From Marinoscillum pacificum (GTDB lineage: Bacteria; Bacteroidota; Bacteroidia; Cytophagales; Cyclobacteriaceae), in NCBI RefSeq assembly GCF_024714495.1, contig NZ_JAMZMJ010000002.1, forward strand, positions 248,001 to 312,000: DNA of 64,000 nt. The letters run 5' to 3'. The position numbers and the translations under genes were made by a program. Shown here piece after piece: positions 1 through 64,000 of the stretch; the stretch's first letter is position 1; every line of letters begins with the position of its first letter. The notes under the pieces were generated by a model. That model made no database searches. It was not told where the DNA came from and saw nothing but the letters and a program-made list of their open reading frames with translations.

Positions 1-991
1 GCATTACACTCTCAATCTGACTAGCATTGAACAAACTAAAGTCCCCTGGAATCGTGAGTTTCAATACCGAAGCGGCTGTAGCGTAATTCACTATAAAATC
101 ATTAGACTTTTTGTTAGATATACCATAGATGAGGCCTGCCATAAAAGCATCTCCCCCACCTATTCGCTCGACTATAGAAGTAACTTCTTGTTTTTTGGCA
201 CTATACATCTCACCATTATGATACAATGCACCCCCAACTACATTATGATCCGCGGAAATAACATCTCTAAGGGTCATTGCTATATATTCCAGGTTAGAAT
301 ATTCCCGATGTATAGCATGATAGGACTCTGCTAATTCTGTAGCATCCTGGTAATAGTTTTTCACAGGAACTTTAGTCCCAGTCATTAAATTAAACGTAGC
401 AGGATCGCCAAGCAAAACATCCACATACCCCAAAATAGTAGGCATTATTTCATGTGGCTTTTTACCATAATTCCAAAGGTTTTTTCGAAAGTTCAAATCC
501 ATTGATACTTTCATGCCAAATGATTTTGCCACTTTTACTGCCTCTAGACATACATTAGCTGCTGATTGACTAACTGCTGGCGAGATACCTGATAAGTGTA
601 ACCAGTTACTACCAGAGAATACTTCTCCCCAGTTGATATCCTCCCTCAAAATATTAGCAAAAGAAGAACCATCACGATCATATATGACTTTGCTTCCTCG
701 CACAGAAGCTCCTTGTTCTAAATAATAAAGACCAAACCGACCACTTCCTCGAGTAATCAACCTCGTATCTACTCCATGACTTTTAAAAGTAGTGATGGCA
801 GCATCGCTAAGGTCATGCTCCGGTAATTTGGAAACTATCCTGGCCGACTGATTCATTTTAGCTAAACTCACAGCTACATTCGCTTCCGAACCACCAAAAT
901 GAATATCCAGACTATTTGATTGACAAAAAAGTTGATTAGTTGGAGTAGACAGCCGAAGTAAGATCTCTCCAAAGCACGTAATTACTGACAT
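1..991 (-). CDS. kdgK: 2-keto-3-deoxygluconate kinase (PfkB family), 3' end outside window
   Basis: PfkB-type sugar kinase expected to phosphorylate 2-keto-3-deoxygluconate to KDPG in the cytoplasm, the last alginate-specific step before aldolase cleavage. The ATG is at 991..989 and the protein opens MSVITCFGEILLRLS, followed by GGSEANVAVSLAKM, the substrate-side glycine motif of the family. Near the left edge it reads ERIGGGDAFMAGL, the PfkB signature with the catalytic Asp. About 330 codons are visible with no stop, so the C-terminus is outside the window. It is the last visible gene of the leftward alginate operon, 84 bp after an SDR gene. Family is secure; substrate is inferred from the KdgK-like GGGDAF motif and from context. 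Confidence 0.88.
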   Translation of the reverse strand, partial: MSVITCFGEILLRLSTPTNQLFCQSNSLDIHFGGSEANVAVSLAKMNQSARIVSKLPEHDLSDAAITTFKSHGVDTRLITRGSGRFGLYYLEQGASVRGSKVIYDRDGSSFANILREDINWGEVFSGSNWLHLSGISPAVSQSAANVCLEAVKVAKSFGMKVSMDLNFRKNLWNYGKKPHEIMPTILGYVDVLLGDPATFNLMTGTKVPVKNYYQDATELAESYHAIHREYSNLEYIAMTLRDVISADHNVVGGALYHNGEMYSAKKQEVTSIVERIGGGDAFMAGLIYGISNKKSNDFIVNYATAASVLKLTIPGDFSLFNASQIESVM

Positions 992-1075
992 AGTTCTATG
1001 AAAGGAAGTATAAGCGTATTGTTAATTCTGAAAATCCTAAAAAACCTATTCAATACGCTCACTTCCTCAATTAAT

Positions 1076-1828
1076 TTATGAAAAGGCTAAACCGCCATTA
1101 ATATCGACATTGTTGCCATTTAGAAAACTTGATTCAGGACCAGCTAAATAAGCCACTAAATCAGCCACTTCCTCTGCTCTCCCTTCACGACGTAGAGGAG
1201 TATTGGCCGCAACCTTCTCCCTTACATCATCTTTGGTAAAATCATCATGAAATTTAGTCCCGATCAACCCCGGACACACGGCGTTTATTCTAATTCCCTG
1301 TGGTCCCAACTCCTTCGCCCAATTGCGAGTTAAAGTCATAACGGCTCCTTTGGATGCCGCATAAATTACCGAACCAGGACCGCCTCCGTCTCTACCGGCT
1401 TGTGAAGCTATGTTTACAATAGCAGAACCTGATGGCATCAGTGGTTTGAATGCCTGGGTCACAAAAACCGTTCCTTTGAGATTGACGTTCATTACCAGAT
1501 GATAAAAATCCTCATCTAGTTCCTCAATCGTTTTTCTAGCAAATAATCCACCAGCATTATTCACTAGAATATCTACCTTCTTACCAAAGGCCTCGGTAGT
1601 TTTTAAAACTAAATTATCTATATCTGACTGTTTGGTTACGTCTCCATATACAGCAATAGCTTCACCTCCTACGGCTTTGATCTCAGCTAAGGTTTCATCA
1701 CTGTCTTTTTTACTATTAAGGTAATTAACTACAACTTTAGCTCCTTCTTTGGCAAGCTTAACTGATATAGCACGTCCTATATCTCTTGATCCGCCTGTTA
1801 CAATGGCTACTTTTCCTGTTAACTTCAT
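1076..1828 (-). CDS. SDR oxidoreductase, probable uronate (DEH) reductase
   Basis: Short-chain dehydrogenase of 250 residues, the usual single-domain length. The NNAG motif (90-93) and catalytic Ser142, Tyr156 and Lys160 are present. The nucleotide-binding motif reads TGGSRDIG (11-18), with Asp16 where most SDRs have the middle Gly; this is unusual but leaves the other glycines. In alginate loci an SDR reduces 4-deoxy-L-erythro-5-hexoseulose uronate (DEH) to 2-keto-3-deoxygluconate with NAD(P)H, and this gene lies between the second SDR and KDG kinase. Which of the two SDRs is the main DEH reductase cannot be told from sequence. FabG-like 3-oxoacyl reductase is the generic alternative. Starts 38 bp after the preceding SDR gene. 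Confidence 0.85.
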   Translation of the reverse strand: MKLTGKVAIVTGGSRDIGRAISVKLAKEGAKVVVNYLNSKKDSDETLAEIKAVGGEAIAVYGDVTKQSDIDNLVLKTTEAFGKKVDILVNNAGGLFARKTIEELDEDFYHLVMNVNLKGTVFVTQAFKPLMPSGSAIVNIASQAGRDGGGPGSVIYAASKGAVMTLTRNWAKELGPQGIRINAVCPGLIGTKFHDDFTKDDVREKVAANTPLRREGRAEEVADLVAYLAGPESSFLNGNNVDINGGLAFS

Positions 1829-1866
1829 TAATCTATCTTCTAATGAATTAGTGATTTTTAAAAATG

Positions 1867-2628
1867 TTAAATACCTAGCGCTTGACCTCCACCTATTTGG
1901 ATGGTCTCAGCAGTAATGAAAGAAGCGTCTTTTCCCGAAAGGAATGAAACGACAGAAGCTATTTCTTCAGGCTCTCCTAATCTTCCTAATAGGATGTTGT
2001 TTTTCCAAGATGCAAATACTTCAGGTTTAGTTGATTTGATCTGTGCATGGAAAGGTGTGTCAATAGTTCCCGGAGAAACTGCATTCACTCTGATTCCGTA
2101 CTCTGCAAGGTCCTTTGCCAGGGCCCGCGTAATCGCATGAACACCAGCCTTGGAAGTGCCATAAATTCCAGCTCCAGGGCCACCTGCATTCCACCCAGCA
2201 TTGGAAGTGTAGTTGATAATAGAAGGATACTCGCTCTTTTTCAAATATGGAATAGCTGCACGAGATGTAAAGAAGACAGAGTCCAAATTAAGAGCCATTA
2301 CAAACCGGTAAAACTCAGTGGTCATTTCCTCAAATCGAGATCTACCACCTAACCCACCAGCGTTGTTTACCAAGACGTCAATTTTGCCATATTTTTCACC
2401 GATAGTTTTGATATTAGCAGAGACTTCATCCTCTTTCGTCACATCAAAACCATAATATTCAGCAGTGATGCCTTCTGCCTGAAGCTCTTTTACTCTGTCT
2501 GCTCCAGCTTCATCTTCTATGCCATTCAGCATAACCTTATAGCCATCCTTTCCTAGTCTTTTGGCTACTTCAAAACCTATTCCTCCTGTTGCGCCTGTTA
2601 CGATCGCTATTTTTTCACTTGAATTCAT
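1867..2628 (-). CDS. SDR oxidoreductase, second probable uronate reductase
   Basis: Short-chain dehydrogenase of 253 residues with an intact TGATGGIG cofactor motif (11-18), NNAG (88-91), Ser142, Tyr156 and Lys160. It resembles its neighbour downstream but is clearly diverged, so the pair may split cofactor preference (NADH versus NADPH) or substrates. Expected to act in the cytoplasm on ketonised unsaturated uronate made by the lyases and KdgF. Lies between the MFS transporter and the other SDR on the minus strand with short spacers, consistent with one operon. Assignment to DEH reduction is from the locus, not from a diagnostic residue. Confidence 0.85.
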   Translation of the reverse strand: MNSSEKIAIVTGATGGIGFEVAKRLGKDGYKVMLNGIEDEAGADRVKELQAEGITAEYYGFDVTKEDEVSANIKTIGEKYGKIDVLVNNAGGLGGRSRFEEMTTEFYRFVMALNLDSVFFTSRAAIPYLKKSEYPSIINYTSNAGWNAGGPGAGIYGTSKAGVHAITRALAKDLAEYGIRVNAVSPGTIDTPFHAQIKSTKPEVFASWKNNILLGRLGEPEEIASVVSFLSGKDASFITAETIQIGGGQALGI

Positions 2629-2663
2629 TTTATTCTTATTAGAGTTATTATTCGTTAATTAGT

Positions 2664-3962
2664 TCATGATTTTGCTTCCAGCGGCTCTATCTTTCCGCAT
2701 AGTACCCACACACCTACCAAGGCTACCAAAGCAAGAGTGGCACCGATAAAGAAGACAGGATTGTAATTACCCCCACTGGTCAACCACGGTACAAAGAAGG
2801 TTAAGCCTGCAGCGGCCAGTTTAGCTGCCATTCCAGAAAATCCAGCCAGCGTTCCCACTGTTTTTCCACTGAAAAAATCACTTGGAAGCGTTTGTATATT
2901 TCCAATAGCTGTCTGAAATCCAAATAGAATAACTGCCATAATTAATACTGCAGTAATCGGTCCTCCTGGATTAGACAATGCCAGCAGAGAAGGCAGCATA
3001 ATGAGACAACCAATAGTGATAACCAGCTTTCTGGATTGATCTACTGTCCAGCCAGACTTTAGCCTGTTTTGTGCTAATAGTCCTCCAAACCAGGCACCCA
3101 GCATAGCACCTACATATGGTACCCAGCCATAAATCAAAAGTCCCTTTACATCCATATCATATACCTCAAACAGATAGATAGGTATCCAGGAAATGAAAAG
3201 CCACCAGATAGGATCTATCGCTGCTGAAGCTATAATCACTCCCCAGCTTTGGCGATGTGATAGTAGTTTTCCAGTTGATGGGTTGTATCCGTCATCTTCG
3301 TCTCCATTACTAGATGGACTTTTCTGTCCTGTCAGTATATAAGCTCGTTCTTCTTCAGTAATCCAAGCATGATACTTAGGTGGTGCCTTCACGATGATTA
3401 GCCAGGGAATAAGCCAGATAAAACCTAAAGCCGCTACCACTACAAAAATGGCTTGCCAGCTCTGTAGAGTAATAGCTAGATAGGATATGGTGGGAATGGA
3501 AACGATCCCACCTATGGCAGCACCAGAGTTAAACAACCCTTGAGCAAAAGCTCGCTCCTTTGTAGGGAACCACTCTGCATTACCCTTAGAAGCTCCTGGC
3601 CAATTGCCCGCTTCAGACACTCCCAATATGGCTCTAAACAAAGAAAAACTGACGAATGAGCTAGCCAAAGCATGAAGTGCAGTGGCTATCGACCAAACAC
3701 CAATAGATAGTGCGAAACCAAATCGGGTTCCTATCCAGTCGAAAATTTTGCCAAATACAGCCTGACCAAAAGCATACGAAAACATGAAAATGATCGTGAT
3801 GTTCGCATATAGCTCTTTTCGCTCATCCAGGGATTTCTCCGGAAAGAGATCCTCTGCTATTTGCGGCCAGAGTACACTCAATGTCTGCCTGTCAATATAG
3901 TTGATGATGGTGGCCAGTGAGATTAAGCCAATCACCCACCACCTCAAACCTTTTAATTTCAT
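2664..3962 (-). CDS. MFS transporter, hexuronate/ACS type
   Basis: Major facilitator protein of 432 residues with about 12 hydrophobic segments. The N-terminal YIDRQTLSVLWPQI stretch in the first helix is typical of the anion:cation symporter (ExuT/GudP-like) branch that carries hexuronates and related sugar acids. A hydrophilic central loop (about 208-230, with an SSNGDEDDG run) divides the two six-helix halves. In alginate loci such a permease moves unsaturated monomer (DEH) across the inner membrane, which fits its place between kdgF and the reductases. The exact substrate is inferred. ATG at 3962; 39-bp spacer from the cupin gene. Confidence 0.88.
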   Translation of the reverse strand: MKLKGLRWWVIGLISLATIINYIDRQTLSVLWPQIAEDLFPEKSLDERKELYANITIIFMFSYAFGQAVFGKIFDWIGTRFGFALSIGVWSIATALHALASSFVSFSLFRAILGVSEAGNWPGASKGNAEWFPTKERAFAQGLFNSGAAIGGIVSIPTISYLAITLQSWQAIFVVVAALGFIWLIPWLIIVKAPPKYHAWITEEERAYILTGQKSPSSNGDEDDGYNPSTGKLLSHRQSWGVIIASAAIDPIWWLFISWIPIYLFEVYDMDVKGLLIYGWVPYVGAMLGAWFGGLLAQNRLKSGWTVDQSRKLVITIGCLIMLPSLLALSNPGGPITAVLIMAVILFGFQTAIGNIQTLPSDFFSGKTVGTLAGFSGMAAKLAAAGLTFFVPWLTSGGNYNPVFFIGATLALVALVGVWVLCGKIEPLEAKS

Positions 3963-4001
3963 TGCTATATATTTATATGGTTTACCAAATGTTATATAGC
4001 A

Positions 4002-4379
4002 TTAGTCGTCTTGATCTCCGAAATAAGACACGCCTGAGCCATCTATAAAATCTTCTCTGATAGGACTGAATGTGTCAATCAACATTCCCTCCTCCAGGCA
4101 TACAGCACTGTGAAGTAGATTAGGCTCCATATAAACGCCATCTCCAGCATTCACTATTTGCTTGACTCCATCTATTTCAAACTCAAACTTTCCTGAAACA
4201 CAATAGGTAGCTTGTGTATGAAAATGCTGATGAGGTGCGCCCTTAGCTCCCTTCTCAAACTTGACTTTGACCATCATAATCTGATTGTCCCAACCGAGAA
4301 TTTTGCGGGACACTCCTCCTCCAAGTTCTTCCCAATCCATTTGCTCGGTCAAAATGTATTTTTCGCTTTTTCTGTTCAT
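4002..4379 (-). CDS. kdgF: Cupin protein, KdgF-like unsaturated uronate processing enzyme
   Basis: Single-domain cupin of 125 residues. It has the metal-binding cluster HQHFHTQ (His50, His52, Gln56 as likely ligands) in cupin motif 1 and His90 in PNLLHSAVC of motif 2. KdgF converts the 4,5-unsaturated monouronates made by alginate and pectin lyases into the linear keto form, replacing a slow spontaneous step. The length, the His pattern and the position directly after the PL17 lyase gene support this. No signal peptide, so cytoplasmic. It starts 12 bp after the PL17 stop. A generic cupin role cannot be excluded from sequence alone. Confidence 0.85.
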   Translation of the reverse strand: MNRKSEKYILTEQMDWEELGGGVSRKILGWDNQIMMVKVKFEKGAKGAPHQHFHTQATYCVSGKFEFEIDGVKQIVNAGDGVYMEPNLLHSAVCLEEGMLIDTFSPIREDFIDGSGVSYFGDQDD

Positions 4380-4391
4380 ATCTCTGTTATT

Positions 4392-6605
4392 CTATTTCCG
4401 TTTAAAATCATAAATACCTTTCCACTTTATCTCGCCTTTTGAAGTCTCTACTGAATGTTCGTGATTTGGATCATTGTCCTTAAGGGAGAATGCAAAGCGA
4501 TAAACCTTACCTGAGGTGAGTTCAATAGCTGCCACCACGTAACCTTCAGAATTATGATCTACCGATAGATCACTGATGGATGTAAATGAGTTGAGTGGAA
4601 TTTCATCTGAATAGCTGTAGAAACCATGGGTTTCGTAAACACTGGCAAACACTGTATTTCCTCCAACTCGTCTCTGAATCAAACCAGGATCTCGCCTGAG
4701 GTTAAACTTTAGATCATTAGCTCCTATTCTGGTAAAAATCATTTCATCACCCTCTGTGGTGGCAGAAGTAACCGTATAAAAGTGCTTACCATTAAACCAG
4801 GTCATTTGAAACATGTCTCCATTTACCGCCGCTTGACCTTCAGCCCACAAGTGCTGATACCCAGACTCCTGCCCCATAGGACTAAGTGTAGTGTTTGCTT
4901 CTATCTGTTGATTCACACTCATTAACTCGCCCTGATAATAGAGTGGTAAATCATATCTGGTCTCCATTGGAGCCTGTACAGTAAGTAAATCAAGCACTAG
5001 TGGTCGTTCAAGTTCCTCAATGGTCAGTAGTGCCATGGTACGCTGCATTTTGACATCTTTATAGGCGTTTTCTTCTCGTGCGCTCACTATACTCACACTG
5101 TCCGTTGATGTGAACGAATAACGAGTTCCTGAAGTCAAGTCTGCAGCCTGCACGTTACCATCAAAATGAGAATCTTTATTTACCACAAGCGTATTATGGG
5201 CAATTGTTTCTTTGGCCCAGCTGTGATTCTCTTTCAAATAACCACCACCATCCTTATGGTCTATGTTTACCCAGCGGGCAGATCCGTAATCCTGAATGAC
5301 TTCATCGCCTCCATCATAAAGCATAAACCCTAATCGATCAAAATGTCCATGACCCATTCCGTGTTTAGCATACTTCATTACCAGCGTCATATCATCTGCT
5401 CTCAAAATACCTATACCTCCTTCATCACCTTTTGCACCATCACTAAGCTCTAGACTCTTGTAATCAAAGGGCTGTGATAACCCCTGGGCTATGGCACTGG
5501 CAGCAGATAAACCAGCGTCGTTTAGCGGTACCCGATCTTGCTTTTCAATAATCGATAGTAATGATGGATCCTGGTCACCGAAAAAGTAAGCCATGCTTAC
5601 TGCGTTAACCAATTCGCGAGAAGCCAATGACATGCCTTTTTGCGCATCATTGAATGGAAAGAACTCCCCTAAGCCATTGGTTTGATTAATCAAGGCATAA
5701 ACCGCCTTAATTAATAATCTGTCCCGGTATTTCAAAATATCCAGATCAGGCTTCTTATTAGCTAATGCCTGGGCAAATATCAAAAATGGATACATGGCAT
5801 AGCGCTGGTAATATGGACCTTCGGTAAAGTAGCCATCAGGTGAAAACGAATGATCAATTTGAGCAATAAAACCAGCTTCACCTTGAGTCTTCAAGTCCAG
5901 AGAGCCTCCATCGTTATCCTTCTCTTGCTGATGCAAATCGTCTACATCAAGACCGTAGAGTGCCCAATTGACTAGTTCGGCATCTTGCATGACCAAACCA
6001 ATCATGCCTACTGCGGCATTACCCCAAGTGCTGTGATTATGTATGCGATTGAAGAACTGAGGATTCTGAATAGAAATGTATTCTGCATATGGCCTAAAAA
6101 GTTCCTTATTGAGTTTTTTAACCGTCTGCTTATCCAACCAATCATAAATGCAATCATATGCCTGACTAGTGTAAACCAACCAGTTGGCGTCATTTAAACA
6201 CTGCCAGAAAAACTTACCACGAGCATAGGATCTTGTAGCTGGGTGCTTACCGAGAGTAGGATAGATTCGTGCATATTGAAGTAGCATATCTCTGATATAC
6301 ACCGCATACTTCTCATCTCCAGTAATTTGAAAAAGCACTCCGGCCTTCTGCATGGTAAAGAAATTTCGCTTATGCGTTTCGTGGGTATAGCCTCCTGCCA
6401 GATCTTTGGGTACAGGTACATCTATTCCCTTTTGCATCTCCACAGCCACTTCATCAACCACTTCTTGCAAAGACTTCTCAAACAGCGGGGCTTGTGCGCT
6501 ATTCATTTCTCGGACTGCAGAAGGTGTAAGTATCAAACCAGGATGATCCTGACCTGACACCAAATGAGTCATCAATATGAACGCTATGATCAGATATTTA
6601 TTCAC
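4392..6605 (-). CDS. Oligoalginate lyase, PL17 family
   Basis: Exported alginate lyase of 737 residues. Signal peptide at 1-18 (ending HLVSG). An alpha-helical (alpha/alpha)6 alginate lyase domain covers about 60-370, with NHSTWGNAAVGMIG (190-203) holding the Asn-His pair and EGPYYQRY (262-269) the catalytic Tyr region. A heparinase II/III-type beta domain follows, with KHGMGHGHFDRLGF in its first strands. PL17 enzymes take unsaturated monomer from the ends of oligoalginate, so this is the finishing lyase, probably periplasmic. The start codon is GTG at 6605..6603, overlapping the PL6 stop as GTGA, which suggests translational coupling. A later Met at residue 12 would cut the signal peptide. 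Confidence 0.92.
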   Translation of the reverse strand: MNKYLIIAFILMTHLVSGQDHPGLILTPSAVREMNSAQAPLFEKSLQEVVDEVAVEMQKGIDVPVPKDLAGGYTHETHKRNFFTMQKAGVLFQITGDEKYAVYIRDMLLQYARIYPTLGKHPATRSYARGKFFWQCLNDANWLVYTSQAYDCIYDWLDKQTVKKLNKELFRPYAEYISIQNPQFFNRIHNHSTWGNAAVGMIGLVMQDAELVNWALYGLDVDDLHQQEKDNDGGSLDLKTQGEAGFIAQIDHSFSPDGYFTEGPYYQRYAMYPFLIFAQALANKKPDLDILKYRDRLLIKAVYALINQTNGLGEFFPFNDAQKGMSLASRELVNAVSMAYFFGDQDPSLLSIIEKQDRVPLNDAGLSAASAIAQGLSQPFDYKSLELSDGAKGDEGGIGILRADDMTLVMKYAKHGMGHGHFDRLGFMLYDGGDEVIQDYGSARWVNIDHKDGGGYLKENHSWAKETIAHNTLVVNKDSHFDGNVQAADLTSGTRYSFTSTDSVSIVSAREENAYKDVKMQRTMALLTIEELERPLVLDLLTVQAPMETRYDLPLYYQGELMSVNQQIEANTTLSPMGQESGYQHLWAEGQAAVNGDMFQMTWFNGKHFYTVTSATTEGDEMIFTRIGANDLKFNLRRDPGLIQRRVGGNTVFASVYETHGFYSYSDEIPLNSFTSISDLSVDHNSEGYVVAAIELTSGKVYRFAFSLKDNDPNHEHSVETSKGEIKWKGIYDFKRK

Positions 6606-8875
6606 TTGCTCAGGTTTTGGATGTTTTGCTGCTCGAAGGGCTCATTGTTGGTATTCAAACCTGCAGAATTGACGAATTGAATATTGGACAAACTGGTAAT
6701 AGGTTCTCCATTGGTCATATACAAGTCTATGCCTTTGCTATCTGAAATATTCACCTGATTAACAGTCAAACGCTGCACTCCATGGAATCTCAACACAGCA
6801 CCTGACTGATTCCTTTTGCCTTTACCTGAGTTGGATATCGATACATTTTCAATCAATACCATTGGCCCAAAGGTGCTCTCATCAGTCCCTCCACGGTATA
6901 CATTAACCACCTCGTGTTGAACATCAGAAAAGGTGGAATTCTGGATTTTGATATTCTCTACATTGTAAACACCCAGGTCTTCAGTTTCCATATCGAGCGT
7001 CATTACAGCACCCGTCACATTGGTAAATTGTGATTGATCGATAATAATGGAGTCAGCAAACGTGTGCTTGTATGATTTCAAAAAGTCGAAAGAATGGTTT
7101 TTATCCAAATCCTTTACTTCACAATCCTTCACCACCAGAGCATAGTTCTGATTCATAGAATACTTGCTTGTGCTAATTACATTATTACCAGCATAGTCTG
7201 GGGATTCTGCTCCATCAAACAAGAGGTTCATCAATTGTAAGGCTCCACCATTTTCTATTTTGAAAAAGCTCTGTTTTTCAGAAAGAATAACCGCTTTTTC
7301 ACCAGCAGGTGACGTAATAGTGATAGGGTGATGAACAAAAGCGTATTTGGTCATTAGATAAGTCCCTCCATTTTCCAGTTCGAGTACATCCCCAGGATTG
7401 CTTGATTCAATCGCCTGGATCAGGGCATCTTCACCGGCTGCCACTTTGATTAACTCGCCAGTATCAAAAGACCGCTCACCTCCGTCTTTCGGATAGAAGC
7501 TTGCTCCTACTTCTTCTTTGCTAACTGGTAATTTCACAGATCCAAAACCGATCTGATCTAACAGCTCTTCTGACGGCACAATCAATCCATGTTCGTTCTT
7601 AGAAAGTTGCAACGGCACTTTTTGAAAACCCTGATCGAAAGGAGCTTCAGCTGACTCGTTCATGACATTTCCAGCAAACTCAATTCCAGAAACATCATCA
7701 TAGATCGTAAATGGTTGCAGGTTAGTCTCGCCAAGGATTAAATTGTTTTTGAAAGTGGTTCCTACTGGTGTTGCGGATCGCTCTTCGTCACTTCCTGCGC
7801 ACAACTGAATGTAATCACTGTTGATTACCAGGTTATTCTCCATTTTAGAGTCTACCACCTGATTGTATCGGTTGATTGGTGAATTAGGGACACCATTCAT
7901 GATCACCAATGCACCTCTAAAGCGGTGGCCTGTCAAACCGTATAGGTAGTTGTTTTTCACGGTCTGATATTCATTGATAATTCGTATACCCCCTGTATTT
8001 GGCTTTCCATTACCGAGAAAATAGTTGTTCTGAACTGTGGTATGATGTCCATGACGCATGGTAAGGGTACCCTGACATTCAAAAAATACATTCCCTTCAA
8101 ACAAATTGCCGCAAGACTTATTGGATACAATCTCATGCTCGCCATTGACCCGATCAAAATAGTTGTTTCGAACGATGGTATTAGAATAGGTTCTAGAGTA
8201 GTGACTCGTTCCTATACGAAGCGTCTCCCCTCCATTGGACCCTAATACACCTCTCGGGCCAAAGTAATTGTATTCTATAATGTGACCGTTCTCGCGACTT
8301 GCTTCAGTTGGTAAGCGAACAGCCATAGTAACTCCCACATTGCTCTTTCCTATGAGTGAGTTATGGTCAAATTGATTGTTTTTTCCATACATGCCTACCC
8401 AGTAGTCAGAGTCAAACCGCTCTGGGTTGGAGTAATTGTCTATCACACAGTTAGTCACACGACAGTGATTAGCCAATGAAGTTTTGCTGGTTTTGAAAGA
8501 AATCACCTCACTTGTAGGAGTATAACCATCTTTAAACACTAATCCTGATATCTCGATGTATTCACCCGAAAAAGCTAAATAAGATTGACCTGTAAACACC
8601 ACTTGACCAGGAGTTTCAGCCTTTACCCTTATCCATTCGGCCTCACTTCCTCTCGCATCAAATTTGATCTCTGCGTCCTCCCATTCACCATTAGCCAGAG
8701 TGATCACATCTCCAGGAGTAGCATTTTGAATGGCCATATTGAACTCATCAACGTTCTTTACTATACCCGGGGGAGTCTCAGTACAAGACATCCCCCAAGC
8801 ACAGATTACAAGAAGTATGAAGAAGATATTTAAATAATTAAATCGAATATTATCCTTACCTAATGTTATATGCAT
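6602..8875 (-). CDS. Alginate lyase, PL6 family, two beta-helix domains, lipoprotein
   Basis: Surface or periplasmic lipoprotein of 757 residues; hydrophobic segment 15-30 and lipobox Cys31 (GMSC). Residues 38-430 form a right-handed beta-helix of the PL6/chondroitinase B type. NGGETLRIGTSH (214-225) is followed by SNKS with Lys253 and TMRHG with Arg274; a Lys and Arg 21 residues apart is the PL6 catalytic pair. Residues about 470-757 are a second beta-helix-like region, as in large two-domain PL6 enzymes. PL6 lyases favour guluronate or mixed blocks; preference here is not readable. Overlaps the PL17 gene by 4 bp and starts 17 bp after the PL7 gene. Confidence 0.92.
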   Translation of the reverse strand: MHITLGKDNIRFNYLNIFFILLVICAWGMSCTETPPGIVKNVDEFNMAIQNATPGDVITLANGEWEDAEIKFDARGSEAEWIRVKAETPGQVVFTGQSYLAFSGEYIEISGLVFKDGYTPTSEVISFKTSKTSLANHCRVTNCVIDNYSNPERFDSDYWVGMYGKNNQFDHNSLIGKSNVGVTMAVRLPTEASRENGHIIEYNYFGPRGVLGSNGGETLRIGTSHYSRTYSNTIVRNNYFDRVNGEHEIVSNKSCGNLFEGNVFFECQGTLTMRHGHHTTVQNNYFLGNGKPNTGGIRIINEYQTVKNNYLYGLTGHRFRGALVIMNGVPNSPINRYNQVVDSKMENNLVINSDYIQLCAGSDEERSATPVGTTFKNNLILGETNLQPFTIYDDVSGIEFAGNVMNESAEAPFDQGFQKVPLQLSKNEHGLIVPSEELLDQIGFGSVKLPVSKEEVGASFYPKDGGERSFDTGELIKVAAGEDALIQAIESSNPGDVLELENGGTYLMTKYAFVHHPITITSPAGEKAVILSEKQSFFKIENGGALQLMNLLFDGAESPDYAGNNVISTSKYSMNQNYALVVKDCEVKDLDKNHSFDFLKSYKHTFADSIIIDQSQFTNVTGAVMTLDMETEDLGVYNVENIKIQNSTFSDVQHEVVNVYRGGTDESTFGPMVLIENVSISNSGKGKRNQSGAVLRFHGVQRLTVNQVNISDSKGIDLYMTNGEPITSLSNIQFVNSAGLNTNNEPFEQQNIQNLSK

Positions 8876-8892
8876 GTAATTGTTACTTTCTT

Positions 8893-9846
8893 TTAGTGAG
8901 AAACTTCAAGCTCATAGTATTTCACTTTTGCATAAGCACCCGCCTCTGTACTAGCCAGATAATTACCAGCTTTAAAATAGTTTTCAAAAACGCCCCATTT
9001 CTCCATATGGATATCATCGTAGACCAATGTTTCGTCATCATTTAGAGTAACAGTCATTCGACCTTCCGACACATTGACTTCAAGAGTAAATGGATCATGA
9101 CCGACTTCTTCTTGAAAGTAAACACCCTCATCATCTCCCCAAGCGTCGGTGTGCAGCATTTCTTCGTATGTCGAATTCAGGTTCTTTAGCACTTTCGTTT
9201 TTACTCGTACTTTTCCAAATGCCCAGTAGATTTTCAAAATTGGAGGCGCGTTATTATCATCTTCACCAATTAAATCACGTTGTTCATTGGTAAGTCGACC
9301 ATGGATTTGCATAATGATCGTTCTGTGCTCCTTTCCTTCTGAATCCAGAGAAACTTCTGGAACCGACAGTTTACCTTTGATTTTGCCTCCATCTTTAAAT
9401 GTCCAGTTAACAGAGTTGCTACCAGGCTCCATCTGCTCTCTTAGTTCTGAGCGGGAGTAAGATGAGTTAGCCGTAGAGCTAGCTGGATAAGTATAAAATA
9501 CTAATCCTCCATCTGTTGAGTCGTTGTACATAAATGGCTTAAGATCTTCATTCGTAGCGTAATCCAGTATTTCAGGAGGCTCTACTTCCATTGGCCCACC
9601 TACTGGAATGGTAACCTTCCAATGACTAAGGTCAATATTAGGTAAAACATAATTGGTCTCACCAACAGGCTCCTGTGGTTCATCCTCTTTTTCATCATCA
9701 TTAATCGTTGATACAGGTGGCCCATCGGGCAATTGCTCTTTACAACTGCATGCGGACATTACACAGACTAATAACAATAATTGAAAGAAGAAACTACCTG
9801 GCTTAAAAGCCAGGTAATCAATACTATTTCGCTTAAACATCTTCAT
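8893..9846 (-). CDS. Alginate lyase, PL7 family, lipoprotein
   Basis: Endo-type alginate lyase of 317 residues. An N-terminal hydrophobic stretch (18-32) ends in a Cys-rich lipobox (MSACSCK), then an acidic linker (49-61), then a single jelly-roll PL7 domain from about 65 to the end. The three family motifs are present: RSELR (132-136), QIH (180-182) and YFKAGNYL (290-297). An Ile in QIH is generally linked to activity on guluronate or mixed blocks rather than polymannuronate. As a lipoprotein encoded next to the surface binding protein, it most likely makes the first cuts at the cell surface. Starts 1 bp after the SGBP gene ends. Confidence 0.93.
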   Translation of the reverse strand: MKMFKRNSIDYLAFKPGSFFFQLLLLVCVMSACSCKEQLPDGPPVSTINDDEKEDEPQEPVGETNYVLPNIDLSHWKVTIPVGGPMEVEPPEILDYATNEDLKPFMYNDSTDGGLVFYTYPASSTANSSYSRSELREQMEPGSNSVNWTFKDGGKIKGKLSVPEVSLDSEGKEHRTIIMQIHGRLTNEQRDLIGEDDNNAPPILKIYWAFGKVRVKTKVLKNLNSTYEEMLHTDAWGDDEGVYFQEEVGHDPFTLEVNVSEGRMTVTLNDDETLVYDDIHMEKWGVFENYFKAGNYLASTEAGAYAKVKYYELEVSH

Positions 9847-9847
9847 C

Positions 9848-11695
9848 TTAGTTTTCTACAATAGAAATATCATCTATTCGTGCTTCTACGTCTGTATTAG
9901 TTATATAAATAACGATTGTTTCACTCGTTCCTGAATTGAAGGAAACGCTGGAATTGACGTATGTCTCAGGATCTGTTTGATCTGTTACCGTGGTGGAAGC
10001 AATAGTTGCTCCGGCTATATTAGCTGGATCACTTACCGGCTGATCTAAAATAGCCACCGTCAATGAGCCTGAAGGACTGTCTTTTAATGTGTACCAAAAA
10101 TCCACTGTATAGTTCTTTCCAGCCTCTACCTGTACTTCTTGATATGCTGCTCTTGTGTTATCTGACGGAAACTTAGCAGCTTGTCCACCAGATTTCACAG
10201 GACTTGAAGTTATTTGTATCACTCCTCCCATGCCATCTGGCCGATCTCCTCCAGACACTCTCCATGAATCACGGCCATCCCCAGTACCACCATCCAACTG
10301 TCCATCCTCAAAACCGCCTTCCAGTATTATAGGAACAAAACCTTGTGCAACCACAATATTTTCCGTTGCTATGTCGGTAGCGCCGGTAATACTAGTTGCA
10401 GTGAGCGTCACCGTATATTCTCCATCTGCTGCATAAGTGTGCATTGGGCTTTCTAATGTAGACTGGAAACCGTCACCAAAATCCCACATTAATGACACTG
10501 CATCTTCAGAAATACTCGTAAACGAATATGTCTGATAATCTGACGCATCTATCTCATAACTAAAAGCAGCGGTAACAGGGGCTTGAATGTCAATTACAGT
10601 ACTAAGCTCACTACTTAACCCTCCATCACTACTTGCTGTTAAAGTAACCGTATACACATCTGCCGCTGCATAAGTATATGTTGGATTTTGTTCTGTAGAG
10701 GTATTGCCATCACCAAAATCCCACAAGTAGGAATCTGCATTAATTGAACTATTAGTGAAGCTATATTCCAAATAATTGGTTTCGCTTTGCTTAGCAGTGA
10801 AACCCACAGAAGGTGGAATAGCTCCACCACTACCAATATCTATACTGAAATCATCTAACCTCGCCTCTACAGATCCTCCATTATAGAAATAGATCGCTAT
10901 TTTGTCACTTGTACCAGAGTTGAAAGACACCGTTGCTGAAACAAAAGCATCAGGATCTTCCTGGTTGTTCACTGTTACAGATCCTAAAACTAGTCCCTGT
11001 GCCTGCTCATGCGAAGTAATGGTTCCATCAGATGCGTCAAGTATGTCTACAGTTAAGTATCCTGATGGGGTACTTAACAAGGTATAAAAGAAATTGACAT
11101 CATAGTTAGCATCAGGCTCTACCATAAGTTCCTGATAGCCTATACGCTGATCACTTACAGACCCGGTAAGCTTAGCTCCTTGAGAGCCATTAACGACAGG
11201 ACTAGAAGTAATTTGAATAACACCTCCTAAATCATTATTTCTCCAGGAATCACGACCATCTCCTGTACCATCAGGTAGTTCATTATCCTCAAAGCCCGCT
11301 TCTAAAATAACTGGTTGAAAAGGCCCCTCTTCTACTAACACATCTTGTGTATAGGTATTGGTGGCGCCTAACTTGTCAGATGCAGTGAGTGAAACACTAT
11401 AGGTTCCCTCACCTGCTTCAAATACAAATGTTGGGTGCTCCTCAGTAGAAGTATTATCACCTCCAAAGTTCCACAAAAAGTCAGTGGCCTCTGTAGATAG
11501 ATTGGTGAAACGAATAGTCCGAAAATCATCAATATCTGATGAATAGGAAAAACCTGCCTCTGGGGGAATAGTATCCTCTTTGGAGTTGGCTCCAGGTAGG
11601 TCTTCTTCACAACCTACTATTCCACCTAATAAACCAAGCACTATCAAGAATGAAGTTAACCTGGAAAAATATGTTTGTTTAATTGTCTTCATCAT
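9848..11695 (-). CDS. PKD-domain surface lipoprotein, probable alginate-binding SusE/F-position protein
   Basis: Lipoprotein of 615 residues (lipobox Cys29 in GGIVGC) in the position of a surface glycan-binding protein, just after susD. Domain order: PKD 48-123, a CBM-like beta-sandwich 129-285, PKD 297-371, PKD 376-450, second CBM-like copy 455-615. The two CBM-like units are clear repeats: both have TGDGRDSWR, GGVIQITSSP and a VEARxDD ending. The PKD units carry the WxFGDG core (degraded to WNFGGD in the first). The likely job is to hold alginate at the surface beside SusCD. Binding is inferred from layout; no catalytic motif is seen. Confidence 0.85.
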   Translation of the reverse strand: MMKTIKQTYFSRLTSFLIVLGLLGGIVGCEEDLPGANSKEDTIPPEAGFSYSSDIDDFRTIRFTNLSTEATDFLWNFGGDNTSTEEHPTFVFEAGEGTYSVSLTASDKLGATNTYTQDVLVEEGPFQPVILEAGFEDNELPDGTGDGRDSWRNNDLGGVIQITSSPVVNGSQGAKLTGSVSDQRIGYQELMVEPDANYDVNFFYTLLSTPSGYLTVDILDASDGTITSHEQAQGLVLGSVTVNNQEDPDAFVSATVSFNSGTSDKIAIYFYNGGSVEARLDDFSIDIGSGGAIPPSVGFTAKQSETNYLEYSFTNSSINADSYLWDFGDGNTSTEQNPTYTYAAADVYTVTLTASSDGGLSSELSTVIDIQAPVTAAFSYEIDASDYQTYSFTSISEDAVSLMWDFGDGFQSTLESPMHTYAADGEYTVTLTATSITGATDIATENIVVAQGFVPIILEGGFEDGQLDGGTGDGRDSWRVSGGDRPDGMGGVIQITSSPVKSGGQAAKFPSDNTRAAYQEVQVEAGKNYTVDFWYTLKDSPSGSLTVAILDQPVSDPANIAGATIASTTVTDQTDPETYVNSSVSFNSGTSETIVIYITNTDVEARIDDISIVEN

Positions 11696-11710
11696 TTGGG
11701 TTTTTTTTGA

Positions 11711-13141
11711 TTAATAACCTGGGTTTTGATTTAAAACACCTCCACTCAAATTGATTTCCCTTGAAGGTATTGGCAACAAAAGGTCCGTTCCTGTGAATGT
11801 ATAGCCATTATCATCTGCATATCCACTCAAAACAGCATCTGCTACTCCGAAACGCACTAAATCAAAAAAACGATGATTTTCAAATGCAAACTCCACTCTT
11901 CTTTCTAGTAATAAATCATTTACTGAAATAGATGTAACCGGATTGGTTATCCCAGCACGATTTCGAACTGCCTGAAATGAACTCAGTGCATTGGCATTAC
12001 CTGTAGATGGAGTACCTGCAAGAATTGCTTCAACATGCATCAACAATACGTCTGCATATCTCAAAACTATCCAGTCATTTCCAGCATCTCCGGTGTTAGT
12101 TCCATAATTCTGAGTCCAGTCAAAGCCATCTGGTAAAAACTTACCAACTTCATAATTACCTAATACATTGGTAAGCGAAACATCCGTTCTATTTCCGCCG
12201 AAGGCTTGCAAATCTGCAATGAGATTGTTTTCCGGAATATTCAACCCATCTTGTCTACCAGCTCTAATAGTAGAAGTGAACTCCGCTGAAAAGCCCTGAC
12301 TCTCTTCTGAATTACCAGATTGATACTGTATAGCGAATATGATTTCGTTATTCAGCTCAGAGTAAAATACATCATAGAAATTATCCTCAAGTGAATATTC
12401 CTGACTGTTGATAATTTCCTCACATAACTGTTGAGCTCCCTCGTAATTAGGGGTAGACTGAGTCAAATAAACCTTGGCCAGTAGTGCTTGAGCGGCACCT
12501 TTTGAAGCTCTTGCTTTGTGAGAGTAATCCAGAGACAATATCGCTTCCTGAAGATCCTCTATGATTTGACTATAGATATCATCTACAGACGCTCTGGTGA
12601 ATAACTTATCTGTCTCTTCTGCTATTACAACCTCTGTGACTAAAGGTACTCCACCATATAACCTAACCAAATTGAAATAAGCATAGGCTCTCAAAAACTT
12701 AGCTTCTGCAGTGTACTTAGCTACATTTCCCGGATTGGCTACATCCATATAATTCATGATATTATTCGCTCGAAAAATCACCTCATACATAGACGCCCAA
12801 TAATCTTCAGATTGCACATTATTGGGATCAATAATATATCTGTGAAAATCAGCTCTCGACCCTTCCAAAGTAGCACTTCTTGTATTATCTGACCGGTGTT
12901 CAGTCAACAGATATTCAAATTGCACTCCTCTATTGAAATCCGTATCATTGGTTTCTGTGTTTTCGTTTACTCCCTGAATGGCATCATATATTCCAATGAT
13001 TCCCGCCAACACATCTTCATCTGAATCAAAGTATGCATCAACTGTTACCGATGAGTCAGGCAATGGGTTTAAAAATTCATCATCACATGAACTGGCAACC
13101 AACCCAAAAATGGCCATGATCATTATTTTAATAGGTTTCAT
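11711..13141 (-). CDS. SusD/RagB-family outer membrane lipoprotein
   Basis: SusD-type lid protein that works with the adjacent SusC pore to capture oligosaccharide, here presumably alginate oligomers. I place the start at the ATG at 13141, giving MKPIKIMIMAIFGLVASSC with a proper lipobox Cys (residue 19) and 476 residues; an in-frame ATG at 13168 would add nine residues and overlap susC. Typical features follow: DDEFLNPLP after the Cys, an AKFLRAYAYFNLVRLYGG helix, TPR-like helices, and a C-terminal RRVEFAFENHRFFDLVRFG motif. AT-rich leader before the start, as usual in Bacteroidota. Confidence 0.95.
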   Translation of the reverse strand: MKPIKIMIMAIFGLVASSCDDEFLNPLPDSSVTVDAYFDSDEDVLAGIIGIYDAIQGVNENTETNDTDFNRGVQFEYLLTEHRSDNTRSATLEGSRADFHRYIIDPNNVQSEDYWASMYEVIFRANNIMNYMDVANPGNVAKYTAEAKFLRAYAYFNLVRLYGGVPLVTEVVIAEETDKLFTRASVDDIYSQIIEDLQEAILSLDYSHKARASKGAAQALLAKVYLTQSTPNYEGAQQLCEEIINSQEYSLEDNFYDVFYSELNNEIIFAIQYQSGNSEESQGFSAEFTSTIRAGRQDGLNIPENNLIADLQAFGGNRTDVSLTNVLGNYEVGKFLPDGFDWTQNYGTNTGDAGNDWIVLRYADVLLMHVEAILAGTPSTGNANALSSFQAVRNRAGITNPVTSISVNDLLLERRVEFAFENHRFFDLVRFGVADAVLSGYADDNGYTFTGTDLLLPIPSREINLSGGVLNQNPGY

Positions 13142-13154
13142 ATTTTTTTGAGTT

Positions 13155-16100
13155 TTAAAAGTTAACATTAAGACCTACTGTCATGGTGCGGAACAGCGGT
13201 GTTCCTGCTCGTTGTTCTCCGTACTTTCTTGGATTGTCGTCATCGATAAATTCAGGATTAAATCCAGAATACTCATCTGATGTTCTGTAGATTAGGTTTT
13301 GACCAGAAACGTAAAGTCGAACATTGGAAAGACCAAACTTAGCTGCCGTTGCTTTTGGTAGATTGTAGCCTATATTGACATTTCTTAAGGACAAATAACT
13401 GGCAGATTGTACAACTTCATCGGTAAGTACTTTCTCTTGCAAGAAACTTTGATGAGGTACAATTCCTGCATCTACCAGATCCTGAGGATTGGTCGTTGTT
13501 CCTTGCCACCATGTGTAGAAGTACTGATCACCAATATTCTTAACTTCAGCACCAAAACTTCCCTGAACCATAAACGATAAGTCAAATGGTCCATAAGCAA
13601 AATCGTTAGTTATACTCAGAATAATATCTGGATATGGGTCGCCCAGTATTGTTTTATCCTCATTAGTTATAATACCGTCTCCATTGAGATCAAGCACAAT
13701 GGCATCTTCAGCAAACCCATTAATCGTCTGCCACGGAGTGGTTACATATTCATTTGGAACAGATTTTGATCTATCAACCACATATCCATAAAACGAAGAA
13801 ATAGGGTTACCTACCAGGTTGATATATTGAGAATTCCGTCCATAAGTATCTTCCAATAAGGCTCCATCCGAATCCCCAAAAGCAGTTAATTCATTTTCAT
13901 TAGTAGATGCTATGAAGCTTGTACTCCATTTGAAAGGATCTTGATCTATATTGATTGTTCTCAACTCAAATTCCCAACCTCGGTTTTCGACTTCTCCAAG
14001 GTTGACAATACCTGTATTAAAACCAGTAATATAAGATACAGGGTTTTCTAAAAGGAGATTATCACTCACTCTTCTATAAAAATCAATGGAACCTGTAACC
14101 CGGTTTTTGAATAGTCCATAATCAACACCTACAGTCAATTCCGAAGAAGCTTCCCACTGCAACAACGTATTAGCAATATTCAATGGCGAAACACCTGGAA
14201 CAACACTGTTATCACTGATGTAATTAGAGTTTTGCAGCAAAGCCAGATAAGGCCAGGTATTGATGATATCGTCACCTACACTAAAGTTTTCTGAACCGGT
14301 GAGACCATAACTCGCTCTTAATTTTATAATGCTCAAAAGATCATTATTAGCTAAAAAACCCTCGTTATGCATGTTCCAACCTATTGATACGGCTGGGAAA
14401 TTTCCCCATTTGGAATCTACACCGAACACTGAGCTTCCATCTCGTCTGAAAGAAGCATTGAATAGGTATCTATCCTTATAAGCATAATTTACCCTAGCAA
14501 AGTACCCTATCTTCTTTCGAAGAATATTGATCTCTGCAAACTCTGCTATATTGGTGGCACCTTCTAGATTTTTCAAGAGATCATTTGTGTAACCATTTCC
14601 TGTAATGGTACTCTCTTCGGATGTTCTTCTCTGAATTGTAACCCCTCCCAGTAGACTAAGGTCATGATCTCCAAAAGTTTTATTGTATGATACTGTGTTA
14701 TCTGAAATTACTCTGGTTCTGAACCTATTCTGAAGATTATACTGTGCCCTACTATTACCAGCAGAATGATGATTAGTACCATCCCATCTGGTCCGCTTAC
14801 GCTGCTCCAGTGTAAGACCAAGTGAAGTTCTAACAGTCAGCCCTTCCAAAATATCATAACTTAAATATGTAGAGCTCAATAAGTTCGTCTGATACTCATA
14901 GTGCTCCCTCTCTGCATATTGTGCATAAGGATTCATATCTCCGGTTGTCCTTGCTCTACCTGTGGAACCATCTCCATTGTAATCAGCACTTAGAAGATGA
15001 TCTTCATTGAAGTAGTCCCCCACTTGCACGTCTGGAAATTCTTCTCTATCAATGAATTGTAACGTTTCTTCCGTATGGTATATAGGCAGCCATGGAGATT
15101 GTCTTATGGGATTGTGAACTGAAGTGGGTAAGGTTCTTCTTTTTACGTATGATGGAGTAGCATTAACACCGAATTTAAGACCATCAATTAATTCTGTATT
15201 TATTTTAATTGATCCAGTGTATAATTTATAATCATCAAATATCACCACACCTTCATCATGAAGGTATTTCAATGAAGCACTGTAATCAGTTTTATCAGTG
15301 CCTCCTCTAGCAGATACAGAATGACTCACAATATTTCCACCATTAAAAAATACGTCCTGCCAATCACGATCCAAACCTCCTAACGCTTCTGAAATAGCCA
15401 GAGCCTGTAATGTACCATCACTTAATTGTCCATCATTAGCAGCGGCTTCCAACTCCGCCCAATCTGTGAGATCCTTCTTATATTCTTCACTTCCAAAAGC
15501 TTCTTTGCGTCCGAAGAAAGTTTCATAACTAAAGGATGGTTTTCCCTTTTTTCCATTCTTTGTGGTGATGATAATCACTCCATTCGCGCCTTCACTTCCA
15601 TAAATGGCAGCGGAAGCAGCATCTTTTAGCACTTCAAAGGATTCAATATCATTCATATTCATATTCCCAAGGAAGTCCGAATTCACAATGACACCATCAA
15701 CAACTACGGCAGGTCCTGAATCAGCCGTAACAGACCCAAACCCTCTCACCGTAATGGTAGGGGCTGCTCCAGGCTCAGCATCCGTAGCTTGAATATTCAC
15801 TCCGGACACCTGACCAATTAAGGCGTCATCCACTCTGGAAACAGCCATTTGATCCAAATCTTCATTGACCACCTTAGATACGGAACCTGTGATTGAGGAT
15901 TTCTTTTGTGTTCCGTACCCGACAACCACAACTTCATCGAGTTGCTTTAAATCCAGGTTCATTTTTACATTAAGAGAGGTCTGGCTCCCAACTTCAATTT
16001 CTTGAGTCAAAAATCCTACAAATGAAAAAGTCAACACATCTCCAGAGGTTGCTTTTACATTAAAATTACCATTCATGTCAGTAATTGTACCGTTAGTGGT

Positions 16101-16280
16101 ACCTTTCACCATCACAGTTACCCCTGGAAGAGTTTCCCCTTCAGCTGAGGTAACCTGCCCAGTATAGGACTGGTTTTCCTGCGCATGTACTTGTGCGTAC
16201 AATAGCATCAGTGTTACCACTGAAAACAAGCAGCGCAAACCTGCCCGCTTAATCAGTAAACAGTTTTTCATAATCATCAT
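13155..16280 (-). CDS. SusC/RagA-family TonB-dependent outer membrane transporter
   Basis: Outer membrane transporter of up to 1041 residues. The signal peptide ends near AQVHAQ (residue about 34); ATGs at 16280, 16277 and 16271 are all possible, the last giving the most typical signal peptide (MKNCLLIK). A carboxypeptidase-regulatory-like domain (YTGQVTSAEGETLPGVTV, about 39-112) is followed by the TonB box LDEVVVVGYGTQ, the plug (about 125-235, with GSEGANGVIIITTK) and a beta-barrel ending in GLNVNF with the terminal aromatic. With SusD it forms the ATP-free import machine driven by TonB. First gene of the alginate operon. Confidence 0.96.
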   Translation of the reverse strand: MMIMKNCLLIKRAGLRCLFSVVTLMLLYAQVHAQENQSYTGQVTSAEGETLPGVTVMVKGTTNGTITDMNGNFNVKATSGDVLTFSFVGFLTQEIEVGSQTSLNVKMNLDLKQLDEVVVVGYGTQKKSSITGSVSKVVNEDLDQMAVSRVDDALIGQVSGVNIQATDAEPGAAPTITVRGFGSVTADSGPAVVVDGVIVNSDFLGNMNMNDIESFEVLKDAASAAIYGSEGANGVIIITTKNGKKGKPSFSYETFFGRKEAFGSEEYKKDLTDWAELEAAANDGQLSDGTLQALAISEALGGLDRDWQDVFFNGGNIVSHSVSARGGTDKTDYSASLKYLHDEGVVIFDDYKLYTGSIKINTELIDGLKFGVNATPSYVKRRTLPTSVHNPIRQSPWLPIYHTEETLQFIDREEFPDVQVGDYFNEDHLLSADYNGDGSTGRARTTGDMNPYAQYAEREHYEYQTNLLSSTYLSYDILEGLTVRTSLGLTLEQRKRTRWDGTNHHSAGNSRAQYNLQNRFRTRVISDNTVSYNKTFGDHDLSLLGGVTIQRRTSEESTITGNGYTNDLLKNLEGATNIAEFAEINILRKKIGYFARVNYAYKDRYLFNASFRRDGSSVFGVDSKWGNFPAVSIGWNMHNEGFLANNDLLSIIKLRASYGLTGSENFSVGDDIINTWPYLALLQNSNYISDNSVVPGVSPLNIANTLLQWEASSELTVGVDYGLFKNRVTGSIDFYRRVSDNLLLENPVSYITGFNTGIVNLGEVENRGWEFELRTINIDQDPFKWSTSFIASTNENELTAFGDSDGALLEDTYGRNSQYINLVGNPISSFYGYVVDRSKSVPNEYVTTPWQTINGFAEDAIVLDLNGDGIITNEDKTILGDPYPDIILSITNDFAYGPFDLSFMVQGSFGAEVKNIGDQYFYTWWQGTTTNPQDLVDAGIVPHQSFLQEKVLTDEVVQSASYLSLRNVNIGYNLPKATAAKFGLSNVRLYVSGQNLIYRTSDEYSGFNPEFIDDDNPRKYGEQRAGTPLFRTMTVGLNVNF

Positions 16281-16345
16281 TTTTGTTAGGGTATCCTGAA
16301 TAGAGCGGAAATGGAGGTATTGTTCTGAAGAAATCAGATTTACTC

Positions 16346-16457
16346 TATATTTGTAGATCAGAACAGTTACTGGGAAAATACAGGTCAGTTTGCCGATTGA
16401 ATGTATTTCCTAGCAATGAGTCTCCGTGAGTTAGCTTTCGCTAACTCACTTTTTTTT
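16346..16457 (+). ncRNA. Candidate plus-strand small RNA antisense to the susC leader
   Basis: A plus-strand -7-like element TATATTTG (16346-16353) is followed by two hairpins: one pairing 16373-16381 with 16403-16410 (one bulged A), and a 10-bp perfect stem 16426-16435/16440-16449 with loop TTTC and seven Ts. All genes around are on the minus strand, so this terminator serves nothing annotated. The transcript would be about 100 nt and lie opposite the susC 5' leader. Small RNAs antisense to susC leaders are known in Bacteroides polysaccharide loci. The -33 match is weak (TTG 23 nt upstream), so the promoter is uncertain. Confidence 0.4.
16426..16457 (+). terminator. Rho-independent terminator on the plus strand
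   Basis: GTGAGTTAGC / GCTAACTCAC stem with loop TTTC and a T7 tail on the plus strand. Its right arm overlaps the last codons of the minus-strand GntR gene. On the minus strand the hairpin has As before it and no U tract after it, so it works only in the plus direction. Confidence 0.75.
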
Positions 16458-17190
16458 CTGCATCATCAGATTCATCATTTGTTTTATTGTTTTTAACGGA
16501 AAAGTTCAAAATATCACTCAGATGGTGCCTCATAGCATCTGCTGCTTCATCTGGACTTCTTTTTTCTATAAAGTCTAATATTTGATAGTGTTCGTCAAGT
16601 GCGCTTACAGGACGCTCCCCTCCACAGACATTGTTTTCTTTGAAATAAGTCAAAATATCAGGAGTAACTATCAACATTAAAGATTTCAAGACTGGGTTCT
16701 TACTAGCTTCAGCAATTTTCAAGTGAAATAGTAAGTCACATTCTACTGTATCCTTACCTGCAGACACTGCATTTTCATAATCTGTCAACGCATTTGCAAT
16801 AGACACAATATCTTGATTAGACCTTCTCATAGCAGCAAACCGTGCAGAATTAACTTCCAGCAGCACTCTGGTCTCTACTAACGCATGGAAATCATTTCCC
16901 TCCAATTCTAATACATCAGAAATAAGACCTTCCAAAGCTGCAATACCAAAACCGGCTACAACAGTTCCACTTTGTGGTAGGGTTTTAAGAATACCATAAA
17001 ACTCCAGTTTTCTAATAGCATCACGAACATACGTCCTACCAACACCAAACCGCTCACTGAGCATGCGCTCAGATGGGAGTTTATCACCAGGCTTTAATTG
17101 ACCAGAAGAAATCAACTCCTTGATCTGCTTAATAATTTTGTCACCAGGTTTCTCTATTACTATTTCTCTAAAATTATTTAATAAGTCCAT
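16441..17190 (-). CDS. GntR/FadR-family transcription regulator of the alginate locus
   Basis: Regulator of 249 residues: an N-terminal winged helix (about 13-80, with LPSERMLSERFGVGRTYVRDAI) and an all-helical FCD ligand-binding domain (about 95-235) with the scattered His residues (LLFHLKIAEAS, DEHYQILDF, MRHHLSDIL) that bind metal in this family. FadR-type regulators usually sense acids such as hexuronates or KDG, so release by an alginate breakdown product is likely. Start placed at ATG 17190 rather than an in-frame TTG at 17199. It lies upstream of and in the same direction as susC. Two palindromes of the FadR/UxuR operator type precede it, suggesting autoregulation. Confidence 0.9.
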   Translation of the reverse strand: MDLLNNFREIVIEKPGDKIIKQIKELISSGQLKPGDKLPSERMLSERFGVGRTYVRDAIRKLEFYGILKTLPQSGTVVAGFGIAALEGLISDVLELEGNDFHALVETRVLLEVNSARFAAMRRSNQDIVSIANALTDYENAVSAGKDTVECDLLFHLKIAEASKNPVLKSLMLIVTPDILTYFKENNVCGGERPVSALDEHYQILDFIEKRSPDEAADAMRHHLSDILNFSVKNNKTNDESDDAEKKVS

Positions 17191-17219
17191 GCAGCTCAAT
17201 GTATAATTAGTAAACCACC

Positions 17220-17234
17220 AACTGGTTGACCAAT
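17220..17234. promoter_or_regulatory. Operator-like palindrome 1 for the GntR regulator
   Basis: AACTGGTTGACCAAT, an imperfect inverted repeat (ACTGGT / ACCAAT) centred on TG, 29 bp upstream of the regulator ATG. FadR-subfamily operators commonly have TGGT-nn-ACCA cores. A second copy with the same arms is at 17465-17479. Confidence 0.6.
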
Positions 17235-17464
17235 TTATTACAAATTATTATTTTCTCAAAACTTTAACATTATTTTTAAATAATCATAAAATGATATAGA
17301 AGACCAAGCAACAAACTTACATTACCATAATTTTAATAATTAGCGAATTATGTTATACTTTTCATAGAAGTAATAGCAATCTATTGATTAATTCAACCCC
17401 TAATGAAGGGATAAATAAAATATCAATATTTCAGTTAAATGAGATGCTATCACAAAAAATATAC

Positions 17465-17479
17465 AACTGGTCAACCAAT
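17465..17479. promoter_or_regulatory. Operator-like palindrome 2 for the GntR regulator
   Basis: AACTGGTCAACCAAT, identical to the copy at 17220-17234 except for the two central bases (CA for TG). A further half-site-like AACCAGT follows at about 17484. No gene starts to the right on the plus strand, so the likely target is the leftward regulator/alginate transcript. Confidence 0.55.
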
Positions 17480-17814
17480 CCAAACCAGTCACCTCAATTT
17501 ATCAAATGAATAATTCAGTCCTTCTAAAAGGAATATTTACCCTAGACGAAGCAAGGAGCACATCATCAGATTGCTTTGTTAACCATATTACTCATTGACT
17601 CTCAGGATCAAGAAAGACTCTGAGCAAATTCTAATTGTGATAATTTCACCACTTAAGACAAACAGATAATTACAATCGAAGCATAATACATCTCTAGAAC
17701 CCAACACTCAAGCACTTTACAACATAATTCCGAAGGACGACCACTGATAAAACAAGCTTCTTACCTGAAGTATTGATACTGCGCTGCACAGGAAACCTTC
17801 CCTACTGCAAAAAC
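17480..17814. other. Intergenic stretch, no gene seen
   Basis: AT-rich, no credible reading frame on either strand and no RNA gene recognised. A minus-strand -7-like element (TAAGTTTG, plus-strand positions 17312-17319) lies just to the left, between the two operator palindromes, and could be the regulator promoter; its -33 box is poor. Confidence 0.4.
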
Positions 17815-17852
17815 GAAAAAAGGCTCTAAAGCTTAACGCTAAAGAGCCTTTT
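17815..17852 (-). terminator. Terminator of decayed tRNA-Glu unit 1
   Basis: Minus-strand hairpin with arms AAAGGCTCT and AGAGCCTTT followed by a U tract; nearly the same as the terminators at 18251 and 18519, differing in the loop. It shows that each tRNA-Glu copy was duplicated with its own terminator. Confidence 0.7.
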
Positions 17853-17856
17853 AGTG

Positions 17857-17998
17857 CAGTCCGTAGGACGACCAAACGTCCAGAAACCTTCTAGTGGAAG
17901 GTTTTAGTGAGGTGCGAGCATGTAGGGAGGGCTTCTGTTACCAGGATGAAAACCTGGCGTGCCTGGCCGGCTGCCCATACCCCCTAGACGAACGGACC
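17857..17998 (-). pseudogene. tRNA-Glu remnant 1, T arm replaced and interrupted
   Basis: Both acceptor arms (GGTCCGT and ACGGACT on the minus strand) and the complete anticodon arm with TTC are still present. About 20 bp are inserted next to the D arm, and the T-arm region is replaced by about 60 bp including an AAACCTTC/GAAGGTTT hairpin. It cannot fold as a tRNA. The insert is shared with the remnant at 18157. Confidence 0.75.
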
Positions 17999-18120
17999 AT
18001 CTTGTCTAATTAGGTAGGGTTTAAAGTCTCTTGTCTATGATTAAGAATTAGAAAAAGCACGCATTGCAAGACTCCAGAATTCAGTAAGGAATTACTATAA
18101 TCAATTTGAAAATTGCTTAA

Positions 18121-18155
18121 AAACAAAAAAACTGATTCATGTGTGAATCAGGCTT
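18121..18155 (-). terminator. Terminator downstream of tRNA-Glu remnant 2
   Basis: Minus strand: CTGATTCA-CACA-TGAATCAG stem then T7. Its sequence is unlike the other three tRNA-linked terminators. Confidence 0.65.
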
Positions 18156-18156
18156 T

Positions 18157-18240
18157 GTAGTCCGTAGGACGACCGAACGTCCAGAAACCTTCCAGTGAAA
18201 GGTTTTTAGTGAGGTGCAAGCATACAGGGAGGGCTTCCCC
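18157..18240 (-). pseudogene. tRNA-Glu remnant 2, only the 3' acceptor part left
   Basis: Starts with the same GTAGTCCGTAGG acceptor-side sequence (plus strand) as the intact genes, then carries the altered T arm (GGACG TTCGGT CGTCC on the minus strand) and the AAACCTTCC hairpin seen in remnant 1. The anticodon and D arms are missing. Confidence 0.6.
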
Positions 18241-18250
18241 AAATGCCAAA

Positions 18251-18290
18251 CGAAAAAAGGCTCTGAAGCTTAACGCTAAAGAGCCTTTTG
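18251..18290 (-). terminator. Terminator of tRNA-Glu copy A
   Basis: Minus-strand stem AAAGGCTCT / AGAGCCTTT with a U tract, immediately downstream of the tRNA in its direction of transcription. Confidence 0.8.
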
Positions 18291-18294
18291 AGTG

Positions 18295-18366
18295 TAGTCC
18301 GTAGGGGAATCGAACCCCTGTTACCAGGATGAAAACCTGGCGTCCTAACCCCTAGACGAACGGACC
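18295..18366 (-). tRNA. tRNA-Glu (TTC), copy A
   Basis: Full cloverleaf on the minus strand: acceptor GGTCCGT/ACGGACT (first pair G-U), anticodon stem CCAGG/CCTGG with loop TTTTCAT giving anticodon TTC, T arm GGGGTTCGATTCCCC, discriminator A, no encoded CCA. 72 nt, the same as copy B. A terminator follows within 5 bp. Confidence 0.95.
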
Positions 18367-18518
18367 ATTTGTTCTAACATCATCAAAGCAATACTGCCTT
18401 TTGGTGTTTGGGTTTGCAAATATAACATCCCCTTTCACAATCGCAAATACTCTTTAAAAAGTGTCTAAAAAAAATAGCGAGTTGCGAAAATACAGGGAAG
18501 ACCTCCCTATTGCCAAAC

Positions 18519-18557
18519 GAAAAAAGGCTCTGAAGCTTAACGCTAAAGAGCCTTTTT
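18519..18557 (-). terminator. Terminator of tRNA-Glu copy B
   Basis: Same AAAGGCTCT / AGAGCCTTT hairpin and U tract as at 18251, on the minus strand. Confidence 0.8.
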
Positions 18558-18561
18558 GGTG

Positions 18562-18633
18562 TAGTCCGTAGGGGAATCGAACCCCTGTTACCAGGATGAA
18601 AACCTGGCGTCCTAACCCCTAGACGAACGGACC
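18562..18633 (-). tRNA. tRNA-Glu (TTC), copy B
   Basis: Same 72-nt tRNA as copy A with anticodon TTC, all four arms intact and no encoded CCA. First tRNA of the leftward cluster; about 100 bp separate it from the M16 peptidase terminator. Confidence 0.95.
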
Positions 18634-18735
18634 ATTTTGTCTTCCAAAGAGAAACTTTTGATCGCCTCTCTGTGTTTGGGAGTGCAAATATAACACCGAC
18701 TTTTACAATCCCAAATACTGGAAGAAAAATTTTGC

Positions 18736-18770
18736 AAAAAAAATTAGCCCCGTCTCCGAGGCTAAATTTT
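18736..18770 (-). terminator. Terminator of the M16 peptidase gene
   Basis: Minus strand: TTTAGCC, a loop of about 10 nt, GGCTAA, then eight Ts, starting 19 bp after the M16 stop codon. Confidence 0.8.
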
Positions 18771-18788
18771 CTATCTATTCTTAACAGT

Positions 18789-21635
18789 TTATTGCGCTAC
18801 CGGCTCACCGTATTTATCAACTAATATTGGATCCCCAGGGCCATCTACTCTCAGTGGCTCGTACTGAGTCTCCTTATCACCCACAATTAGGTAAATCATG
18901 TTATTAAGGTTCATGTACTCATTAACAGTCGCCTGAACTTTCTCAACAGTCATATCTTTCACAGCTTGTTGCTCTTCATCCAGATAGTTCTGAGGAAGGT
19001 CATAAGTACTGATATTCTGAAGAATACCGATCAAACTAAACAAGGTCTCAAATCTTCGAGTATTCTCTTTGATCATAGACACTTGAGTTTTTCTCAAATC
19101 CTCTTCAGTATAGTTAGCAGCATAGTTTCCAATCACTTCTTTGAATGTTTCCAAAGCCGGAGCCGTCACAGCAGACTGCACACTAGAAGAAGCCATCCAA
19201 ATACCTGGATCGTAAGACTGACGAGAAACAAAAGAATACGCTCCGTAAGTAAACTGCTTTTCCTCTCTCAATACCTGGAAAAGCTGCCCACTAGAACCAC
19301 CACCTAAACGGTCATTAGCGATGTTGATTAGATTAAATGCAGGATCACTCCCATCCACAGCCAATCGACCAATATTGATTACTGACTGCTTCGCTTTTGG
19401 AATATCCACAAAGAACACTTGAGGTTCAGTTGGAACAGGAGGTACGTCGAATTCCGGCATTACCACTTGCTTAGACTCCCAGCTACTCAGCTTTTCCAAT
19501 GACTTCATCACAGCCGACTGAGACACAGCTCCAGCAACGTGATAATTTGTTACCGATGGAGAGAAGTTTTTCTCATAGTAAGCCTTGATATCATCCAGGG
19601 TAATAGCCTCTACAGTTTCAGTATATCCTACAATTGGATGTGATAAAATATGATCTTTTCCGTAGAATAGCTTATTTCTCACAGTACTTGCTACCGCATT
19701 TGGATTGGCCTCCCGCTGTTGAATGGTGTTAATAGTAGCACTTTTAATTCTTTCGAACTCTGCCGCATCCCATCTTGGCTCCAATAAGATTTCAGAAACA
19801 AGATCCATAGTAGCTGCATAGTTTCTGGCCAAGCAGTTACCAGAAATGGTAATATACTCATCAGAAGTACCCATATTGATAGAAGAACCTAACTGACCAA
19901 TCGCATCTTCTAACTCTTCAGGAGTCTTTGTAGCTGTACCCTCCATCATTAGATCGGTAATCATGTTAGCGGCACCTACTTTATCTGGATTATCAAGATA
20001 CAAACCACCCATGATTCTGAAACTAAACTGCACCAAAGGCAATTCATCTCTTTCGATGCCATAAACATCAATACCATTAGCAGTTTTTGATGTCCAGATT
20101 GTAGGGGGAGTAACTAACGGATCTTCGCCAAACTCCGGCTCCACTGTTCTATCAAATGATGATTCAGTTTTTGTATAAGTGAAATCACCTTCTTGCTCCA
20201 TTACTTCAGATGGCTTGAACTCATTCAATCCTTCTTCTTTGATCTGTGCAGGAATAGCTGAAGAAAGTGCCAAATCAGCAGCTCCTGTTGGAACGAAGTT
20301 GGTCACTACACTATTCTTACCTTTGATGTATTTCTGATACACACGCATCACATCATCCTTTGTCACATTTTTGATATTCTCGATATCCTTTGTGATGTAA
20401 CCTGGATCACCAGTGTACTCATTATAGAATGCCAACTGAAGTGATTTATTGAATACACTTGAAATACCATTGTAGAAATTGGTTTCCTGACGAGCTTTGA
20501 TACGCTCCAAATCCTTCTCAGAGAATCCTTCGGTTTCAAACTTATCCAGCGCCTGACCAATTAAGGTTCTTACCGTATCTAGATCTACACCTTTATTAGC
20601 TCTCACCCTGAATGTGAAAGTACCAGCCAATTCATTAGCGCTATGCCATGCACTTACACCAGACTCTGGCGCTACTTCAGCCTCTTCAACCAATACTTTA
20701 TACAAAGGAGCACGCTTACCGTCTGTTAAAATCTCAGACAGTGCATCTAGAGCCCACTGATCAGCATTGTACTGCTCTACAGTCGGGAACGTCATTCTGA
20801 TTTCTGGCAATTGCGCAAAATTATCTTCGTAATAAAGAACTTTCGTTTCATCTAGAGAAACTGGCATCGGCTTCATTGGCTGATCATCCCCTCTTGAAGG
20901 AATTTCTCCAAAGTATTTATCAACTAGTCCTTTTACCTCTTCAGACTTGAAATCTCCAGCAATCACCAAGGTTGCGTTGTTAGGACCATACCACTTGTCG
21001 TAGAATTCCTTCACATCTTCAATGGTCGCTCCTTGCAAATCTTCAAGTTCTCCAATCACTGTCCAGTTGTAAGGGTGACCTTCTGGATACAAAGCTTTTC
21101 TGATTACATAATCTGTATGACCGTAAGGCTGGTTATCCACGCGCTGACGCTTTTCATTCTGCACTACAGGCTTTTCACCTTCCAGGTCAGTTAAAGAAAC
21201 CGCATTAATAAAGAAGCCCATTCTATCAGACTCCATCCAAAGCACTTTCTCCAGCGCATCTTTAGGAACCGTCTCGAAGTAAATAGTGAAGTCATTAGAA
21301 GTTCCTCCATTGAAGGTTCCACCCCACTCATTGATATTCTTAAAAAATCCACCTTCAGGCACATTTTCTGATTTTTGGAACAACATGTGCTCAAAGAAGT
21401 GAGCAAAGCCAGTTCTCCCTGGTTTTTCACGGTTAGATCCTACATGCACCACGATCGAAACCGCCACAATAGGATCAGAATGATCTTCGTGAAGTACCAC
21501 ATCAAGACCATTACTCAATTGGTACTTTTCAAAATCAACAGAGAGCTTTGCACTCTCCTCTTTGGGCTCTGTCTGGCCACATGATCCGAGGATCACAGCA
21601 ACCAATAACACAACCACTAATTTCAAGTTTTTCAT
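18789..21635 (-). CDS. M16-family zinc metallopeptidase, lipoprotein
   Basis: Periplasmic insulinase/pitrilysin-type protease of 948 residues. The signal peptide has lipobox Cys19 (ILGSC). The inverted zinc motif HxxEH is HFFEH at 79-83 in the N-terminal half, with the usual downstream NEKRQRVDNQPYG segment holding the third-ligand region. The C-terminal half (about 500-930) repeats the M16 fold without HxxEH, as expected for the inactive partner domain, and has an LGGGSSGQLFQVLREE stretch of the R/Y substrate-binding type. It probably degrades peptides in the envelope. Single-gene unit with its own terminator; the flanking genes suggest no link. Confidence 0.93.
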   Translation of the reverse strand: MKNLKLVVVLLVAVILGSCGQTEPKEESAKLSVDFEKYQLSNGLDVVLHEDHSDPIVAVSIVVHVGSNREKPGRTGFAHFFEHMLFQKSENVPEGGFFKNINEWGGTFNGGTSNDFTIYFETVPKDALEKVLWMESDRMGFFINAVSLTDLEGEKPVVQNEKRQRVDNQPYGHTDYVIRKALYPEGHPYNWTVIGELEDLQGATIEDVKEFYDKWYGPNNATLVIAGDFKSEEVKGLVDKYFGEIPSRGDDQPMKPMPVSLDETKVLYYEDNFAQLPEIRMTFPTVEQYNADQWALDALSEILTDGKRAPLYKVLVEEAEVAPESGVSAWHSANELAGTFTFRVRANKGVDLDTVRTLIGQALDKFETEGFSEKDLERIKARQETNFYNGISSVFNKSLQLAFYNEYTGDPGYITKDIENIKNVTKDDVMRVYQKYIKGKNSVVTNFVPTGAADLALSSAIPAQIKEEGLNEFKPSEVMEQEGDFTYTKTESSFDRTVEPEFGEDPLVTPPTIWTSKTANGIDVYGIERDELPLVQFSFRIMGGLYLDNPDKVGAANMITDLMMEGTATKTPEELEDAIGQLGSSINMGTSDEYITISGNCLARNYAATMDLVSEILLEPRWDAAEFERIKSATINTIQQREANPNAVASTVRNKLFYGKDHILSHPIVGYTETVEAITLDDIKAYYEKNFSPSVTNYHVAGAVSQSAVMKSLEKLSSWESKQVVMPEFDVPPVPTEPQVFFVDIPKAKQSVINIGRLAVDGSDPAFNLINIANDRLGGGSSGQLFQVLREEKQFTYGAYSFVSRQSYDPGIWMASSSVQSAVTAPALETFKEVIGNYAANYTEEDLRKTQVSMIKENTRRFETLFSLIGILQNISTYDLPQNYLDEEQQAVKDMTVEKVQATVNEYMNLNNMIYLIVGDKETQYEPLRVDGPGDPILVDKYGEPVAQ

Positions 21636-21817
21636 TAGTTGTTAGAGTTTATTTGATTTAAGCTAATATGAAGTTAAAGAAAATTTAGTTGGACGGGAAT
21701 TAAAAGAATATAGAATCCATTTACATGAATGGAGGGAATAAGAAGTGGATGGATATCGCTGATTGACAAAAGTCATTAATAATTGTTCAATCCCTGACAA
21801 ACTAAACCTACAACATA

Positions 21818-21848
21818 TTTGCTTCCAAAAAATCTAGTTATAGATTTG
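21818..21848 (+). promoter_or_regulatory. Promoter of gapA
   Basis: TTTG at 21818-21821, 19-nt spacer, TAGATTTG at 21841-21848: a full match to the Bacteroidota housekeeping promoter (TTTG, TAnnTTTG). It lies 40 bp before the gapA ATG. Confidence 0.8.
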
Positions 21849-21864
21849 CAGAGATTTATTTTGA

Positions 21865-22896
<1,032 letters not shown>

Positions 22897-22918
22897 TTCC
22901 ATACAAAGCATAGAATTT

Positions 22919-22949
22919 GAAAACCCTGGCGATTTCGTCAGGGTTTTTT
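22919..22949 (+). terminator. Terminator of gapA
   Basis: AAACCCTG / CAGGGTTT stem with inner GCGAttTCGT pairing and a T6 tail. The right half of this hairpin lies inside the 135-bp repeat that recurs at 31139, where the left arm is degraded. Confidence 0.85.
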
Positions 22950-23064
22950 ATTTACTCCGGTACAGCACAATAATTTGAATAACTAACCCTATTGCAATTA
23001 AAGTTCCGATCTCCAATTTAGTCATCAAATTACTTCGATCAATTGCCTGACTTAGAATAGTCAA
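22930..23064 (-). repeat. Left copy of a 135-bp direct repeat (3' end fragment of a sensor-like gene)
   Basis: Matches 31139-31272 in the same orientation with four substitutions and one 1-bp indel. On the minus strand it would encode the last residues (about DRSNLMTKLEIG to LLYRSK, with small changes) and stop of the 204-residue gene at 31157, but there is no upstream coding part here. Together the two copies bound an 8-kb block of four genes. The rest of the gapA to 23230 gap holds only the mini-gene terminator. Confidence 0.85.
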
Positions 23065-23179
23065 ACAATTGTTAACCGTTCCAAGACCCACGTTTCAAGT
23101 CTATTTTACAAATCTCTCTTCTATTGTGCTGATTTTCAACCAAACGTTACACCCAAATACAAGCAAGATACTTTAGACT

Positions 23180-23207
23180 AAAAAAGGAGCCTCGATAGCC
23201 CCCCTTT
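23180..23207 (-). terminator. Probable terminator after the PIDGG mini-gene
   Basis: Minus strand: a G-rich arm, TATCGA loop, GGCTCC and a T6 run, 22 bp after the stop codon. The stem has one or two mismatches. Confidence 0.55.
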
Positions 23208-23229
23208 GCACCGCCAAATTGATAGTCAA

Positions 23230-23403
23230 CTAAGATCTTCTACTATCCCTGAGCTTCTTAATGCCGTAGGCTCCACCGGCTGCCAATAAAATGGACAACC
23301 CACCATCTATTGGCGTGGCTGGAGGTGCCCCTTGAGCCATCACGGGCATAGCTACTAGTAAAACCAATACAACTAAAACTGTTCGTTCGATTAATTCTTT
23401 CAT
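23230..23403 (-). CDS. 57-residue PIDGG-motif (PID-CTERM type) membrane mini-protein
   Basis: Short protein beginning MKELIERTVL, with a signal/anchor segment (7-23, ending VMAQG), then TPIDGGLSILLAAGGAYG (30-47) and a basic tail KKLRDSRRS. This matches a family of very short Bacteroidota proteins with PIDGG, a second hydrophobic helix and a basic end, often called PID-CTERM; the tripartite C-terminus resembles a sorting signal. Function unknown. It lies 60 bp downstream of the giant T9SS adhesin on the same strand, with a hairpin (about 23423-23460) between them. It is shorter than usual ORF cutoffs and overlaps a spurious frame. Confidence 0.75.
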   Translation of the reverse strand: MKELIERTVLVVLVLLVAMPVMAQGAPPATPIDGGLSILLAAGGAYGIKKLRDSRRS

Positions 23404-23462
23404 AATTTCTTTCGGTTATAGAATTCAAGAGCTTTCTGTTGATATAGCTCTTGATTGAATTT

Positions 23463-26400
23463 TTATTTGAGTAATATTTTCTTGGAAAATGATCCGTCAG
23501 TGATGATATAAACTCCCACAGGAAGATGATCAAAAGTCACTGAAAGCTCATCAGCCACCTCACCGCTCCATACCTGACGGCCATCCAGGCTCATCAAACG
23601 ATAGCCACGTTGGCCTCTACCATTTCCTTTGCCACCACGTCCACGTCGTATTTTCAGCGTTTTTCCGTGAGCATATATCATGTCGGTAAAATCAAGTGTA
23701 TTGAGGATACTTGACGCTACGCCGAGTTCAAACCTGCCCGAGAACTTTCCAGCACTCGTGGTAAACGTGTAAGGTTGATCATTTAATAGCTGATAGGCTC
23801 CGGTCTGTAGGTCATGAAGATATAAGTAGTACCCTGGAGATTCCTCGGTATCCAGAGAAAAGGTATACGTATCCGCCTCAGACACATGCACTCCTACTGG
23901 AATCCGATCTGCGGTATGGTTCACTCCCTGAATGGCCAGCTCTTTACCATCTTTGAACGTGTAGAGCAAATTGGCCGATGCTGGATCAAACACTGGTGCA
24001 TCATAGTTTCGGTCTGCCTGGCTCATACTGATATCGTCTACCCAACCAATCACAGTTTGCCTGAAAAAACCGTCAGATCCAGTAAGATTCAGCCGCGCTA
24101 TGGCTTGGGATGATTGACGGAAGAAAGTCTCGTTATCCGCATCACCATACATCTCAGGACTCAAAACAACCTCAGTTTCCCGAACACCCTCTTTCATTTT
24201 TACAAAAAAACCTTGCCCGGTAGAAAGACCTTCCAACTCTGAGGAGCGTCCTCCAGGTGAGGTTTGCACAGCCACGTCTCCATTATGGATTATATAATCT
24301 GAATTGCTTCCCCTGCCCTCATCAGAGCCATTATCATCCCATACATAGACAGCTCCTTCCAGGTCTTCATTTTCTGAGAGAAACTCATATATGGATAATG
24401 ACACGGTAAATGGGTTGGACAGAATGTGATAGCCCTCATAAGCATCTTCATTTGCAGCATGATCTGTAGAGGTCAACTCTCGGGTGATTTGGCTACTATA
24501 TGGAGTACCCACAAACGTCACCAGCCCATCTTCATCTCCGGTAAACGCACTGAAATAGCCTACTCCAGCCTCCATTACTGACATTCCATTAGCCAATGGA
24601 TCTTTGAATCGATTGAGACCCTCTGTACCCCCAGGGTCATAAGCCTCTGACTCGTCATAGAAATAAACCAATGCGTTTTCTCCGAGCATATCAAAGGAAG
24701 CATCCTTCACTGGCGAACCAATCATGCTGTACTGTCCTGTGGACTGATCAAATGTAGTATTGCGTTCGACGATATAGTTATCACCATAAAACGTCCCCCC
24801 GAAAGGAATCAACTCACCTCCTGGGGCGACAAGAACTTCGCCATAGTTATAAACATCCGCAGAAAACACAGCTACCGGAGACCCTGCGCCAATATGCAAA
24901 CTACCTGATGCCTCCACAATTAAGTCCCTTTCAACTTCAAGTGCACCATGAGCATCCGTGTCATATGCACCCGTTATCACGTGTACTCTGTTGTAGTTCA
25001 CAATGCTCCAGGCATTACCATCCCACACCCTCATCTCTTCTACATCAACAGTAAACCTCAGCGTATCGGTTAACTCATGATCCGTTTCCTCCATCACTAC
25101 TACTTCCACAGCATGGCTTCCCTGATGAATGAAAGTGGGCGTCCATCGCAAAACCTGACTTTCGTCTATGAGCATCCCTTTGCTCTCCGAAACATCATCT
25201 ATCGAAAAGACCAGGGCATCGCCATCAGCATCTGTAGCCTCAATAGTAGTTGCAAACTCCGAATATCCTAAAACTGACTGGTCAGTAAGAGCTGAAATAA
25301 CGGGTGGCCAGTTGATATCATTAACCACTACGGTGAAGACTTGCGAATCGGTAAAATCCGTATCGCCATTTTCCACAACAGTGATGGTCACCTCATGCTC
25401 ACCAATATGCTCCGCAGATGGCGTCCATTCAAATATTCCGGTTGCATCATTTAAGGTCATCCCCTTATCCAAAGAAACTTGATCAAGGACGTAAGTCACA
25501 CCTTCAGATTGAGCACATGGTGTAGAAGAAGCCGTAAAGGTGAGTAGTGAACCTTCGTCTACTGTCTGATCGGCAACAGCCGCCAACTCTGGCGGTGCAT
25601 ACTCCCAAATTATTTCCTGCACCTGAGTGTCCTCATTTCCTGCATCATCTGTATAAGTCCAGGTGACTGTGGTACTTTCCGTGATAGGGAAGGCTGCATC
25701 GTGGGTTCCAATGATCGTTTCTCCACATTCGCCTGTAGCAGTAGGAGCCTCAAGAGCACTTAGCGATTCGCATACGAGCGTGATTGCCGGTAAAACATCC
25801 TCATCCGGCACCGGAGGGTCCTCACCTAACCGAGAATCACCATCAAAAGTCCAACCATAAGTATTGACTAATATGCTTCTAGCCTCATTGCCATCACACG
25901 AATAATTCAAGCCACTTACGCCTACCTCCAAATCAGTGGGTATGGTTTGGGTGTCTCCATTGTCATCTGCCCAGCCAGTTAGCGTAGCATCATAATTGGT
26001 AGTTAAAATTCCACTTTCATCAAAAATATAGGACATATCAGTAACGCTCCCAACATCCCATGCTCCAAGGTCCTGGTCAAAAGAAGATGCATACCTAAAC
26101 ATTCTCGACATGACGGTAACATTACCCACATCCCAGCTATTGAGGTCACCATTAAAGGAAGAAGCTTCTTGAAACATGTCGGACATATTTGTCACATTAC
26201 TTACATCCCACGCACTAAGGTCACTATTAAAAGATGTGGCCTTATAAAACATATTCCTAAGGTCGGTTACGTTAGTCAAATCAGGAGCCTCACCCTCAGG
26301 TACTGTGGTCAAATTGGAACACCCACCAAAAGCCAAAAACATGGTTTCCCACTCTATATCTCCCCACTGCTCCACAGTGAGTATTTTGTCTTTATCTGCT

Positions 26401-28052
26401 TTATCATAAAATCTAAAACGCGGAAAGTCTCCAATAATGCTAATGGTGTGTATGCCGGCGTCAGTGTAAGTATGCGTGGCATTTCCTTCATATGTAGTAG
26501 CATCGGTAGTGCCATCACCCCAATCCACGGTGTAGCTATACCCTTCATTATACGTAGGTATAGTGATAGACTCATCATCCGAGGTGGTCTGCCACGTCGT
26601 GACAAAAGGGGTAAATTGATTTACACTAACTACCCAATCCTGCTGGGTGACACCATTGTATGCCGTGACTGTGTATGTTACAGGGGTAGAAAAATCATTA
26701 GCCACCCCTGAGGCAGGTGACACAGAAGCTCCGGGGGAAGTAGCAATCTCCGCGGCGATGGAAGTCAAATCTAACCCTTTAGGCATAATGATGGTAATGG
26801 TATGCGCACTTGTATCGATGACTGTCTCACCTATCTGACCGGGCAGTGTAAAGCTGGTAATAGCTGCGGCAGAATCAGATGGGTATACGATGTTCACTGT
26901 CCACTCGCGCACTAAAGTTTCATCTTCGGAGGTTACAGTGTATACCTGAGGCGTAGTAAAATCCAAGGCCATGCCGCTGGCCGGAGAAAGGCTCGCGCCT
27001 GCCGACACTTCCAAATCAGGAGCCAAACCATTAAGAGAGGTGCTAAAATCTACTTCACAGTACACCGTCTGGTTTATCTCATCGATCACCGGCTCTGTGA
27101 TGCCTTCATCTAGCTGAAACTGGATGATAGCCGGACATTGCTTTTGATCACCATTAAATGTCCAACCATAGGTATTGACCAGTATATTTCTAGCTTCTAC
27201 GGCCTCACATGAATAGTGTAAGCCACTTACACCCACCTCCACATCAGTGTTTATGCTTTCAGTACCTCCATTGTCATCTGCCCAGCCATTCAAAGTCGCA
27301 TTATAGTTCGCAGTTGACATCCCACTTTCATTAAACATCAAACTCATATTCTCTACCTTCTCAATATTCCATGCTCCCAAATTTTGATCAAAAGCGGAAC
27401 TTAGCTGAAATATACCCTTCATAGAAGTTACTTTACTCACAACCCAACTACTGATATCCTGATTAAAGGAGCTTGCTTTATCAAACATGAACTCCATGAA
27501 TGTAACGTTACTCACATCCCAGCTACTGATATCCTGGTTAAATGATGATGCGAGCAAAAACACTCCGCGCATGTTTTCCACATTACTGACATCCCAGTGA
27601 CCTATATCGGAATTCATGCTCGAAGCACCGAAAAACATATCGTACATATCAGTCACATTACTCAGATCTGGAGCATCAGTGGCCGGTATCGTCAGGTTTG
27701 AGCATCCCTTAAAGGCACGGTTCATGTTCGTCCACTGGATATCACCCCATTGCTCTATGGTGAGTATTTTGTCTTTTGATCCACCGTTATTGAAATAGAT
27801 GCGTGGGAAGGTTCCAATGATACTCACTGTATAGGTATCTGAATCCGTGTAAGTATGGGTGGCACTTCCTACATGCGTAGTGGCATCAGTACCATCACCC
27901 CAGTCCACCGTGTAGGCATATCCGCTACCTCTCGTGGGGATGGTAATGGACTCATTTTCCGTAGTGGTCTGCCAAGTGGTTATAAATGCCCTCTGAGCAT
28001 ACAGCGACCCAGTGAGCACACATGACAGGATAAGTGGTAATAGTTTTTTCAT
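23463..28052 (-). CDS. Giant secreted surface protein with DUF285 (BspA-like) repeats and T9SS sorting domain
   Basis: 1529 residues with a signal peptide (ends LYAQ, about 19). Two homologous blocks (about 20-290 and 485-745) each start with a PKD-like WGDGT strand region and continue with DUF285/BspA-type repeats of the form SFNxDxSxWDVSNVTxMxxMF. A strain-like Ig/DUF5018-type region lies between them. Next come HYR/cadherin-like modules (about 770-1010), a beta-rich segment, and a C-terminal type IX secretion domain ending GVYIITDGSFSKKILLK. Likely an outer-surface adhesin exported by the T9SS. It follows a LytTR regulator gene on the same strand, with paired 10-bp repeats in the 163-bp gap that look like its binding sites. 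Confidence 0.88.
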   Translation of the reverse strand: MKKLLPLILSCVLTGSLYAQRAFITTWQTTTENESITIPTRGSGYAYTVDWGDGTDATTHVGSATHTYTDSDTYTVSIIGTFPRIYFNNGGSKDKILTIEQWGDIQWTNMNRAFKGCSNLTIPATDAPDLSNVTDMYDMFFGASSMNSDIGHWDVSNVENMRGVFLLASSFNQDISSWDVSNVTFMEFMFDKASSFNQDISSWVVSKVTSMKGIFQLSSAFDQNLGAWNIEKVENMSLMFNESGMSTANYNATLNGWADDNGGTESINTDVEVGVSGLHYSCEAVEARNILVNTYGWTFNGDQKQCPAIIQFQLDEGITEPVIDEINQTVYCEVDFSTSLNGLAPDLEVSAGASLSPASGMALDFTTPQVYTVTSEDETLVREWTVNIVYPSDSAAAITSFTLPGQIGETVIDTSAHTITIIMPKGLDLTSIAAEIATSPGASVSPASGVANDFSTPVTYTVTAYNGVTQQDWVVSVNQFTPFVTTWQTTSDDESITIPTYNEGYSYTVDWGDGTTDATTYEGNATHTYTDAGIHTISIIGDFPRFRFYDKADKDKILTVEQWGDIEWETMFLAFGGCSNLTTVPEGEAPDLTNVTDLRNMFYKATSFNSDLSAWDVSNVTNMSDMFQEASSFNGDLNSWDVGNVTVMSRMFRYASSFDQDLGAWDVGSVTDMSYIFDESGILTTNYDATLTGWADDNGDTQTIPTDLEVGVSGLNYSCDGNEARSILVNTYGWTFDGDSRLGEDPPVPDEDVLPAITLVCESLSALEAPTATGECGETIIGTHDAAFPITESTTVTWTYTDDAGNEDTQVQEIIWEYAPPELAAVADQTVDEGSLLTFTASSTPCAQSEGVTYVLDQVSLDKGMTLNDATGIFEWTPSAEHIGEHEVTITVVENGDTDFTDSQVFTVVVNDINWPPVISALTDQSVLGYSEFATTIEATDADGDALVFSIDDVSESKGMLIDESQVLRWTPTFIHQGSHAVEVVVMEETDHELTDTLRFTVDVEEMRVWDGNAWSIVNYNRVHVITGAYDTDAHGALEVERDLIVEASGSLHIGAGSPVAVFSADVYNYGEVLVAPGGELIPFGGTFYGDNYIVERNTTFDQSTGQYSMIGSPVKDASFDMLGENALVYFYDESEAYDPGGTEGLNRFKDPLANGMSVMEAGVGYFSAFTGDEDGLVTFVGTPYSSQITRELTSTDHAANEDAYEGYHILSNPFTVSLSIYEFLSENEDLEGAVYVWDDNGSDEGRGSNSDYIIHNGDVAVQTSPGGRSSELEGLSTGQGFFVKMKEGVRETEVVLSPEMYGDADNETFFRQSSQAIARLNLTGSDGFFRQTVIGWVDDISMSQADRNYDAPVFDPASANLLYTFKDGKELAIQGVNHTADRIPVGVHVSEADTYTFSLDTEESPGYYLYLHDLQTGAYQLLNDQPYTFTTSAGKFSGRFELGVASSILNTLDFTDMIYAHGKTLKIRRGRGGKGNGRGQRGYRLMSLDGRQVWSGEVADELSVTFDHLPVGVYIITDGSFSKKILLK

Positions 28053-28126
28053 GTTGACTTTAGATTATCTTTAACAAGGAATAACCGAAAGTATCCATGT
28101 CTACTGGTGACCACAATCGCTAATCA

Positions 28127-28157
28127 GTGAACGACATCAGAAACTAGGTAAACGACA
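28127..28157 (-). promoter_or_regulatory. Paired direct repeats, candidate LytTR regulator binding site
   Basis: GTGAACGACA (28127-28136) and GTAAACGACA (28148-28157) repeat with exactly 21-bp spacing, two turns of the helix. Read on the minus strand the core is TGTCGTTyAC. LytTR proteins bind two short direct repeats with a GTT core at this spacing. The site lies between the LytTR regulator gene and the adhesin gene, 75 bp upstream of the adhesin ATG. Confidence 0.55.
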
Positions 28158-28215
28158 GAAAAAAATCCAACGGTGGTCGCTGACTTCATTAGAAGATGCT
28201 TTTTCGAAGGAAAAA

Positions 28216-28932
28216 CTAAAGGAGCCTCAACTGCTGCATCAGCTCCTCTCTGTAAACCCGACCTATTGGGATGGCATGCTCCCCTATAATTATATGCTGG
28301 TCTTTTATCTGTTGGATCGCTTTTTTATTGACTACATACGATTTGTGAACTCGCATAAATCCATAAGCTTTAACAATTTCTTCAACCTGCTTAAGTGGTT
28401 TACTGATCATACATTTGATATTATTCGTAATCACGTGAGAGTACACATCATTGGCTTGAATAAACATAATCTCTGGAATATTGACCCGGAGGTAACCATT
28501 GCGATCTTTCACATATACGGTACCATCAGCATCCATTAAATTCTCCATGTTAGACTGCTCCCGCTCAATGGCGGCAAAAGCCAGCTTCAACGCCACACGA
28601 ACCTCAGCCTCACGAAAAGGCTTAATCAAATACCCCAAAGGATTCGTTTTCGATGCGCGATCAACGGTCTTTTCATCTGAGTATGCTGTGATGAAAATAG
28701 CCGGAATTTTTTCTCGCTTCTGTACGATCTCCGCCAATTCTATTCCCTCGTTTGCTCCATCAAGATTGATGTCTAGCAAAAGCAGGTCAGGAGTGGTATC
28801 CGATATCAGGTTCAGTGCCTCTGTCACACTCTCCGCCTTGCCGCAGCATGTGTAGTTAGTTTCTTCCACTATGACTTCCAGCGAATCTGCTATCAGTGGA
28901 TCATCCTCTACTATAAGTATTTTATATGCCAT
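28216..28932 (-). CDS. LytTR-family response regulator
   Basis: Two-component response regulator of 238 residues: receiver domain 1-120 with the acidic pair EDD (9-11), phospho-acceptor Asp54 in LLLLDINLDG, Thr82 and Lys104 (IKPF), then a LytTR DNA-binding domain (about 135-238, with FMRVHKSYVVNKKAI). ATG at 28932; an in-frame TTG at 28935 is less likely. The ATG overlaps the histidine kinase stop (TGATG), so the two are translationally coupled. Located immediately upstream of the giant adhesin gene, its probable target. Confidence 0.93.
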   Translation of the reverse strand: MAYKILIVEDDPLIADSLEVIVEETNYTCCGKAESVTEALNLISDTTPDLLLLDINLDGANEGIELAEIVQKREKIPAIFITAYSDEKTVDRASKTNPLGYLIKPFREAEVRVALKLAFAAIEREQSNMENLMDADGTVYVKDRNGYLRVNIPEIMFIQANDVYSHVITNNIKCMISKPLKQVEEIVKAYGFMRVHKSYVVNKKAIQQIKDQHIIIGEHAIPIGRVYREELMQQLRLL

Positions 28933-30806
28933 CAATCTATTACAGTGTACTTTTTAATTGTAAATGAGGTCTTTGTACCATTACCTAAAGCCGACTGAGT
29001 TTCTGGTTTACATTTGAGTTTTCGACTGAGCGAACTCACAAGTTTTAATCCAAAACTACTATCTCTGGCAGGATTATTAATGTCATAGCCCAGACCATTG
29101 TCCATGATTTCCAGATAAAGATTGTCTTTTTCTTTTGTCAGTTTCAATCGAATTTCCGGTTCCGAAATGGTGTCATCAAAAGCATACTTTAAGCAATTAA
29201 CGATTAACTCATTAGTGATTAAGCCAAGAATAATAATGGTATCAAGATCGAGGACAAAATCATCAATCTCTTGCCTAACCTTTACATGACGAGTGGTATC
29301 AAAAGATTGTACAATAGTTTGCACCAAATCCTCGAAATAATTCTGCACATCTACTCCCATTCCCTTGTCATTGGTTTGGTAGAGCTTCTGATGTACAAGC
29401 GCCATCGTCTGAATACGATATTGACTCTCTTGAATGGCATTTACAGCTTTTTCGTCTTTAATCGACTTAGACTGTAATAACAAAAGGCTATTAATTGTCT
29501 GTAAATTATTTTTGACTCGGTGATGAATTTCACCCAATAGCACTTCCTTTTCTTGTAGGGATTTGGCTATTACTTCTCGTTGATTTTCCGCCTGAATTTG
29601 CAGACCTTCCACCTGATTAAACAAACCCACAAACCTCACCGCCATCATAAAAGCAAGTGTAAGCATGATGCCCAGCGTACTCAGGTCTTCAACAAAGGGC
29701 ACATAAGGTATCCAGTTTAAATAGAAAAAAATGGCAGGGAGTGGTGCAAATAGAAAAAATATCACAAATAATAACGCAAGGTGAGATTTGATTTTATTCC
29801 TTCTATAGGCCAAGAAGATTATCCATAGTATAATCATCAATGACACCAACATGACCACAATGGTAAATTTGTGCATCTGAGAAAAGTAATAAACGGGAGC
29901 AAGAAGAATAAACACCATGCCCAGCCCAAAATAGGATATTAAAGAAATGTAAAGCTTCCGCCCCATTTCATTAGGAAACATGGAACGAAAAAATAGAATG
30001 AAGAAGAAAAACGACAAATAGGTCGTGATGTATTCCGCCCGCACCAGATATATCCACGGCACATCATCCAAAACCTTATTGATCAAGTGAAGATCATACA
30101 AACCAAATCTCAACCCATAACTCAAAAACGCTAATGACAAATACAATGTAGGTGGATCCTTTTTCCAGTATAGATGCATCCCGAAGAAAAACAAGCTCAA
30201 AGCCAAAACACTTCCCATCAAAAAAATAGTGGTAATCACCTGTAGCTCCCTTTCATCAAAAAGTCGATCAAAGTGTCCTATGCGAATCGCCTTGTTCATT
30301 CCACTTTTGCTGTGCTTGTAATTAGCTACCTGCCACACCAGCTCATTCCCCCCTTTTTGCAGCCTAAGAGGAACCACCTCTGGCACCCACCTATGTTTGG
30401 TACGCTTAGGATCAGCGTGCACTTCACCACTACTGCTTATTTTCTTCCCATTGAGATAGAGCTCAGAAGCACCGTGTGTTTCAGGTACGGCAGCAGCCAA
30501 GTCATCATACACATCATCTGTCGTTATAATGAGCCTGTAACACCCTTTACCCGTAGAAGGATAACCATGTGCAGACCACTTCCCGGGGACAGTAATGAAA
30601 CCTGTAGGAGATAAGCCATCAGGTAGCTTGATAAATAAGGTATCAAAATAAAATTCCCAATCCCCCTCAAGAGAGAGTTCTTTTTCTCCCTGATAATACA
30701 CAAGCCCATCTCTTACCTGAGATTGCACATCGAGTATAACTACCAGCAACAGAATTGAAAAACTAAATAGGATTGAAAAGCACTTGTTACTAAACAATGA
30801 GATCAT
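28932..30806 (-). CDS. Sensor histidine kinase with 7TM-DISM sensor
   Basis: Inner membrane histidine kinase of 624 residues from ATG 30806; an in-frame ATG at 30845 adds 13 residues in front of the signal peptide. An exported N-terminal jelly-roll domain (7TMR-DISMED2-like, about 30-180, with ELYLNGKKISSSGE) is followed by seven transmembrane helices (about 190-400), a short coiled coil, a HisKA_2 phospho-acceptor region (GEIHHRVKNNLQTINSLL) and an HATPase domain (TNELIVNCLKYAF, MDNGLGYD). 7TM-DISM sensors commonly bind carbohydrate-like ligands. Coupled to the LytTR response regulator by a stop-start overlap. Confidence 0.93.
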   Translation of the reverse strand: MISLFSNKCFSILFSFSILLLVVILDVQSQVRDGLVYYQGEKELSLEGDWEFYFDTLFIKLPDGLSPTGFITVPGKWSAHGYPSTGKGCYRLIITTDDVYDDLAAAVPETHGASELYLNGKKISSSGEVHADPKRTKHRWVPEVVPLRLQKGGNELVWQVANYKHSKSGMNKAIRIGHFDRLFDERELQVITTIFLMGSVLALSLFFFGMHLYWKKDPPTLYLSLAFLSYGLRFGLYDLHLINKVLDDVPWIYLVRAEYITTYLSFFFFILFFRSMFPNEMGRKLYISLISYFGLGMVFILLAPVYYFSQMHKFTIVVMLVSLMIILWIIFLAYRRNKIKSHLALLFVIFFLFAPLPAIFFYLNWIPYVPFVEDLSTLGIMLTLAFMMAVRFVGLFNQVEGLQIQAENQREVIAKSLQEKEVLLGEIHHRVKNNLQTINSLLLLQSKSIKDEKAVNAIQESQYRIQTMALVHQKLYQTNDKGMGVDVQNYFEDLVQTIVQSFDTTRHVKVRQEIDDFVLDLDTIIILGLITNELIVNCLKYAFDDTISEPEIRLKLTKEKDNLYLEIMDNGLGYDINNPARDSSFGLKLVSSLSRKLKCKPETQSALGNGTKTSFTIKKYTVID

Positions 30807-31138
30807 AAGCCGAAACGTACCATGAGTAGATTGGTAACTAAGCAAAAATAACGAACTTATAAAATGTTAATTTTTCAGCATAAAAAATCTCACTATGTCC
30901 ATCAATACCCCTCGAAACTTCATTTATAAATACTACTTCTTGTACATTGTCCAACAAAGTAAAATTCAGAATTTACAGTGTTTGAATAAACACAAATGAA
31001 TTACTACAAATGAGCTGATACACTAAGCAGAAGCCAATTTTTCTCATTATCTATATAGTTAAGTACCTACAACAATTAGCGAATCATCAAGCGGAATAAA
31101 TAATCTAAAAACATTCTGAATACATTCAAGACCCGTTA
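30807..31138. other. Intergenic stretch, no gene seen
   Basis: AT-rich 330 bp upstream of the histidine kinase. No credible reading frame or RNA gene. Only a short imperfect palindrome (TGTTTGAATAAACA, about 30978) was noticed. The histidine kinase promoter should be here but no consensus pair was found. Confidence 0.4.
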
Positions 31139-31272
31139 CGATTTCGTCAGGGTTTTTTATTTGCTCCGGTACAGCAGAATAATTTGAATAACTAACCCTA
31201 TTGCAATTAAAGCTCCGATCTCCAATTTAGTCATCAAATTACTTCGGTCAATTGCCTGATTAGAATAGTCAA
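31139..31272 (-). repeat. Right copy of the 135-bp direct repeat, inside the intact gene
   Basis: Counterpart of 22930-23064 (four substitutions, one indel). Here it forms the true 3' end of the 204-residue gene plus 18 bp beyond its stop, ending on the left in a degraded version of the gapA terminator arm (ACCCGTTACGATTTCGTCAGGG). Confidence 0.85.
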
Positions 31273-31771
31273 TTTGCCTCTTCCCCTCTTTGATTTGTAT
31301 TTCAAATAAAACATCGAGAATTTCATTCACCTCCAAGTGTTGTTCATCCAACTGTCGAATATATTCAGAACTTACACCCTGATTATCACTCACAAGCAGT
31401 TCAGACTCATACTTTTCAAGAACCGCTAACTCCCGTTTCAATCGCTCAAAATAGGACTCTTCATGTGCAACCATTGCTGTCGAAGCAAATTTTCCAATCA
31501 ATGAATCAATAGCCGTATTTGATAAATTATTGGTCTGTTGAATTTCCGCTAACTCGGCCAAATGCAGTGCTTCCTGTTTCTTTTGAAGTTGTCTGGAAAT
31601 TTTAAACAAGTAGTCTTTAACCAATAATCGGTCTTCATACACTGTTGTTAGCGCCCGCTCCACAACTTCAAAATGTTGCTTATCCATCAGGTTGGTGGCC
31701 AAAACCAATAAGAATACCACAACAAGCGCAACAATTGATTTCAATTTACTGAAGGTTCTTCTCTGGATCAT
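31157..31771 (-). CDS. Membrane protein with four-helix-bundle (MCP/CHASE3-like) sensor domain, no output domain
   Basis: 204 residues: an N-terminal transmembrane helix (12-28), a long helical region (about 35-178) with coiled-coil character, and a second helix at the C-terminus (183-200) ending LLYRSK. This two-helix layout around a periplasmic four-helix bundle is that of sensor modules of chemoreceptors and histidine kinases, but no HAMP, kinase or signalling domain follows. It may be a free-standing sensor subunit or a truncated protein. Function unknown. Its 3' end was copied next to gapA. Confidence 0.6.
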   Translation of the reverse strand: MIQRRTFSKLKSIVALVVVFLLVLATNLMDKQHFEVVERALTTVYEDRLLVKDYLFKISRQLQKKQEALHLAELAEIQQTNNLSNTAIDSLIGKFASTAMVAHEESYFERLKRELAVLEKYESELLVSDNQGVSSEYIRQLDEQHLEVNEILDVLFEIQIKEGKRQIDYSNQAIDRSNLMTKLEIGALIAIGLVIQIILLYRSK

Positions 31772-31880
31772 CTCTGCAGGGATTTAAGTCTAATATAACT
31801 AACGAAAACCACCTATTAAATACCCTCCCAAAAAATACGGACAGCTAATTAAGGAATATTCACTTGATCAGAACTCACAT

Positions 31881-32705
31881 TTATATAAACACCTCCAGAA
31901 TAGCAGGACCCCAATACTTTTTAGTAAAGAAGTATGTAGCTAAGACAAGAAACATGGTTACTGAAAGCAAAACAATCACCGCCATACCCTCCACATACCG
32001 ATTCTGAATAAGCTTTTTTCTACTGATAAATAATTGCGCAATTAAGAGGTTTGGGATGTAAAAAAAGAAATCCATGAAGTAATCAAACGGTCCCGTAAAA
32101 TCACTAGCATGTCCAGCACGATCCATAATCAGAAACCAAAAACCGTACTCCATTCTGTACAACCAAGATCCAATTGCTAAGGCAAACAAACGAATAGCCC
32201 AGACTCGATGCTTTTCAAAATCACCAGAACGCGCATATTTAATGGCAAAAACTCCTGCAAGAAAAGTTAACACCCCATAGCCTGTAAAGGCAACATTCAT
32301 CCAGAGACCTCCAATAGTACCTTTCAAGAAAATGAAGGCTAGGCCTCCTAAGGCAGTAATAATAGAAGCCACCACATACACTCTACCTACCCAGCGATGA
32401 AAGACTGGATACTTTGTTCGGATACCATCCAGCAGTTGAATACAGCCAAGAATAAGAATGATCCCTCCTGCGGCAAAGTGAAGCCCTATTCCGGCAGTTG
32501 CTCCCCTTGTTTGCTCATCATACAATCCAGGCAAAATCTCATTCCACTGAGTGGTATTTCCCTGAATAAGAGCGATGAAGTAAAACGCTAATATGTATAA
32601 ACCAAAAAGCATGGCACTACTCCAAACCGTAGCAACTAACAGTTTAGAAGTCAGTTGAAAAATAAATGATGGCTTATCAGCCGTTATATTTAGCGATGAA
32701 TTCAT
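31881..32705 (-). CDS. DUF2306-type multi-pass membrane protein
   Basis: 274 residues with about seven hydrophobic helices. The pattern HFAAGGIILILGCIQLLDG, HRWVGRVYV and KHRVWAIRLFALAIGSWLYR matches DUF2306 proteins, which have conserved His/Arg pairs in the membrane and an unknown role, possibly haem or quinone-linked. No neighbouring gene gives a function: it sits alone between the four-helix-bundle protein and a DMT permease gene with about 200 bp upstream holding no gene. Confidence 0.75.
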   Translation of the reverse strand: MNSSLNITADKPSFIFQLTSKLLVATVWSSAMLFGLYILAFYFIALIQGNTTQWNEILPGLYDEQTRGATAGIGLHFAAGGIILILGCIQLLDGIRTKYPVFHRWVGRVYVVASIITALGGLAFIFLKGTIGGLWMNVAFTGYGVLTFLAGVFAIKYARSGDFEKHRVWAIRLFALAIGSWLYRMEYGFWFLIMDRAGHASDFTGPFDYFMDFFFYIPNLLIAQLFISRKKLIQNRYVEGMAVIVLLSVTMFLVLATYFFTKKYWGPAILEVFI

Positions 32706-32906
32706 GAATTACACGTTACCATCAAATGAAGATGAAAAAATCACTATTAAAGACGTTCACTAGAAACAAGCAAAAGACCCTTCTACGATCATTTAAAGAA
32801 ATTATGAAGCAAATTAATTAGTAAGAAGAAGATTAGCTCCTATTTTCCCGGCAATGCATGACACTTTCCCGACATAGCCTCCATTTCAAAAAAGACCAAA
32901 TAAATA

Positions 32907-33743
32907 TTAGAGTTTTACTTTTTTCGAAATGACATTCAGAGCGACTCCCAGTATCACAAGCCCCATACCCACGTAAGTCATCCAGTTAAACGTCTCATCA
33001 AATAAGAACCAACCGAACAATATCGCATAGATCAACCCGATATAAGTAAGAATCGAAACCTTGGAGAGCTCCTCTGCCTGGTAGGATTTAGTCATGAAGA
33101 ACTGAGCTATCTGTGTGAATAGCCCTACAGCAAGCAACACCAGCCAATCCCAACCCTGAGGCTGCACCCAAACCATAGCTGACCAAACACCAGCAATCGG
33201 CATCAATACCAGAGGGAAATAAAATATGATGACCAATGGATGTTCCGAAGTTTTGAGCATGCGAATGAAATTATAAGCCAATCCCATAAATAAGGAGGCC
33301 CCTACTCCCATTCCTAAATGAAGCACAGAGATACGGTCATCGAATCCACGAACAACCAGCACTCCAGCAAAACTGATAGCAAAAAATACCCATTGCCAAG
33401 GCCTTACTTTTTCCTTCACTAAAAAGATTCCAAGAATTGCTGTGAAAATTGGAGCGAGATACTGCAACGTAGACATTGTCGCTAGTGGGATCTGCTGCAA
33501 TAAGCTGAAATAGGTAATTAAAGCAATAGCCCCAGCCACACCACGCATCACCAATATGGGCTTATTATTTCCCCAAACACTTACACGCTGCCTCTGCAGA
33601 TAGTAAACACTGATCACCAGGGATATAACGGATCGAAAAAGAATGACCTCTATGGCAGGAATATGTGGAACCAATTTCACACTCACCTTCATCAAGGTAA
33701 ACATAAAGGTCGCCAAGAGCATGTATTGTACTCCTTTAGACAT
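32907..33743 (-). CDS. DMT-superfamily (EamA) permease
   Basis: 278 residues with ten predicted helices in two EamA repeats (about 1-135 and 145-275). The first half has FRSVISLVISVYYLQR and MSTLQYLAPIFTAILGIFLVKE, the second STYIGLIYAIL-like and LFDETFNWMTYVGMGLVILGV, both usual for drug/metabolite transporters. Substrate unknown; family members export amino acids, nucleotides or other metabolites. Its ATG overlaps the stop of the upstream ABC ATPase gene (TAATG), so the two are co-translated although a functional link is not obvious. Confidence 0.85.
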   Translation of the reverse strand: MSKGVQYMLLATFMFTLMKVSVKLVPHIPAIEVILFRSVISLVISVYYLQRQRVSVWGNNKPILVMRGVAGAIALITYFSLLQQIPLATMSTLQYLAPIFTAILGIFLVKEKVRPWQWVFFAISFAGVLVVRGFDDRISVLHLGMGVGASLFMGLAYNFIRMLKTSEHPLVIIFYFPLVLMPIAGVWSAMVWVQPQGWDWLVLLAVGLFTQIAQFFMTKSYQAEELSKVSILTYIGLIYAILFGWFLFDETFNWMTYVGMGLVILGVALNVISKKVKL

Positions 33744-34396
33744 TAAGCTACGATTACTCCGTCAGCGATCTCCAATTTACGATCTGCCATTTCTGCCAGA
33801 TCTTTATTGTGAGTTACAATGACGAAAGTTTGCTTTAAATCATCTCGTAGCTTAAAAAATAGATTGTGTAATTCTTCTGCATTTTTCGAGTCAAGATTTC
33901 CACTTGGCTCATCGGCAAATACAATAGAAGGATCATTAATTAGTGCTCTGGCAACAGAAACACGTTGCTGCTCTCCCCCAGATAATTCCGATGGCTTATG
34001 ATCTTTACGAGCAAGCATCCCAAGCATTTGAAGCAATTCCAAGGCACGTTTTTTTACTTCATTGGAATTTCTCCCTCCTATCAAACCAGGAATCATCACA
34101 TTTTCCAATGCCGTAAACTCAGGCAGGAGATTATGAAATTGAAAAATAAAACCAATGTGATCGTTACGAAAGGCTGCCAACTTCTGCTGACTCAATTTGA
34201 AGATACTGGTATTGTTAAGTAAAATCTCACCACTATCTGGATGATCTAATGTTCCCAACACATGCAGCAAGGTACTTTTACCAGCACCAGAAGCTCCCAC
34301 TATAGAAACTACTTCTGCTTCTTTTATCTCAAGATCTATTCCTTTTAATACGGGAAGAGTCCCGTAAGCCTTTAAAATACCTTGTGCTTTTAGCAT
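33743..34396 (-). CDS. ABC transporter ATP-binding protein, LolD/MacB type
   Basis: 217-residue ATPase with Walker A GASGAGKST (34-42), signature LSGGEQ (138-143), Walker B IVFADEP (158-164) and the H-loop THN. The sequence QFHNLLPEFTALENVMIP after the Q-loop is typical of the LolD/MacB/FtsE group, which powers lipoprotein release or mechanotransmission systems. No LolC/LolE-like permease lies next to it; the partner is presumably elsewhere. The gene overlaps the downstream EamA permease by one base. LolD is the best guess for function. Confidence 0.85.
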   Translation of the reverse strand: MLKAQGILKAYGTLPVLKGIDLEIKEAEVVSIVGASGAGKSTLLHVLGTLDHPDSGEILLNNTSIFKLSQQKLAAFRNDHIGFIFQFHNLLPEFTALENVMIPGLIGGRNSNEVKKRALELLQMLGMLARKDHKPSELSGGEQQRVSVARALINDPSIVFADEPSGNLDSKNAEELHNLFFKLRDDLKQTFVIVTHNKDLAEMADRKLEIADGVIVA

Positions 34397-34489
34397 GTCG
34401 CAAATATAGAATCAAAAACGAACTGAATACCCTGAAGTTAACGAAACGATTGTATCTACACATTGTTAAGAACTTCTAACACAGAAAGG

Positions 34490-34520
34490 TTGATTAAACA
34501 AGCCTTTTACAGTAGATTCG
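34490..34520 (+). promoter_or_regulatory. Promoter of sucC
   Basis: TTG at 34490-34492, 20-nt spacer, TAGATTCG at 34513-34520 (one mismatch to TAnnTTTG), 18 bp before the ATG. Confidence 0.55.
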
Positions 34521-34538
34521 CACAAAAATTTTGACAGC

Positions 34539-35750
34539 ATGAACATCCACGAATATCAAGCGAAAGAAGTACTAAAGAGCTATGGTGTAACTATCCAGGA
34601 GGGTATCGTAGCTGACACCCCTGAAAAGGCTGTAGAAGCGGCAAAAGAATTAAACAAAGCAACCGGCACTGAGTGGTATGTGGTAAAAGCACAGATCCAT
34701 GCTGGTGGTCGTGGAAAAGGTAAAGTTCAGGAGACTGGTTCTAATGGTGTAGTATTGGCTAAAAGCCTTGACGAAGTAGGACCAAAAGCAGAAGCTATTC
34801 TTGGCGGAACTTTGGTAACACACCAAACAGGTCCAGAAGGTAAAAAAGTAAATAAGGTATTGGTCGCTCAGGATGTATACTATCCAGGTGATTCAGAGCC
34901 AAAAGAATATTATCTATCTATCCTATTAGATAGAGCTAAAGGATGCAACGTAATCATGGCTTCTACCGAAGGTGGAATGGACATAGAAACTGTTGCAGAA
35001 GAAACTCCAGAGAAAATCGTAAAAGAGTGGATCGATCCTGCAGTAGGTCTTCAAGGTTTCCAGGCTAGAAAAGTAGCATTCGCTCTTGGCTTGGAAGGCG
35101 AAGCATTCAAAGGCATGGTGAAGTTCATCTTCTCTCTATACAAAGCATACGTTGCTACAGATAGTTCTCAGTTTGAGATCAACCCAGTGTTGAAAACATC
35201 TGACAACAAGATTCTTGCTGTAGATGCAAAAGTAAATCTGGATGACAATGCACTTTATAGACATAAAGATCTAGCTGAGCTTAGAGATATCACAGAGGAA
35301 GATCCTTTGGAGGTAGAAGCTGGCGAAAGCGGATTGAACTACGTGAAACTAGACGGTAACGTAGGATGTATGGTAAACGGAGCTGGTTTGGCAATGGCTA
35401 CTATGGACATCATCAAATTATCTGGTGGTGAGCCTGCAAACTTCCTAGACGTAGGAGGAGGAGCAAACGCACAAACGGTAGAAGCTGGTTTCAGAATCAT
35501 CTTGAAAGACCCTAACGTAAAAGCAATCTTGATCAACATCTTCGGTGGTATCGTAAGATGTGATAGAGTAGCAAACGGAGTTGTAGAAGCTTACAAAAAC
35601 ATTGGTGAAATCAATGTACCTATTATTGTAAGACTTCAAGGAACTAACGCTGAAGAAGGAGCAAAGATTATTGATGAGTCTGGCTTGAAAGTAGTTTCAG
35701 CAGTTGTATTGAAAGATGCAGCAGAAAGAGTAAAAGAAGTTTTGGCTTAA
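34539..35750 (+). CDS. sucC: Succinyl-CoA synthetase beta subunit
   Basis: ADP-forming succinate-CoA ligase beta chain of 403 residues in the TCA cycle, working with SucD (not in the window). N-terminal ATP-grasp domain starting [17 protein letters not shown], with [15 protein letters not shown] lysine region; C-terminal CoA-ligase domain with [19 protein letters not shown]. Length is as usual. Codon use is biased like gapA. It has its own promoter and a strong terminator, so it is transcribed alone. Confidence 0.97.
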
Positions 35751-35777
35751 CGTTTAAGTCATAAATTCAGATGCATA

Positions 35778-35805
35778 TAAAGGCTGCCAATTGGCAGCCT
35801 TTTTT
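35778..35805 (+). terminator. Terminator of sucC
   Basis: Perfect stem AAAGGCTGCC / GGCAGCCTTT with loop AATT region and a T6 tail, 27 bp after the stop. Confidence 0.9.
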
Positions 35806-36084
35806 CTGTGAAAGTCTCGAATGATGAACTGCTAGGATTTACTTAAAGAGTAAAATTTTCTGTTCGGGCTCTATGGCACCAATGGTTTGTTCTTAAATTC
35901 TGCCATCAGTTTTATTCACGGGTTCTAAGACACCAAAAAAAGTCGACCTCTAATATTTATACGACTTTCATGCAAGGTTAGTGACATCCCATATCATGAA
36001 AGTTTTATTTATATTCTCCCTATACGTCATTACGAGACTAGCTTTTTTAACTAGACGCGGCAATCTACTGACGGATTATTAAAA

Positions 36085-36841
36085 CGTCATTCCTGCGGAG
36101 GCAGGAATCACATCTATCAAATCCTCTACCTCAAACATTCTCCACAAGCATTATTAAGCCCAACCGTCATCACGAGCGCAGCGAAGTGATCTTACAATAA
36201 AGCTTAGCCAACTCATTCCTTAAGATTGCTTCAGTTCCTTCGCAATGACGACCTGATCCATCGTCATTCCTGCGGAGCCTGCCAGCCGTGGCAGGGCTGG
36301 AATCCCATCAAGCCACATTCCCCACAAGCATTATTGAGCCCAACCGTCATCACAAGCATAGCAAAGTGATCTTACAAACAAGCTTGACCAACTCAATAGG
36401 TAAGATTGCTTCAGCTCCTTCGCAATGACGACCTAATCCATCGCCATTCCTGCGAAATCTGCCGTGGCAGGGCAAGAACCCCATGAAGCAGACCTACACG
36501 TCAAAATGAGATTCCCCTATAATTCCATTCTAATCACCCAAAGGAATCTTATTCTTGAAGGAATTCAGTGAATGACGGTAAGAGACAAAACATCATTCCT
36601 GCGAAGCCTGCCTGCCGAGGTAGGGCAGGAATCCCATCAAGCTCCATGCCCAAGAAGCATAATTGAACCCAACCGTCATCACGAGCTCAGCGAAGTGATC
36701 TTACAAACAAGCATAACCAACTCAATAGGTAAGATTGCTTCAGTTCCTTCGTAATGACGACTCAAATTAAAGCATACCTAAAATACATTAGCCGAATTCG
36801 TCATTCCTGCGGAGCCTGCCTGCCGAGGTAGGGCAGGAATC
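36085..36841. repeat. Array of two interleaved hairpin repeat families
   Basis: Long element (about 91 bp: CAACCGTCATCACGAGC to TTCGCAATGACGA) at 36161-36251, 36341-36431 and 36670-36760; its ends are imperfect inverted repeats. Short element (GTCATTCCTGCGG to GCAGGAATC) at 36085-36108, 36262-36303, 36442-36482, 36593-36633 and 36799-36841; each folds on itself around GCAGG/CCTGC. A third motif, GAGATTCCCCTATAAT, follows at about 36510 and 36868. The whole 1.3-kb gap between sucC and the ilv leader holds these repeats and no gene. Confidence 0.85.
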
Positions 36842-37089
36842 ACATGAAGCAGAACTAATCGTCAAAGTGAGATTCCCCTATAATCACATAAGAATTAACT
36901 CTTAAGCATTGCGACAAGTACACGTGATTCGAGGAATGACGTTTAGAATTTTAGTCAGCAACCCTTAGCCATCGTAATTAAAAAATGCAGCAAACGATTT
37001 AAAAACGGCTATTTATTGCAATTACTGAACTTCAAAACTCTTACACATCGTAATAATTACCATTATTGTTAAAATTTAACAGACGTTAG

Positions 37090-37121
37090 TTGTTCTTTTG
37101 AAGGGTTATCTATTAGCTTTG
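37090..37121 (+). promoter_or_regulatory. Candidate promoter of the ilv leader/operon
   Basis: TTG at 37090-37092 and a perfect TAnnTTTG -7 element (TAGCTTTG) at 37114-37121, spacer 21 nt. If this is the promoter, transcription begins only a few nucleotides before the leader ATG at 37130, so the leader would be almost leaderless. Confidence 0.5.
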
Positions 37122-37129
37122 AATCACAG

Positions 37130-37216
37130 ATGAAAAGAATCCTTGCAAATATTGTCATTACACCAATTATTATTCTAGTCATTATTATGACAGGAGAAGG
37201 GAATGGCTGTATTTAG
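37130..37216 (+). CDS. ilv operon leader peptide, 28 residues
   Basis: ATG at 37130, TAG at 37214. The peptide opens MKRILANIVITP and continues IIILVIIMT; 13 of 28 residues are Ile (9), Val (2) or Leu (2), with two Thr, the products and precursor of the operon it precedes. It is followed within 25 bp by a terminator just upstream of ilvE. Codons 24-26 (GGG AAT GGC) contain the strand of the antiterminator, so ribosome position decides which hairpin forms. It acts in cis by stalling when charged Ile/Val/Leu tRNA is scarce. Confidence 0.85.
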   Translation: MKRILANIVITPIIILVIIMTGEGNGCI

Positions 37217-37272
37217 CTTAAAATAGAAAAGAAACTATAAGCGCCATTCCAAACAGAATGGCGCTTTTTTTT
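37200..37272 (+). promoter_or_regulatory. Transcription attenuator of the ilv operon
   Basis: Two exclusive pairings. Terminator: 37239-37249 with 37256-37266 (11 bp, arms AAGCGCCATTC / GAATGGCGCTT). Antiterminator: GGAATGGC at 37200-37207 (inside the leader codons) with GCCATTCC at 37243-37250, a perfect 8-bp match that destroys the terminator's left arm. A ribosome stalled at the Ile codons ending at 37186 leaves 37200 onward free; one that reaches the TAG at 37214 covers it. Confidence 0.85.
37239..37272 (+). terminator. Attenuator terminator in front of ilvE
   Basis: 11-bp perfect stem, loop CAAACA-like, eight Ts; ends 16 bp before the ilvE ATG. Confidence 0.9.
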
Positions 37273-37288
37273 AACCCAAATTAAAATT

Positions 37289-38179
37289 ATGTATTACGAC
37301 GATCGCACAGAGGTTTTCTTGGATGGAGAGTGGGTCAAGGCTAAAGACGCAAAAGTCAGCTTATTTGCCCAAACACTTCATTATGGAACCGGGGTCTTTG
37401 ATGGCCTTCGCTCCTATAACAACGGCAATGGTTTTAATATTTTCAAACCACACGTTCACTTTCAGCGCTTGAAAGATTCTGCGGAAAAGGTTTTCCTGAA
37501 TGTACCCTACTCAGTTGAAGACCTGACCAAGATTGCTTACGAACTGATCGATAGAAATAACTTAACCAATGCCTATATCAGGCCATTGGTATTTGCTGGA
37601 CCCAACATGATTTTGGCTCCTTCTAAAGAATCACACTTTTTCATGACGGCCTGGAAATGGGCGAAGTATCCTGGTTTCGAACCCCTCAATACCATGATTT
37701 CTTCATACCTAAAGCCAAGCCCTAAGTCTACACCAGTAGAAGCTAAAATCATCGGAAACTACTCTGCAAACACATTAGCATCCGCTGAAGCTAAGAAATT
37801 AGGTTTTGATGAAGCAATCCTTTTGGATCACGACGGACATATATCTGAAGGTCCAGGAAGCAACATCTTCTATGAAAAAGACGGTGAGTTATTTACCCCA
37901 AAACTCGGCAACATCCTTCCAGGAATCACTCGTAGCACCATCATGGAAATCTGCGATGAACTTGGAGTGAAAGTAACTGAAAAAGACATTACCCCAGAAG
38001 AGTTTTACAAAGCCGATCATGCGTTTTTCTGTGGAACAGCTACAGAAATCACACACATCAGCTCAGTAAACGGAGAAAAATTTAAGAAGAAATGGGACGA
38101 CTCCATAGGACATAACCTACTGGAAGTCTACCAGCAAAAAGTAATGTTTGACGAGTACCGCGGACTCACTATAGTATAA
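37289..38179 (+). CDS. ilvE: Branched-chain amino acid aminotransferase
   Basis: PLP-dependent class IV aminotransferase of 296 residues, the final step of Ile, Val and Leu synthesis. PLP lysine is Lys153 in [11 protein letters not shown]; the N-terminal [13 protein letters not shown] and the cofactor-binding EGPGSNIF and [10 protein letters not shown] segments are those of BCAT. The first structural gene of the operon, 16 bp after the attenuator terminator and 1 bp before ilvD. Confidence 0.96.
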
Positions 38180-38180
38180 G

Positions 38181-39857
38181 ATGGCGAACGAACTGAATAA
38201 GTACAGTAAAACAATCACTCAGGATGAAAGTCAGGCTGGATCATTGGCCCAGCTATATGCACTAGGACTTACTGAGGATGACCTTAAAAAAGCACAAGTA
38301 GGAATTGTTAGCACAGGATTCGAAGGAAACCCGTGCAACATGCACCTTAATATATTATCACATCAGGTTAAAAAAAGTGTCAAAGAATCTGATCTGGTAG
38401 GATTGATCTATCACACCATCGGGGTAAGTGACGGAATGTCCAACGGAACTACAGGAATGAAATACTCTCTAATCTCAAGAGATATCATTGCTGACTCTAT
38501 AGAAACAGTAGCTCAGGCGCAGTTTTACGACTCAATCGTAGCAGTAGTAGGTTGTGATAAAAACATGCCGGGTTCTATCATTGGAATGGCTCGCCTCAAC
38601 AGACCGTCTATCATGGTTTACGGAGGAACAGTTAAGCCAGGAAAATGGAAAGGTGAAGACCTCAACATCGTCTCTGCTTTTGAAGCATATGGTGCAAAGC
38701 TTGGTGGCAACATCTCTGATGAAGACTACAAAGGCATCATCAAGAACTCGATCCCTGGACCAGGTGCTTGTGGCGGTATGTACACAGCCAACACCATGGC
38801 TTCTGCAATCGAAGCGATGGGTATGAGCTTACCTTTCAGTTCGTCAAACCCTGCAGAGGGTGATCCGAAACAACAAGAAATTCAGACAGTGGGTGCTGCT
38901 ATCAGAAATCTGATGGAGAAAAACATCCTTCCTAGTGACATCATGACCAAGAAATCGTTTGAAAATGCGATTTCAACAGTAATGATCTTAGGAGGATCTA
39001 CCAATGCAGTACTACACTTAATCGCAATGGCGAAAGCTGCTGATGTGGACATCACCTTGGATGATTTCCAACGAATCAGTGACAAGACACCATTCTTAGC
39101 TGACCTGAAGCCTTCAGGCAAATACCTCATGGAAGACCTTCACAAAATCGGTGGAGTACCTGGAGTGTTGAAGCTGATGCTAAATCATGGTTACCTTCAC
39201 GGTGACTGTATGACCGTAACAGGTAAAACCATCGCTGAAAATCTGGAAGCTGTCCCTGACTTAACAGATGACAAAGGAATGATTTATTCCTTCGACACAC
39301 CTATCAAGAAAACAGGCCACTTACAGGTTCTATATGGGAACCTTGCTCCAGAAGGTGCAGTAGCTAAAATCACTGGTAAAGAAGGTGAGGTCTTCGAAGG
39401 TCCTGCAAGAATTTATGAAGATGAATTCTCAGCAATAGAAGGAATCGGAAAAGAAGTTCAAAAAGGTGAAGTAATTGTGATTCGCCAATCTGGTCCGAAA
39501 GGAGCTCCAGGGATGCCAGAAATGCTGAAACCAACCGGAGCTGTGATGGGTGCTGGACTTGGTAAAGATGTGGCACTAATCACGGATGGTCGTTTCTCTG
39601 GTGGTTCTCACGGATTCGTAGTAGGTCACATTACTCCAGAAGCACAGGAAGGCGGACCACTTGGATTAATCAAAAATGGAGACATCATCAGAATAGATGC
39701 GACTGAAAACAAGCTGGAAGTTCTGATCTCCGATGAAGAAATGGAAGCTCGTCGCAAAGCATGGGTACAACCAGCTTACAAAGCGACAAAAGGCATATTA
39801 AAGAAGTACATCAACTCCGTAAAATCAGCCTCAGAAGGCTGCGTAACAGATGAATAA
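38181..39857 (+). CDS. ilvD: Dihydroxy-acid dehydratase
   Basis: Fe-S dehydratase of 558 residues for the third common step of Ile/Val synthesis. Cluster ligand Cys residues are visible in [19 protein letters not shown] and [14 protein letters not shown], with the C-terminal [16 protein letters not shown] active-site segment. Length is standard. Starts 1 bp after ilvE; its end overlaps ilvB by 8 bp. Confidence 0.97.
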
Positions 39858-41598
39858 GAATATGAATACATCCACGCTAGAGGTAGCAAAGAAGCCAAAA
39901 GAAGCCACGATCAAGGTATCGGGAGCTGAGGCGGTATTACTATGCTTAATCGAAGAAGGTGTAGACGTCATATTCGGGTATCCTGGCGGCGCAATCATGC
40001 CGATCTATGATGCACTATATGGCTACACTGACAAGTTAGAGCATATCCTTACAAGACATGAGCAGGGTGCTGCACATGCTGCTCAGGGATATGCACGAGT
40101 CACTGGCCGTACAGGTGTCTGTTTTGCAACATCTGGCCCAGGAGCCACAAACTTAATTACAGGACTAGCTGATGCTCAGATAGACTCCACTCCTATGGTG
40201 GCAGTAACTGGCCAGGTAGCTTCTCACCTTTTGGGAACTGATGCTTTTCAGGAAACGGACGTGGTTGGCATCTCCATGCCGGTAACCAAATGGAATTATC
40301 AGGTAACCCGTGCTGAGGAAATCCCTGAGGCAATGGCTAGAGCATTCTACATTGCAAAGTCTGGAAGACCTGGACCTGTATTGATAGACATCACTAAAGA
40401 TGCTCAATTACAGCAATTTGAGTACACCTATGAGAAATGTACCAAAATCAGAAGCTACCACCCATACCCGGAATTGGAAGAAGACAAAGTAACAGCAGCT
40501 GCTAAGCTGATCAACGAGTCGAAAAAGCCATTCATTCTGGTAGGTCATGGAGTATTGCTTTCTGGAGCACAAAAAGAATTGATTGACTTTGCCGAAAAAG
40601 CAGGAATACCAATGGCGTCTACGCTTATGGGACTTTCAGCTGTGCCAGTTAGTCACCCACTATATGTTGGTTATTTGGGAATGCATGGGAACTATGCACC
40701 AAACGTCAAAACCAACGAATGTGATGTATTGATTGCGATCGGTATGCGCTTCGATGACCGGGTAACTGGTGACTTGAAACGCTATGCGAAGCAGGCAAAA
40801 GTGATTCACATTGAGATTGATCCAGCTGAGATCGATAAGAATGTGAAAACGGAAGTTGCCATCAACGCGGATGCGAAACAAGCATTGCGTTCATTGATCA
40901 AACAAACTTCTGAAAACAGTCACAAAGACTGGGTTCAGGAATTTAGAGCACTGGATAAGGTAGAAGACGAAAAAGTCATTCAACCAGAGAAATACCCAAC
41001 CGAAGGTGAGATCAGAATGGCTGAGGTAATCCGCAGGATTTCTGACAAAACAGAAGGTAAAGCGATTCTGGTTACAGACGTTGGGCAGCATCAGATGATC
41101 GCATCTAGATACTATGCCTTTGAAGATACCGATGCGAATGTAACTTCAGGTGGTCTGGGCACCATGGGATTCTCCCTTCCTGCAGCTATGGGAGCTAAAA
41201 TGGGAAGACCCGATAAGACAGTCGTTTCTGTAATTGGTGATGGAGGTTTCCAAATGACCATTCAGGAATTGGGCACCATCTTCCAGAGCAATATCGCTGT
41301 GAAGATTTTGGTGCTGAACAACAACTTCTTAGGAATGGTAAGACAGTGGCAGCAACTTTTCCATGATCGTCGCTACAGTTTCACTGAATTGACCAATCCA
41401 AACTTCCAGAAAATAGCTGAAGGATACGGCATTGCAACTAATAAAGTATCTGAAAGAGCTGATCTGGATGCGGCGATCGAGAGCTGGTTAAGCAGCGATG
41501 GTCCTGCTCTATTGGAAGTACTGGTAGAAAAAGAAGAAAACGTGTTCCCTATGGTACCAACCGGGGAGTCTGTATCTAATATCCGATTGGAACCTTAA
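39850..41598 (+). CDS. ilvB: Acetolactate synthase large subunit
   Basis: ThDP enzyme of 582 residues, first common step of branched-chain synthesis. The catalytic Glu is in [15 protein letters not shown], the ThDP/Mg motif in [14 protein letters not shown] to [12 protein letters not shown]. An N-terminal extension of about 20 residues precedes the core [12 protein letters not shown]; ATGs at 39850 and 39862 are both possible. Overlap with ilvD suggests coupled translation. Confidence 0.97.
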
Positions 41599-41611
41599 AC
41601 CGAAAGAACTA

Positions 41612-42205
41612 ATGACGAAATCATTATATAGCGAAGACACTTCCGATCAGGTAGAAAAGGAATTTACCCTATCGGTATTGACTGAAGATAAAGCAGGTTT
41701 GCTCAATCACATCACGATCATCTTCACCAGAAGAAAGATCAACATTACCAGCTTAAATGTCTCTACTACGGAGGTAGCTGGTGTCTCTCGATTCACTATT
41801 GTACTTACGAGTACCAGAGAAAGAATCGAAAAGGTGGTAAAGCAAATCAGAAAGCTAATCGATGTACTTGGCGCGTTTGTCTATGACGAAACTGACATCT
41901 ACTATCAGGAAATTGCTTTGTACAAAGTGCCTACTCAGGTCTTTCTAAATGGCAGTAAAATCGAAGATTTGGTCCGTAACAATGGAGCTAGAATACTAGT
42001 GATAGAAAAGGATCATATCATCATCGAGAAGACTGGTCACAAGGAAGAAACTCATGATCTATACAAAAAACTGGAGCCACATGGCTTGTTGGAATTTGTG
42101 AGATCTGGCCGAGTGGCAATATCTAAATCAAAACGTAAGACAGAAGCATTCATCAAGCAATTGGAAGACGCTGAGTCTAATTTATTAAGCATAAAAGAAT
42201 TCTAA
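41612..42205 (+). CDS. ilvN: Acetolactate synthase small (regulatory) subunit
   Basis: 197 residues: an N-terminal ACT domain (about 17-90, FTLSVLTEDKAGLLNHIT) that binds valine for feedback inhibition, and a C-terminal ALS_ss_C-like domain with a more divergent sequence. It pairs with the IlvB subunit encoded 13 bp upstream. Length is longer than the enterobacterial IlvN and close to IlvH. Confidence 0.93.
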   Translation: MTKSLYSEDTSDQVEKEFTLSVLTEDKAGLLNHITIIFTRRKINITSLNVSTTEVAGVSRFTIVLTSTRERIEKVVKQIRKLIDVLGAFVYDETDIYYQEIALYKVPTQVFLNGSKIEDLVRNNGARILVIEKDHIIIEKTGHKEETHDLYKKLEPHGLLEFVRSGRVAISKSKRKTEAFIKQLEDAESNLLSIKEF

Positions 42206-42232
42206 ATACATTTTTTCAAACCAATTAAAACA

Positions 42233-43279
42233 ATGGCAAAAATCAATTTTGGAGGCGTAGAAGAGGAAGTAGTAACAAGAGAAGAGTTTCCTTTATCAAA
42301 AGCACAGGAAGTCCTAAATGGCGAGACTGTAGCCGTTCTTGGATATGGTGTACAAGGCCCAGGTCAGGCACTAAACCTAAAAGACAATGGCATCAACGTA
42401 ATCGTTGGACAAAGAAAAGGATCTAAAACTTGGGACAAAGCCGTAGCTGACGGATGGGTGCCGGGCGAGACTCTTTTCGAATTAGAAGAAGCTTGCGAAA
42501 AAGGTACAGTTCTTCAGTTCCTTCTATCAGACGCTGGTCAGATTGCTCTTTGGCCAACAGTAAAAAAACACTTAACTCCTGGAAAAGCACTTTACTTCTC
42601 TCACGGATTCGGTGTTACTTACAAAGAGAAAACTGGTATCGTACCACCAGAAGATGTGGACGTAATCCTTGTTGCTCCTAAAGGTTCTGGAACATCTCTA
42701 AGAAGATTGTTCGTAGAAGGTAAAGGATTGAACTCAAGTTTCGCTATCCACCAGGATGCTACAGGTAATGCTCGTCAAAAAGCAATCGCACTAGGTATCG
42801 GAGTTGGATCAGGTTACTTGTTCGAAACAGACTTCTACAAAGAAGTATCTTCTGACCTTACAGGTGAGCGTGGTACTTTGATGGGTGCTATCCAGGGTCT
42901 ATTCAGAGCTCAGTATGAAGTATTGAGAGAAAATGGTCACTCTCCATCAGAAGCATTCAACGAAACTGTGGAAGAGGCTACTCAGTCTTTGTATCCATTG
43001 ATCGCTGAAAATGGTATGGACTGGATGTATGCAAACTGTTCTACTACTGCACAAAGAGGTGCATTGGATTGGATGGGACCATTCTACGAAGCTACTAAGC
43101 CAGTATTTGCGCAACTATACAAGTCAGTAATCGACGGTGTGGAAGCTCAAAAGTCTATTGACTCTAACTCACAACCTGACTACAGAGAGAAACTTGAAGC
43201 TGAATTGAAAGAGCTTGAAGAGTCTGAAATGTGGCAAGCAGGTAAAGCTGTTAGAAAGCTTAGACCAGAAAACAACTAA
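42233..43279 (+). CDS. ilvC: Ketol-acid reductoisomerase
   Basis: NADPH-dependent enzyme of 348 residues, second common step of Ile/Val synthesis. Rossmann motif GYGVQGPGQALNL, with the phosphate-binding QRKGSKTWDKA loop; the C-terminal knotted domain has the Mg ligands around DLTGERGTLMGAIQG and EATQSLYPLIAENGMDWMYANCS. The sequence type is the one seen in Bacteroidota and fungi rather than the short cyanobacterial form. Followed by a 186-bp gap with hairpins before ilvA. Confidence 0.97.
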   Translation: MAKINFGGVEEEVVTREEFPLSKAQEVLNGETVAVLGYGVQGPGQALNLKDNGINVIVGQRKGSKTWDKAVADGWVPGETLFELEEACEKGTVLQFLLSDAGQIALWPTVKKHLTPGKALYFSHGFGVTYKEKTGIVPPEDVDVILVAPKGSGTSLRRLFVEGKGLNSSFAIHQDATGNARQKAIALGIGVGSGYLFETDFYKEVSSDLTGERGTLMGAIQGLFRAQYEVLRENGHSPSEAFNETVEEATQSLYPLIAENGMDWMYANCSTTAQRGALDWMGPFYEATKPVFAQLYKSVIDGVEAQKSIDSNSQPDYREKLEAELKELEESEMWQAGKAVRKLRPENN

Positions 43280-43285
43280 TCAAAT

Positions 43286-43460
43286 AATTGATAATGGAGA
43301 ATGAAACATAGTTATTAAGAAACAAAATCAATTTGATTTACCCCGTCCCTAAAGGGTGCCAAATTGATTTTTTTCATCTTCCCTTTAGGGAATTAAAGGG
43401 CAAAAGATGAAAATGATTAATGAAAATTCATTCTCCATTTTACATTATCAATTTTCAATT
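43286..43460. repeat. MITE-like nested inverted repeat between ilvC and ilvA
   Basis: Outer arms TTGATAATGGAGAATGAA and (about 43427-43453) TTCATTCTCCATTTTACATTATCAA face each other; inside are two more hairpins, 43324-43374 and one pairing TTTTCATCTT with AAGATGAAAA (about 43371-43422), plus CCCTAAAGGG and CCCTTTAGGG. The whole gap is one palindromic structure, with no coding sequence. Confidence 0.7.
43324..43374 (+). terminator. Terminator-like hairpin between ilvC and ilvA
   Basis: AAATCAATTTG / CAAATTGATTT arms enclosing a CCCTAAAGGG loop, ending in seven Ts on the plus strand. It could reduce read-through into ilvA. Confidence 0.6.
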
Positions 43461-43465
43461 TCATA

Positions 43466-44728
43466 ATGGCAGTTCAAACCACATTTCGTCCAGAGATAGA
43501 AGACGTCAAGAAAGCTCATAACAATCTGAGCAAGGTAATCTATCAGACACCACTTCAGTACAGTTTCAACTTGAGTGAACGATATGGCGCGTCCATTCAC
43601 CTAAAGCGTGAAGACACCCAAATCGTGCGTTCATACAAAATTCGTGGTGCTTACAACAAGATTACCAGTCTTACCGAGGAAGAACTTTCAAAAGGTGTGG
43701 TATGTGCTAGTGCAGGAAATCACGCACAAGGCGTAGCATTTTCTTGCTTCAAATTAGGAGTAAAAGGTGTGATCTTCATGCCAGCACCTACTCCCAAACA
43801 AAAGGTGCAGCAAGTAAAGATGTTTGGCAAAGACCAGGTAGAAGTAGTTCTGAAAGGCGACACCTTTGATGACGCCTATCAAGCGGCTATGGAATACCGT
43901 GATGCCAACAACAGTACGTTTGTTCATCCATTTGACGACCCTAAAGTCATAGAAGGACAAGCAACTGTAGGATTGGAGTTATTTAAGGATGCTGAATTCT
44001 CAATAGATTATCTATTCCTACCTGTTGGTGGTGGCGGATTATCTGCAGGAGTTTCCAGCGTAATGAAACTCCTAAGTCCAAAAACAAAAATCATCGGTGT
44101 AGAGCCAGCAGGAGCTCCAGCGATGTATGAGTCATTCCAACAAAACAAGGTGGTGACTCTTGAAAAAATTGACAAGTTTGTTGATGGTGCTGCCGTCAAA
44201 AAAGTGGGTGATACGACTTTCCCTCTTTGCAAAGAAAACCTTGACGAGGTAGCGCTAGTAGACGAAGGCAAGCTGTGCTCGTCACTCATCAGCATGTACA
44301 ATGAAAGCGGAATTGTTCTGGAGCCAGCTGGAGCACTATCCGTTGCCGTTTTGGATCAATACAAAGACCAAATCAAAGGCAAAAACGTAGTATGTATACT
44401 TTCTGGCAGCAACAACGACATTACCCGAACTGAAGAAATTAGAGAACGTTCTCTATTGTATGAAGAACTCATGCATTACTTCATTATCCGATTCCCTCAG
44501 CGTGCCGGTGCCCTTAAAGAGTTCGTAGCTGAAGTACTGGGACCAGATGATGATATCGTACACTTTGAGTACACCAAGAAAACGTCTCGTGAACAAGGTC
44601 CTGCACTAATTGGGATTGAGCTCAAGTCTAAGGAAGACTTCCAGCCTCTACTCACGAGAATGAAAGAAAGAAACTTTTTAGGTGAGTATCTCAATGAAAA
44701 ACCCGACCTTTTCGGTTACATCATTTAA
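43466..44728 (+). CDS. ilvA: Threonine dehydratase (biosynthetic)
   Basis: PLP enzyme of 420 residues that makes 2-oxobutyrate from threonine, committing it to isoleucine. PLP lysine Lys58 in REDTQIVRSYKIRGAYNK, the glycine loop VGGGGLSAG, and one C-terminal ACT-like regulatory domain (about 330-420, YFIIRFPQRAGALKEF). It is the short, single-regulatory-domain form. It sits between ilvC and thrA, linking the threonine and isoleucine pathways. Confidence 0.96.
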   Translation: MAVQTTFRPEIEDVKKAHNNLSKVIYQTPLQYSFNLSERYGASIHLKREDTQIVRSYKIRGAYNKITSLTEEELSKGVVCASAGNHAQGVAFSCFKLGVKGVIFMPAPTPKQKVQQVKMFGKDQVEVVLKGDTFDDAYQAAMEYRDANNSTFVHPFDDPKVIEGQATVGLELFKDAEFSIDYLFLPVGGGGLSAGVSSVMKLLSPKTKIIGVEPAGAPAMYESFQQNKVVTLEKIDKFVDGAAVKKVGDTTFPLCKENLDEVALVDEGKLCSSLISMYNESGIVLEPAGALSVAVLDQYKDQIKGKNVVCILSGSNNDITRTEEIRERSLLYEELMHYFIIRFPQRAGALKEFVAEVLGPDDDIVHFEYTKKTSREQGPALIGIELKSKEDFQPLLTRMKERNFLGEYLNEKPDLFGYII

Positions 44729-44756
44729 AGAATCGAATTTTTTAGGACATAAAAAG

Positions 44757-44764
44757 TAGGTTTG
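44757..44764 (+). promoter_or_regulatory. Possible internal promoter before thrA
   Basis: Perfect TAnnTTTG -7 element (TAGGTTTG), 43 bp before the thrA ATG. No clear TTTG at the right distance upstream (only a T-run at about 44738). Confidence 0.4.
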
Positions 44765-44806
44765 CAGTTCGGAAGCCTAAAATCTAACCACGCGAAAAAA
44801 TAAGCG

Positions 44807-47239
44807 ATGAAAGTATTAAAATTTGGAGGAACGTCTGTTGGTAGTGAAGAAGCTATCAGACAAGTCGCGAAAATTGTTCAGTCTCAAGTCGATCAGGTAG
44901 TATTAGTTACATCCGCCGTAGGTGGAGTAACGGACCAATTAGTAAAAATTGGTGAAGTAGCTGCCTCTGGTGACAAGGTGTACATTTCGCACTTCGAAGT
45001 AGTAAAAGTGCAACACGAGCAACTTTACTATAACTTGATTGAAAACAAGCCTGACGACAAGTTTTATAAGATTATTGAGGAGTTTGAAGACATCTGTAAA
45101 GGTGTATTCTTACTTCGTGAATTAACTACGCGTAGCTCCGATTACATTTTGAGTATCGGTGAGCGTCTTTCTTCATTGATCATTTCCGAATTTTTCCGAA
45201 CAGAAGGAATTGATATTACCCTTTTCGATAGCCGTCAATACATCAAAACAGATGATCACTTTGGTCATGCCAATGTGAACTTCAAATTGACGACACAAAA
45301 AATTAAAGAAGCTGAGGCTTCTTTCACTAGAGTAAGCCTTTTCCCTGGTTTTATCTCTTCTACAGAAGACAACCAAACCACTACTCTTGGTAGAGGAGGA
45401 TCTGACTATACAGCAGCTATCCTTGCAGGTGTATTAGTGGCTGACCATTTTGAAGTTTGGACAGATGTAGATGGTTTGATGACTGCTGACCCAAGAATGG
45501 TGAAGCGTGCTAACTTCATCGAACACGTTTCCTATGAAGAGGCTTTGGAGCTATCGCACTTTGGAGCGAAAGTAATCTACCCTCCTAGTATTCAGCCTGC
45601 ATTGGAAAAAGGTATTCCAATGACTATCAAAAACACCTTCAAACCTGATCAGAAAGGAACTTTGATCACGAAGGAATGGGATGACAACAAGCAATTGATA
45701 CGTGGTATATCCAGCATCAAAGACATTGCATTGGTAACATTGAGTGGTAGCGGAATGGTAGGTATCCCGAAGTTCTCATATCGTTTCTTCAGAGCTTTGT
45801 CAACTGCTAAAGTAAATGTGATCTTGATCACTCAAGCATCTTCTGAGCACTCGATTACTGTCGGTATCGATGCGAAGGATGCTAATCCAGCATTAAAAGC
45901 GCTAAAAGAAGAGTTTACTGAGCAAATAGCAAGTAACCACATAGATCCAATTCTGGTAGAGAAGAATTTGTCCATCATCGCATTGGTGGGTAACAACATG
46001 CGTGATCAAGTGGGTGTTAGTGGCCAGATGTTTAACGTACTGGGTAAAAATGGTGTAAGCATCAAAGCCATCGCACAAGGATCTTCAGAAAGAAACATCT
46101 CTGCGGTAATCTCTAAAGATGATTTGAGTAAAGCGCTAAACGTGCTTCATGAAAGCTTCTTCCTTTACGCTACTAAACGCATTAACCTATTCATCATCGG
46201 AACAGGTAATGTTGGTAAAGCATTTATCAATCAATTGGTGCAGCAGTTCACTTACCTGAAGAAAAACCACCAGTTGAATATTAAGATCATCGGAATGGCC
46301 AATTCCAAAAAGATGATTTTCGAGAAGGATGGCACGCCACTTTCTAAATGGGAATCAACTTTAGCGAATGGAGCCAAATTCGATAAGAAGGATTTCTTAC
46401 GTCACATGTACGAGATGAACCTTCGCAACAGTATTTTCATAGATATCACTGCATCTGATGAAATCGCTGCATTGTATCCAGAAATACTGAAGAAGAGTAT
46501 TTCGGTAGTAACACCAAACAAGATTGCTGCTACAGGACCTCAGGTAGATTACCTGAACCTGAAATCTATGAGCAAGAAATTTGGTAGCCGATTCTTATTT
46601 GAAACCAACGTATGCGCTGGATTACCGGTACTTTCTACCTTGAACGATCTGGTAAGAAGTGGTGATCAGGTTCATCAAATTGAAGCGGTATTATCAGGAA
46701 CACTGGTATTCCTCTTCAATGAATACAATGGCACTACCAAGTTTGTAGACGTGATCAAAAAAGCGAAAGAGCTTGGATTTACTGAGCCAGACCCACGTCT
46801 GGATCTATTCGGATCTGATGTGAAGCGTAAGATCTTGATTCTGATCAGAGAGAGTGGCTACACCTGTGAGTATGATGATATTGAGTTGAACTCATTCTTG
46901 CCACAAAGCTGTATGGAAAGCACAACCATCGAAGATTTCTATGAGAAAGTAGAAGCTGAAGAAGCTCATTTCAAGAAATTGTACGATGATGCTCAGGCTA
47001 AAGGCTCCAGACTAAAAGTTGTTGCAAAATATAAAAACGGACATGGTTCTGTAGGACTGGAAGCAGTTGATGCAACGCATCCGTTCTATAACCTGGAAGG
47101 TAAAGACAACATCGTGTTGTTCTACACGAACAGATACAACGATCATCCAATGGTGATCAAAGGTGCTGGTGCTGGTGCAGAAGTAACTGCATCGGGAATA
47201 TTTGCTGATGTTTTAAGACTTTCTCAATCAGATATCTAA
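44807..47239 (+). CDS. thrA: Bifunctional aspartokinase / homoserine dehydrogenase
   Basis: 810 residues. Aspartokinase domain at about 1-285 (KFGGTSVGSEEAI, LGRGGSDYTAAI, EVWTDVDGLMTADPR), ACT domains at about 310-445, homoserine dehydrogenase from about 460 (FIIGTGNVGKAF cofactor motif, VTPNKIA, LSGTLVFLFNEY). It carries out the first and third steps from aspartate to threonine; threonine probably inhibits through the ACT part. Its TAA is directly followed by the thrB ATG. Confidence 0.97.
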   Translation: MKVLKFGGTSVGSEEAIRQVAKIVQSQVDQVVLVTSAVGGVTDQLVKIGEVAASGDKVYISHFEVVKVQHEQLYYNLIENKPDDKFYKIIEEFEDICKGVFLLRELTTRSSDYILSIGERLSSLIISEFFRTEGIDITLFDSRQYIKTDDHFGHANVNFKLTTQKIKEAEASFTRVSLFPGFISSTEDNQTTTLGRGGSDYTAAILAGVLVADHFEVWTDVDGLMTADPRMVKRANFIEHVSYEEALELSHFGAKVIYPPSIQPALEKGIPMTIKNTFKPDQKGTLITKEWDDNKQLIRGISSIKDIALVTLSGSGMVGIPKFSYRFFRALSTAKVNVILITQASSEHSITVGIDAKDANPALKALKEEFTEQIASNHIDPILVEKNLSIIALVGNNMRDQVGVSGQMFNVLGKNGVSIKAIAQGSSERNISAVISKDDLSKALNVLHESFFLYATKRINLFIIGTGNVGKAFINQLVQQFTYLKKNHQLNIKIIGMANSKKMIFEKDGTPLSKWESTLANGAKFDKKDFLRHMYEMNLRNSIFIDITASDEIAALYPEILKKSISVVTPNKIAATGPQVDYLNLKSMSKKFGSRFLFETNVCAGLPVLSTLNDLVRSGDQVHQIEAVLSGTLVFLFNEYNGTTKFVDVIKKAKELGFTEPDPRLDLFGSDVKRKILILIRESGYTCEYDDIELNSFLPQSCMESTTIEDFYEKVEAEEAHFKKLYDDAQAKGSRLKVVAKYKNGHGSVGLEAVDATHPFYNLEGKDNIVLFYTNRYNDHPMVIKGAGAGAEVTASGIFADVLRLSQSDI

Positions 47240-48160
47240 ATGGAAAAAGTACAGGTTTTTGCGCCGGCCTCCGTAGCGAACGTGGGACCGGGATACGACA
47301 CCTTTGGATTTGCGATAGAGCGTCTTGGTGACATCATCACTTTGACCAAAAGGAATGACAGCAAGCTGAACATTCTAAAAAGTGAAGGTGCAGATTTGCC
47401 AACCAATCCAGAGAAAAACGTTGCTACAGTAGCAATCAAAGCACTACTTGACAGCTTAGAAAGTGAGCAGGGTTTTGATGTACACATCAAAAAATTGTTC
47501 AAACCAGGCAGTGGACTTGGAAGCAGTGCATCCAGTGCCTCAGGTGCTGTATATGCTGCCAATAAACTATTGGGTGAACCATACAGAGACGAAGAACTAT
47601 TAGAATTCGCTTTAGAAGGTGAAGCTCTTGCTTCAGGAATGATCCATGCAGACAATGTTGCTCCTTCCCTACTTGGAGGTTTTCAAGCGGTAAGAAGTTA
47701 TGAGCCTTTGGAGCTATTCCGAATTCCTACTCCTGAGGACTTAAGAGTTCTGATCATCTTCCCAGATGTAGAAGTAAAGACCTCTGAAGCTAAAGGATTG
47801 GTTCCTAAAGAGCTATCAGTAAAAGATGCTCGAGAGCAATGGGGAAATGTAGGAGCTTTGATTCATGCCATGCATGCTGAAGATTATAAACTAATGCGTC
47901 ACGCGATCACTGACCGAATTGCTGAACCAGTTAGAAAGAAATTGATTCCGCACTATGGTCAGGTGAAGCAATATGCTTTGGATCATGGAGCAGTAGGATT
48001 CAATATCTCAGGATCAGGACCAAGTATGTTTGCACTATTCAGAAGTGCTGATGCCGCAAAAGCTTGCATGACTGAAGTAGAAAAAATCTATCAAAAAGCT
48101 GACCTTCGTGTCTTGCTTAATTTATCACGAATTAATCCTAACGGCTGTCAGGTTATCTAA
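47240..48160 (+). CDS. thrB: Homoserine kinase (GHMP family)
   Basis: 306 residues; phosphorylates homoserine. GHMP ATP-binding motif PGSGLGSSASSASGA (89-103), N-terminal FAPASVANVGPGYDTFG and C-terminal GFNISGSGPSMFALF motifs are all present. No spacer from thrA, 18 bp to thrC. Confidence 0.96.
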   Translation: MEKVQVFAPASVANVGPGYDTFGFAIERLGDIITLTKRNDSKLNILKSEGADLPTNPEKNVATVAIKALLDSLESEQGFDVHIKKLFKPGSGLGSSASSASGAVYAANKLLGEPYRDEELLEFALEGEALASGMIHADNVAPSLLGGFQAVRSYEPLELFRIPTPEDLRVLIIFPDVEVKTSEAKGLVPKELSVKDAREQWGNVGALIHAMHAEDYKLMRHAITDRIAEPVRKKLIPHYGQVKQYALDHGAVGFNISGSGPSMFALFRSADAAKACMTEVEKIYQKADLRVLLNLSRINPNGCQVI

Positions 48161-48178
48161 TCGACAGTCTATAGCTAT

Positions 48179-49465
48179 ATGAAATTCTATTCAACTAATA
48201 AACAATCAGAAGCTGTTTCATTCAGAGAAGCAGTGATCAAGAGTTTACCAACTGATAAAGGACTTTACTTCCCTGAGGAAGTGCCAGAATTGGATTATCT
48301 ATTCCTTGAAACCCTCGACTACTATTCTCTTCCCGAGATTGGAATGGAGGTTTTGAGACAATTCACTAAAGAAGATATTCCAGAACAAAAGCTGAATGAA
48401 ATTCTTCATGAAGCTCTGGACTTTGAGATTCCGGTTAAAGAGGTTGAGAAGAATATTCATACATTGGAGTTATTCCATGGACCTACCTATGCTTTCAAAG
48501 ATGTTGGAGCGAGATTTCTAGCTAGATGTCTGGGATACTTTAATGAAACCGAAAATAAAGAAGTTACCATTTTGGTAGCTACATCAGGTGATACTGGTGG
48601 AGCGGTTGCTTCTGGTTTCCACAATGTACCTGGAGTGAATGTAGTGATCCTCTACCCTTCCGGAAAAGTGAGTGATCTTCAGGAAAAGCAATTGACTACA
48701 CTTGGAGGCAATATTACCGCTTTGGAAGTAGAAGGAGATTTTGATGCTTGTCAAGCGATGGTAAAACAGGCTTTTCTGGATGCTGACATCAATTCCAAAC
48801 TAAACTTGAGCTCAGCCAACTCGATCAACATTGCTCGTTGGTTGCCACAATCTATCTACTTCTTTGAAGCATATAAGCAACTGAAAGATGCTAAGAAACT
48901 TGTTGTGGCTGTTCCTTCTGGAAACTATGGCAATATCACGGCCGGTATGCTAGCTAAGAAAATGGGCTTGGACATTCACCGATTCATTGCGGCATCAAAT
49001 GCAAATGATACGGTGCCTAGATATTTGAAAGATGGCAACTATGAGGTAAAACCTACGGTACCAACTTTATCTAATGCCATGGATGTAAGTGATCCTAGCA
49101 ATCATCCTAGAATGCTGGAGCTTCACGAACAAAATTTCAAAGACATCATCAAGCATACTCAAGGCTTCACCATAAACGACCAACAGACTTTGGACGTGAT
49201 GAAATCTTGCTATGCTAGCAATCAATACATCCTTGATCCTCATGGTGCTATTGGCTATCAGGCTTTGAAAGAAAAACTAGAAAAGAAAGAAACTGGTGTT
49301 TTCTTAGAAACCGCTCACTATAGTAAGTTCTTATCTACTGTAGAGCAAGCATTGGATCAAAAGATGGATCTTCCAGACTTTGTATCTGACTTGATGACAA
49401 AAGAAAAAGTAGCGACTAAAATTGGAAACAGCTACGACGAATTCAAAGCATTCCTATTAGGCTAA
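48179..49465 (+). CDS. thrC: Threonine synthase
   Basis: PLP enzyme of 428 residues converting O-phosphohomoserine to threonine. PLP lysine Lys107 in YAFKDVGARF, ATSGDTGGAVASGF phosphate loop, and NSINIARWLPQSIYFF typical of the enterobacterial-type (long) enzyme. TAATG overlap with the next gene. Confidence 0.96.
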   Translation: MKFYSTNKQSEAVSFREAVIKSLPTDKGLYFPEEVPELDYLFLETLDYYSLPEIGMEVLRQFTKEDIPEQKLNEILHEALDFEIPVKEVEKNIHTLELFHGPTYAFKDVGARFLARCLGYFNETENKEVTILVATSGDTGGAVASGFHNVPGVNVVILYPSGKVSDLQEKQLTTLGGNITALEVEGDFDACQAMVKQAFLDADINSKLNLSSANSINIARWLPQSIYFFEAYKQLKDAKKLVVAVPSGNYGNITAGMLAKKMGLDIHRFIAASNANDTVPRYLKDGNYEVKPTVPTLSNAMDVSDPSNHPRMLELHEQNFKDIIKHTQGFTINDQQTLDVMKSCYASNQYILDPHGAIGYQALKEKLEKKETGVFLETAHYSKFLSTVEQALDQKMDLPDFVSDLMTKEKVATKIGNSYDEFKAFLLG

Positions 49466-50040
49466 TGTCAGATCAGACTTTACCGAAACACCTAATTGCT
49501 CTGGAAGAGAAATGTCAGGAAGTTGGCTTTACTCAACCCTCTGACAGAGCAATTGGCTATTTGTTAAGAACACTGATTGCCTCTAAATCAGGAGGTCAAT
49601 TCCTGGAACTTGGAACTGGAATTGGGTTATCCTTTGCGTGGCTCGTGGACGGCATGGATTCCAAATCTTCATTAGTTAGTCTTGATAATAATGAGGAATT
49701 AACCACAATCGTTAAATCTTTCTATCCAAACAACGATCATGTGACTATCCACTGCACTGATGGGGAATCATGGATAGACGAACACAAAGACCAACAGTTT
49801 GACTTGATTTTTGCAGACACCTGGCCAGGAAAGTACAATCACCTCGATGAGGTTTTGAATATGGTTAAAGTAGGTGGTTTCTATATCATCGACGATCTGG
49901 ATGAACAACCTAACTGGCCAGAAGGACATGCCCAAAAAGCCGCAAACCTAATCAACTACTTAAAAGGGCTTCCTAACTTCAACTTCACACACATGGCAGG
50001 TTGGTCAACCGGAGTGATGATTGGGGTGAGAACTTCCTAA
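49465..50040 (+). CDS. O-methyltransferase-like SAM-dependent methyltransferase
   Basis: 191 residues of the Rossmann methyltransferase fold: motif I LELGTGIGLSFAWL (51-64), acidic SLDNNEEL at the end of strand 2, DLIFADTWPGKY motif, IIDDL in strand 5. Resembles class I catechol-type O-methyltransferases, but the metal-binding residues cannot be confirmed. The start overlaps the thrC stop by one base, so it is co-translated with the threonine genes although its substrate is unknown. Ends by overlapping the convergent gene at 50037 by 4 bp. Confidence 0.8.
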   Translation: MSDQTLPKHLIALEEKCQEVGFTQPSDRAIGYLLRTLIASKSGGQFLELGTGIGLSFAWLVDGMDSKSSLVSLDNNEELTTIVKSFYPNNDHVTIHCTDGESWIDEHKDQQFDLIFADTWPGKYNHLDEVLNMVKVGGFYIIDDLDEQPNWPEGHAQKAANLINYLKGLPNFNFTHMAGWSTGVMIGVRTS

Positions 50041-50810
50041 AAAGGTATACCTTTCAAATAAAGTTTCTTCCCACCTTTTCCAGCGAGGGCTCCCTTTTCC
50101 CATTGATACAATGACTCTGGAAGACCTGACAGCACTAAACCCATATCTTCTAAAGTATATGTTCTGGCATTGCTGACTGCTCCATCCCAGGCAATGAAAA
50201 TTGGCAAAACCGGGATCAAGTACGTGAATACCAATTGTTGCCAGCTCATCGGGCGAACCATAGGTGTCACAAACAACACCGTGAGGATATTGATAGGAAA
50301 TGCAATCCACCAGATCCATTTAGGAAATGAATTATCACTGATTTCATAGCCCAAAAATGGCTGATTGGAACTTTGCGCATCAGCAAGAATTGCTCGCAAG
50401 ACATCTGGAGTCATGTGGTGCATGCTGCAAATCATCGTTCGGATTCCAGTCATTTCCTTAGACACATGCGCGGCATTTACTGATTCTGGTTGATAGTGTA
50501 TAGGCCCACTTTGACCAATTTGAGCTATGGCACTCGCATTTGGATACAAATCGGTCAATGTCAACTCCAGTTGGGGATATTGACTTGCCAATAGCTGATG
50601 CACCATAGGCATTGGCCCTCCTGCACCAGAACACAAATCCACTACCTGTCTTGTACCTGTTCGATCCATTACCTCTTTCAACAATGCGGCCAAATGAGAT
50701 GCCGAGTCAAGCAATCGATGAAATGTCGCTATATAATTAGTCATACAGATTCTGAGAAAATCAGGAAACCAGGAAAAATCTTCAAATTCAAATAATTGGA
50801 TCCGTTTCAT
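50037..50810 (-). CDS. Predicted SAM-dependent methyltransferase with membrane C-terminus
   Basis: 257 residues. Residues 1-160 have a methyltransferase-like core with motif I VVDLCSGAGGPMPMVHQLL (about 57-75) and a strand-2 acidic DLYPNASAI. Residues about 165-215 form two hydrophobic helices (WIWWIAFPINILTVLFV, YLIPVLPIFIAW), so the enzyme is probably membrane-bound. Followed by a short soluble tail. Function unknown; perhaps a small-molecule or lipid methyltransferase. Convergent with the O-methyltransferase gene. Confidence 0.7.
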   Translation of the reverse strand: MKRIQLFEFEDFSWFPDFLRICMTNYIATFHRLLDSASHLAALLKEVMDRTGTRQVVDLCSGAGGPMPMVHQLLASQYPQLELTLTDLYPNASAIAQIGQSGPIHYQPESVNAAHVSKEMTGIRTMICSMHHMTPDVLRAILADAQSSNQPFLGYEISDNSFPKWIWWIAFPINILTVLFVTPMVRPMSWQQLVFTYLIPVLPIFIAWDGAVSNARTYTLEDMGLVLSGLPESLYQWEKGALAGKGGKKLYLKGIPF

Positions 50811-50915
50811 AATTACCTATTCAAATATCCTGAAGTTACAACCACATCACCTGATAGTCAAGCATTAAGGTAGGGTAATCCTCTATCAACCCGTTTAAAT
50901 GAAAACCCAGTGATT

Positions 50916-52097
50916 ATGAAATATCAAGCATTAATACTTGCGACCATTCTATTCTATGGATGCACCGAATCTGAAGATCAGGAGATTGATACAGACACAA
51001 CAGTAAATGGAGATGTCATCGCAGCATCCTTTGGTGACAACATAGATCTAGACAATTTATTCGACTATGAGAGTCTTACGATTCCGGCATACATCAATAA
51101 AGACAATACGGGAAGCAATAACATAACCAATGAAGGTGCTACGCTAGGCAGGGTATTATTCTATGATGTGAAGCTTTCTATAGACAACTCTGTGGCCTGT
51201 GCTTCGTGTCATCAACAGTCCTTTGCCTTTAGTGATGGCTTGCAAGCATCCGGTGGGGTGAATGGTTCTACAGGAAGACACTCAATGCGCTTAGTTAACT
51301 CTCGATTTGCCGATGAGGAAAATTTCTTCTGGGATGAAAGAGCATTGAGCCTTGAAGAACAAACTACCCAACCTATACAAGATCACACAGAAATGGGCTT
51401 TAGTGGAGAAGAAGGAAACGAGGATTTTGAAGGATTAATAGAGAAACTAGAAGCAATAGAACATTATCAAGAGCTTTTCAAATTGGTCTATGGTGACTCA
51501 GAAATCACTGAAGAGCGAATCCAACTAGCGCTTGCTCAGTTTATCCGTAGCATTCAGTCATTTGACAGTAAGTATGATGTAGGAAGAGCTCAGGTCAACA
51601 CAAACAATCAATCCTTTCCAAACTTCACTGAAGAAGAAAATATGGGTAAACAATTATTCACGGCCAGACCGGATTTTGACCTCAATGGTGTTCGCATTGG
51701 GGGTGGAGCAGGATGTGATGGATGCCATAGAGCACCAGAGTTTGATATTGATCCAGATACCAGAAATAATGGCGTGATACATTCCATCGCTGGGGATATA
51801 GATACGGACGTAACCAGGGCTCCATCTCTTCGGGATATTTTCAATGATACCGGAAAATTAAATGGGCCACTCATGCACACTGGAGATATGAGTTTAGAAG
51901 AAGTAATTGCTCACTACAATGAAATTGAATTATCCAATGACAACAATAACCTGGACAGACGGCTTATGGCCAATGGCATCCCTCAGCAGTTGAACTTGAC
52001 TGATGAAGAAATAGCAGCATTAAGCGCATTCATCAAGACCTTATCGGGAACAAATGTTTACACTGCAGAACAATGGTCGGACCCTTTCAAAAAATAA
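50916..52097 (+). CDS. MauG/cytochrome c peroxidase family di-haem lipoprotein
   Basis: 393 residues starting at ATG 50916 (an in-frame GTG lies 6 bp upstream). Lipoprotein Cys16 in ILFYGCTES. Two haem c sites, CASCH (95-99) and CDGCH (267-271), with conserved GRVLFYDVKLSIDN before the first and RAPSLRDIFNDTGKLNGPLMHTG-type segment (read across 51815-51885) after the second. Bacterial di-haem peroxidases reduce H2O2 with electrons from small cytochromes; MauG-like relatives modify other substrates. Probably periplasmic, attached to the membrane. No partner gene next to it. Confidence 0.92.
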   Translation: MKYQALILATILFYGCTESEDQEIDTDTTVNGDVIAASFGDNIDLDNLFDYESLTIPAYINKDNTGSNNITNEGATLGRVLFYDVKLSIDNSVACASCHQQSFAFSDGLQASGGVNGSTGRHSMRLVNSRFADEENFFWDERALSLEEQTTQPIQDHTEMGFSGEEGNEDFEGLIEKLEAIEHYQELFKLVYGDSEITEERIQLALAQFIRSIQSFDSKYDVGRAQVNTNNQSFPNFTEEENMGKQLFTARPDFDLNGVRIGGGAGCDGCHRAPEFDIDPDTRNNGVIHSIAGDIDTDVTRAPSLRDIFNDTGKLNGPLMHTGDMSLEEVIAHYNEIELSNDNNNLDRRLMANGIPQQLNLTDEEIAALSAFIKTLSGTNVYTAEQWSDPFKK

Positions 52098-52179
52098 CTA
52101 ACCCATACGGTAGGGGTAAAGAGTTTTTTACCGTTCTACTATCAAACGAGAATACTAAACGAGTAGATGTCTCGTTGAT

Positions 52180-52360
52180 CAGATACAACAGCTTATAGAC
52201 GATAAGCATAAATGTAAATTGTGTTGCGGTGATTTGGTGTAGTCGGATTTTGGCGGGTTCGACACACCACTTCTTTTAAAATCATTGCAACCTGAAAAAT
52301 CATATGTTGACGGTGTGAAAGCGCTCTTAGGATGTTCATCCTGGAGCGCTTTTCTTTTTT
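52180..52360 (+). ncRNA. Candidate small RNA ending in a strong terminator
   Basis: A strong terminator at 52318-52360 has no gene before it: the peroxidase stop is 220 bp upstream. The sequence between (with GTGTTGCGGTGATTTGGTGT and GGCGGGTTCGACACACCAC) is GC-richer than its surroundings and lies before the tandem repeats. GTGT/ACAC pairing is possible. No promoter consensus was found. It could also be the 3' UTR of the peroxidase. Confidence 0.3.
52318..52360 (+). terminator. Strong rho-independent terminator
   Basis: Outer stem AAAGCGCTC / GAGCGCTTT, inner stem AGGATG / CATCCT, tail TTTCTTTTTT. Confidence 0.8.
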
Positions 52361-52464
52361 AACAGGAAATCCAATGCCTGGACTTTCTTCGATCAACCCG
52401 AGAGTAATCCAATTTAACTTTCAAAAAGCAGCTTTGGATGTTACAGTATGCATATTGGGTAATT

Positions 52465-53640
52465 GAAGATTCTGACCATGTGGTGTCGTGCCCTTCCATT
52501 TGCCTTGATGCAAACGGAAGCCAAAAATCAAGGGCGGCGTTCATTTCCTAACGCTTTTCCAATTCAAAAATTGGTGAATAAAAGAAACTCGCCAATTCAC
52601 GCCTGCTCCATGGAAAATCAATAACCAAGGCTCAGACAGTCTTTTAGTCGTAAATCCAATTTTAGCCCGGAAAAGCTAAAATGAACGAATGCCCATCCTT
52701 AAATTAGGATAACTACTTCATACGTTATTGGATAGATCCGTAATCATTTTAATAGTGTGGAGAAGCAATTAACGTCTCTTTACAACTTTGACACGATCTC
52801 CTGAATATGTAGTCTCCTTCGACATGCTGGTTGCTCCTTTTCTTTTGGAAAAGGAAATGAAGATTCTGACCATATTCAGCCCTTCCATTTGCCTTGATGC
52901 AAACGGAAGCTAAAAATCAAGGGCGGCGTTCATTTATTAACACTTTTCCAATCCAAAAATTGGTGAATAAAAGAAACTCGCCAATTCACTCCTGCGCGAT
53001 TGAAAATTAATAACCAAGGCTCAGACAGTCTTTTATTCGTAAATCCAATTTTAGTCCGGAAAAGCTAAAATGAACGAATGCCCATCCTTAAATTAGGATA
53101 ACTACCTCATACGTTATTGCTTAGATACGTAATCACTTTAATAGTGTGGAGAAGCAATTAACGTCCCTTTACAACTTTGACACGATCTCCTTAATATATA
53201 GTCTCCTTCGACATGCTGGTTGCTCCTTTTCTTTTGGAAAAGGAAATGAAGATTCTGACCATGTAGTATTCAGCCCTTCCATTTGCCTTGATGCAAATGG
53301 AAGCCAAAAATCAAGGCTGCGTTCATTTATTAACGCTTTTCCAATCCAAAAATTGGTGAATAAAAGAAACTCGCCAATTCACTCCTGCGCGATGGAAAAT
53401 CAATAACCTAGGCTCAGACAGTCTTTTATTCGTAAATCCAATTTTAGCCCGGAAAAGCTAAAATGAACGAATGCCCATTTTTAAATAAGCATAACTACCT
53501 CACACGTTATTGCTTAGATCCGTGATCATTTTAATAGTGTGGAGAAGCAATTAACGTCTCTTTACAACTTTGAAACTACTCTTTAGATAGGTACTCTCCT
53601 TCGACATGCCGGCCGCTTCGTTTCTTTTGGAAAAGATAAT
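52465..53640. repeat. Triple tandem repeat, unit about 390 bp
   Basis: Three copies beginning GAAGATTCTGACCAT at 52465, 52859 and 53248 (periods 394 and 389 bp). Each has the CCATTTGCCTTGATGCAAA / GCCAAAAATCAAGG segment, the GGTGAATAAAAGAAACTCGCC segment, AGCCCGGAAAAGCTAAAATG, and ends with a TCCTTTTCTTTTGGAAAAGGA palindrome. Copies differ by scattered substitutions and small indels. No protein of normal size is encoded; each copy has a possible 18-codon frame on the minus strand (52769-52825, 53158-53214 interrupted by a stop, 53551-53607). The whole 1.7-kb gap 52098-53815 otherwise shows no gene. Confidence 0.85.
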
Positions 53641-53815
53641 GAAAACCGCGGGAGCTTAGAGACACCCTGGCCTACCAGTCACCACACATTTCATTCGTAC
53701 TTCAAACAATTATTCCAGTGGGTGAAATTATTGGATTTAAGACGAACTAACCCCCATTCCGTTCCGTTACACATATTCAGATAATTCAAGATTTTAATTA
53801 AAATTTAAATACACT

Positions 53816-54451
53816 ATGGCATTACGAATCGGAGATGATGCTCCTAACTTTCAGGTAGAAACTACCGAAGGAAAAATAGATTTTCACGAGTGGCTCGGCG
53901 ATAGCTGGGGCGTATTATACTCTCACCCTGCAGATTACACTCCAGTCTGTACAACCGAACTTGGTAGAACAGCGCATTTAGCACCCGATTTTGCTAAAAG
54001 AAATACCAAAGTATTGGCGGTAAGCGTAGATGATTTGGAATCTCATCAGGGATGGATCAAAGACATCAACGAAACGCAAGGTTGTGAAGTAAACTTCCCA
54101 ATCATTGCTGATCCGGACAAAGTAGTAGCAACTGCCTATGACATGATTCACCCAAATGCATCTGCTACAGCTACCGTTAGATCTGTATTCTTTATAGGAC
54201 CTGACAAGAAGATCAAAGCGAGCATCACTTATCCTGCAAGTACAGGAAGAAACTTTGCTGAAATCTTAAGAGTAATTGACTCTTTGCAATTGACAGCTAA
54301 CTTCAGCGTGGCAACTCCTGCTGACTGGGTACAGGGGCAAGATGTGGTCATCACACCTGCAGTAAAGACTGAGGATATCCCTGGCAAGTTCCCGAAAGGG
54401 CACACAGTGATCAAACCTTATTTGAGAATGACTCCTCAGCCGGATAAATAA
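53816..54451 (+). CDS. 1-Cys peroxiredoxin (Prx6 type)
   Basis: 211-residue thioredoxin-fold peroxidase reducing H2O2 and organic peroxides in the cytoplasm. The PxxxTxxC active site is PADYTPVC with peroxidatic Cys45 and Thr42; the conserved Arg is in ATVRSVFFIGPD. The long C-terminal region (about 160-211, TPADWVQGQDVVI to KPYLRMTPQP) is typical of Prx6, which needs an external reductant. Single gene with its own terminator. Confidence 0.94.
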   Translation: MALRIGDDAPNFQVETTEGKIDFHEWLGDSWGVLYSHPADYTPVCTTELGRTAHLAPDFAKRNTKVLAVSVDDLESHQGWIKDINETQGCEVNFPIIADPDKVVATAYDMIHPNASATATVRSVFFIGPDKKIKASITYPASTGRNFAEILRVIDSLQLTANFSVATPADWVQGQDVVITPAVKTEDIPGKFPKGHTVIKPYLRMTPQPDK

Positions 54452-54478
54452 GAAATTAGTCTATTCTCTCTAGTACAT

Positions 54479-54507
54479 AAAGGCCCACAATTGTGGGCTT
54501 TTTTTTA
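54479..54507 (+). terminator. Terminator of the peroxiredoxin gene
   Basis: AAAGCCCAC-type stem (AGGCCCACAA / TTGTGGGCTT) with a T7 tail, 28 bp after the stop. Confidence 0.85.
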
Positions 54508-54727
54508 TCCGGTTCATTCAAAAGTTCGCTGGCTCACTTGAGAAAATATCTCCATCAACTAAAAATCCAGAAAAAATTCAGAGTGCTATCGTAAAATGTA
54601 TTTGACATTCTATCAATGACTCTAAAAAATAATGATAGAGTGCTCTATTGATCAATAACATTTATGAAAGCATAAGACCCATCAAATTGATCTGTCTCAT
54701 GATTTCTCAACACTAATAGTTTTAATT

Positions 54728-55441
54728 ATGAAGATTAATTTAAAAACATATCTAGATGAGCGTGAGCGAGTTCTTGCACATCAGTCAGTTGCGGGACCGG
54801 TTATCACTATTTCTCGCAATTACGGTTGTGATGAAGAAGCTGTGGTGAAACTACTTATCCAGAAACTCAACAACCTGGGTTCTGGAGGTTTGAAATCTCA
54901 TCCATGGAAATATATAGACAAAGAAATCCTTGACGAATCTGCAGCCGAACTCGGCATTAGCGCTACGGATGTAGATCACCGTATACAATTGCATCACTCT
55001 GACATAGTGAATGATTTGCTCTCTGGTTTCAACCATCATTATCGGATTAGAGATAAAACGATTCTGGATAAAGTAAAAGACATCATATGCACCTACGCCA
55101 AAAAAGGCAACGTGGTAATCATCGGTAGAGGCGGTGTTGGTGTGACTAAGAACTTACCGAACAGCTTACACATCAAACTGACCGCTCCAGTACAATTCAG
55201 AGCTGAAGTCATTGCTAAAGTGAAAGGAGTTTCTATCTCAGAAGCAGAAGAAGCGATAAAACGAGTGGATACTGATAGAAAAGCCTGGGCAGAACACCTT
55301 GTAGATCGTAAACTAAATGAAAGTATTTACGACGTAACGTATAACATGGAGACAACCAGCATCGATGAAATTACGGATATGATTGTCAACATCTTGCAGA
55401 AGCGTGCGCTGGTACCGGCAGAAATGGCACTAGCTCATTAA
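54728..55441 (+). CDS. Cytidylate kinase-like family protein
   Basis: 237 residues resembling the Cytidylate_kin2 group: ITISRNYGCDEEAVVKLL (26-43) replaces the classical P-loop, followed by WKYIDKEILDESAAELG, GRGGVGVTKNLPNSLHIKLTAP and RVDTDRKAWAEHLVD, the lid-like Arg segment. Such proteins are predicted nucleotide kinases of unknown substrate, distinct from Cmk. No operon partner; 276-bp AT-rich upstream region with no gene. Confidence 0.8.
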   Translation: MKINLKTYLDERERVLAHQSVAGPVITISRNYGCDEEAVVKLLIQKLNNLGSGGLKSHPWKYIDKEILDESAAELGISATDVDHRIQLHHSDIVNDLLSGFNHHYRIRDKTILDKVKDIICTYAKKGNVVIIGRGGVGVTKNLPNSLHIKLTAPVQFRAEVIAKVKGVSISEAEEAIKRVDTDRKAWAEHLVDRKLNESIYDVTYNMETTSIDEITDMIVNILQKRALVPAEMALAH

Positions 55442-55472
55442 AAAACATGACACTTCATTCAGAGAAGTAAAA

Positions 55473-55609
55473 CGATCTCAAAAGTCTCCATAAAATGTCA
55501 TTTCGAGGTATCGAGGTGCTCGACCAGAGAAATCTCTCTTCTTCGATTATAAATAAACGATAAAATGAGACAGATTTCTCCAAAGTCGAAATGACACCTT
55601 TTGAGATCG
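55473..55609. repeat. MITE-like inverted-repeat element
   Basis: Terminal CGATCTCAAAAG faces CTTTTGAGATCG at the other end, and an inner TGTCATTTCGA faces TCGAAATGACA; inside, AGAGAAATCTCTC and GACAGATTTCTC form further pairing. About 137 bp, lying between two genes that converge on it, so it could act as a bidirectional terminator. Confidence 0.75.
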
Positions 55610-55640
55610 CACTTTGACTATTTATTTTGGATAGTTTCTA

Positions 55641-56084
55641 TTACTTTCTTAAGACCATGAAGCTTACAAAACCTTTTCCAGCTGAAGAAAAATCCTTCAC
55701 ATTTAGTGAGATTTTATACTTTCCTGACTTTTCGGGTACAAAAGTTAAATACTCTTGATTGTCAGCAGGCTTTTCACTTTCCAGGTTGCTTGAACCTAAT
55801 TTTTTGAAAGACTTCACTTCTACTCCAAGTACTGTCACATCAGCATCACCCATTGCTACCAGCTGGTAGGTAAAGCCCTCCTTCAACCGGATATTCACAT
55901 TTTGCTCTGCATTCTCAGCATTGAATTCTGTTACGATTTGAGAACGAAACTCATACCCTTGCTTTTCCATGCCTTCAAGGTACGATGCATTGCTTTTTTG
56001 TAATACATCAATAGAAGACTGAGCAAATAGCTGAGAGGCAGCGAATAGTACTACTCCAAAAACGATGATTGATTTGATATTCAT
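55641..56084 (-). CDS. Small secreted protein, function unknown
   Basis: 147 residues with a signal peptide (1-22, ending LFAQ) and no lipobox. The mature part has alternating beta-strand patterns (VNIRLKEGFTYQLVAMGDADVTVLGVEV, split by turns) and ends GKGFVSFMVLRK, suggesting a small beta-sandwich. No family recognised. Monocistronic, between the MITE-like element and the DUF3883 gene. Confidence 0.65.
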   Translation of the reverse strand: MNIKSIIVFGVVLFAASQLFAQSSIDVLQKSNASYLEGMEKQGYEFRSQIVTEFNAENAEQNVNIRLKEGFTYQLVAMGDADVTVLGVEVKSFKKLGSSNLESEKPADNQEYLTFVPEKSGKYKISLNVKDFSSAGKGFVSFMVLRK

Positions 56085-56299
56085 TGTCTAATGCGTCTAA
56101 GTTGTTTGGATAGTAAAGGTATATCAGAAAAGGAAGAGATACTCATAGCGCGCATTCAGTAAGCAAAAAAGGTGTGTCAATGTGCGTGAATATGATGTTC
56201 GTGACAAAATTTGACTTGGGAACTAGTAAGGCAACTTAACCCTGTATCCTTTTAAAAAGCATGAAAGTGGCACAGAAAGAAGTGGGGGTTTGGAGTAAG

Positions 56300-57139
56300 C
56301 TAAAAGTATCCCTTGAAGTTCACGGCTTCTGAGTGGCATATCTCATCCAATACACCATTCTTGGTAAAGAATCGAGGTTTTTCGCCAAAGTCGAAAAGAC
56401 GGAATAAGTGATAATCTCTGGAGTTTTGTTGGGAAAACTGCAGTTCGTTTTTAGAAAAGTAAATCGGTGTTTCTTTTCCTAATCGTGTGGTTTTAACTTC
56501 TATATATTTGTCTGTTCCATTACTGTTTCTTGACAGAATATCAAACCCAGCACCATCTCCCTCTTCCTTAGAAACCCATATCACTTTATCTGCAAGCGAT
56601 TCTTTACCTGATTGAACCAATTTCCATTTTTCATACTCTAAAATGAACTGTTCGCCCAATTCACCTAATTTGGAATTTTGTTGCTCACGCTCTAAGTAAT
56701 TGATTTTAATCGGTTTTCGAGCATAGTGCGGCATTGGTTCATTGATAAAACCTGACTTTGGAGCATCAACAAGAGCTTTGGTGAAAATGGATGGATTCAA
56801 CTTCATACTTGAAATTTCCTTACTCACGAACGAAGAGATGATCGCTTCAATAGTTGAGCTAGATTGGAGATACTCAATGACTTTATCTTCTAATGCTTTC
56901 TGGTAGTTAAATCTTGGGAGGTAACCTTTTATGTAAGGTTGACCTTGATTTACTAATACCGCGCTAATATTTTGATGTTTGAATTCAATTGATCCTTCAG
57001 ATCGATTAGTCAAAAGTGGCAATAGTTTGCGTCTATATTCAGCCTTTGAATACTTCTGAAAAGTCAGCTCTTTTTCCAGCATCTCGAAATAACTCGAGAC
57101 ACACAATTCCACTTCAATATTTGACCATGCATCTGACAT
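56300..57139 (-). CDS. DUF3883-domain protein, PD-(D/E)XK nuclease-like
   Basis: 279 residues. The C-terminal part (about 155-279) matches DUF3883: LGELGEQFILEYEKW helix with Glu163, then GAGFDILS with Asp200 and KYIEVKTT with Glu214 and Lys216, the D-(x13)-ExK pattern of the PD-(D/E)XK nuclease fold. The N-terminal 150 residues are not recognised. DUF3883 occurs in restriction and other defence-associated proteins, but also in plant NO VEIN. No signal peptide, so cytoplasmic. It is the last gene of the leftward accessory group, 113 bp after a lipoprotein gene. Confidence 0.8.
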   Translation of the reverse strand: MSDAWSNIEVELCVSSYFEMLEKELTFQKYSKAEYRRKLLPLLTNRSEGSIEFKHQNISAVLVNQGQPYIKGYLPRFNYQKALEDKVIEYLQSSSTIEAIISSFVSKEISSMKLNPSIFTKALVDAPKSGFINEPMPHYARKPIKINYLEREQQNSKLGELGEQFILEYEKWKLVQSGKESLADKVIWVSKEEGDGAGFDILSRNSNGTDKYIEVKTTRLGKETPIYFSKNELQFSQQNSRDYHLFRLFDFGEKPRFFTKNGVLDEICHSEAVNFKGYF

Positions 57140-57252
57140 TTTATTTGACTACTTCAATATTAGGAATTATGTCTTAGATTAATCGCTTTTCAGATCATAA
57201 TACGTTCTCACATTACTGACATCAATTATTCTAAGCCCAACTTATTACTGAG

Positions 57253-57966
57253 CTAAAAATCCAGAAAATACCAATATCCTTCTCGCTCAACCATGGTCAT
57301 TTCTTCAAGCTTATTGGATTGTTCGCCATAGGCTATTTCAATATGAGCTAGGTTATTTTCCATTTTAGGTTCACTCATGATTCTACCCTTCCCAAAAGTT
57401 CTCCTCCAATTGGCAATTGCTTCCTTAGGATAAATTTCCACGAAACAAATGTTCGCTACATCATTGGAGAACTCTCCATATGGATCCAATAAATACCTCA
57501 TATTTTTTGTATCGCCATCATTGGCTGCTTTAAAGAAAGCCTCTAAGGTTCCTTTAGGAGTTTTCTGGAAGTCGAAATTCTGATGAAGTTTAACTTGAGC
57601 AATTTCTCTTTCTATTTTGCCTGACAACTCCTTCAAACCTGCAATTTGATAACGTTGATTTGATAATTGCTGCTCTTTTAGGGACAATGACCTTCCAAGT
57701 TGAAATTCATTAAGTTTCTTCAGTTTCATCTCAGCCAATTGTATTTCTTTTTCATTTAGGGCCAAAATCTCCTTCAGATAGTTTTCCTTTATTCCTTTCC
57801 CTACTTCGATCTTTTCTAAATGAATACGTAGCTGCTCCCTCTTGATAGAGTCAACTCTTGCCACTGAATCAGCTACAAACTTTTCTCTTTGTGCGATCTC
57901 AGATTTACTAGGTCCACAGGCCCATATAAACATACCTAGCAAACAGCTCAAAATTATTGTTCTCAT
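57253..57966 (-). CDS. Lipoprotein with coiled coil and DUF4878-like C-terminus
   Basis: 237 residues with lipobox Cys17 (MFIWACGPS). A charged helical region rich in Lys, Glu and Leu (about 25-130) looks like a coiled coil. The C-terminal part (about 140-237, TPKGTLEAFFKAANDGDTKN to EREGYWYFLDF, read in two parts) has the pattern of NTF2-like/DUF4878 lipoproteins. Probably faces the periplasm. Follows the VWA-like lipoprotein gene after 32 bp, so the two are likely co-transcribed. Confidence 0.65.
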   Translation of the reverse strand: MRTIILSCLLGMFIWACGPSKSEIAQREKFVADSVARVDSIKREQLRIHLEKIEVGKGIKENYLKEILALNEKEIQLAEMKLKKLNEFQLGRSLSLKEQQLSNQRYQIAGLKELSGKIEREIAQVKLHQNFDFQKTPKGTLEAFFKAANDGDTKNMRYLLDPYGEFSNDVANICFVEIYPKEAIANWRRTFGKGRIMSEPKMENNLAHIEIAYGEQSNKLEEMTMVEREGYWYFLDF

Positions 57967-57998
57967 GTTTTATCTATTTCGTGTAGAAGACTATGCAA

Positions 57999-59015
57999 TC
58001 AACTAGCGGATTTTTCAATTCCTAAAAAGCTGGAAATGACCTGATTCACTTCTCTTGTAGAATTTACTGTCTTGTGCAATTCGTACTTTTTCACCCCGGA
58101 CTTCTCTAACCAATCCGACCAAAACAATTGGAGTACCTCTTCATCTGTCGGGTGTACAGTTGCATTTCCAGCAGGTGATAATGAACGATCGTACATTTCC
58201 ATCACCAATACTTCTACGTCCTTCAATACAGGATTTTTTACTGGAATAATACCATACTCTTCCTCCTGGAAGAATTGTTGCATATCTCCTATGCCAGACT
58301 TTTTGAATGCCTTTCTAAAATCTTTGATGGATTGAGAGCTCAAATAGTAACATTGTCCTTTGGTGAGACATGCATCCTCACCGTAAAGAGAAGCTTCGAT
58401 GTAACCATCTGTCAGCATAATTAAGATATTTCTAAATTTATGCTCATAAGTACGTCCATTGAAAGATTTGTATTCAGACTTAGTTTTCACTTTGAGATCA
58501 CTCAAACCTGAATTAAAGAAAGACCACAAATCAGCTCCATGAGTATCTGCTATAGATGCTTGGGTTACTCGTTTGTATTCCTGTAAAAACTCCGTTTTGG
58601 CCACACTTAGCTTTTCATCCGAGCGATCTTTGATAAAGTTGATTCGATCGAGTTGCTTATCAAACCTGCTAAAATCAATGGTCATCCTAGACATATCGAT
58701 ATCATACAAACTGATAAGGCCTTTGTTTATCATCGTTACACTAAATACGTCTTGTTGATTATCTGATCTTTTATCATTCAAAATATCAGGATATATTCTA
58801 CCCAATACATCCTGAACAATCTCCATGTCATTGACAGGTTTCGGATAGAGTTTGCTATTCAATCGATTTGAAAAATCTGGTGCTATGATCACATTGTAAT
58901 GAACGATCTGAAAAGTATCTGTAACAGGTCTTTCCGAGGTTGCTTGCTTAGAGGCACAGCTTGTAAACAGAGCCATTGCAACTACAGAAATGGCGATATA
59001 ATATTTCATTTTCAT
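57999..59015 (-). CDS. VWA-like lipoprotein
   Basis: 338 residues with lipobox Cys20 (ALFTSC). After a short linker comes NVIIAPDFSNRL (41-52), a strand followed by Asp47-x-Ser49 as in the first MIDAS loop of von Willebrand A domains, though the second Ser is Arg51. RNILIMLTDGYIEA (195-208) matches the TDG strand. The fold is therefore VWA-like with a degenerate metal site. Function unknown; VWA lipoproteins usually assemble with partners. Its ATG overlaps the PLD gene stop (ATGA), linking the two. Confidence 0.6.
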   Translation of the reverse strand: MKMKYYIAISVVAMALFTSCASKQATSERPVTDTFQIVHYNVIIAPDFSNRLNSKLYPKPVNDMEIVQDVLGRIYPDILNDKRSDNQQDVFSVTMINKGLISLYDIDMSRMTIDFSRFDKQLDRINFIKDRSDEKLSVAKTEFLQEYKRVTQASIADTHGADLWSFFNSGLSDLKVKTKSEYKSFNGRTYEHKFRNILIMLTDGYIEASLYGEDACLTKGQCYYLSSQSIKDFRKAFKKSGIGDMQQFFQEEEYGIIPVKNPVLKDVEVLVMEMYDRSLSPAGNATVHPTDEEVLQLFWSDWLEKSGVKKYELHKTVNSTREVNQVISSFLGIEKSAS

Positions 59016-61102
59016 TGTTTTATTCGGCTATCTAAATTCTTTGAAACCAGTTTTTCTTGCTTCCAAGCACTTGCTGCTTCATAAGAAAGCTTGGTGATAT
59101 TATTGGCTTTGGTGATGGAATACTGCTCATGTAAAAATCGATACCATCCCTCGAGAAAAGTACTTATTCGGTCTTTGACAGCATGAATAGAGATGAGGTA
59201 ATTGTCGTTTTCGATGTAGCTCACGTACACATCCGTAATACGTGTAATGCCATCTATAATAATGGAGGTTTCTGATTTGAGTCTGGCAATCTCAGCTTCC
59301 CTGTATTCTGGAAGCTGATTGATCTCGGACTCACCACTTTGCACTGTTTTTAGGTGTTCTATATTGGCAAGCGATAGCTGATGAATTTCATCCTCTTTTT
59401 GTTGATAGGTATCTTTGTACTCTTTGATTTTCTCTCGGTACTGTTCTATCAGCTTCTTACTCCTTAATTCCGCAATTTGAGGGTTTCGATCTTCGAATAT
59501 TCCTATTAGTTTATCAAATGAAAATTTGAACAGAAATAACCCAAGTGCACCCATAATGAAAACCAAATAGAAATTGGGGTTGCCGAAAATCATTAACCAA
59601 TGCCATATTTCATCTGCTTTTCCAGTCAAATATTCCACTTCATGAATGGACTTACTAACCACAAAAGCAATAAAGGCATCCACAACTAGAATCAACACCC
59701 AAACTGACCATTCTGGCAAACCTTTTTTACTGCCTTTCAACCTTCCTACAATAGCCAAGGTCATTGGCACAAATACAAATAGCAATATGAACAGAATGGC
59801 TGTACCTCCCTTATCAAACGCCATTCCCAAAGCATTGGGATTAAATACCTCAGGAGGTAGGGAAGTATCACCTCGCAATTGTTCTTCCTTGGCATCCAAC
59901 TCACTAAACATCAAAATATAAGCTGCAGAAGAGTAAAACAGGAATAAGTAAATGAACAATCCCAAATTGATGATCACAGCAGGAATCAGCTCAAACCACT
60001 TGATACCCGGAGTAATAAAATCACGCTCTTGCTTATTGATTTCTTCTTTGTAGAAATCTATCTGCTCCTGAATCTCTACCAGTTCCTGTGTTTGATACTT
60101 ATCTATTTTAGAATCATTTTGAGCAATCAACACCTTACTTGTAGCAACCTGTGCTTGCTGCACCTGCTCCTTGGTCTCGTACTTTTTAGAAATGGAGTTA
60201 ATCTCCAATTCCTGATTTTCTTTTAGGCTTTGAATATTTTTGGATCGCTGCTCATCGATGCGATTGAGCAAGCGATGCTTTTTGTCTTCTAGCGCATCTA
60301 TATCGGCAATAAAAGAGGAATACACACTATCAAAAGCATTGCCCAAGATCTGATAATCACCATTGGTAGTCTTGGCTAGTTCATAACCTTGAGCTGCAAT
60401 CTCGGAGCGATTGTAATGACTCACCTCCGCTGCAATCATGGTATCCAGGATCTGCTCATAGTCACGCTTGCGCTGATCTATTACTTCTACAGATGATCGC
60501 TTCGTTTCAATGGGTTCTGTCTCTTCTGAAACTTCAGAGCTTTTGAAGTGAGCTTTAATTGCCTTAGCATCTTCCAGTCCCAATTCGCTTATTTCTTTCA
60601 ACCGCTGCTTGATGTTTTCAAAGTTCTTAACCAACTCATCCACAGTTTGCTGGTGATTAGTGATAATGACACTCTCGTGGTTATTCTTCTTCGCATTGAC
60701 TGTCCAGTTATAGGAACCGTGAATAGCCTTTTCTCGATCTATAACACAGTACTTTTGATGCATCATTCCATAACCAACATTTTTAACTCTCAGGACGTTG
60801 GATTCCGCATCTGGAAAGCTGTCAAACTCGAGCTTACGGTTATCTTCATTATCGGAAACAATGATTTGAACATTGAGACCCGCTTCTGCCTTTTCTTTAA
60901 GTATGCGAAGAAGGTCTGAATCTGTAAACCATGCAGCAACAACAAGTATTTCCTGCTGAGCTTCTTTCAGCTCTCTAGAGATGGTTTCGAATATCTCCTG
61001 ATTATTGGAGATAGTCCTCTGATCTATCTCAGAGGTTTGGCGGTGATTGCCGTTCATGCCTGGCTTTTGCTCCCAGACACTTAGGCCATTTAAAATTGAC
61101 AT
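59012..61102 (-). CDS. PLD-family (HKD) protein with coiled coils and four transmembrane helices
   Basis: 696 residues from ATG 61102; a TTG at 61126 would add eight. A single phospholipase D/nuclease HKD half-site reads HQKYCVIDREKAIHGSYNWT (His115, Lys117, Asp122, GSYNW 129-133), in a PLDc_2-type domain at about 25-165. Long charged helices follow (about 215-365, coiled coil), then four transmembrane helices (about 372-399, 433-454, 465-485, 510-532) and another coiled coil (about 545-600). Single-HKD proteins act as dimers. Most likely a membrane-anchored nuclease or phospholipase with cytoplasmic catalytic domain. Overlaps the VWA-like gene. Confidence 0.8.
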   Translation of the reverse strand: MSILNGLSVWEQKPGMNGNHRQTSEIDQRTISNNQEIFETISRELKEAQQEILVVAAWFTDSDLLRILKEKAEAGLNVQIIVSDNEDNRKLEFDSFPDAESNVLRVKNVGYGMMHQKYCVIDREKAIHGSYNWTVNAKKNNHESVIITNHQQTVDELVKNFENIKQRLKEISELGLEDAKAIKAHFKSSEVSEETEPIETKRSSVEVIDQRKRDYEQILDTMIAAEVSHYNRSEIAAQGYELAKTTNGDYQILGNAFDSVYSSFIADIDALEDKKHRLLNRIDEQRSKNIQSLKENQELEINSISKKYETKEQVQQAQVATSKVLIAQNDSKIDKYQTQELVEIQEQIDFYKEEINKQERDFITPGIKWFELIPAVIINLGLFIYLFLFYSSAAYILMFSELDAKEEQLRGDTSLPPEVFNPNALGMAFDKGGTAILFILLFVFVPMTLAIVGRLKGSKKGLPEWSVWVLILVVDAFIAFVVSKSIHEVEYLTGKADEIWHWLMIFGNPNFYLVFIMGALGLFLFKFSFDKLIGIFEDRNPQIAELRSKKLIEQYREKIKEYKDTYQQKEDEIHQLSLANIEHLKTVQSGESEINQLPEYREAEIARLKSETSIIIDGITRITDVYVSYIENDNYLISIHAVKDRISTFLEGWYRFLHEQYSITKANNITKLSYEAASAWKQEKLVSKNLDSRIKQ

Positions 61103-61156
61103 TTGAAATAGATTGGTGTACTTCAAATGAACTCATTATAGCTATGAGACTATTCA

Positions 61157-61190
61157 TTACTTTTCTGAACCAGTAGATTTGGTTTCTGAA
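61157..61190. repeat. 34-bp direct repeat, copy 1
   Basis: Begins TTACTTTTCTGAACCAGTAG and ends ATTTGGTTTCTGAA; 33 of 34 bases match 62301-62334. It sits 55 bp upstream of the PLD gene start. The two copies flank the split lipoprotein gene. Confidence 0.75.
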
Positions 61191-61280
61191 GTGCCAAAGG
61201 CACTCTAAAAAACCTCAGATAAACACTAACCTTACATAGGAAACCTGGAATGGCACGTGAAAAAGTGGGGTTTGTATGAG

Positions 61281-62243
61281 CTAGATATTCTGACCCAACT
61301 TAAAAAACTCATAGCAAAGCTTATCATGTTTCCTCTGAATCTCATCTACTTGTTGAGCCTCATATTGATACAAGGACATATGATCAAGATCCATACACTC
61401 CTTCAAAACATCACTTACATACAGGTCACTCAAACTTTCATGATACTGATACTTCCAATGTTTTTTAATCGACTCAGGGATATTCAGGTCATCATCGCTC
61501 ATATTAACCCCACCCACTCTTATTTCATCCAACTTAACTGGTACATTATAATCACGTAGGAGCTCTCTAAAGGTCATGTACTTCAGTAGTTTTTCATTTT
61601 TGTAGTTTGCCTCCCAATAGAAAACGACTGGTTTTGTAAAAGGTGTTGTCGCCCTACACCAACTCATTCCATATTCGCCCAATGCTGTCGACAACAAGTC
61701 ATCATCCTCCTGAAGCTTTGAAACTATCTTATAACCAAACCTTACTTGATCAATACGTCCTTTCAATGGTGTAAGACGAAAGCCAATATTTACAGCTTAG
61801 TTTTCATTTGAATAGGTGTAACGCTCTTTGTATAACTCCACTGGCTCAACAAATAAATACCGGTCAATTGAATTATCGTATTCATATTTACTCCAATACT
61901 CCGAAAGTGAATCTACTAAATTCAAGTTTGGACCATAAATCGAATCCCATTCGATTTTGAGCCTTGAATAAACCTTATTGAAGTGAGCAGTATCATCTAT
62001 AAAGTTCACATAGTCATGAAGCCTCTGGTAAGTAAGGTCAAGCCACTTTACCTTATCAATTTCACTTTTAAGCAAAGAATCCACTACAAGGCTAGTGTAT
62101 TTGTAGGTGTCGGTAAAAGTAGAGTCTTCTGCAATCGCTTGTTTTAATTGCTCTACTGTTAAAGGAGTGAATATTGTTTTATCAAGAGGATTGCTACAAG
62201 AAAAAAGCAAGGTGGTGATTAAGGCTAATATCAAATATTTCAT
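61281..62243 (-). pseudogene. Lipoprotein gene apparently split by one in-frame stop codon
   Basis: From ATG 62243 the frame encodes a 148-residue lipoprotein (MKYLILALITTLLFSC, Cys16) to a TAA at 61799-61797. The same frame continues for 171 further codons to a stop at 61281 without another stop. The downstream part has no ATG near its beginning (only a TTG at 61766), and its codons run on smoothly from the first part. The simplest reading is one gene of about 320 residues broken by a nonsense mutation or read through. The N-terminal part is helical and charged; the C-terminal part has WCRATTPFTKPVVFYW and KKHWKYQYHES. No family recognised. Confidence 0.55.
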
Positions 62244-62300
62244 ATCTATTCTGTTTAATTCGTAGATCAAACAAAATGGTATTAACAATAGCCTAAGCAC

Positions 62301-62334
62301 TTACTTTTCTGAACCATTAGATTTGGTTTCTGAA
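62301..62334. repeat. 34-bp direct repeat, copy 2
   Basis: Second copy of the repeat at 61157-61190, one mismatch (T for G at position 17), 58 bp upstream of the split lipoprotein start. Confidence 0.75.
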
Positions 62335-62389
62335 TCTTTACTCACTAATAAGCTTTTGGTCAAGTAATAAACATTTAACTATCAAATAA

Positions 62390-62785
62390 TCACAAATGCT
62401 GCCAGCATTTCCCACTGGAGCTAGTCGTTGTTCGTTTGCATCGGGTTCCTTTTTGGGTAATAGCACTGCATTGCCTGGAAGTACCTGTAGATGAACTCGA
62501 TCGTGTTGGAGTAGTGGTTTGTGGACTTACGGAAGTCTTCTCTGTCTCTAGCGAACTAGGAGTAGTTACTGGCTTACAAACTTTACAAGCAGTGTACCCT
62601 TTTTCTTTGGCACTATCCAGTGTCAGCTCAGATTTAGACAGTCTTAAGTACCTGCAAGTTTCGCGATGGTATTTGGCTCCGGTATCGGTCACAAAGACTT
62701 TGGTGTCTTGAGAATAACCCGCGGTACAAGCTACTAAAACAAGAAACAGGAGACCAATGGCCTTACTCTTAAATAGTGTTTTCAT
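62390..62785 (-). CDS. Small exported protein with two Cys/His modules
   Basis: 131 residues with a signal peptide (1-26; lipobox-like VLVAC at Cys20 also possible). Module 1: KYHRETCRYLRLSK (39-52) and YTACKVCKP (64-72), with His40, Cys44, Cys67 and Cys70 placed as in Ada-like metal-binding motifs often found near secreted nucleases. A Ser/Thr-rich linker (73-103) follows. Module 2: RQCSAITQKGTRCKR to GKCWQHL with Cys106, Cys116, Cys127 and His130, the DUF5763-type CCCH zinc pattern. Last gene of a tightly packed five-gene group; starts 1 bp after the DUF4236 gene. Confidence 0.75.
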   Translation of the reverse strand: MKTLFKSKAIGLLFLVLVACTAGYSQDTKVFVTDTGAKYHRETCRYLRLSKSELTLDSAKEKGYTACKVCKPVTTPSSLETEKTSVSPQTTTPTRSSSSTGTSRQCSAITQKGTRCKRTTTSSSGKCWQHL

Positions 62786-62786
62786 T

Positions 62787-63083
62787 TTAGACAGTGAGTT
62801 TTGTGTAAATTAATTTAACCAGATAGATCAAGAATAACGCAACATTATAGACGACTACAGCTCCTACGTAGACTAAACCAAGTGCCAGGAGGATAACTAC
62901 TCCCTCTTTGCTCTTTCCCCAACTGGATCTGTAACTCAGTCCTGGTATACCGGTACGTATGGAAAAACCTCTAGTACCTACTGAACCAAACTTAGTCCGA
63001 GCACTCGCCGAGACTCCTCTCCTACTTAAATTGAGCCCGACTCCTTTCCCCAGATTTACTCGCTTTTGATACCGAAAGCTCAT
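62787..63083 (-). CDS. DUF4236-domain membrane protein
   Basis: 98 residues from ATG 63083, chosen because DUF4236 proteins begin exactly with MSFRYQKRVNLGKG; a longer frame reaching 63254 overlaps the Excalibur gene and is unlikely. The domain (1-55, GVGLNLSRRGVSASARTKF, GTRGFSIRTGIPGLSYRS) is basic and glycine-rich, followed by two hydrophobic stretches (about 60-92) that should span the membrane. Function unknown; DUF4236 is common in accessory regions. One-base spacers on both sides. Confidence 0.82.
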   Translation of the reverse strand: MSFRYQKRVNLGKGVGLNLSRRGVSASARTKFGSVGTRGFSIRTGIPGLSYRSSWGKSKEGVVILLALGLVYVGAVVVYNVALFLIYLVKLIYTKLTV

Positions 63084-63084
63084 A

Positions 63085-63414
63085 TCATTTACATTTACAA
63101 CCTGAGCCCACCACCCACTGACAGCATGCCGATGCACAATCCGCTTTTTTCTTATTGGAGCAACCACAGTTGGCAGTGGTTGGACATCCTCCGCCATTAG
63201 AACCTGTGCCTCCATCATTACTTCTAAAGTAATCTTCACAAGCCTTACCATCATTGTCGCGATCTAAGTCAGATCTACACTCCGGGTTGGCCTCATAATC
63301 CGCTTGAGCGGCTGCTCTAGATTCATAATCTGCACAGTTGGTGTCGAAGCATGGAGGCTCAGTTTCTGTGCAGGAAATAAGCACAATTACTATTATCAAT
63401 GTTAATATTCTCAT
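63085..63414 (-). CDS. Excalibur-domain Cys-rich lipoprotein
   Basis: 109 residues with lipobox Cys15 (IVLISC). Residues 22-62 are an Excalibur calcium-binding domain: CADYESRAAAQADYE then DLDRDNDGKACE, the DxDxDGxxCE loop (Asp49, 51, 53, 55, Cys59, Glu60). A Gly/Ser linker leads to a C-terminal knot with eight Cys in 32 residues (77-108). Excalibur domains are typically attached to extracellular nucleases; here the domain stands without one. Starts 7 bp after the Pro-rich gene. Confidence 0.85.
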   Translation of the reverse strand: MRILTLIIVIVLISCTETEPPCFDTNCADYESRAAAQADYEANPECRSDLDRDNDGKACEDYFRSNDGGTGSNGGGCPTTANCGCSNKKKADCASACCQWVVGSGCKCK

Positions 63415-63421
63415 CCTGTTC

Positions 63422-63559
63422 TCATTTTGGTGGTGATCTTCGGTGTGGCTTTACTGGCACCGTTTTAGGACCAGGTTTGGGTTTGCTCGGATTTGGTCTT
63501 GGTGTAGGCGACGGTGTAGACCTTCTGTGAGGTTGGACAGGTACAGATTTCTTTTCCAT
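63422..63559 (-). CDS. 45-residue Pro/Arg-rich peptide with repeated motif
   Basis: Begins MEKKSVPVQPHRRSTPSP and ends VPVKPHRRSPPK; the VPVxPHRRS motif occurs at both ends around a (Pro-x)n middle. 15 of 45 residues are Pro. The ATG overlaps the GIY-YIG stop codon (TAATG), and the stop is 7 bp from the Excalibur start, which argues for a real gene despite the size. No signal peptide. Function unknown. Confidence 0.6.
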   Translation of the reverse strand: MEKKSVPVQPHRRSTPSPTPRPNPSKPKPGPKTVPVKPHRRSPPK

Positions 63560-63984
63560 TACTCTGTCTTATAAACTGTGAAATTTGTATTAATCTTGGC
63601 TGTTTTACCGGATGATATAACCGAAGTTTGATCATAGGGAAATGAGTTTTTGTATTCTATATTTTCAGGAGGTTTATGCTCAAAAATATAAGCTGCTTCC
63701 ACTCGTTCCCTATCAATCGATCCGACAGGACCTGTTGAATAGCACAATTCATTCCCAGGCCTAACATGTTTCTCCCAATCATTCTTTTTTTCATGATTGT
63801 CAATTCTCTTTCGAACATTTGCTGCCTCCCCAATGTAAATGAGCTTATGAATTGCCAAATTCTGTAAATTCTGGTTATAGGTACATTCATAAACAAAGTA
63901 GACACCGGATTGAGGAGTTATTCCTCCTTTGTTTTTCTCCCTCCAATAACCTTCAATTTCAATATTAAAAGACTTAACTGCCAT
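63559..63984 (-). CDS. GIY-YIG nuclease-like protein
   Basis: 141 residues. GVYFVYEC (27-34) and LIYIGEAANVRKRIDNH (48-64) give the GIY and YIG strands with catalytic-region Arg58/60; Glu96 in RERVEAAYIFEHKPPENIEY is the metal-binding Glu. A compact single-domain protein of the kind found in repair or mobile-element contexts, without a signal peptide. First gene of the packed group GIY-YIG, Pro-rich peptide, Excalibur, DUF4236, Ada-like/DUF5763. The promoter should lie at or beyond the right edge. Confidence 0.82.
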   Translation of the reverse strand: MAVKSFNIEIEGYWREKNKGGITPQSGVYFVYECTYNQNLQNLAIHKLIYIGEAANVRKRIDNHEKKNDWEKHVRPGNELCYSTGPVGSIDRERVEAAYIFEHKPPENIEYKNSFPYDQTSVISSGKTAKINTNFTVYKTE

Positions 63985-64000
63985 GATATTTTAGTTTTGT

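Follow-up and report, generated by a model that had tools for sequence, protein, structure and literature searches.

The window, meaning the whole 64,000-nt stretch of Marinoscillum pacificum DNA that was analysed, carries on its forward strand a series of ilv genes that begins with ilvE. A short frame rich in Ile, Val and Leu codons and a terminator lie directly upstream of ilvE, behind a predicted promoter. In order of position, the features are as follows.

37090..37121, + strand: predicted Bacteroidota sigma-A promoter, with TTG at 37090-37092, a 21-nt spacer and TAGCTTTG at 37114-37121
37130..37216, + strand: leader open reading frame of 28 codons, from the ATG at 37130 to a TAG ending at 37216; peptide MKRILANIVITPIIILVIIMTGEGNGCI
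37147..37159, + strand: weak candidate for region 1, AAATATTGTCATT, which according to folds could pair with 37202-37214 and so mask region 2
37166..37186, + strand: sensor codons ATT ATT ATT CTA GTC ATT ATT (Ile Ile Ile Leu Val Ile Ile), from the codon list
37200..37207, + strand: region 2, the antiterminator 5' strand, GGAATGGC, inside the last leader codons
37239..37249, + strand: region 3, the terminator left arm; the antiterminator 3' strand is 37243-37250
37256..37272, + strand: region 4 and T run, with the right arm at 37256-37266 and the T run at 37265-37272
37289..38179, + strand: ilvE, branched-chain aminotransferase (TIGR01122, 271.5 bits, cut-off 245.55), first gene of the putatively controlled operon
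38181-39857, + strand: ilvD, NCBIfam match over the curated cut-off
39850-41598, + strand: ilvB, NCBIfam match over the curated cut-off
41612-42205, + strand: ilvN, NCBIfam match over the curated cut-off
42233-43279, + strand: ilvC, NCBIfam match over the curated cut-off
43466..44728, + strand: ilvA, threonine ammonia-lyase (TIGR02079, over the cut-off), after a 186-bp gap behind ilvC

The window ilvE has 93% and 88% identity to two Marinoscillum records. ilvA is possibly on the same transcript as ilvEDBNC, and a gene for a bifunctional aspartokinase/homoserine dehydrogenase, again over the NCBIfam cut-off, lies 3' of ilvA. Inside this aspartokinase gene, on the minus strand (46434-46464), the Rfam model IRE_II scored 30.3 bits against a gathering score of 30 (E value, 0.089), which is probably a chance match. 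Two genes for tRNA-Glu(UUC) with equal scores are located ∼200 bp apart on the minus strand (18295-18366 and 18562-18633), and a GC-rich stretch with the inverted repeat cctgcctgccgaggtagggcagg, which resembles an intergenic repeat element, is found in the gap before the leader (36795-36845).

The first-pass annotation of this DNA had described a 28-codon leader frame with 13 Ile, Val and Leu codons, an 11-bp terminator (37239-37272) 16 bp before ilvE, a perfect 8-bp complement between 37200-37207 and 37243-37250, and a run of Ile codons ending at 37186. Each of these elements was confirmed in the sequence. The leader codes for 9 Ile, 2 Val and 2 Leu residues among its 28 codons; the exact complement of GGAATGGC is GCCATTCC; the terminator stem (37239-37249 with 37256-37266) was also found independently by a consensus scan; 16 bp separate the end of the T run from the ilvE ATG; and the last Ile codon of the sensor run ends at 37186. 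The leader frame matched no NCBIfam family at an E value of ≤1e-10. The window has a single unit of leader and terminator at this locus, with no second unit in tandem.

A transcript ending at 37252 is predicted to form the antiterminator, with 37200-37207 paired with 37243-37250, and the predicted fold of the whole window leader contains the terminator. The 149-nt leader was more stable than any of 200 shuffled sequences (z = -4.2), but when the terminator was removed, z rose to -0.75 and 44 of 200 shuffles were as stable, so the low score of the complete leader is mostly due to the terminator.

In order to estimate how often such parts occur by chance, both strands of the window were scanned with the detector used for the relatives (a terminator preceded at 10 to 50 nt by the end of an Ile/Val/Leu-rich frame). 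Among 23 terminator-like sites, 4 had a leader-like frame, and the ilvE leader was the longest of these and the only one with an ATG start. A site on the minus strand (∼36085-36112) with a 10-codon TTG frame had a pairing energy of -14.8 kcal/mol, compared to -15.7 kcal/mol at the ilvE leader. Because a pairing of near-equal energy occurs once elsewhere in the window, the parts alone in a single genome are not decisive, and this recurrence is in keeping with the possibility that the parts are present without a function, either by chance or as decaying remains. That the attenuator is more than a chance arrangement follows from its conservation in relatives.

A search for ilvE in 148 genomes of the family gave matches at an E value of ≤1e-60 in 61 genomes (own genome included), at 62 places. 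With one further Marinoscillum record (L005), these provided 63 upstream regions of 500 to 600 nt; the paralogues of the genome itself (L002-L004) were left out, and L006 and L007 were not treated as independent of L009 and L010, whose contigs are equal to theirs in length. The detector, which called a terminator with a frame of 8 to 60 codons, at least 35% of them for Ile, Val or Leu, ending 10 to 50 nt before it, found 64 units in 54 of the 63 loci. Two further loci had a unit with relaxed settings (L066 and L068) and three by eye (L030, L031, and L044), which brings the total to 59 of 63, although the loci are related and the counts do not represent independent events. No attenuator was found in the 500 to 600 nt upstream of ilvE at L033, L062, and L063, where ilvE apparently follows a leuB-like frame (recognised by eye).

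The first-pass annotation had named absence of the leader and of its pairings from relatives as the outcome that would speak against it. The comparison gave no such outcome: the leader, the terminator and the pairing of region 2 with region 3 (2:3) recur at ilvE throughout the family. An attenuator before ilvE is thus the usual arrangement in this family of Bacteroidota, in which the design has been little described. Of three loci from a single genus, two (L030 and L031) retain an intact leader frame, but in the third (L032), where the terminator is kept, the frame is, by eye, apparently shifted. L032 is possibly an attenuator in decay.

The 2:3 pairing was evaluated with the segment around the leader stop codon and the terminator left arm plus loop, with 100 dinucleotide shuffles for each unit. 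The mean duplex energy was -16.2 kcal/mol, compared to -9.5 kcal/mol for shuffled region 2 segments and -11.3 kcal/mol for segments swapped between loci. The pairing was better than that of the shuffles at a P value of ≤0.05 in 56 of 64 units, the other eight being L017, L038, L039, L047, L050, L053, and the second units of L045 and L067. Against swapped partners, only 30 of 64 units were in the best tenth, since one core is common to many loci.

Compensatory changes were sought in 24 units of the GGNNTGG/GCGCC class, which were picked by eye, registered on the GG(C/T) motif and aligned by hand in blocks. A MAFFT alignment of whole leaders was dropped because region 2 was out of register in several rows. 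In the 2:3 helix, 93.7% of the cells were paired, and 5 pairs and 12 cells had changed on both sides. The paired share, the number of cells and the covariation score were reached by none of 500 shuffles, and the number of pairs was reached by 7 of 500; sliding the strands by 1 to 3 columns gave no more than 3 pairs and 9 cells. In the terminator helix (3:4), the paired share was 96.1%, two-sided changes affected 6 pairs and 11 cells, and no shuffle in 500 reached any of these measures. Both competing helices therefore show compensatory changes in this class. Outside it, the paired sequences are wholly different, with GGGGTGA opposite TCACCCC in L041 and L043, and GGCAAGATG opposite CATCTTGC in L019. 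Although the frame of L032 appears, by eye, to be disrupted relative to its congeners, the helices show compensatory changes and the spacing is conserved in many genera, which makes parts without a function an extremely improbable explanation.

The position of region 2 relative to the leader is conserved. The distance from its midpoint to the stop codon is -3.6 ± 7.9 nt, and the value falls between -18 and +15 in 62 of 64 units. Ile, Val and Leu account for 406 of 512 codons located 12 to 35 nt upstream of region 2 but only 28 of 231 located 0 to 11 nt upstream, and beyond 48 nt their share is mostly 0.2 to 0.4; the detector required frames rich in these residues, so that the richness itself is partly selected, whereas no such selection acted on where they lie with respect to region 2. 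A ribosome covers ∼12 to 15 nt ahead of its A site, and the packed zone thus starts at the distance from which stalling would keep region 2 uncovered.

The leader might instead be the gene of a small hydrophobic membrane protein and have a terminator of its own, in which case ilvE would have a separate promoter and the complementarity would be incidental. In favour of this are the hydrophobic character of the peptide and the predicted near-leaderless expression, an arrangement suited to a small gene. However, the length (15 to 50 codons across the 64 units) and the sequence of the frame vary while the pairings and the spacing from codons to region 2 are kept, the choice among synonymous codons in the sensor run is biased, the unit precedes ilvE at nearly all loci of the sample (59 of 63, 5 of them relaxed or by eye), and the T run is just 16 bp from ilvE. 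Thus, the odds of a membrane protein gene appear very slim.

Among the sensor codons, GTC and ATT are preferred. GTC accounted for 114 of 229 Val codons in the leaders before region 2, compared to 84 of 662 in the ilvE genes behind them, and the GTC share was higher in the leader at 51 loci and lower at none (ties and loci with few Val codons left out). Ten window genes, for comparison, had GTC at 32 of 329 Val codons. Ile was encoded by ATT in 238 of 342 leader codons versus 271 of 804 in ilvE, and Leu by CTA in 38 of 186 versus 82 of 1149, the latter counted overall rather than by position. The preferences for GTC and ATT are localised: GTC made up 108 of 192 Val codons at a distance of 12 to 47 nt upstream of region 2 and 3 of 27 beyond it, and ATT made up 196 of 253 and 34 of 76 Ile codons, respectively, with the reservations that some distal codons may precede the true start, since frames were sometimes called from a far-upstream GTG or TTG, and that the Fisher P values for codon position ignore the kinship of the loci.

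Base composition was rejected as the cause of the bias, because GTC raises the G+C content and ATT lowers it. Pairing of GTC with AATGGC in a helix between region 1 and region 2 (1:2) was likewise rejected as the sole cause; GTC was frequent with ATGG in region 2 (44 of 77 Val codons) and also without it (70 of 152), and pairing with that motif is therefore not the whole reason. Ala and Thr codons are biased too (GCA, 27 of 50 versus 273 of 973; ACA, 45 of 111 versus 180 of 707), so part of the leader codon bias may be general. Among the 36 tRNA matches in the genome itself, tRNA-Val(UAC) and tRNA-Val(GAC) occur once each; tRNA-Ile(GAU) is missing from these matches, probably because of a gap in the draft. 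Synonymous codon bias is a feature that this family has in common with leaders of Escherichia coli, where it has been explained by selective charging of isoacceptors (PMC1183508). One hypothesis is that the GTC bias may, by analogy, have the same origin, and it offers a way to test the theory of selective charging outside E. coli.

These results suggest that the ilvE leader is a ribosome-mediated transcription attenuator, with branched-chain aminoacyl-tRNA as its signal and ilvEDBNC as its target, a reading to which we assign a probability of about 0.92 from sequence comparison. Transcription would start ∼4 nt before the leader ATG, and a ribosome translating the leader would trail RNA polymerase along it. 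If Ile-, Val- or Leu-tRNA were short, the ribosome would stall on the run at 37166-37186 with its leading edge short of region 2, and the free region 2 could pair with region 3 as the polymerase makes it; the terminator would then be blocked and ilvE transcribed. If the tRNAs were charged, the ribosome would reach the stop codon and cover region 2, and the 3:4 terminator would end transcription. Stalling on the Ile run, as the first-pass annotation had proposed, gains support from the conservation of 2:3, from the compensatory changes in both helices and from the placement of the sensor codons. Regulation of the ilv operon by amino acid shortage is the most likely outcome of such a device.

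The classical enterobacterial model also includes a 1:2 protector (pause) helix. Such a helix was not found family-wide when leaders were compared with codon-shuffled versions (9 of 64 units at a P value of ≤0.05; median P value, 0.44), and a rerun listed 10 units at ≤0.06. Strong 1:2 helices were seen in a few loci (L023, L029, L054, and L014), and the candidate in the window was not significant (z = -0.75). Thus, of the first-pass description of a complete textbook attenuator, the leader, terminator and antiterminator hold, but the classical 1:2 helix is, by this test, not a family-wide part. Since no family-wide protector was found, transcription might read through when no ribosome translates the leader.

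Without a conserved 1:2 helix the sensor model is not textbook-complete, which leaves some room for a terminator that answers a signal other than branched-chain tRNAs, such as a riboswitch, a T-box, a protein-bound attenuator or general translation. A precedent is the Salmonella mgtCBR leader, in which one of two short open reading frames responds to ATP (PMC3641672). However, no Rfam family reached its gathering score in the window leader (nearest leader families, Thr_leader with 22.7 of 55 bits and Phe_leader with 20.8 of 55), and residues that match the pathway are packed at stall distance. It therefore seems highly unlikely that another signal is read here.

The predicted promoter box TAGCTTTG ends 8 nt before the leader ATG, and it is found at the same place in the nearest relatives. 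With the box placed at positions -12 to -5, as reported for Flavobacterium psychrophilum (PMC9723704), transcription in the window is predicted to start at ∼37126, giving a 5' untranslated region (UTR) of 4 nt. Across the family, 21 of 53 first units had a perfect TAnnTTTG box 45 to 150 nt upstream of region 2, compared to 4.0 expected from shuffles. Of the 23 first units in which the box used for UTR prediction was perfect, 13 had a predicted 5' UTR of 4 to 7 nt, although exact lengths lean on a rule for choosing among in-frame ATG codons that favoured a UTR near 10 nt. In PMC9723704, 5.5% of mRNAs were leaderless and the median 5' UTR was 24 nt, so a start with ∼4 nt would be uncommon, though not without precedent. 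Ribosomes of Bacteroidia do not recognise Shine-Dalgarno sequences (PMC9976891).

Attenuators of ilvGMEDA and other amino acid operons of enterobacteria combine a leader frame rich in the amino acids of the pathway with competing antiterminator and terminator helices, and the ilvE leader resembles them in both respects. It differs from the ilvGMEDA type in that region 2 overlaps the end of the frame and its stop codon, in that no conserved 1:2 helix was found, and in its predicted ∼4-nt 5' UTR, its Bacteroidota promoter and the lack of an Rfam leader family at gathering score. The regulation of amino acid synthesis has been little studied in the phylum Bacteroidota, and here a classic device stands before ilvE; alignments of the comparative set directly display the placement of the sensor, the codons chosen and the helices.

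Leader-peptide attenuation is not a first for the Bacteroidota, and the kind is already known, given the strong clues from transcriptome maps of F. psychrophilum, likewise upstream of amino acid biosynthesis operons (PMC9723704). The passages of that study consulted here name no ilv example, and the present set is comparative and comes from another order-level group of the same phylum. In 2010, the authors of a survey of premature terminators (PMC2965389) knew of no such leaders shown outside Proteobacteria and Actinobacteria, added Firmicutes, and argued that such leaders can arise repeatedly. The leader-peptide systems of that survey belong to the same mechanism class as the ilvE leader, and the words Bacteroid, Flavobact and Cytophaga are absent from its main text.

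At 10 of the 54 ilvE loci with detected units, two units stand in series (L022, L024, L027, L028, L034, L035, L042, L045, L065, and L067), and by eye two units also seem present at L040, L043, and L064. The antiterminator sequences differ between the units of a locus, and both leaders are rich in Ile, Val and Leu. A perfect promoter box preceded the first unit in 7 of the ten loci and was found between the units in none, which makes a single transcript through both likely from the sequence. Mean 2:3 energies were -15.0 kcal/mol for cognate and -9.2 kcal/mol for crossed pairings; in L022, L024, and L034, a crossed pairing equalled or beat one of the cognate ones. Tandem attenuators also govern the Salmonella mgtCBR operon, where two serial short frames each control attenuation but respond to different signals, ATP and proline (PMC3641672), whereas both leaders of the tandem relatives are Ile/Val/Leu-rich and the window has a single unit.

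The joint proposition, that in part of the family a single promoter serves two consecutive attenuators for the same amino acid group, with mostly uncrossed pairings, and that the sensor is specific for isoacceptors (GTC with tRNA-Val(GAC), and ATT near region 2 only), is tentative, with a chance that we place a little below even. If it holds, two independent tests in series would multiply the probabilities of readthrough and sharpen the response, and, together with the ∼4-nt UTR, attenuation would here take a form particular to this lineage, in bacteria whose ribosomes do without Shine-Dalgarno pairing. The tandem loci are a natural test of whether serial attenuators sharpen the response.

Other biosynthetic genes were scanned for comparable leaders. 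For hisG, with matches in 59 genomes, 8 of 30 loci examined had a His-rich leader with a terminator (L132, L134, L141, L145, L147, L155, L159, and, weakly, L143), and none was found at the hisG locus of the genome itself (L138). Within 500 nt upstream of leuA, 30 loci yielded just one poor candidate (L183); both scans took position 1500 as the start of the gene, an assumption that possibly fails for truncated loci. A search for ilvD in 119 genomes of the class gave 28 matches at an E value of ≤1e-100, from which 26 upstream regions were taken, 24 of them outside the family. By eye, a leader with a terminator was present in both regions from family members and in 8 of the 24 others (L069, L070, L072, L073, L077, L082, L085, and L093). 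In these ten leaders, GTC was used for 13 of 32 Val codons and ATT for 37 of 48 Ile codons.
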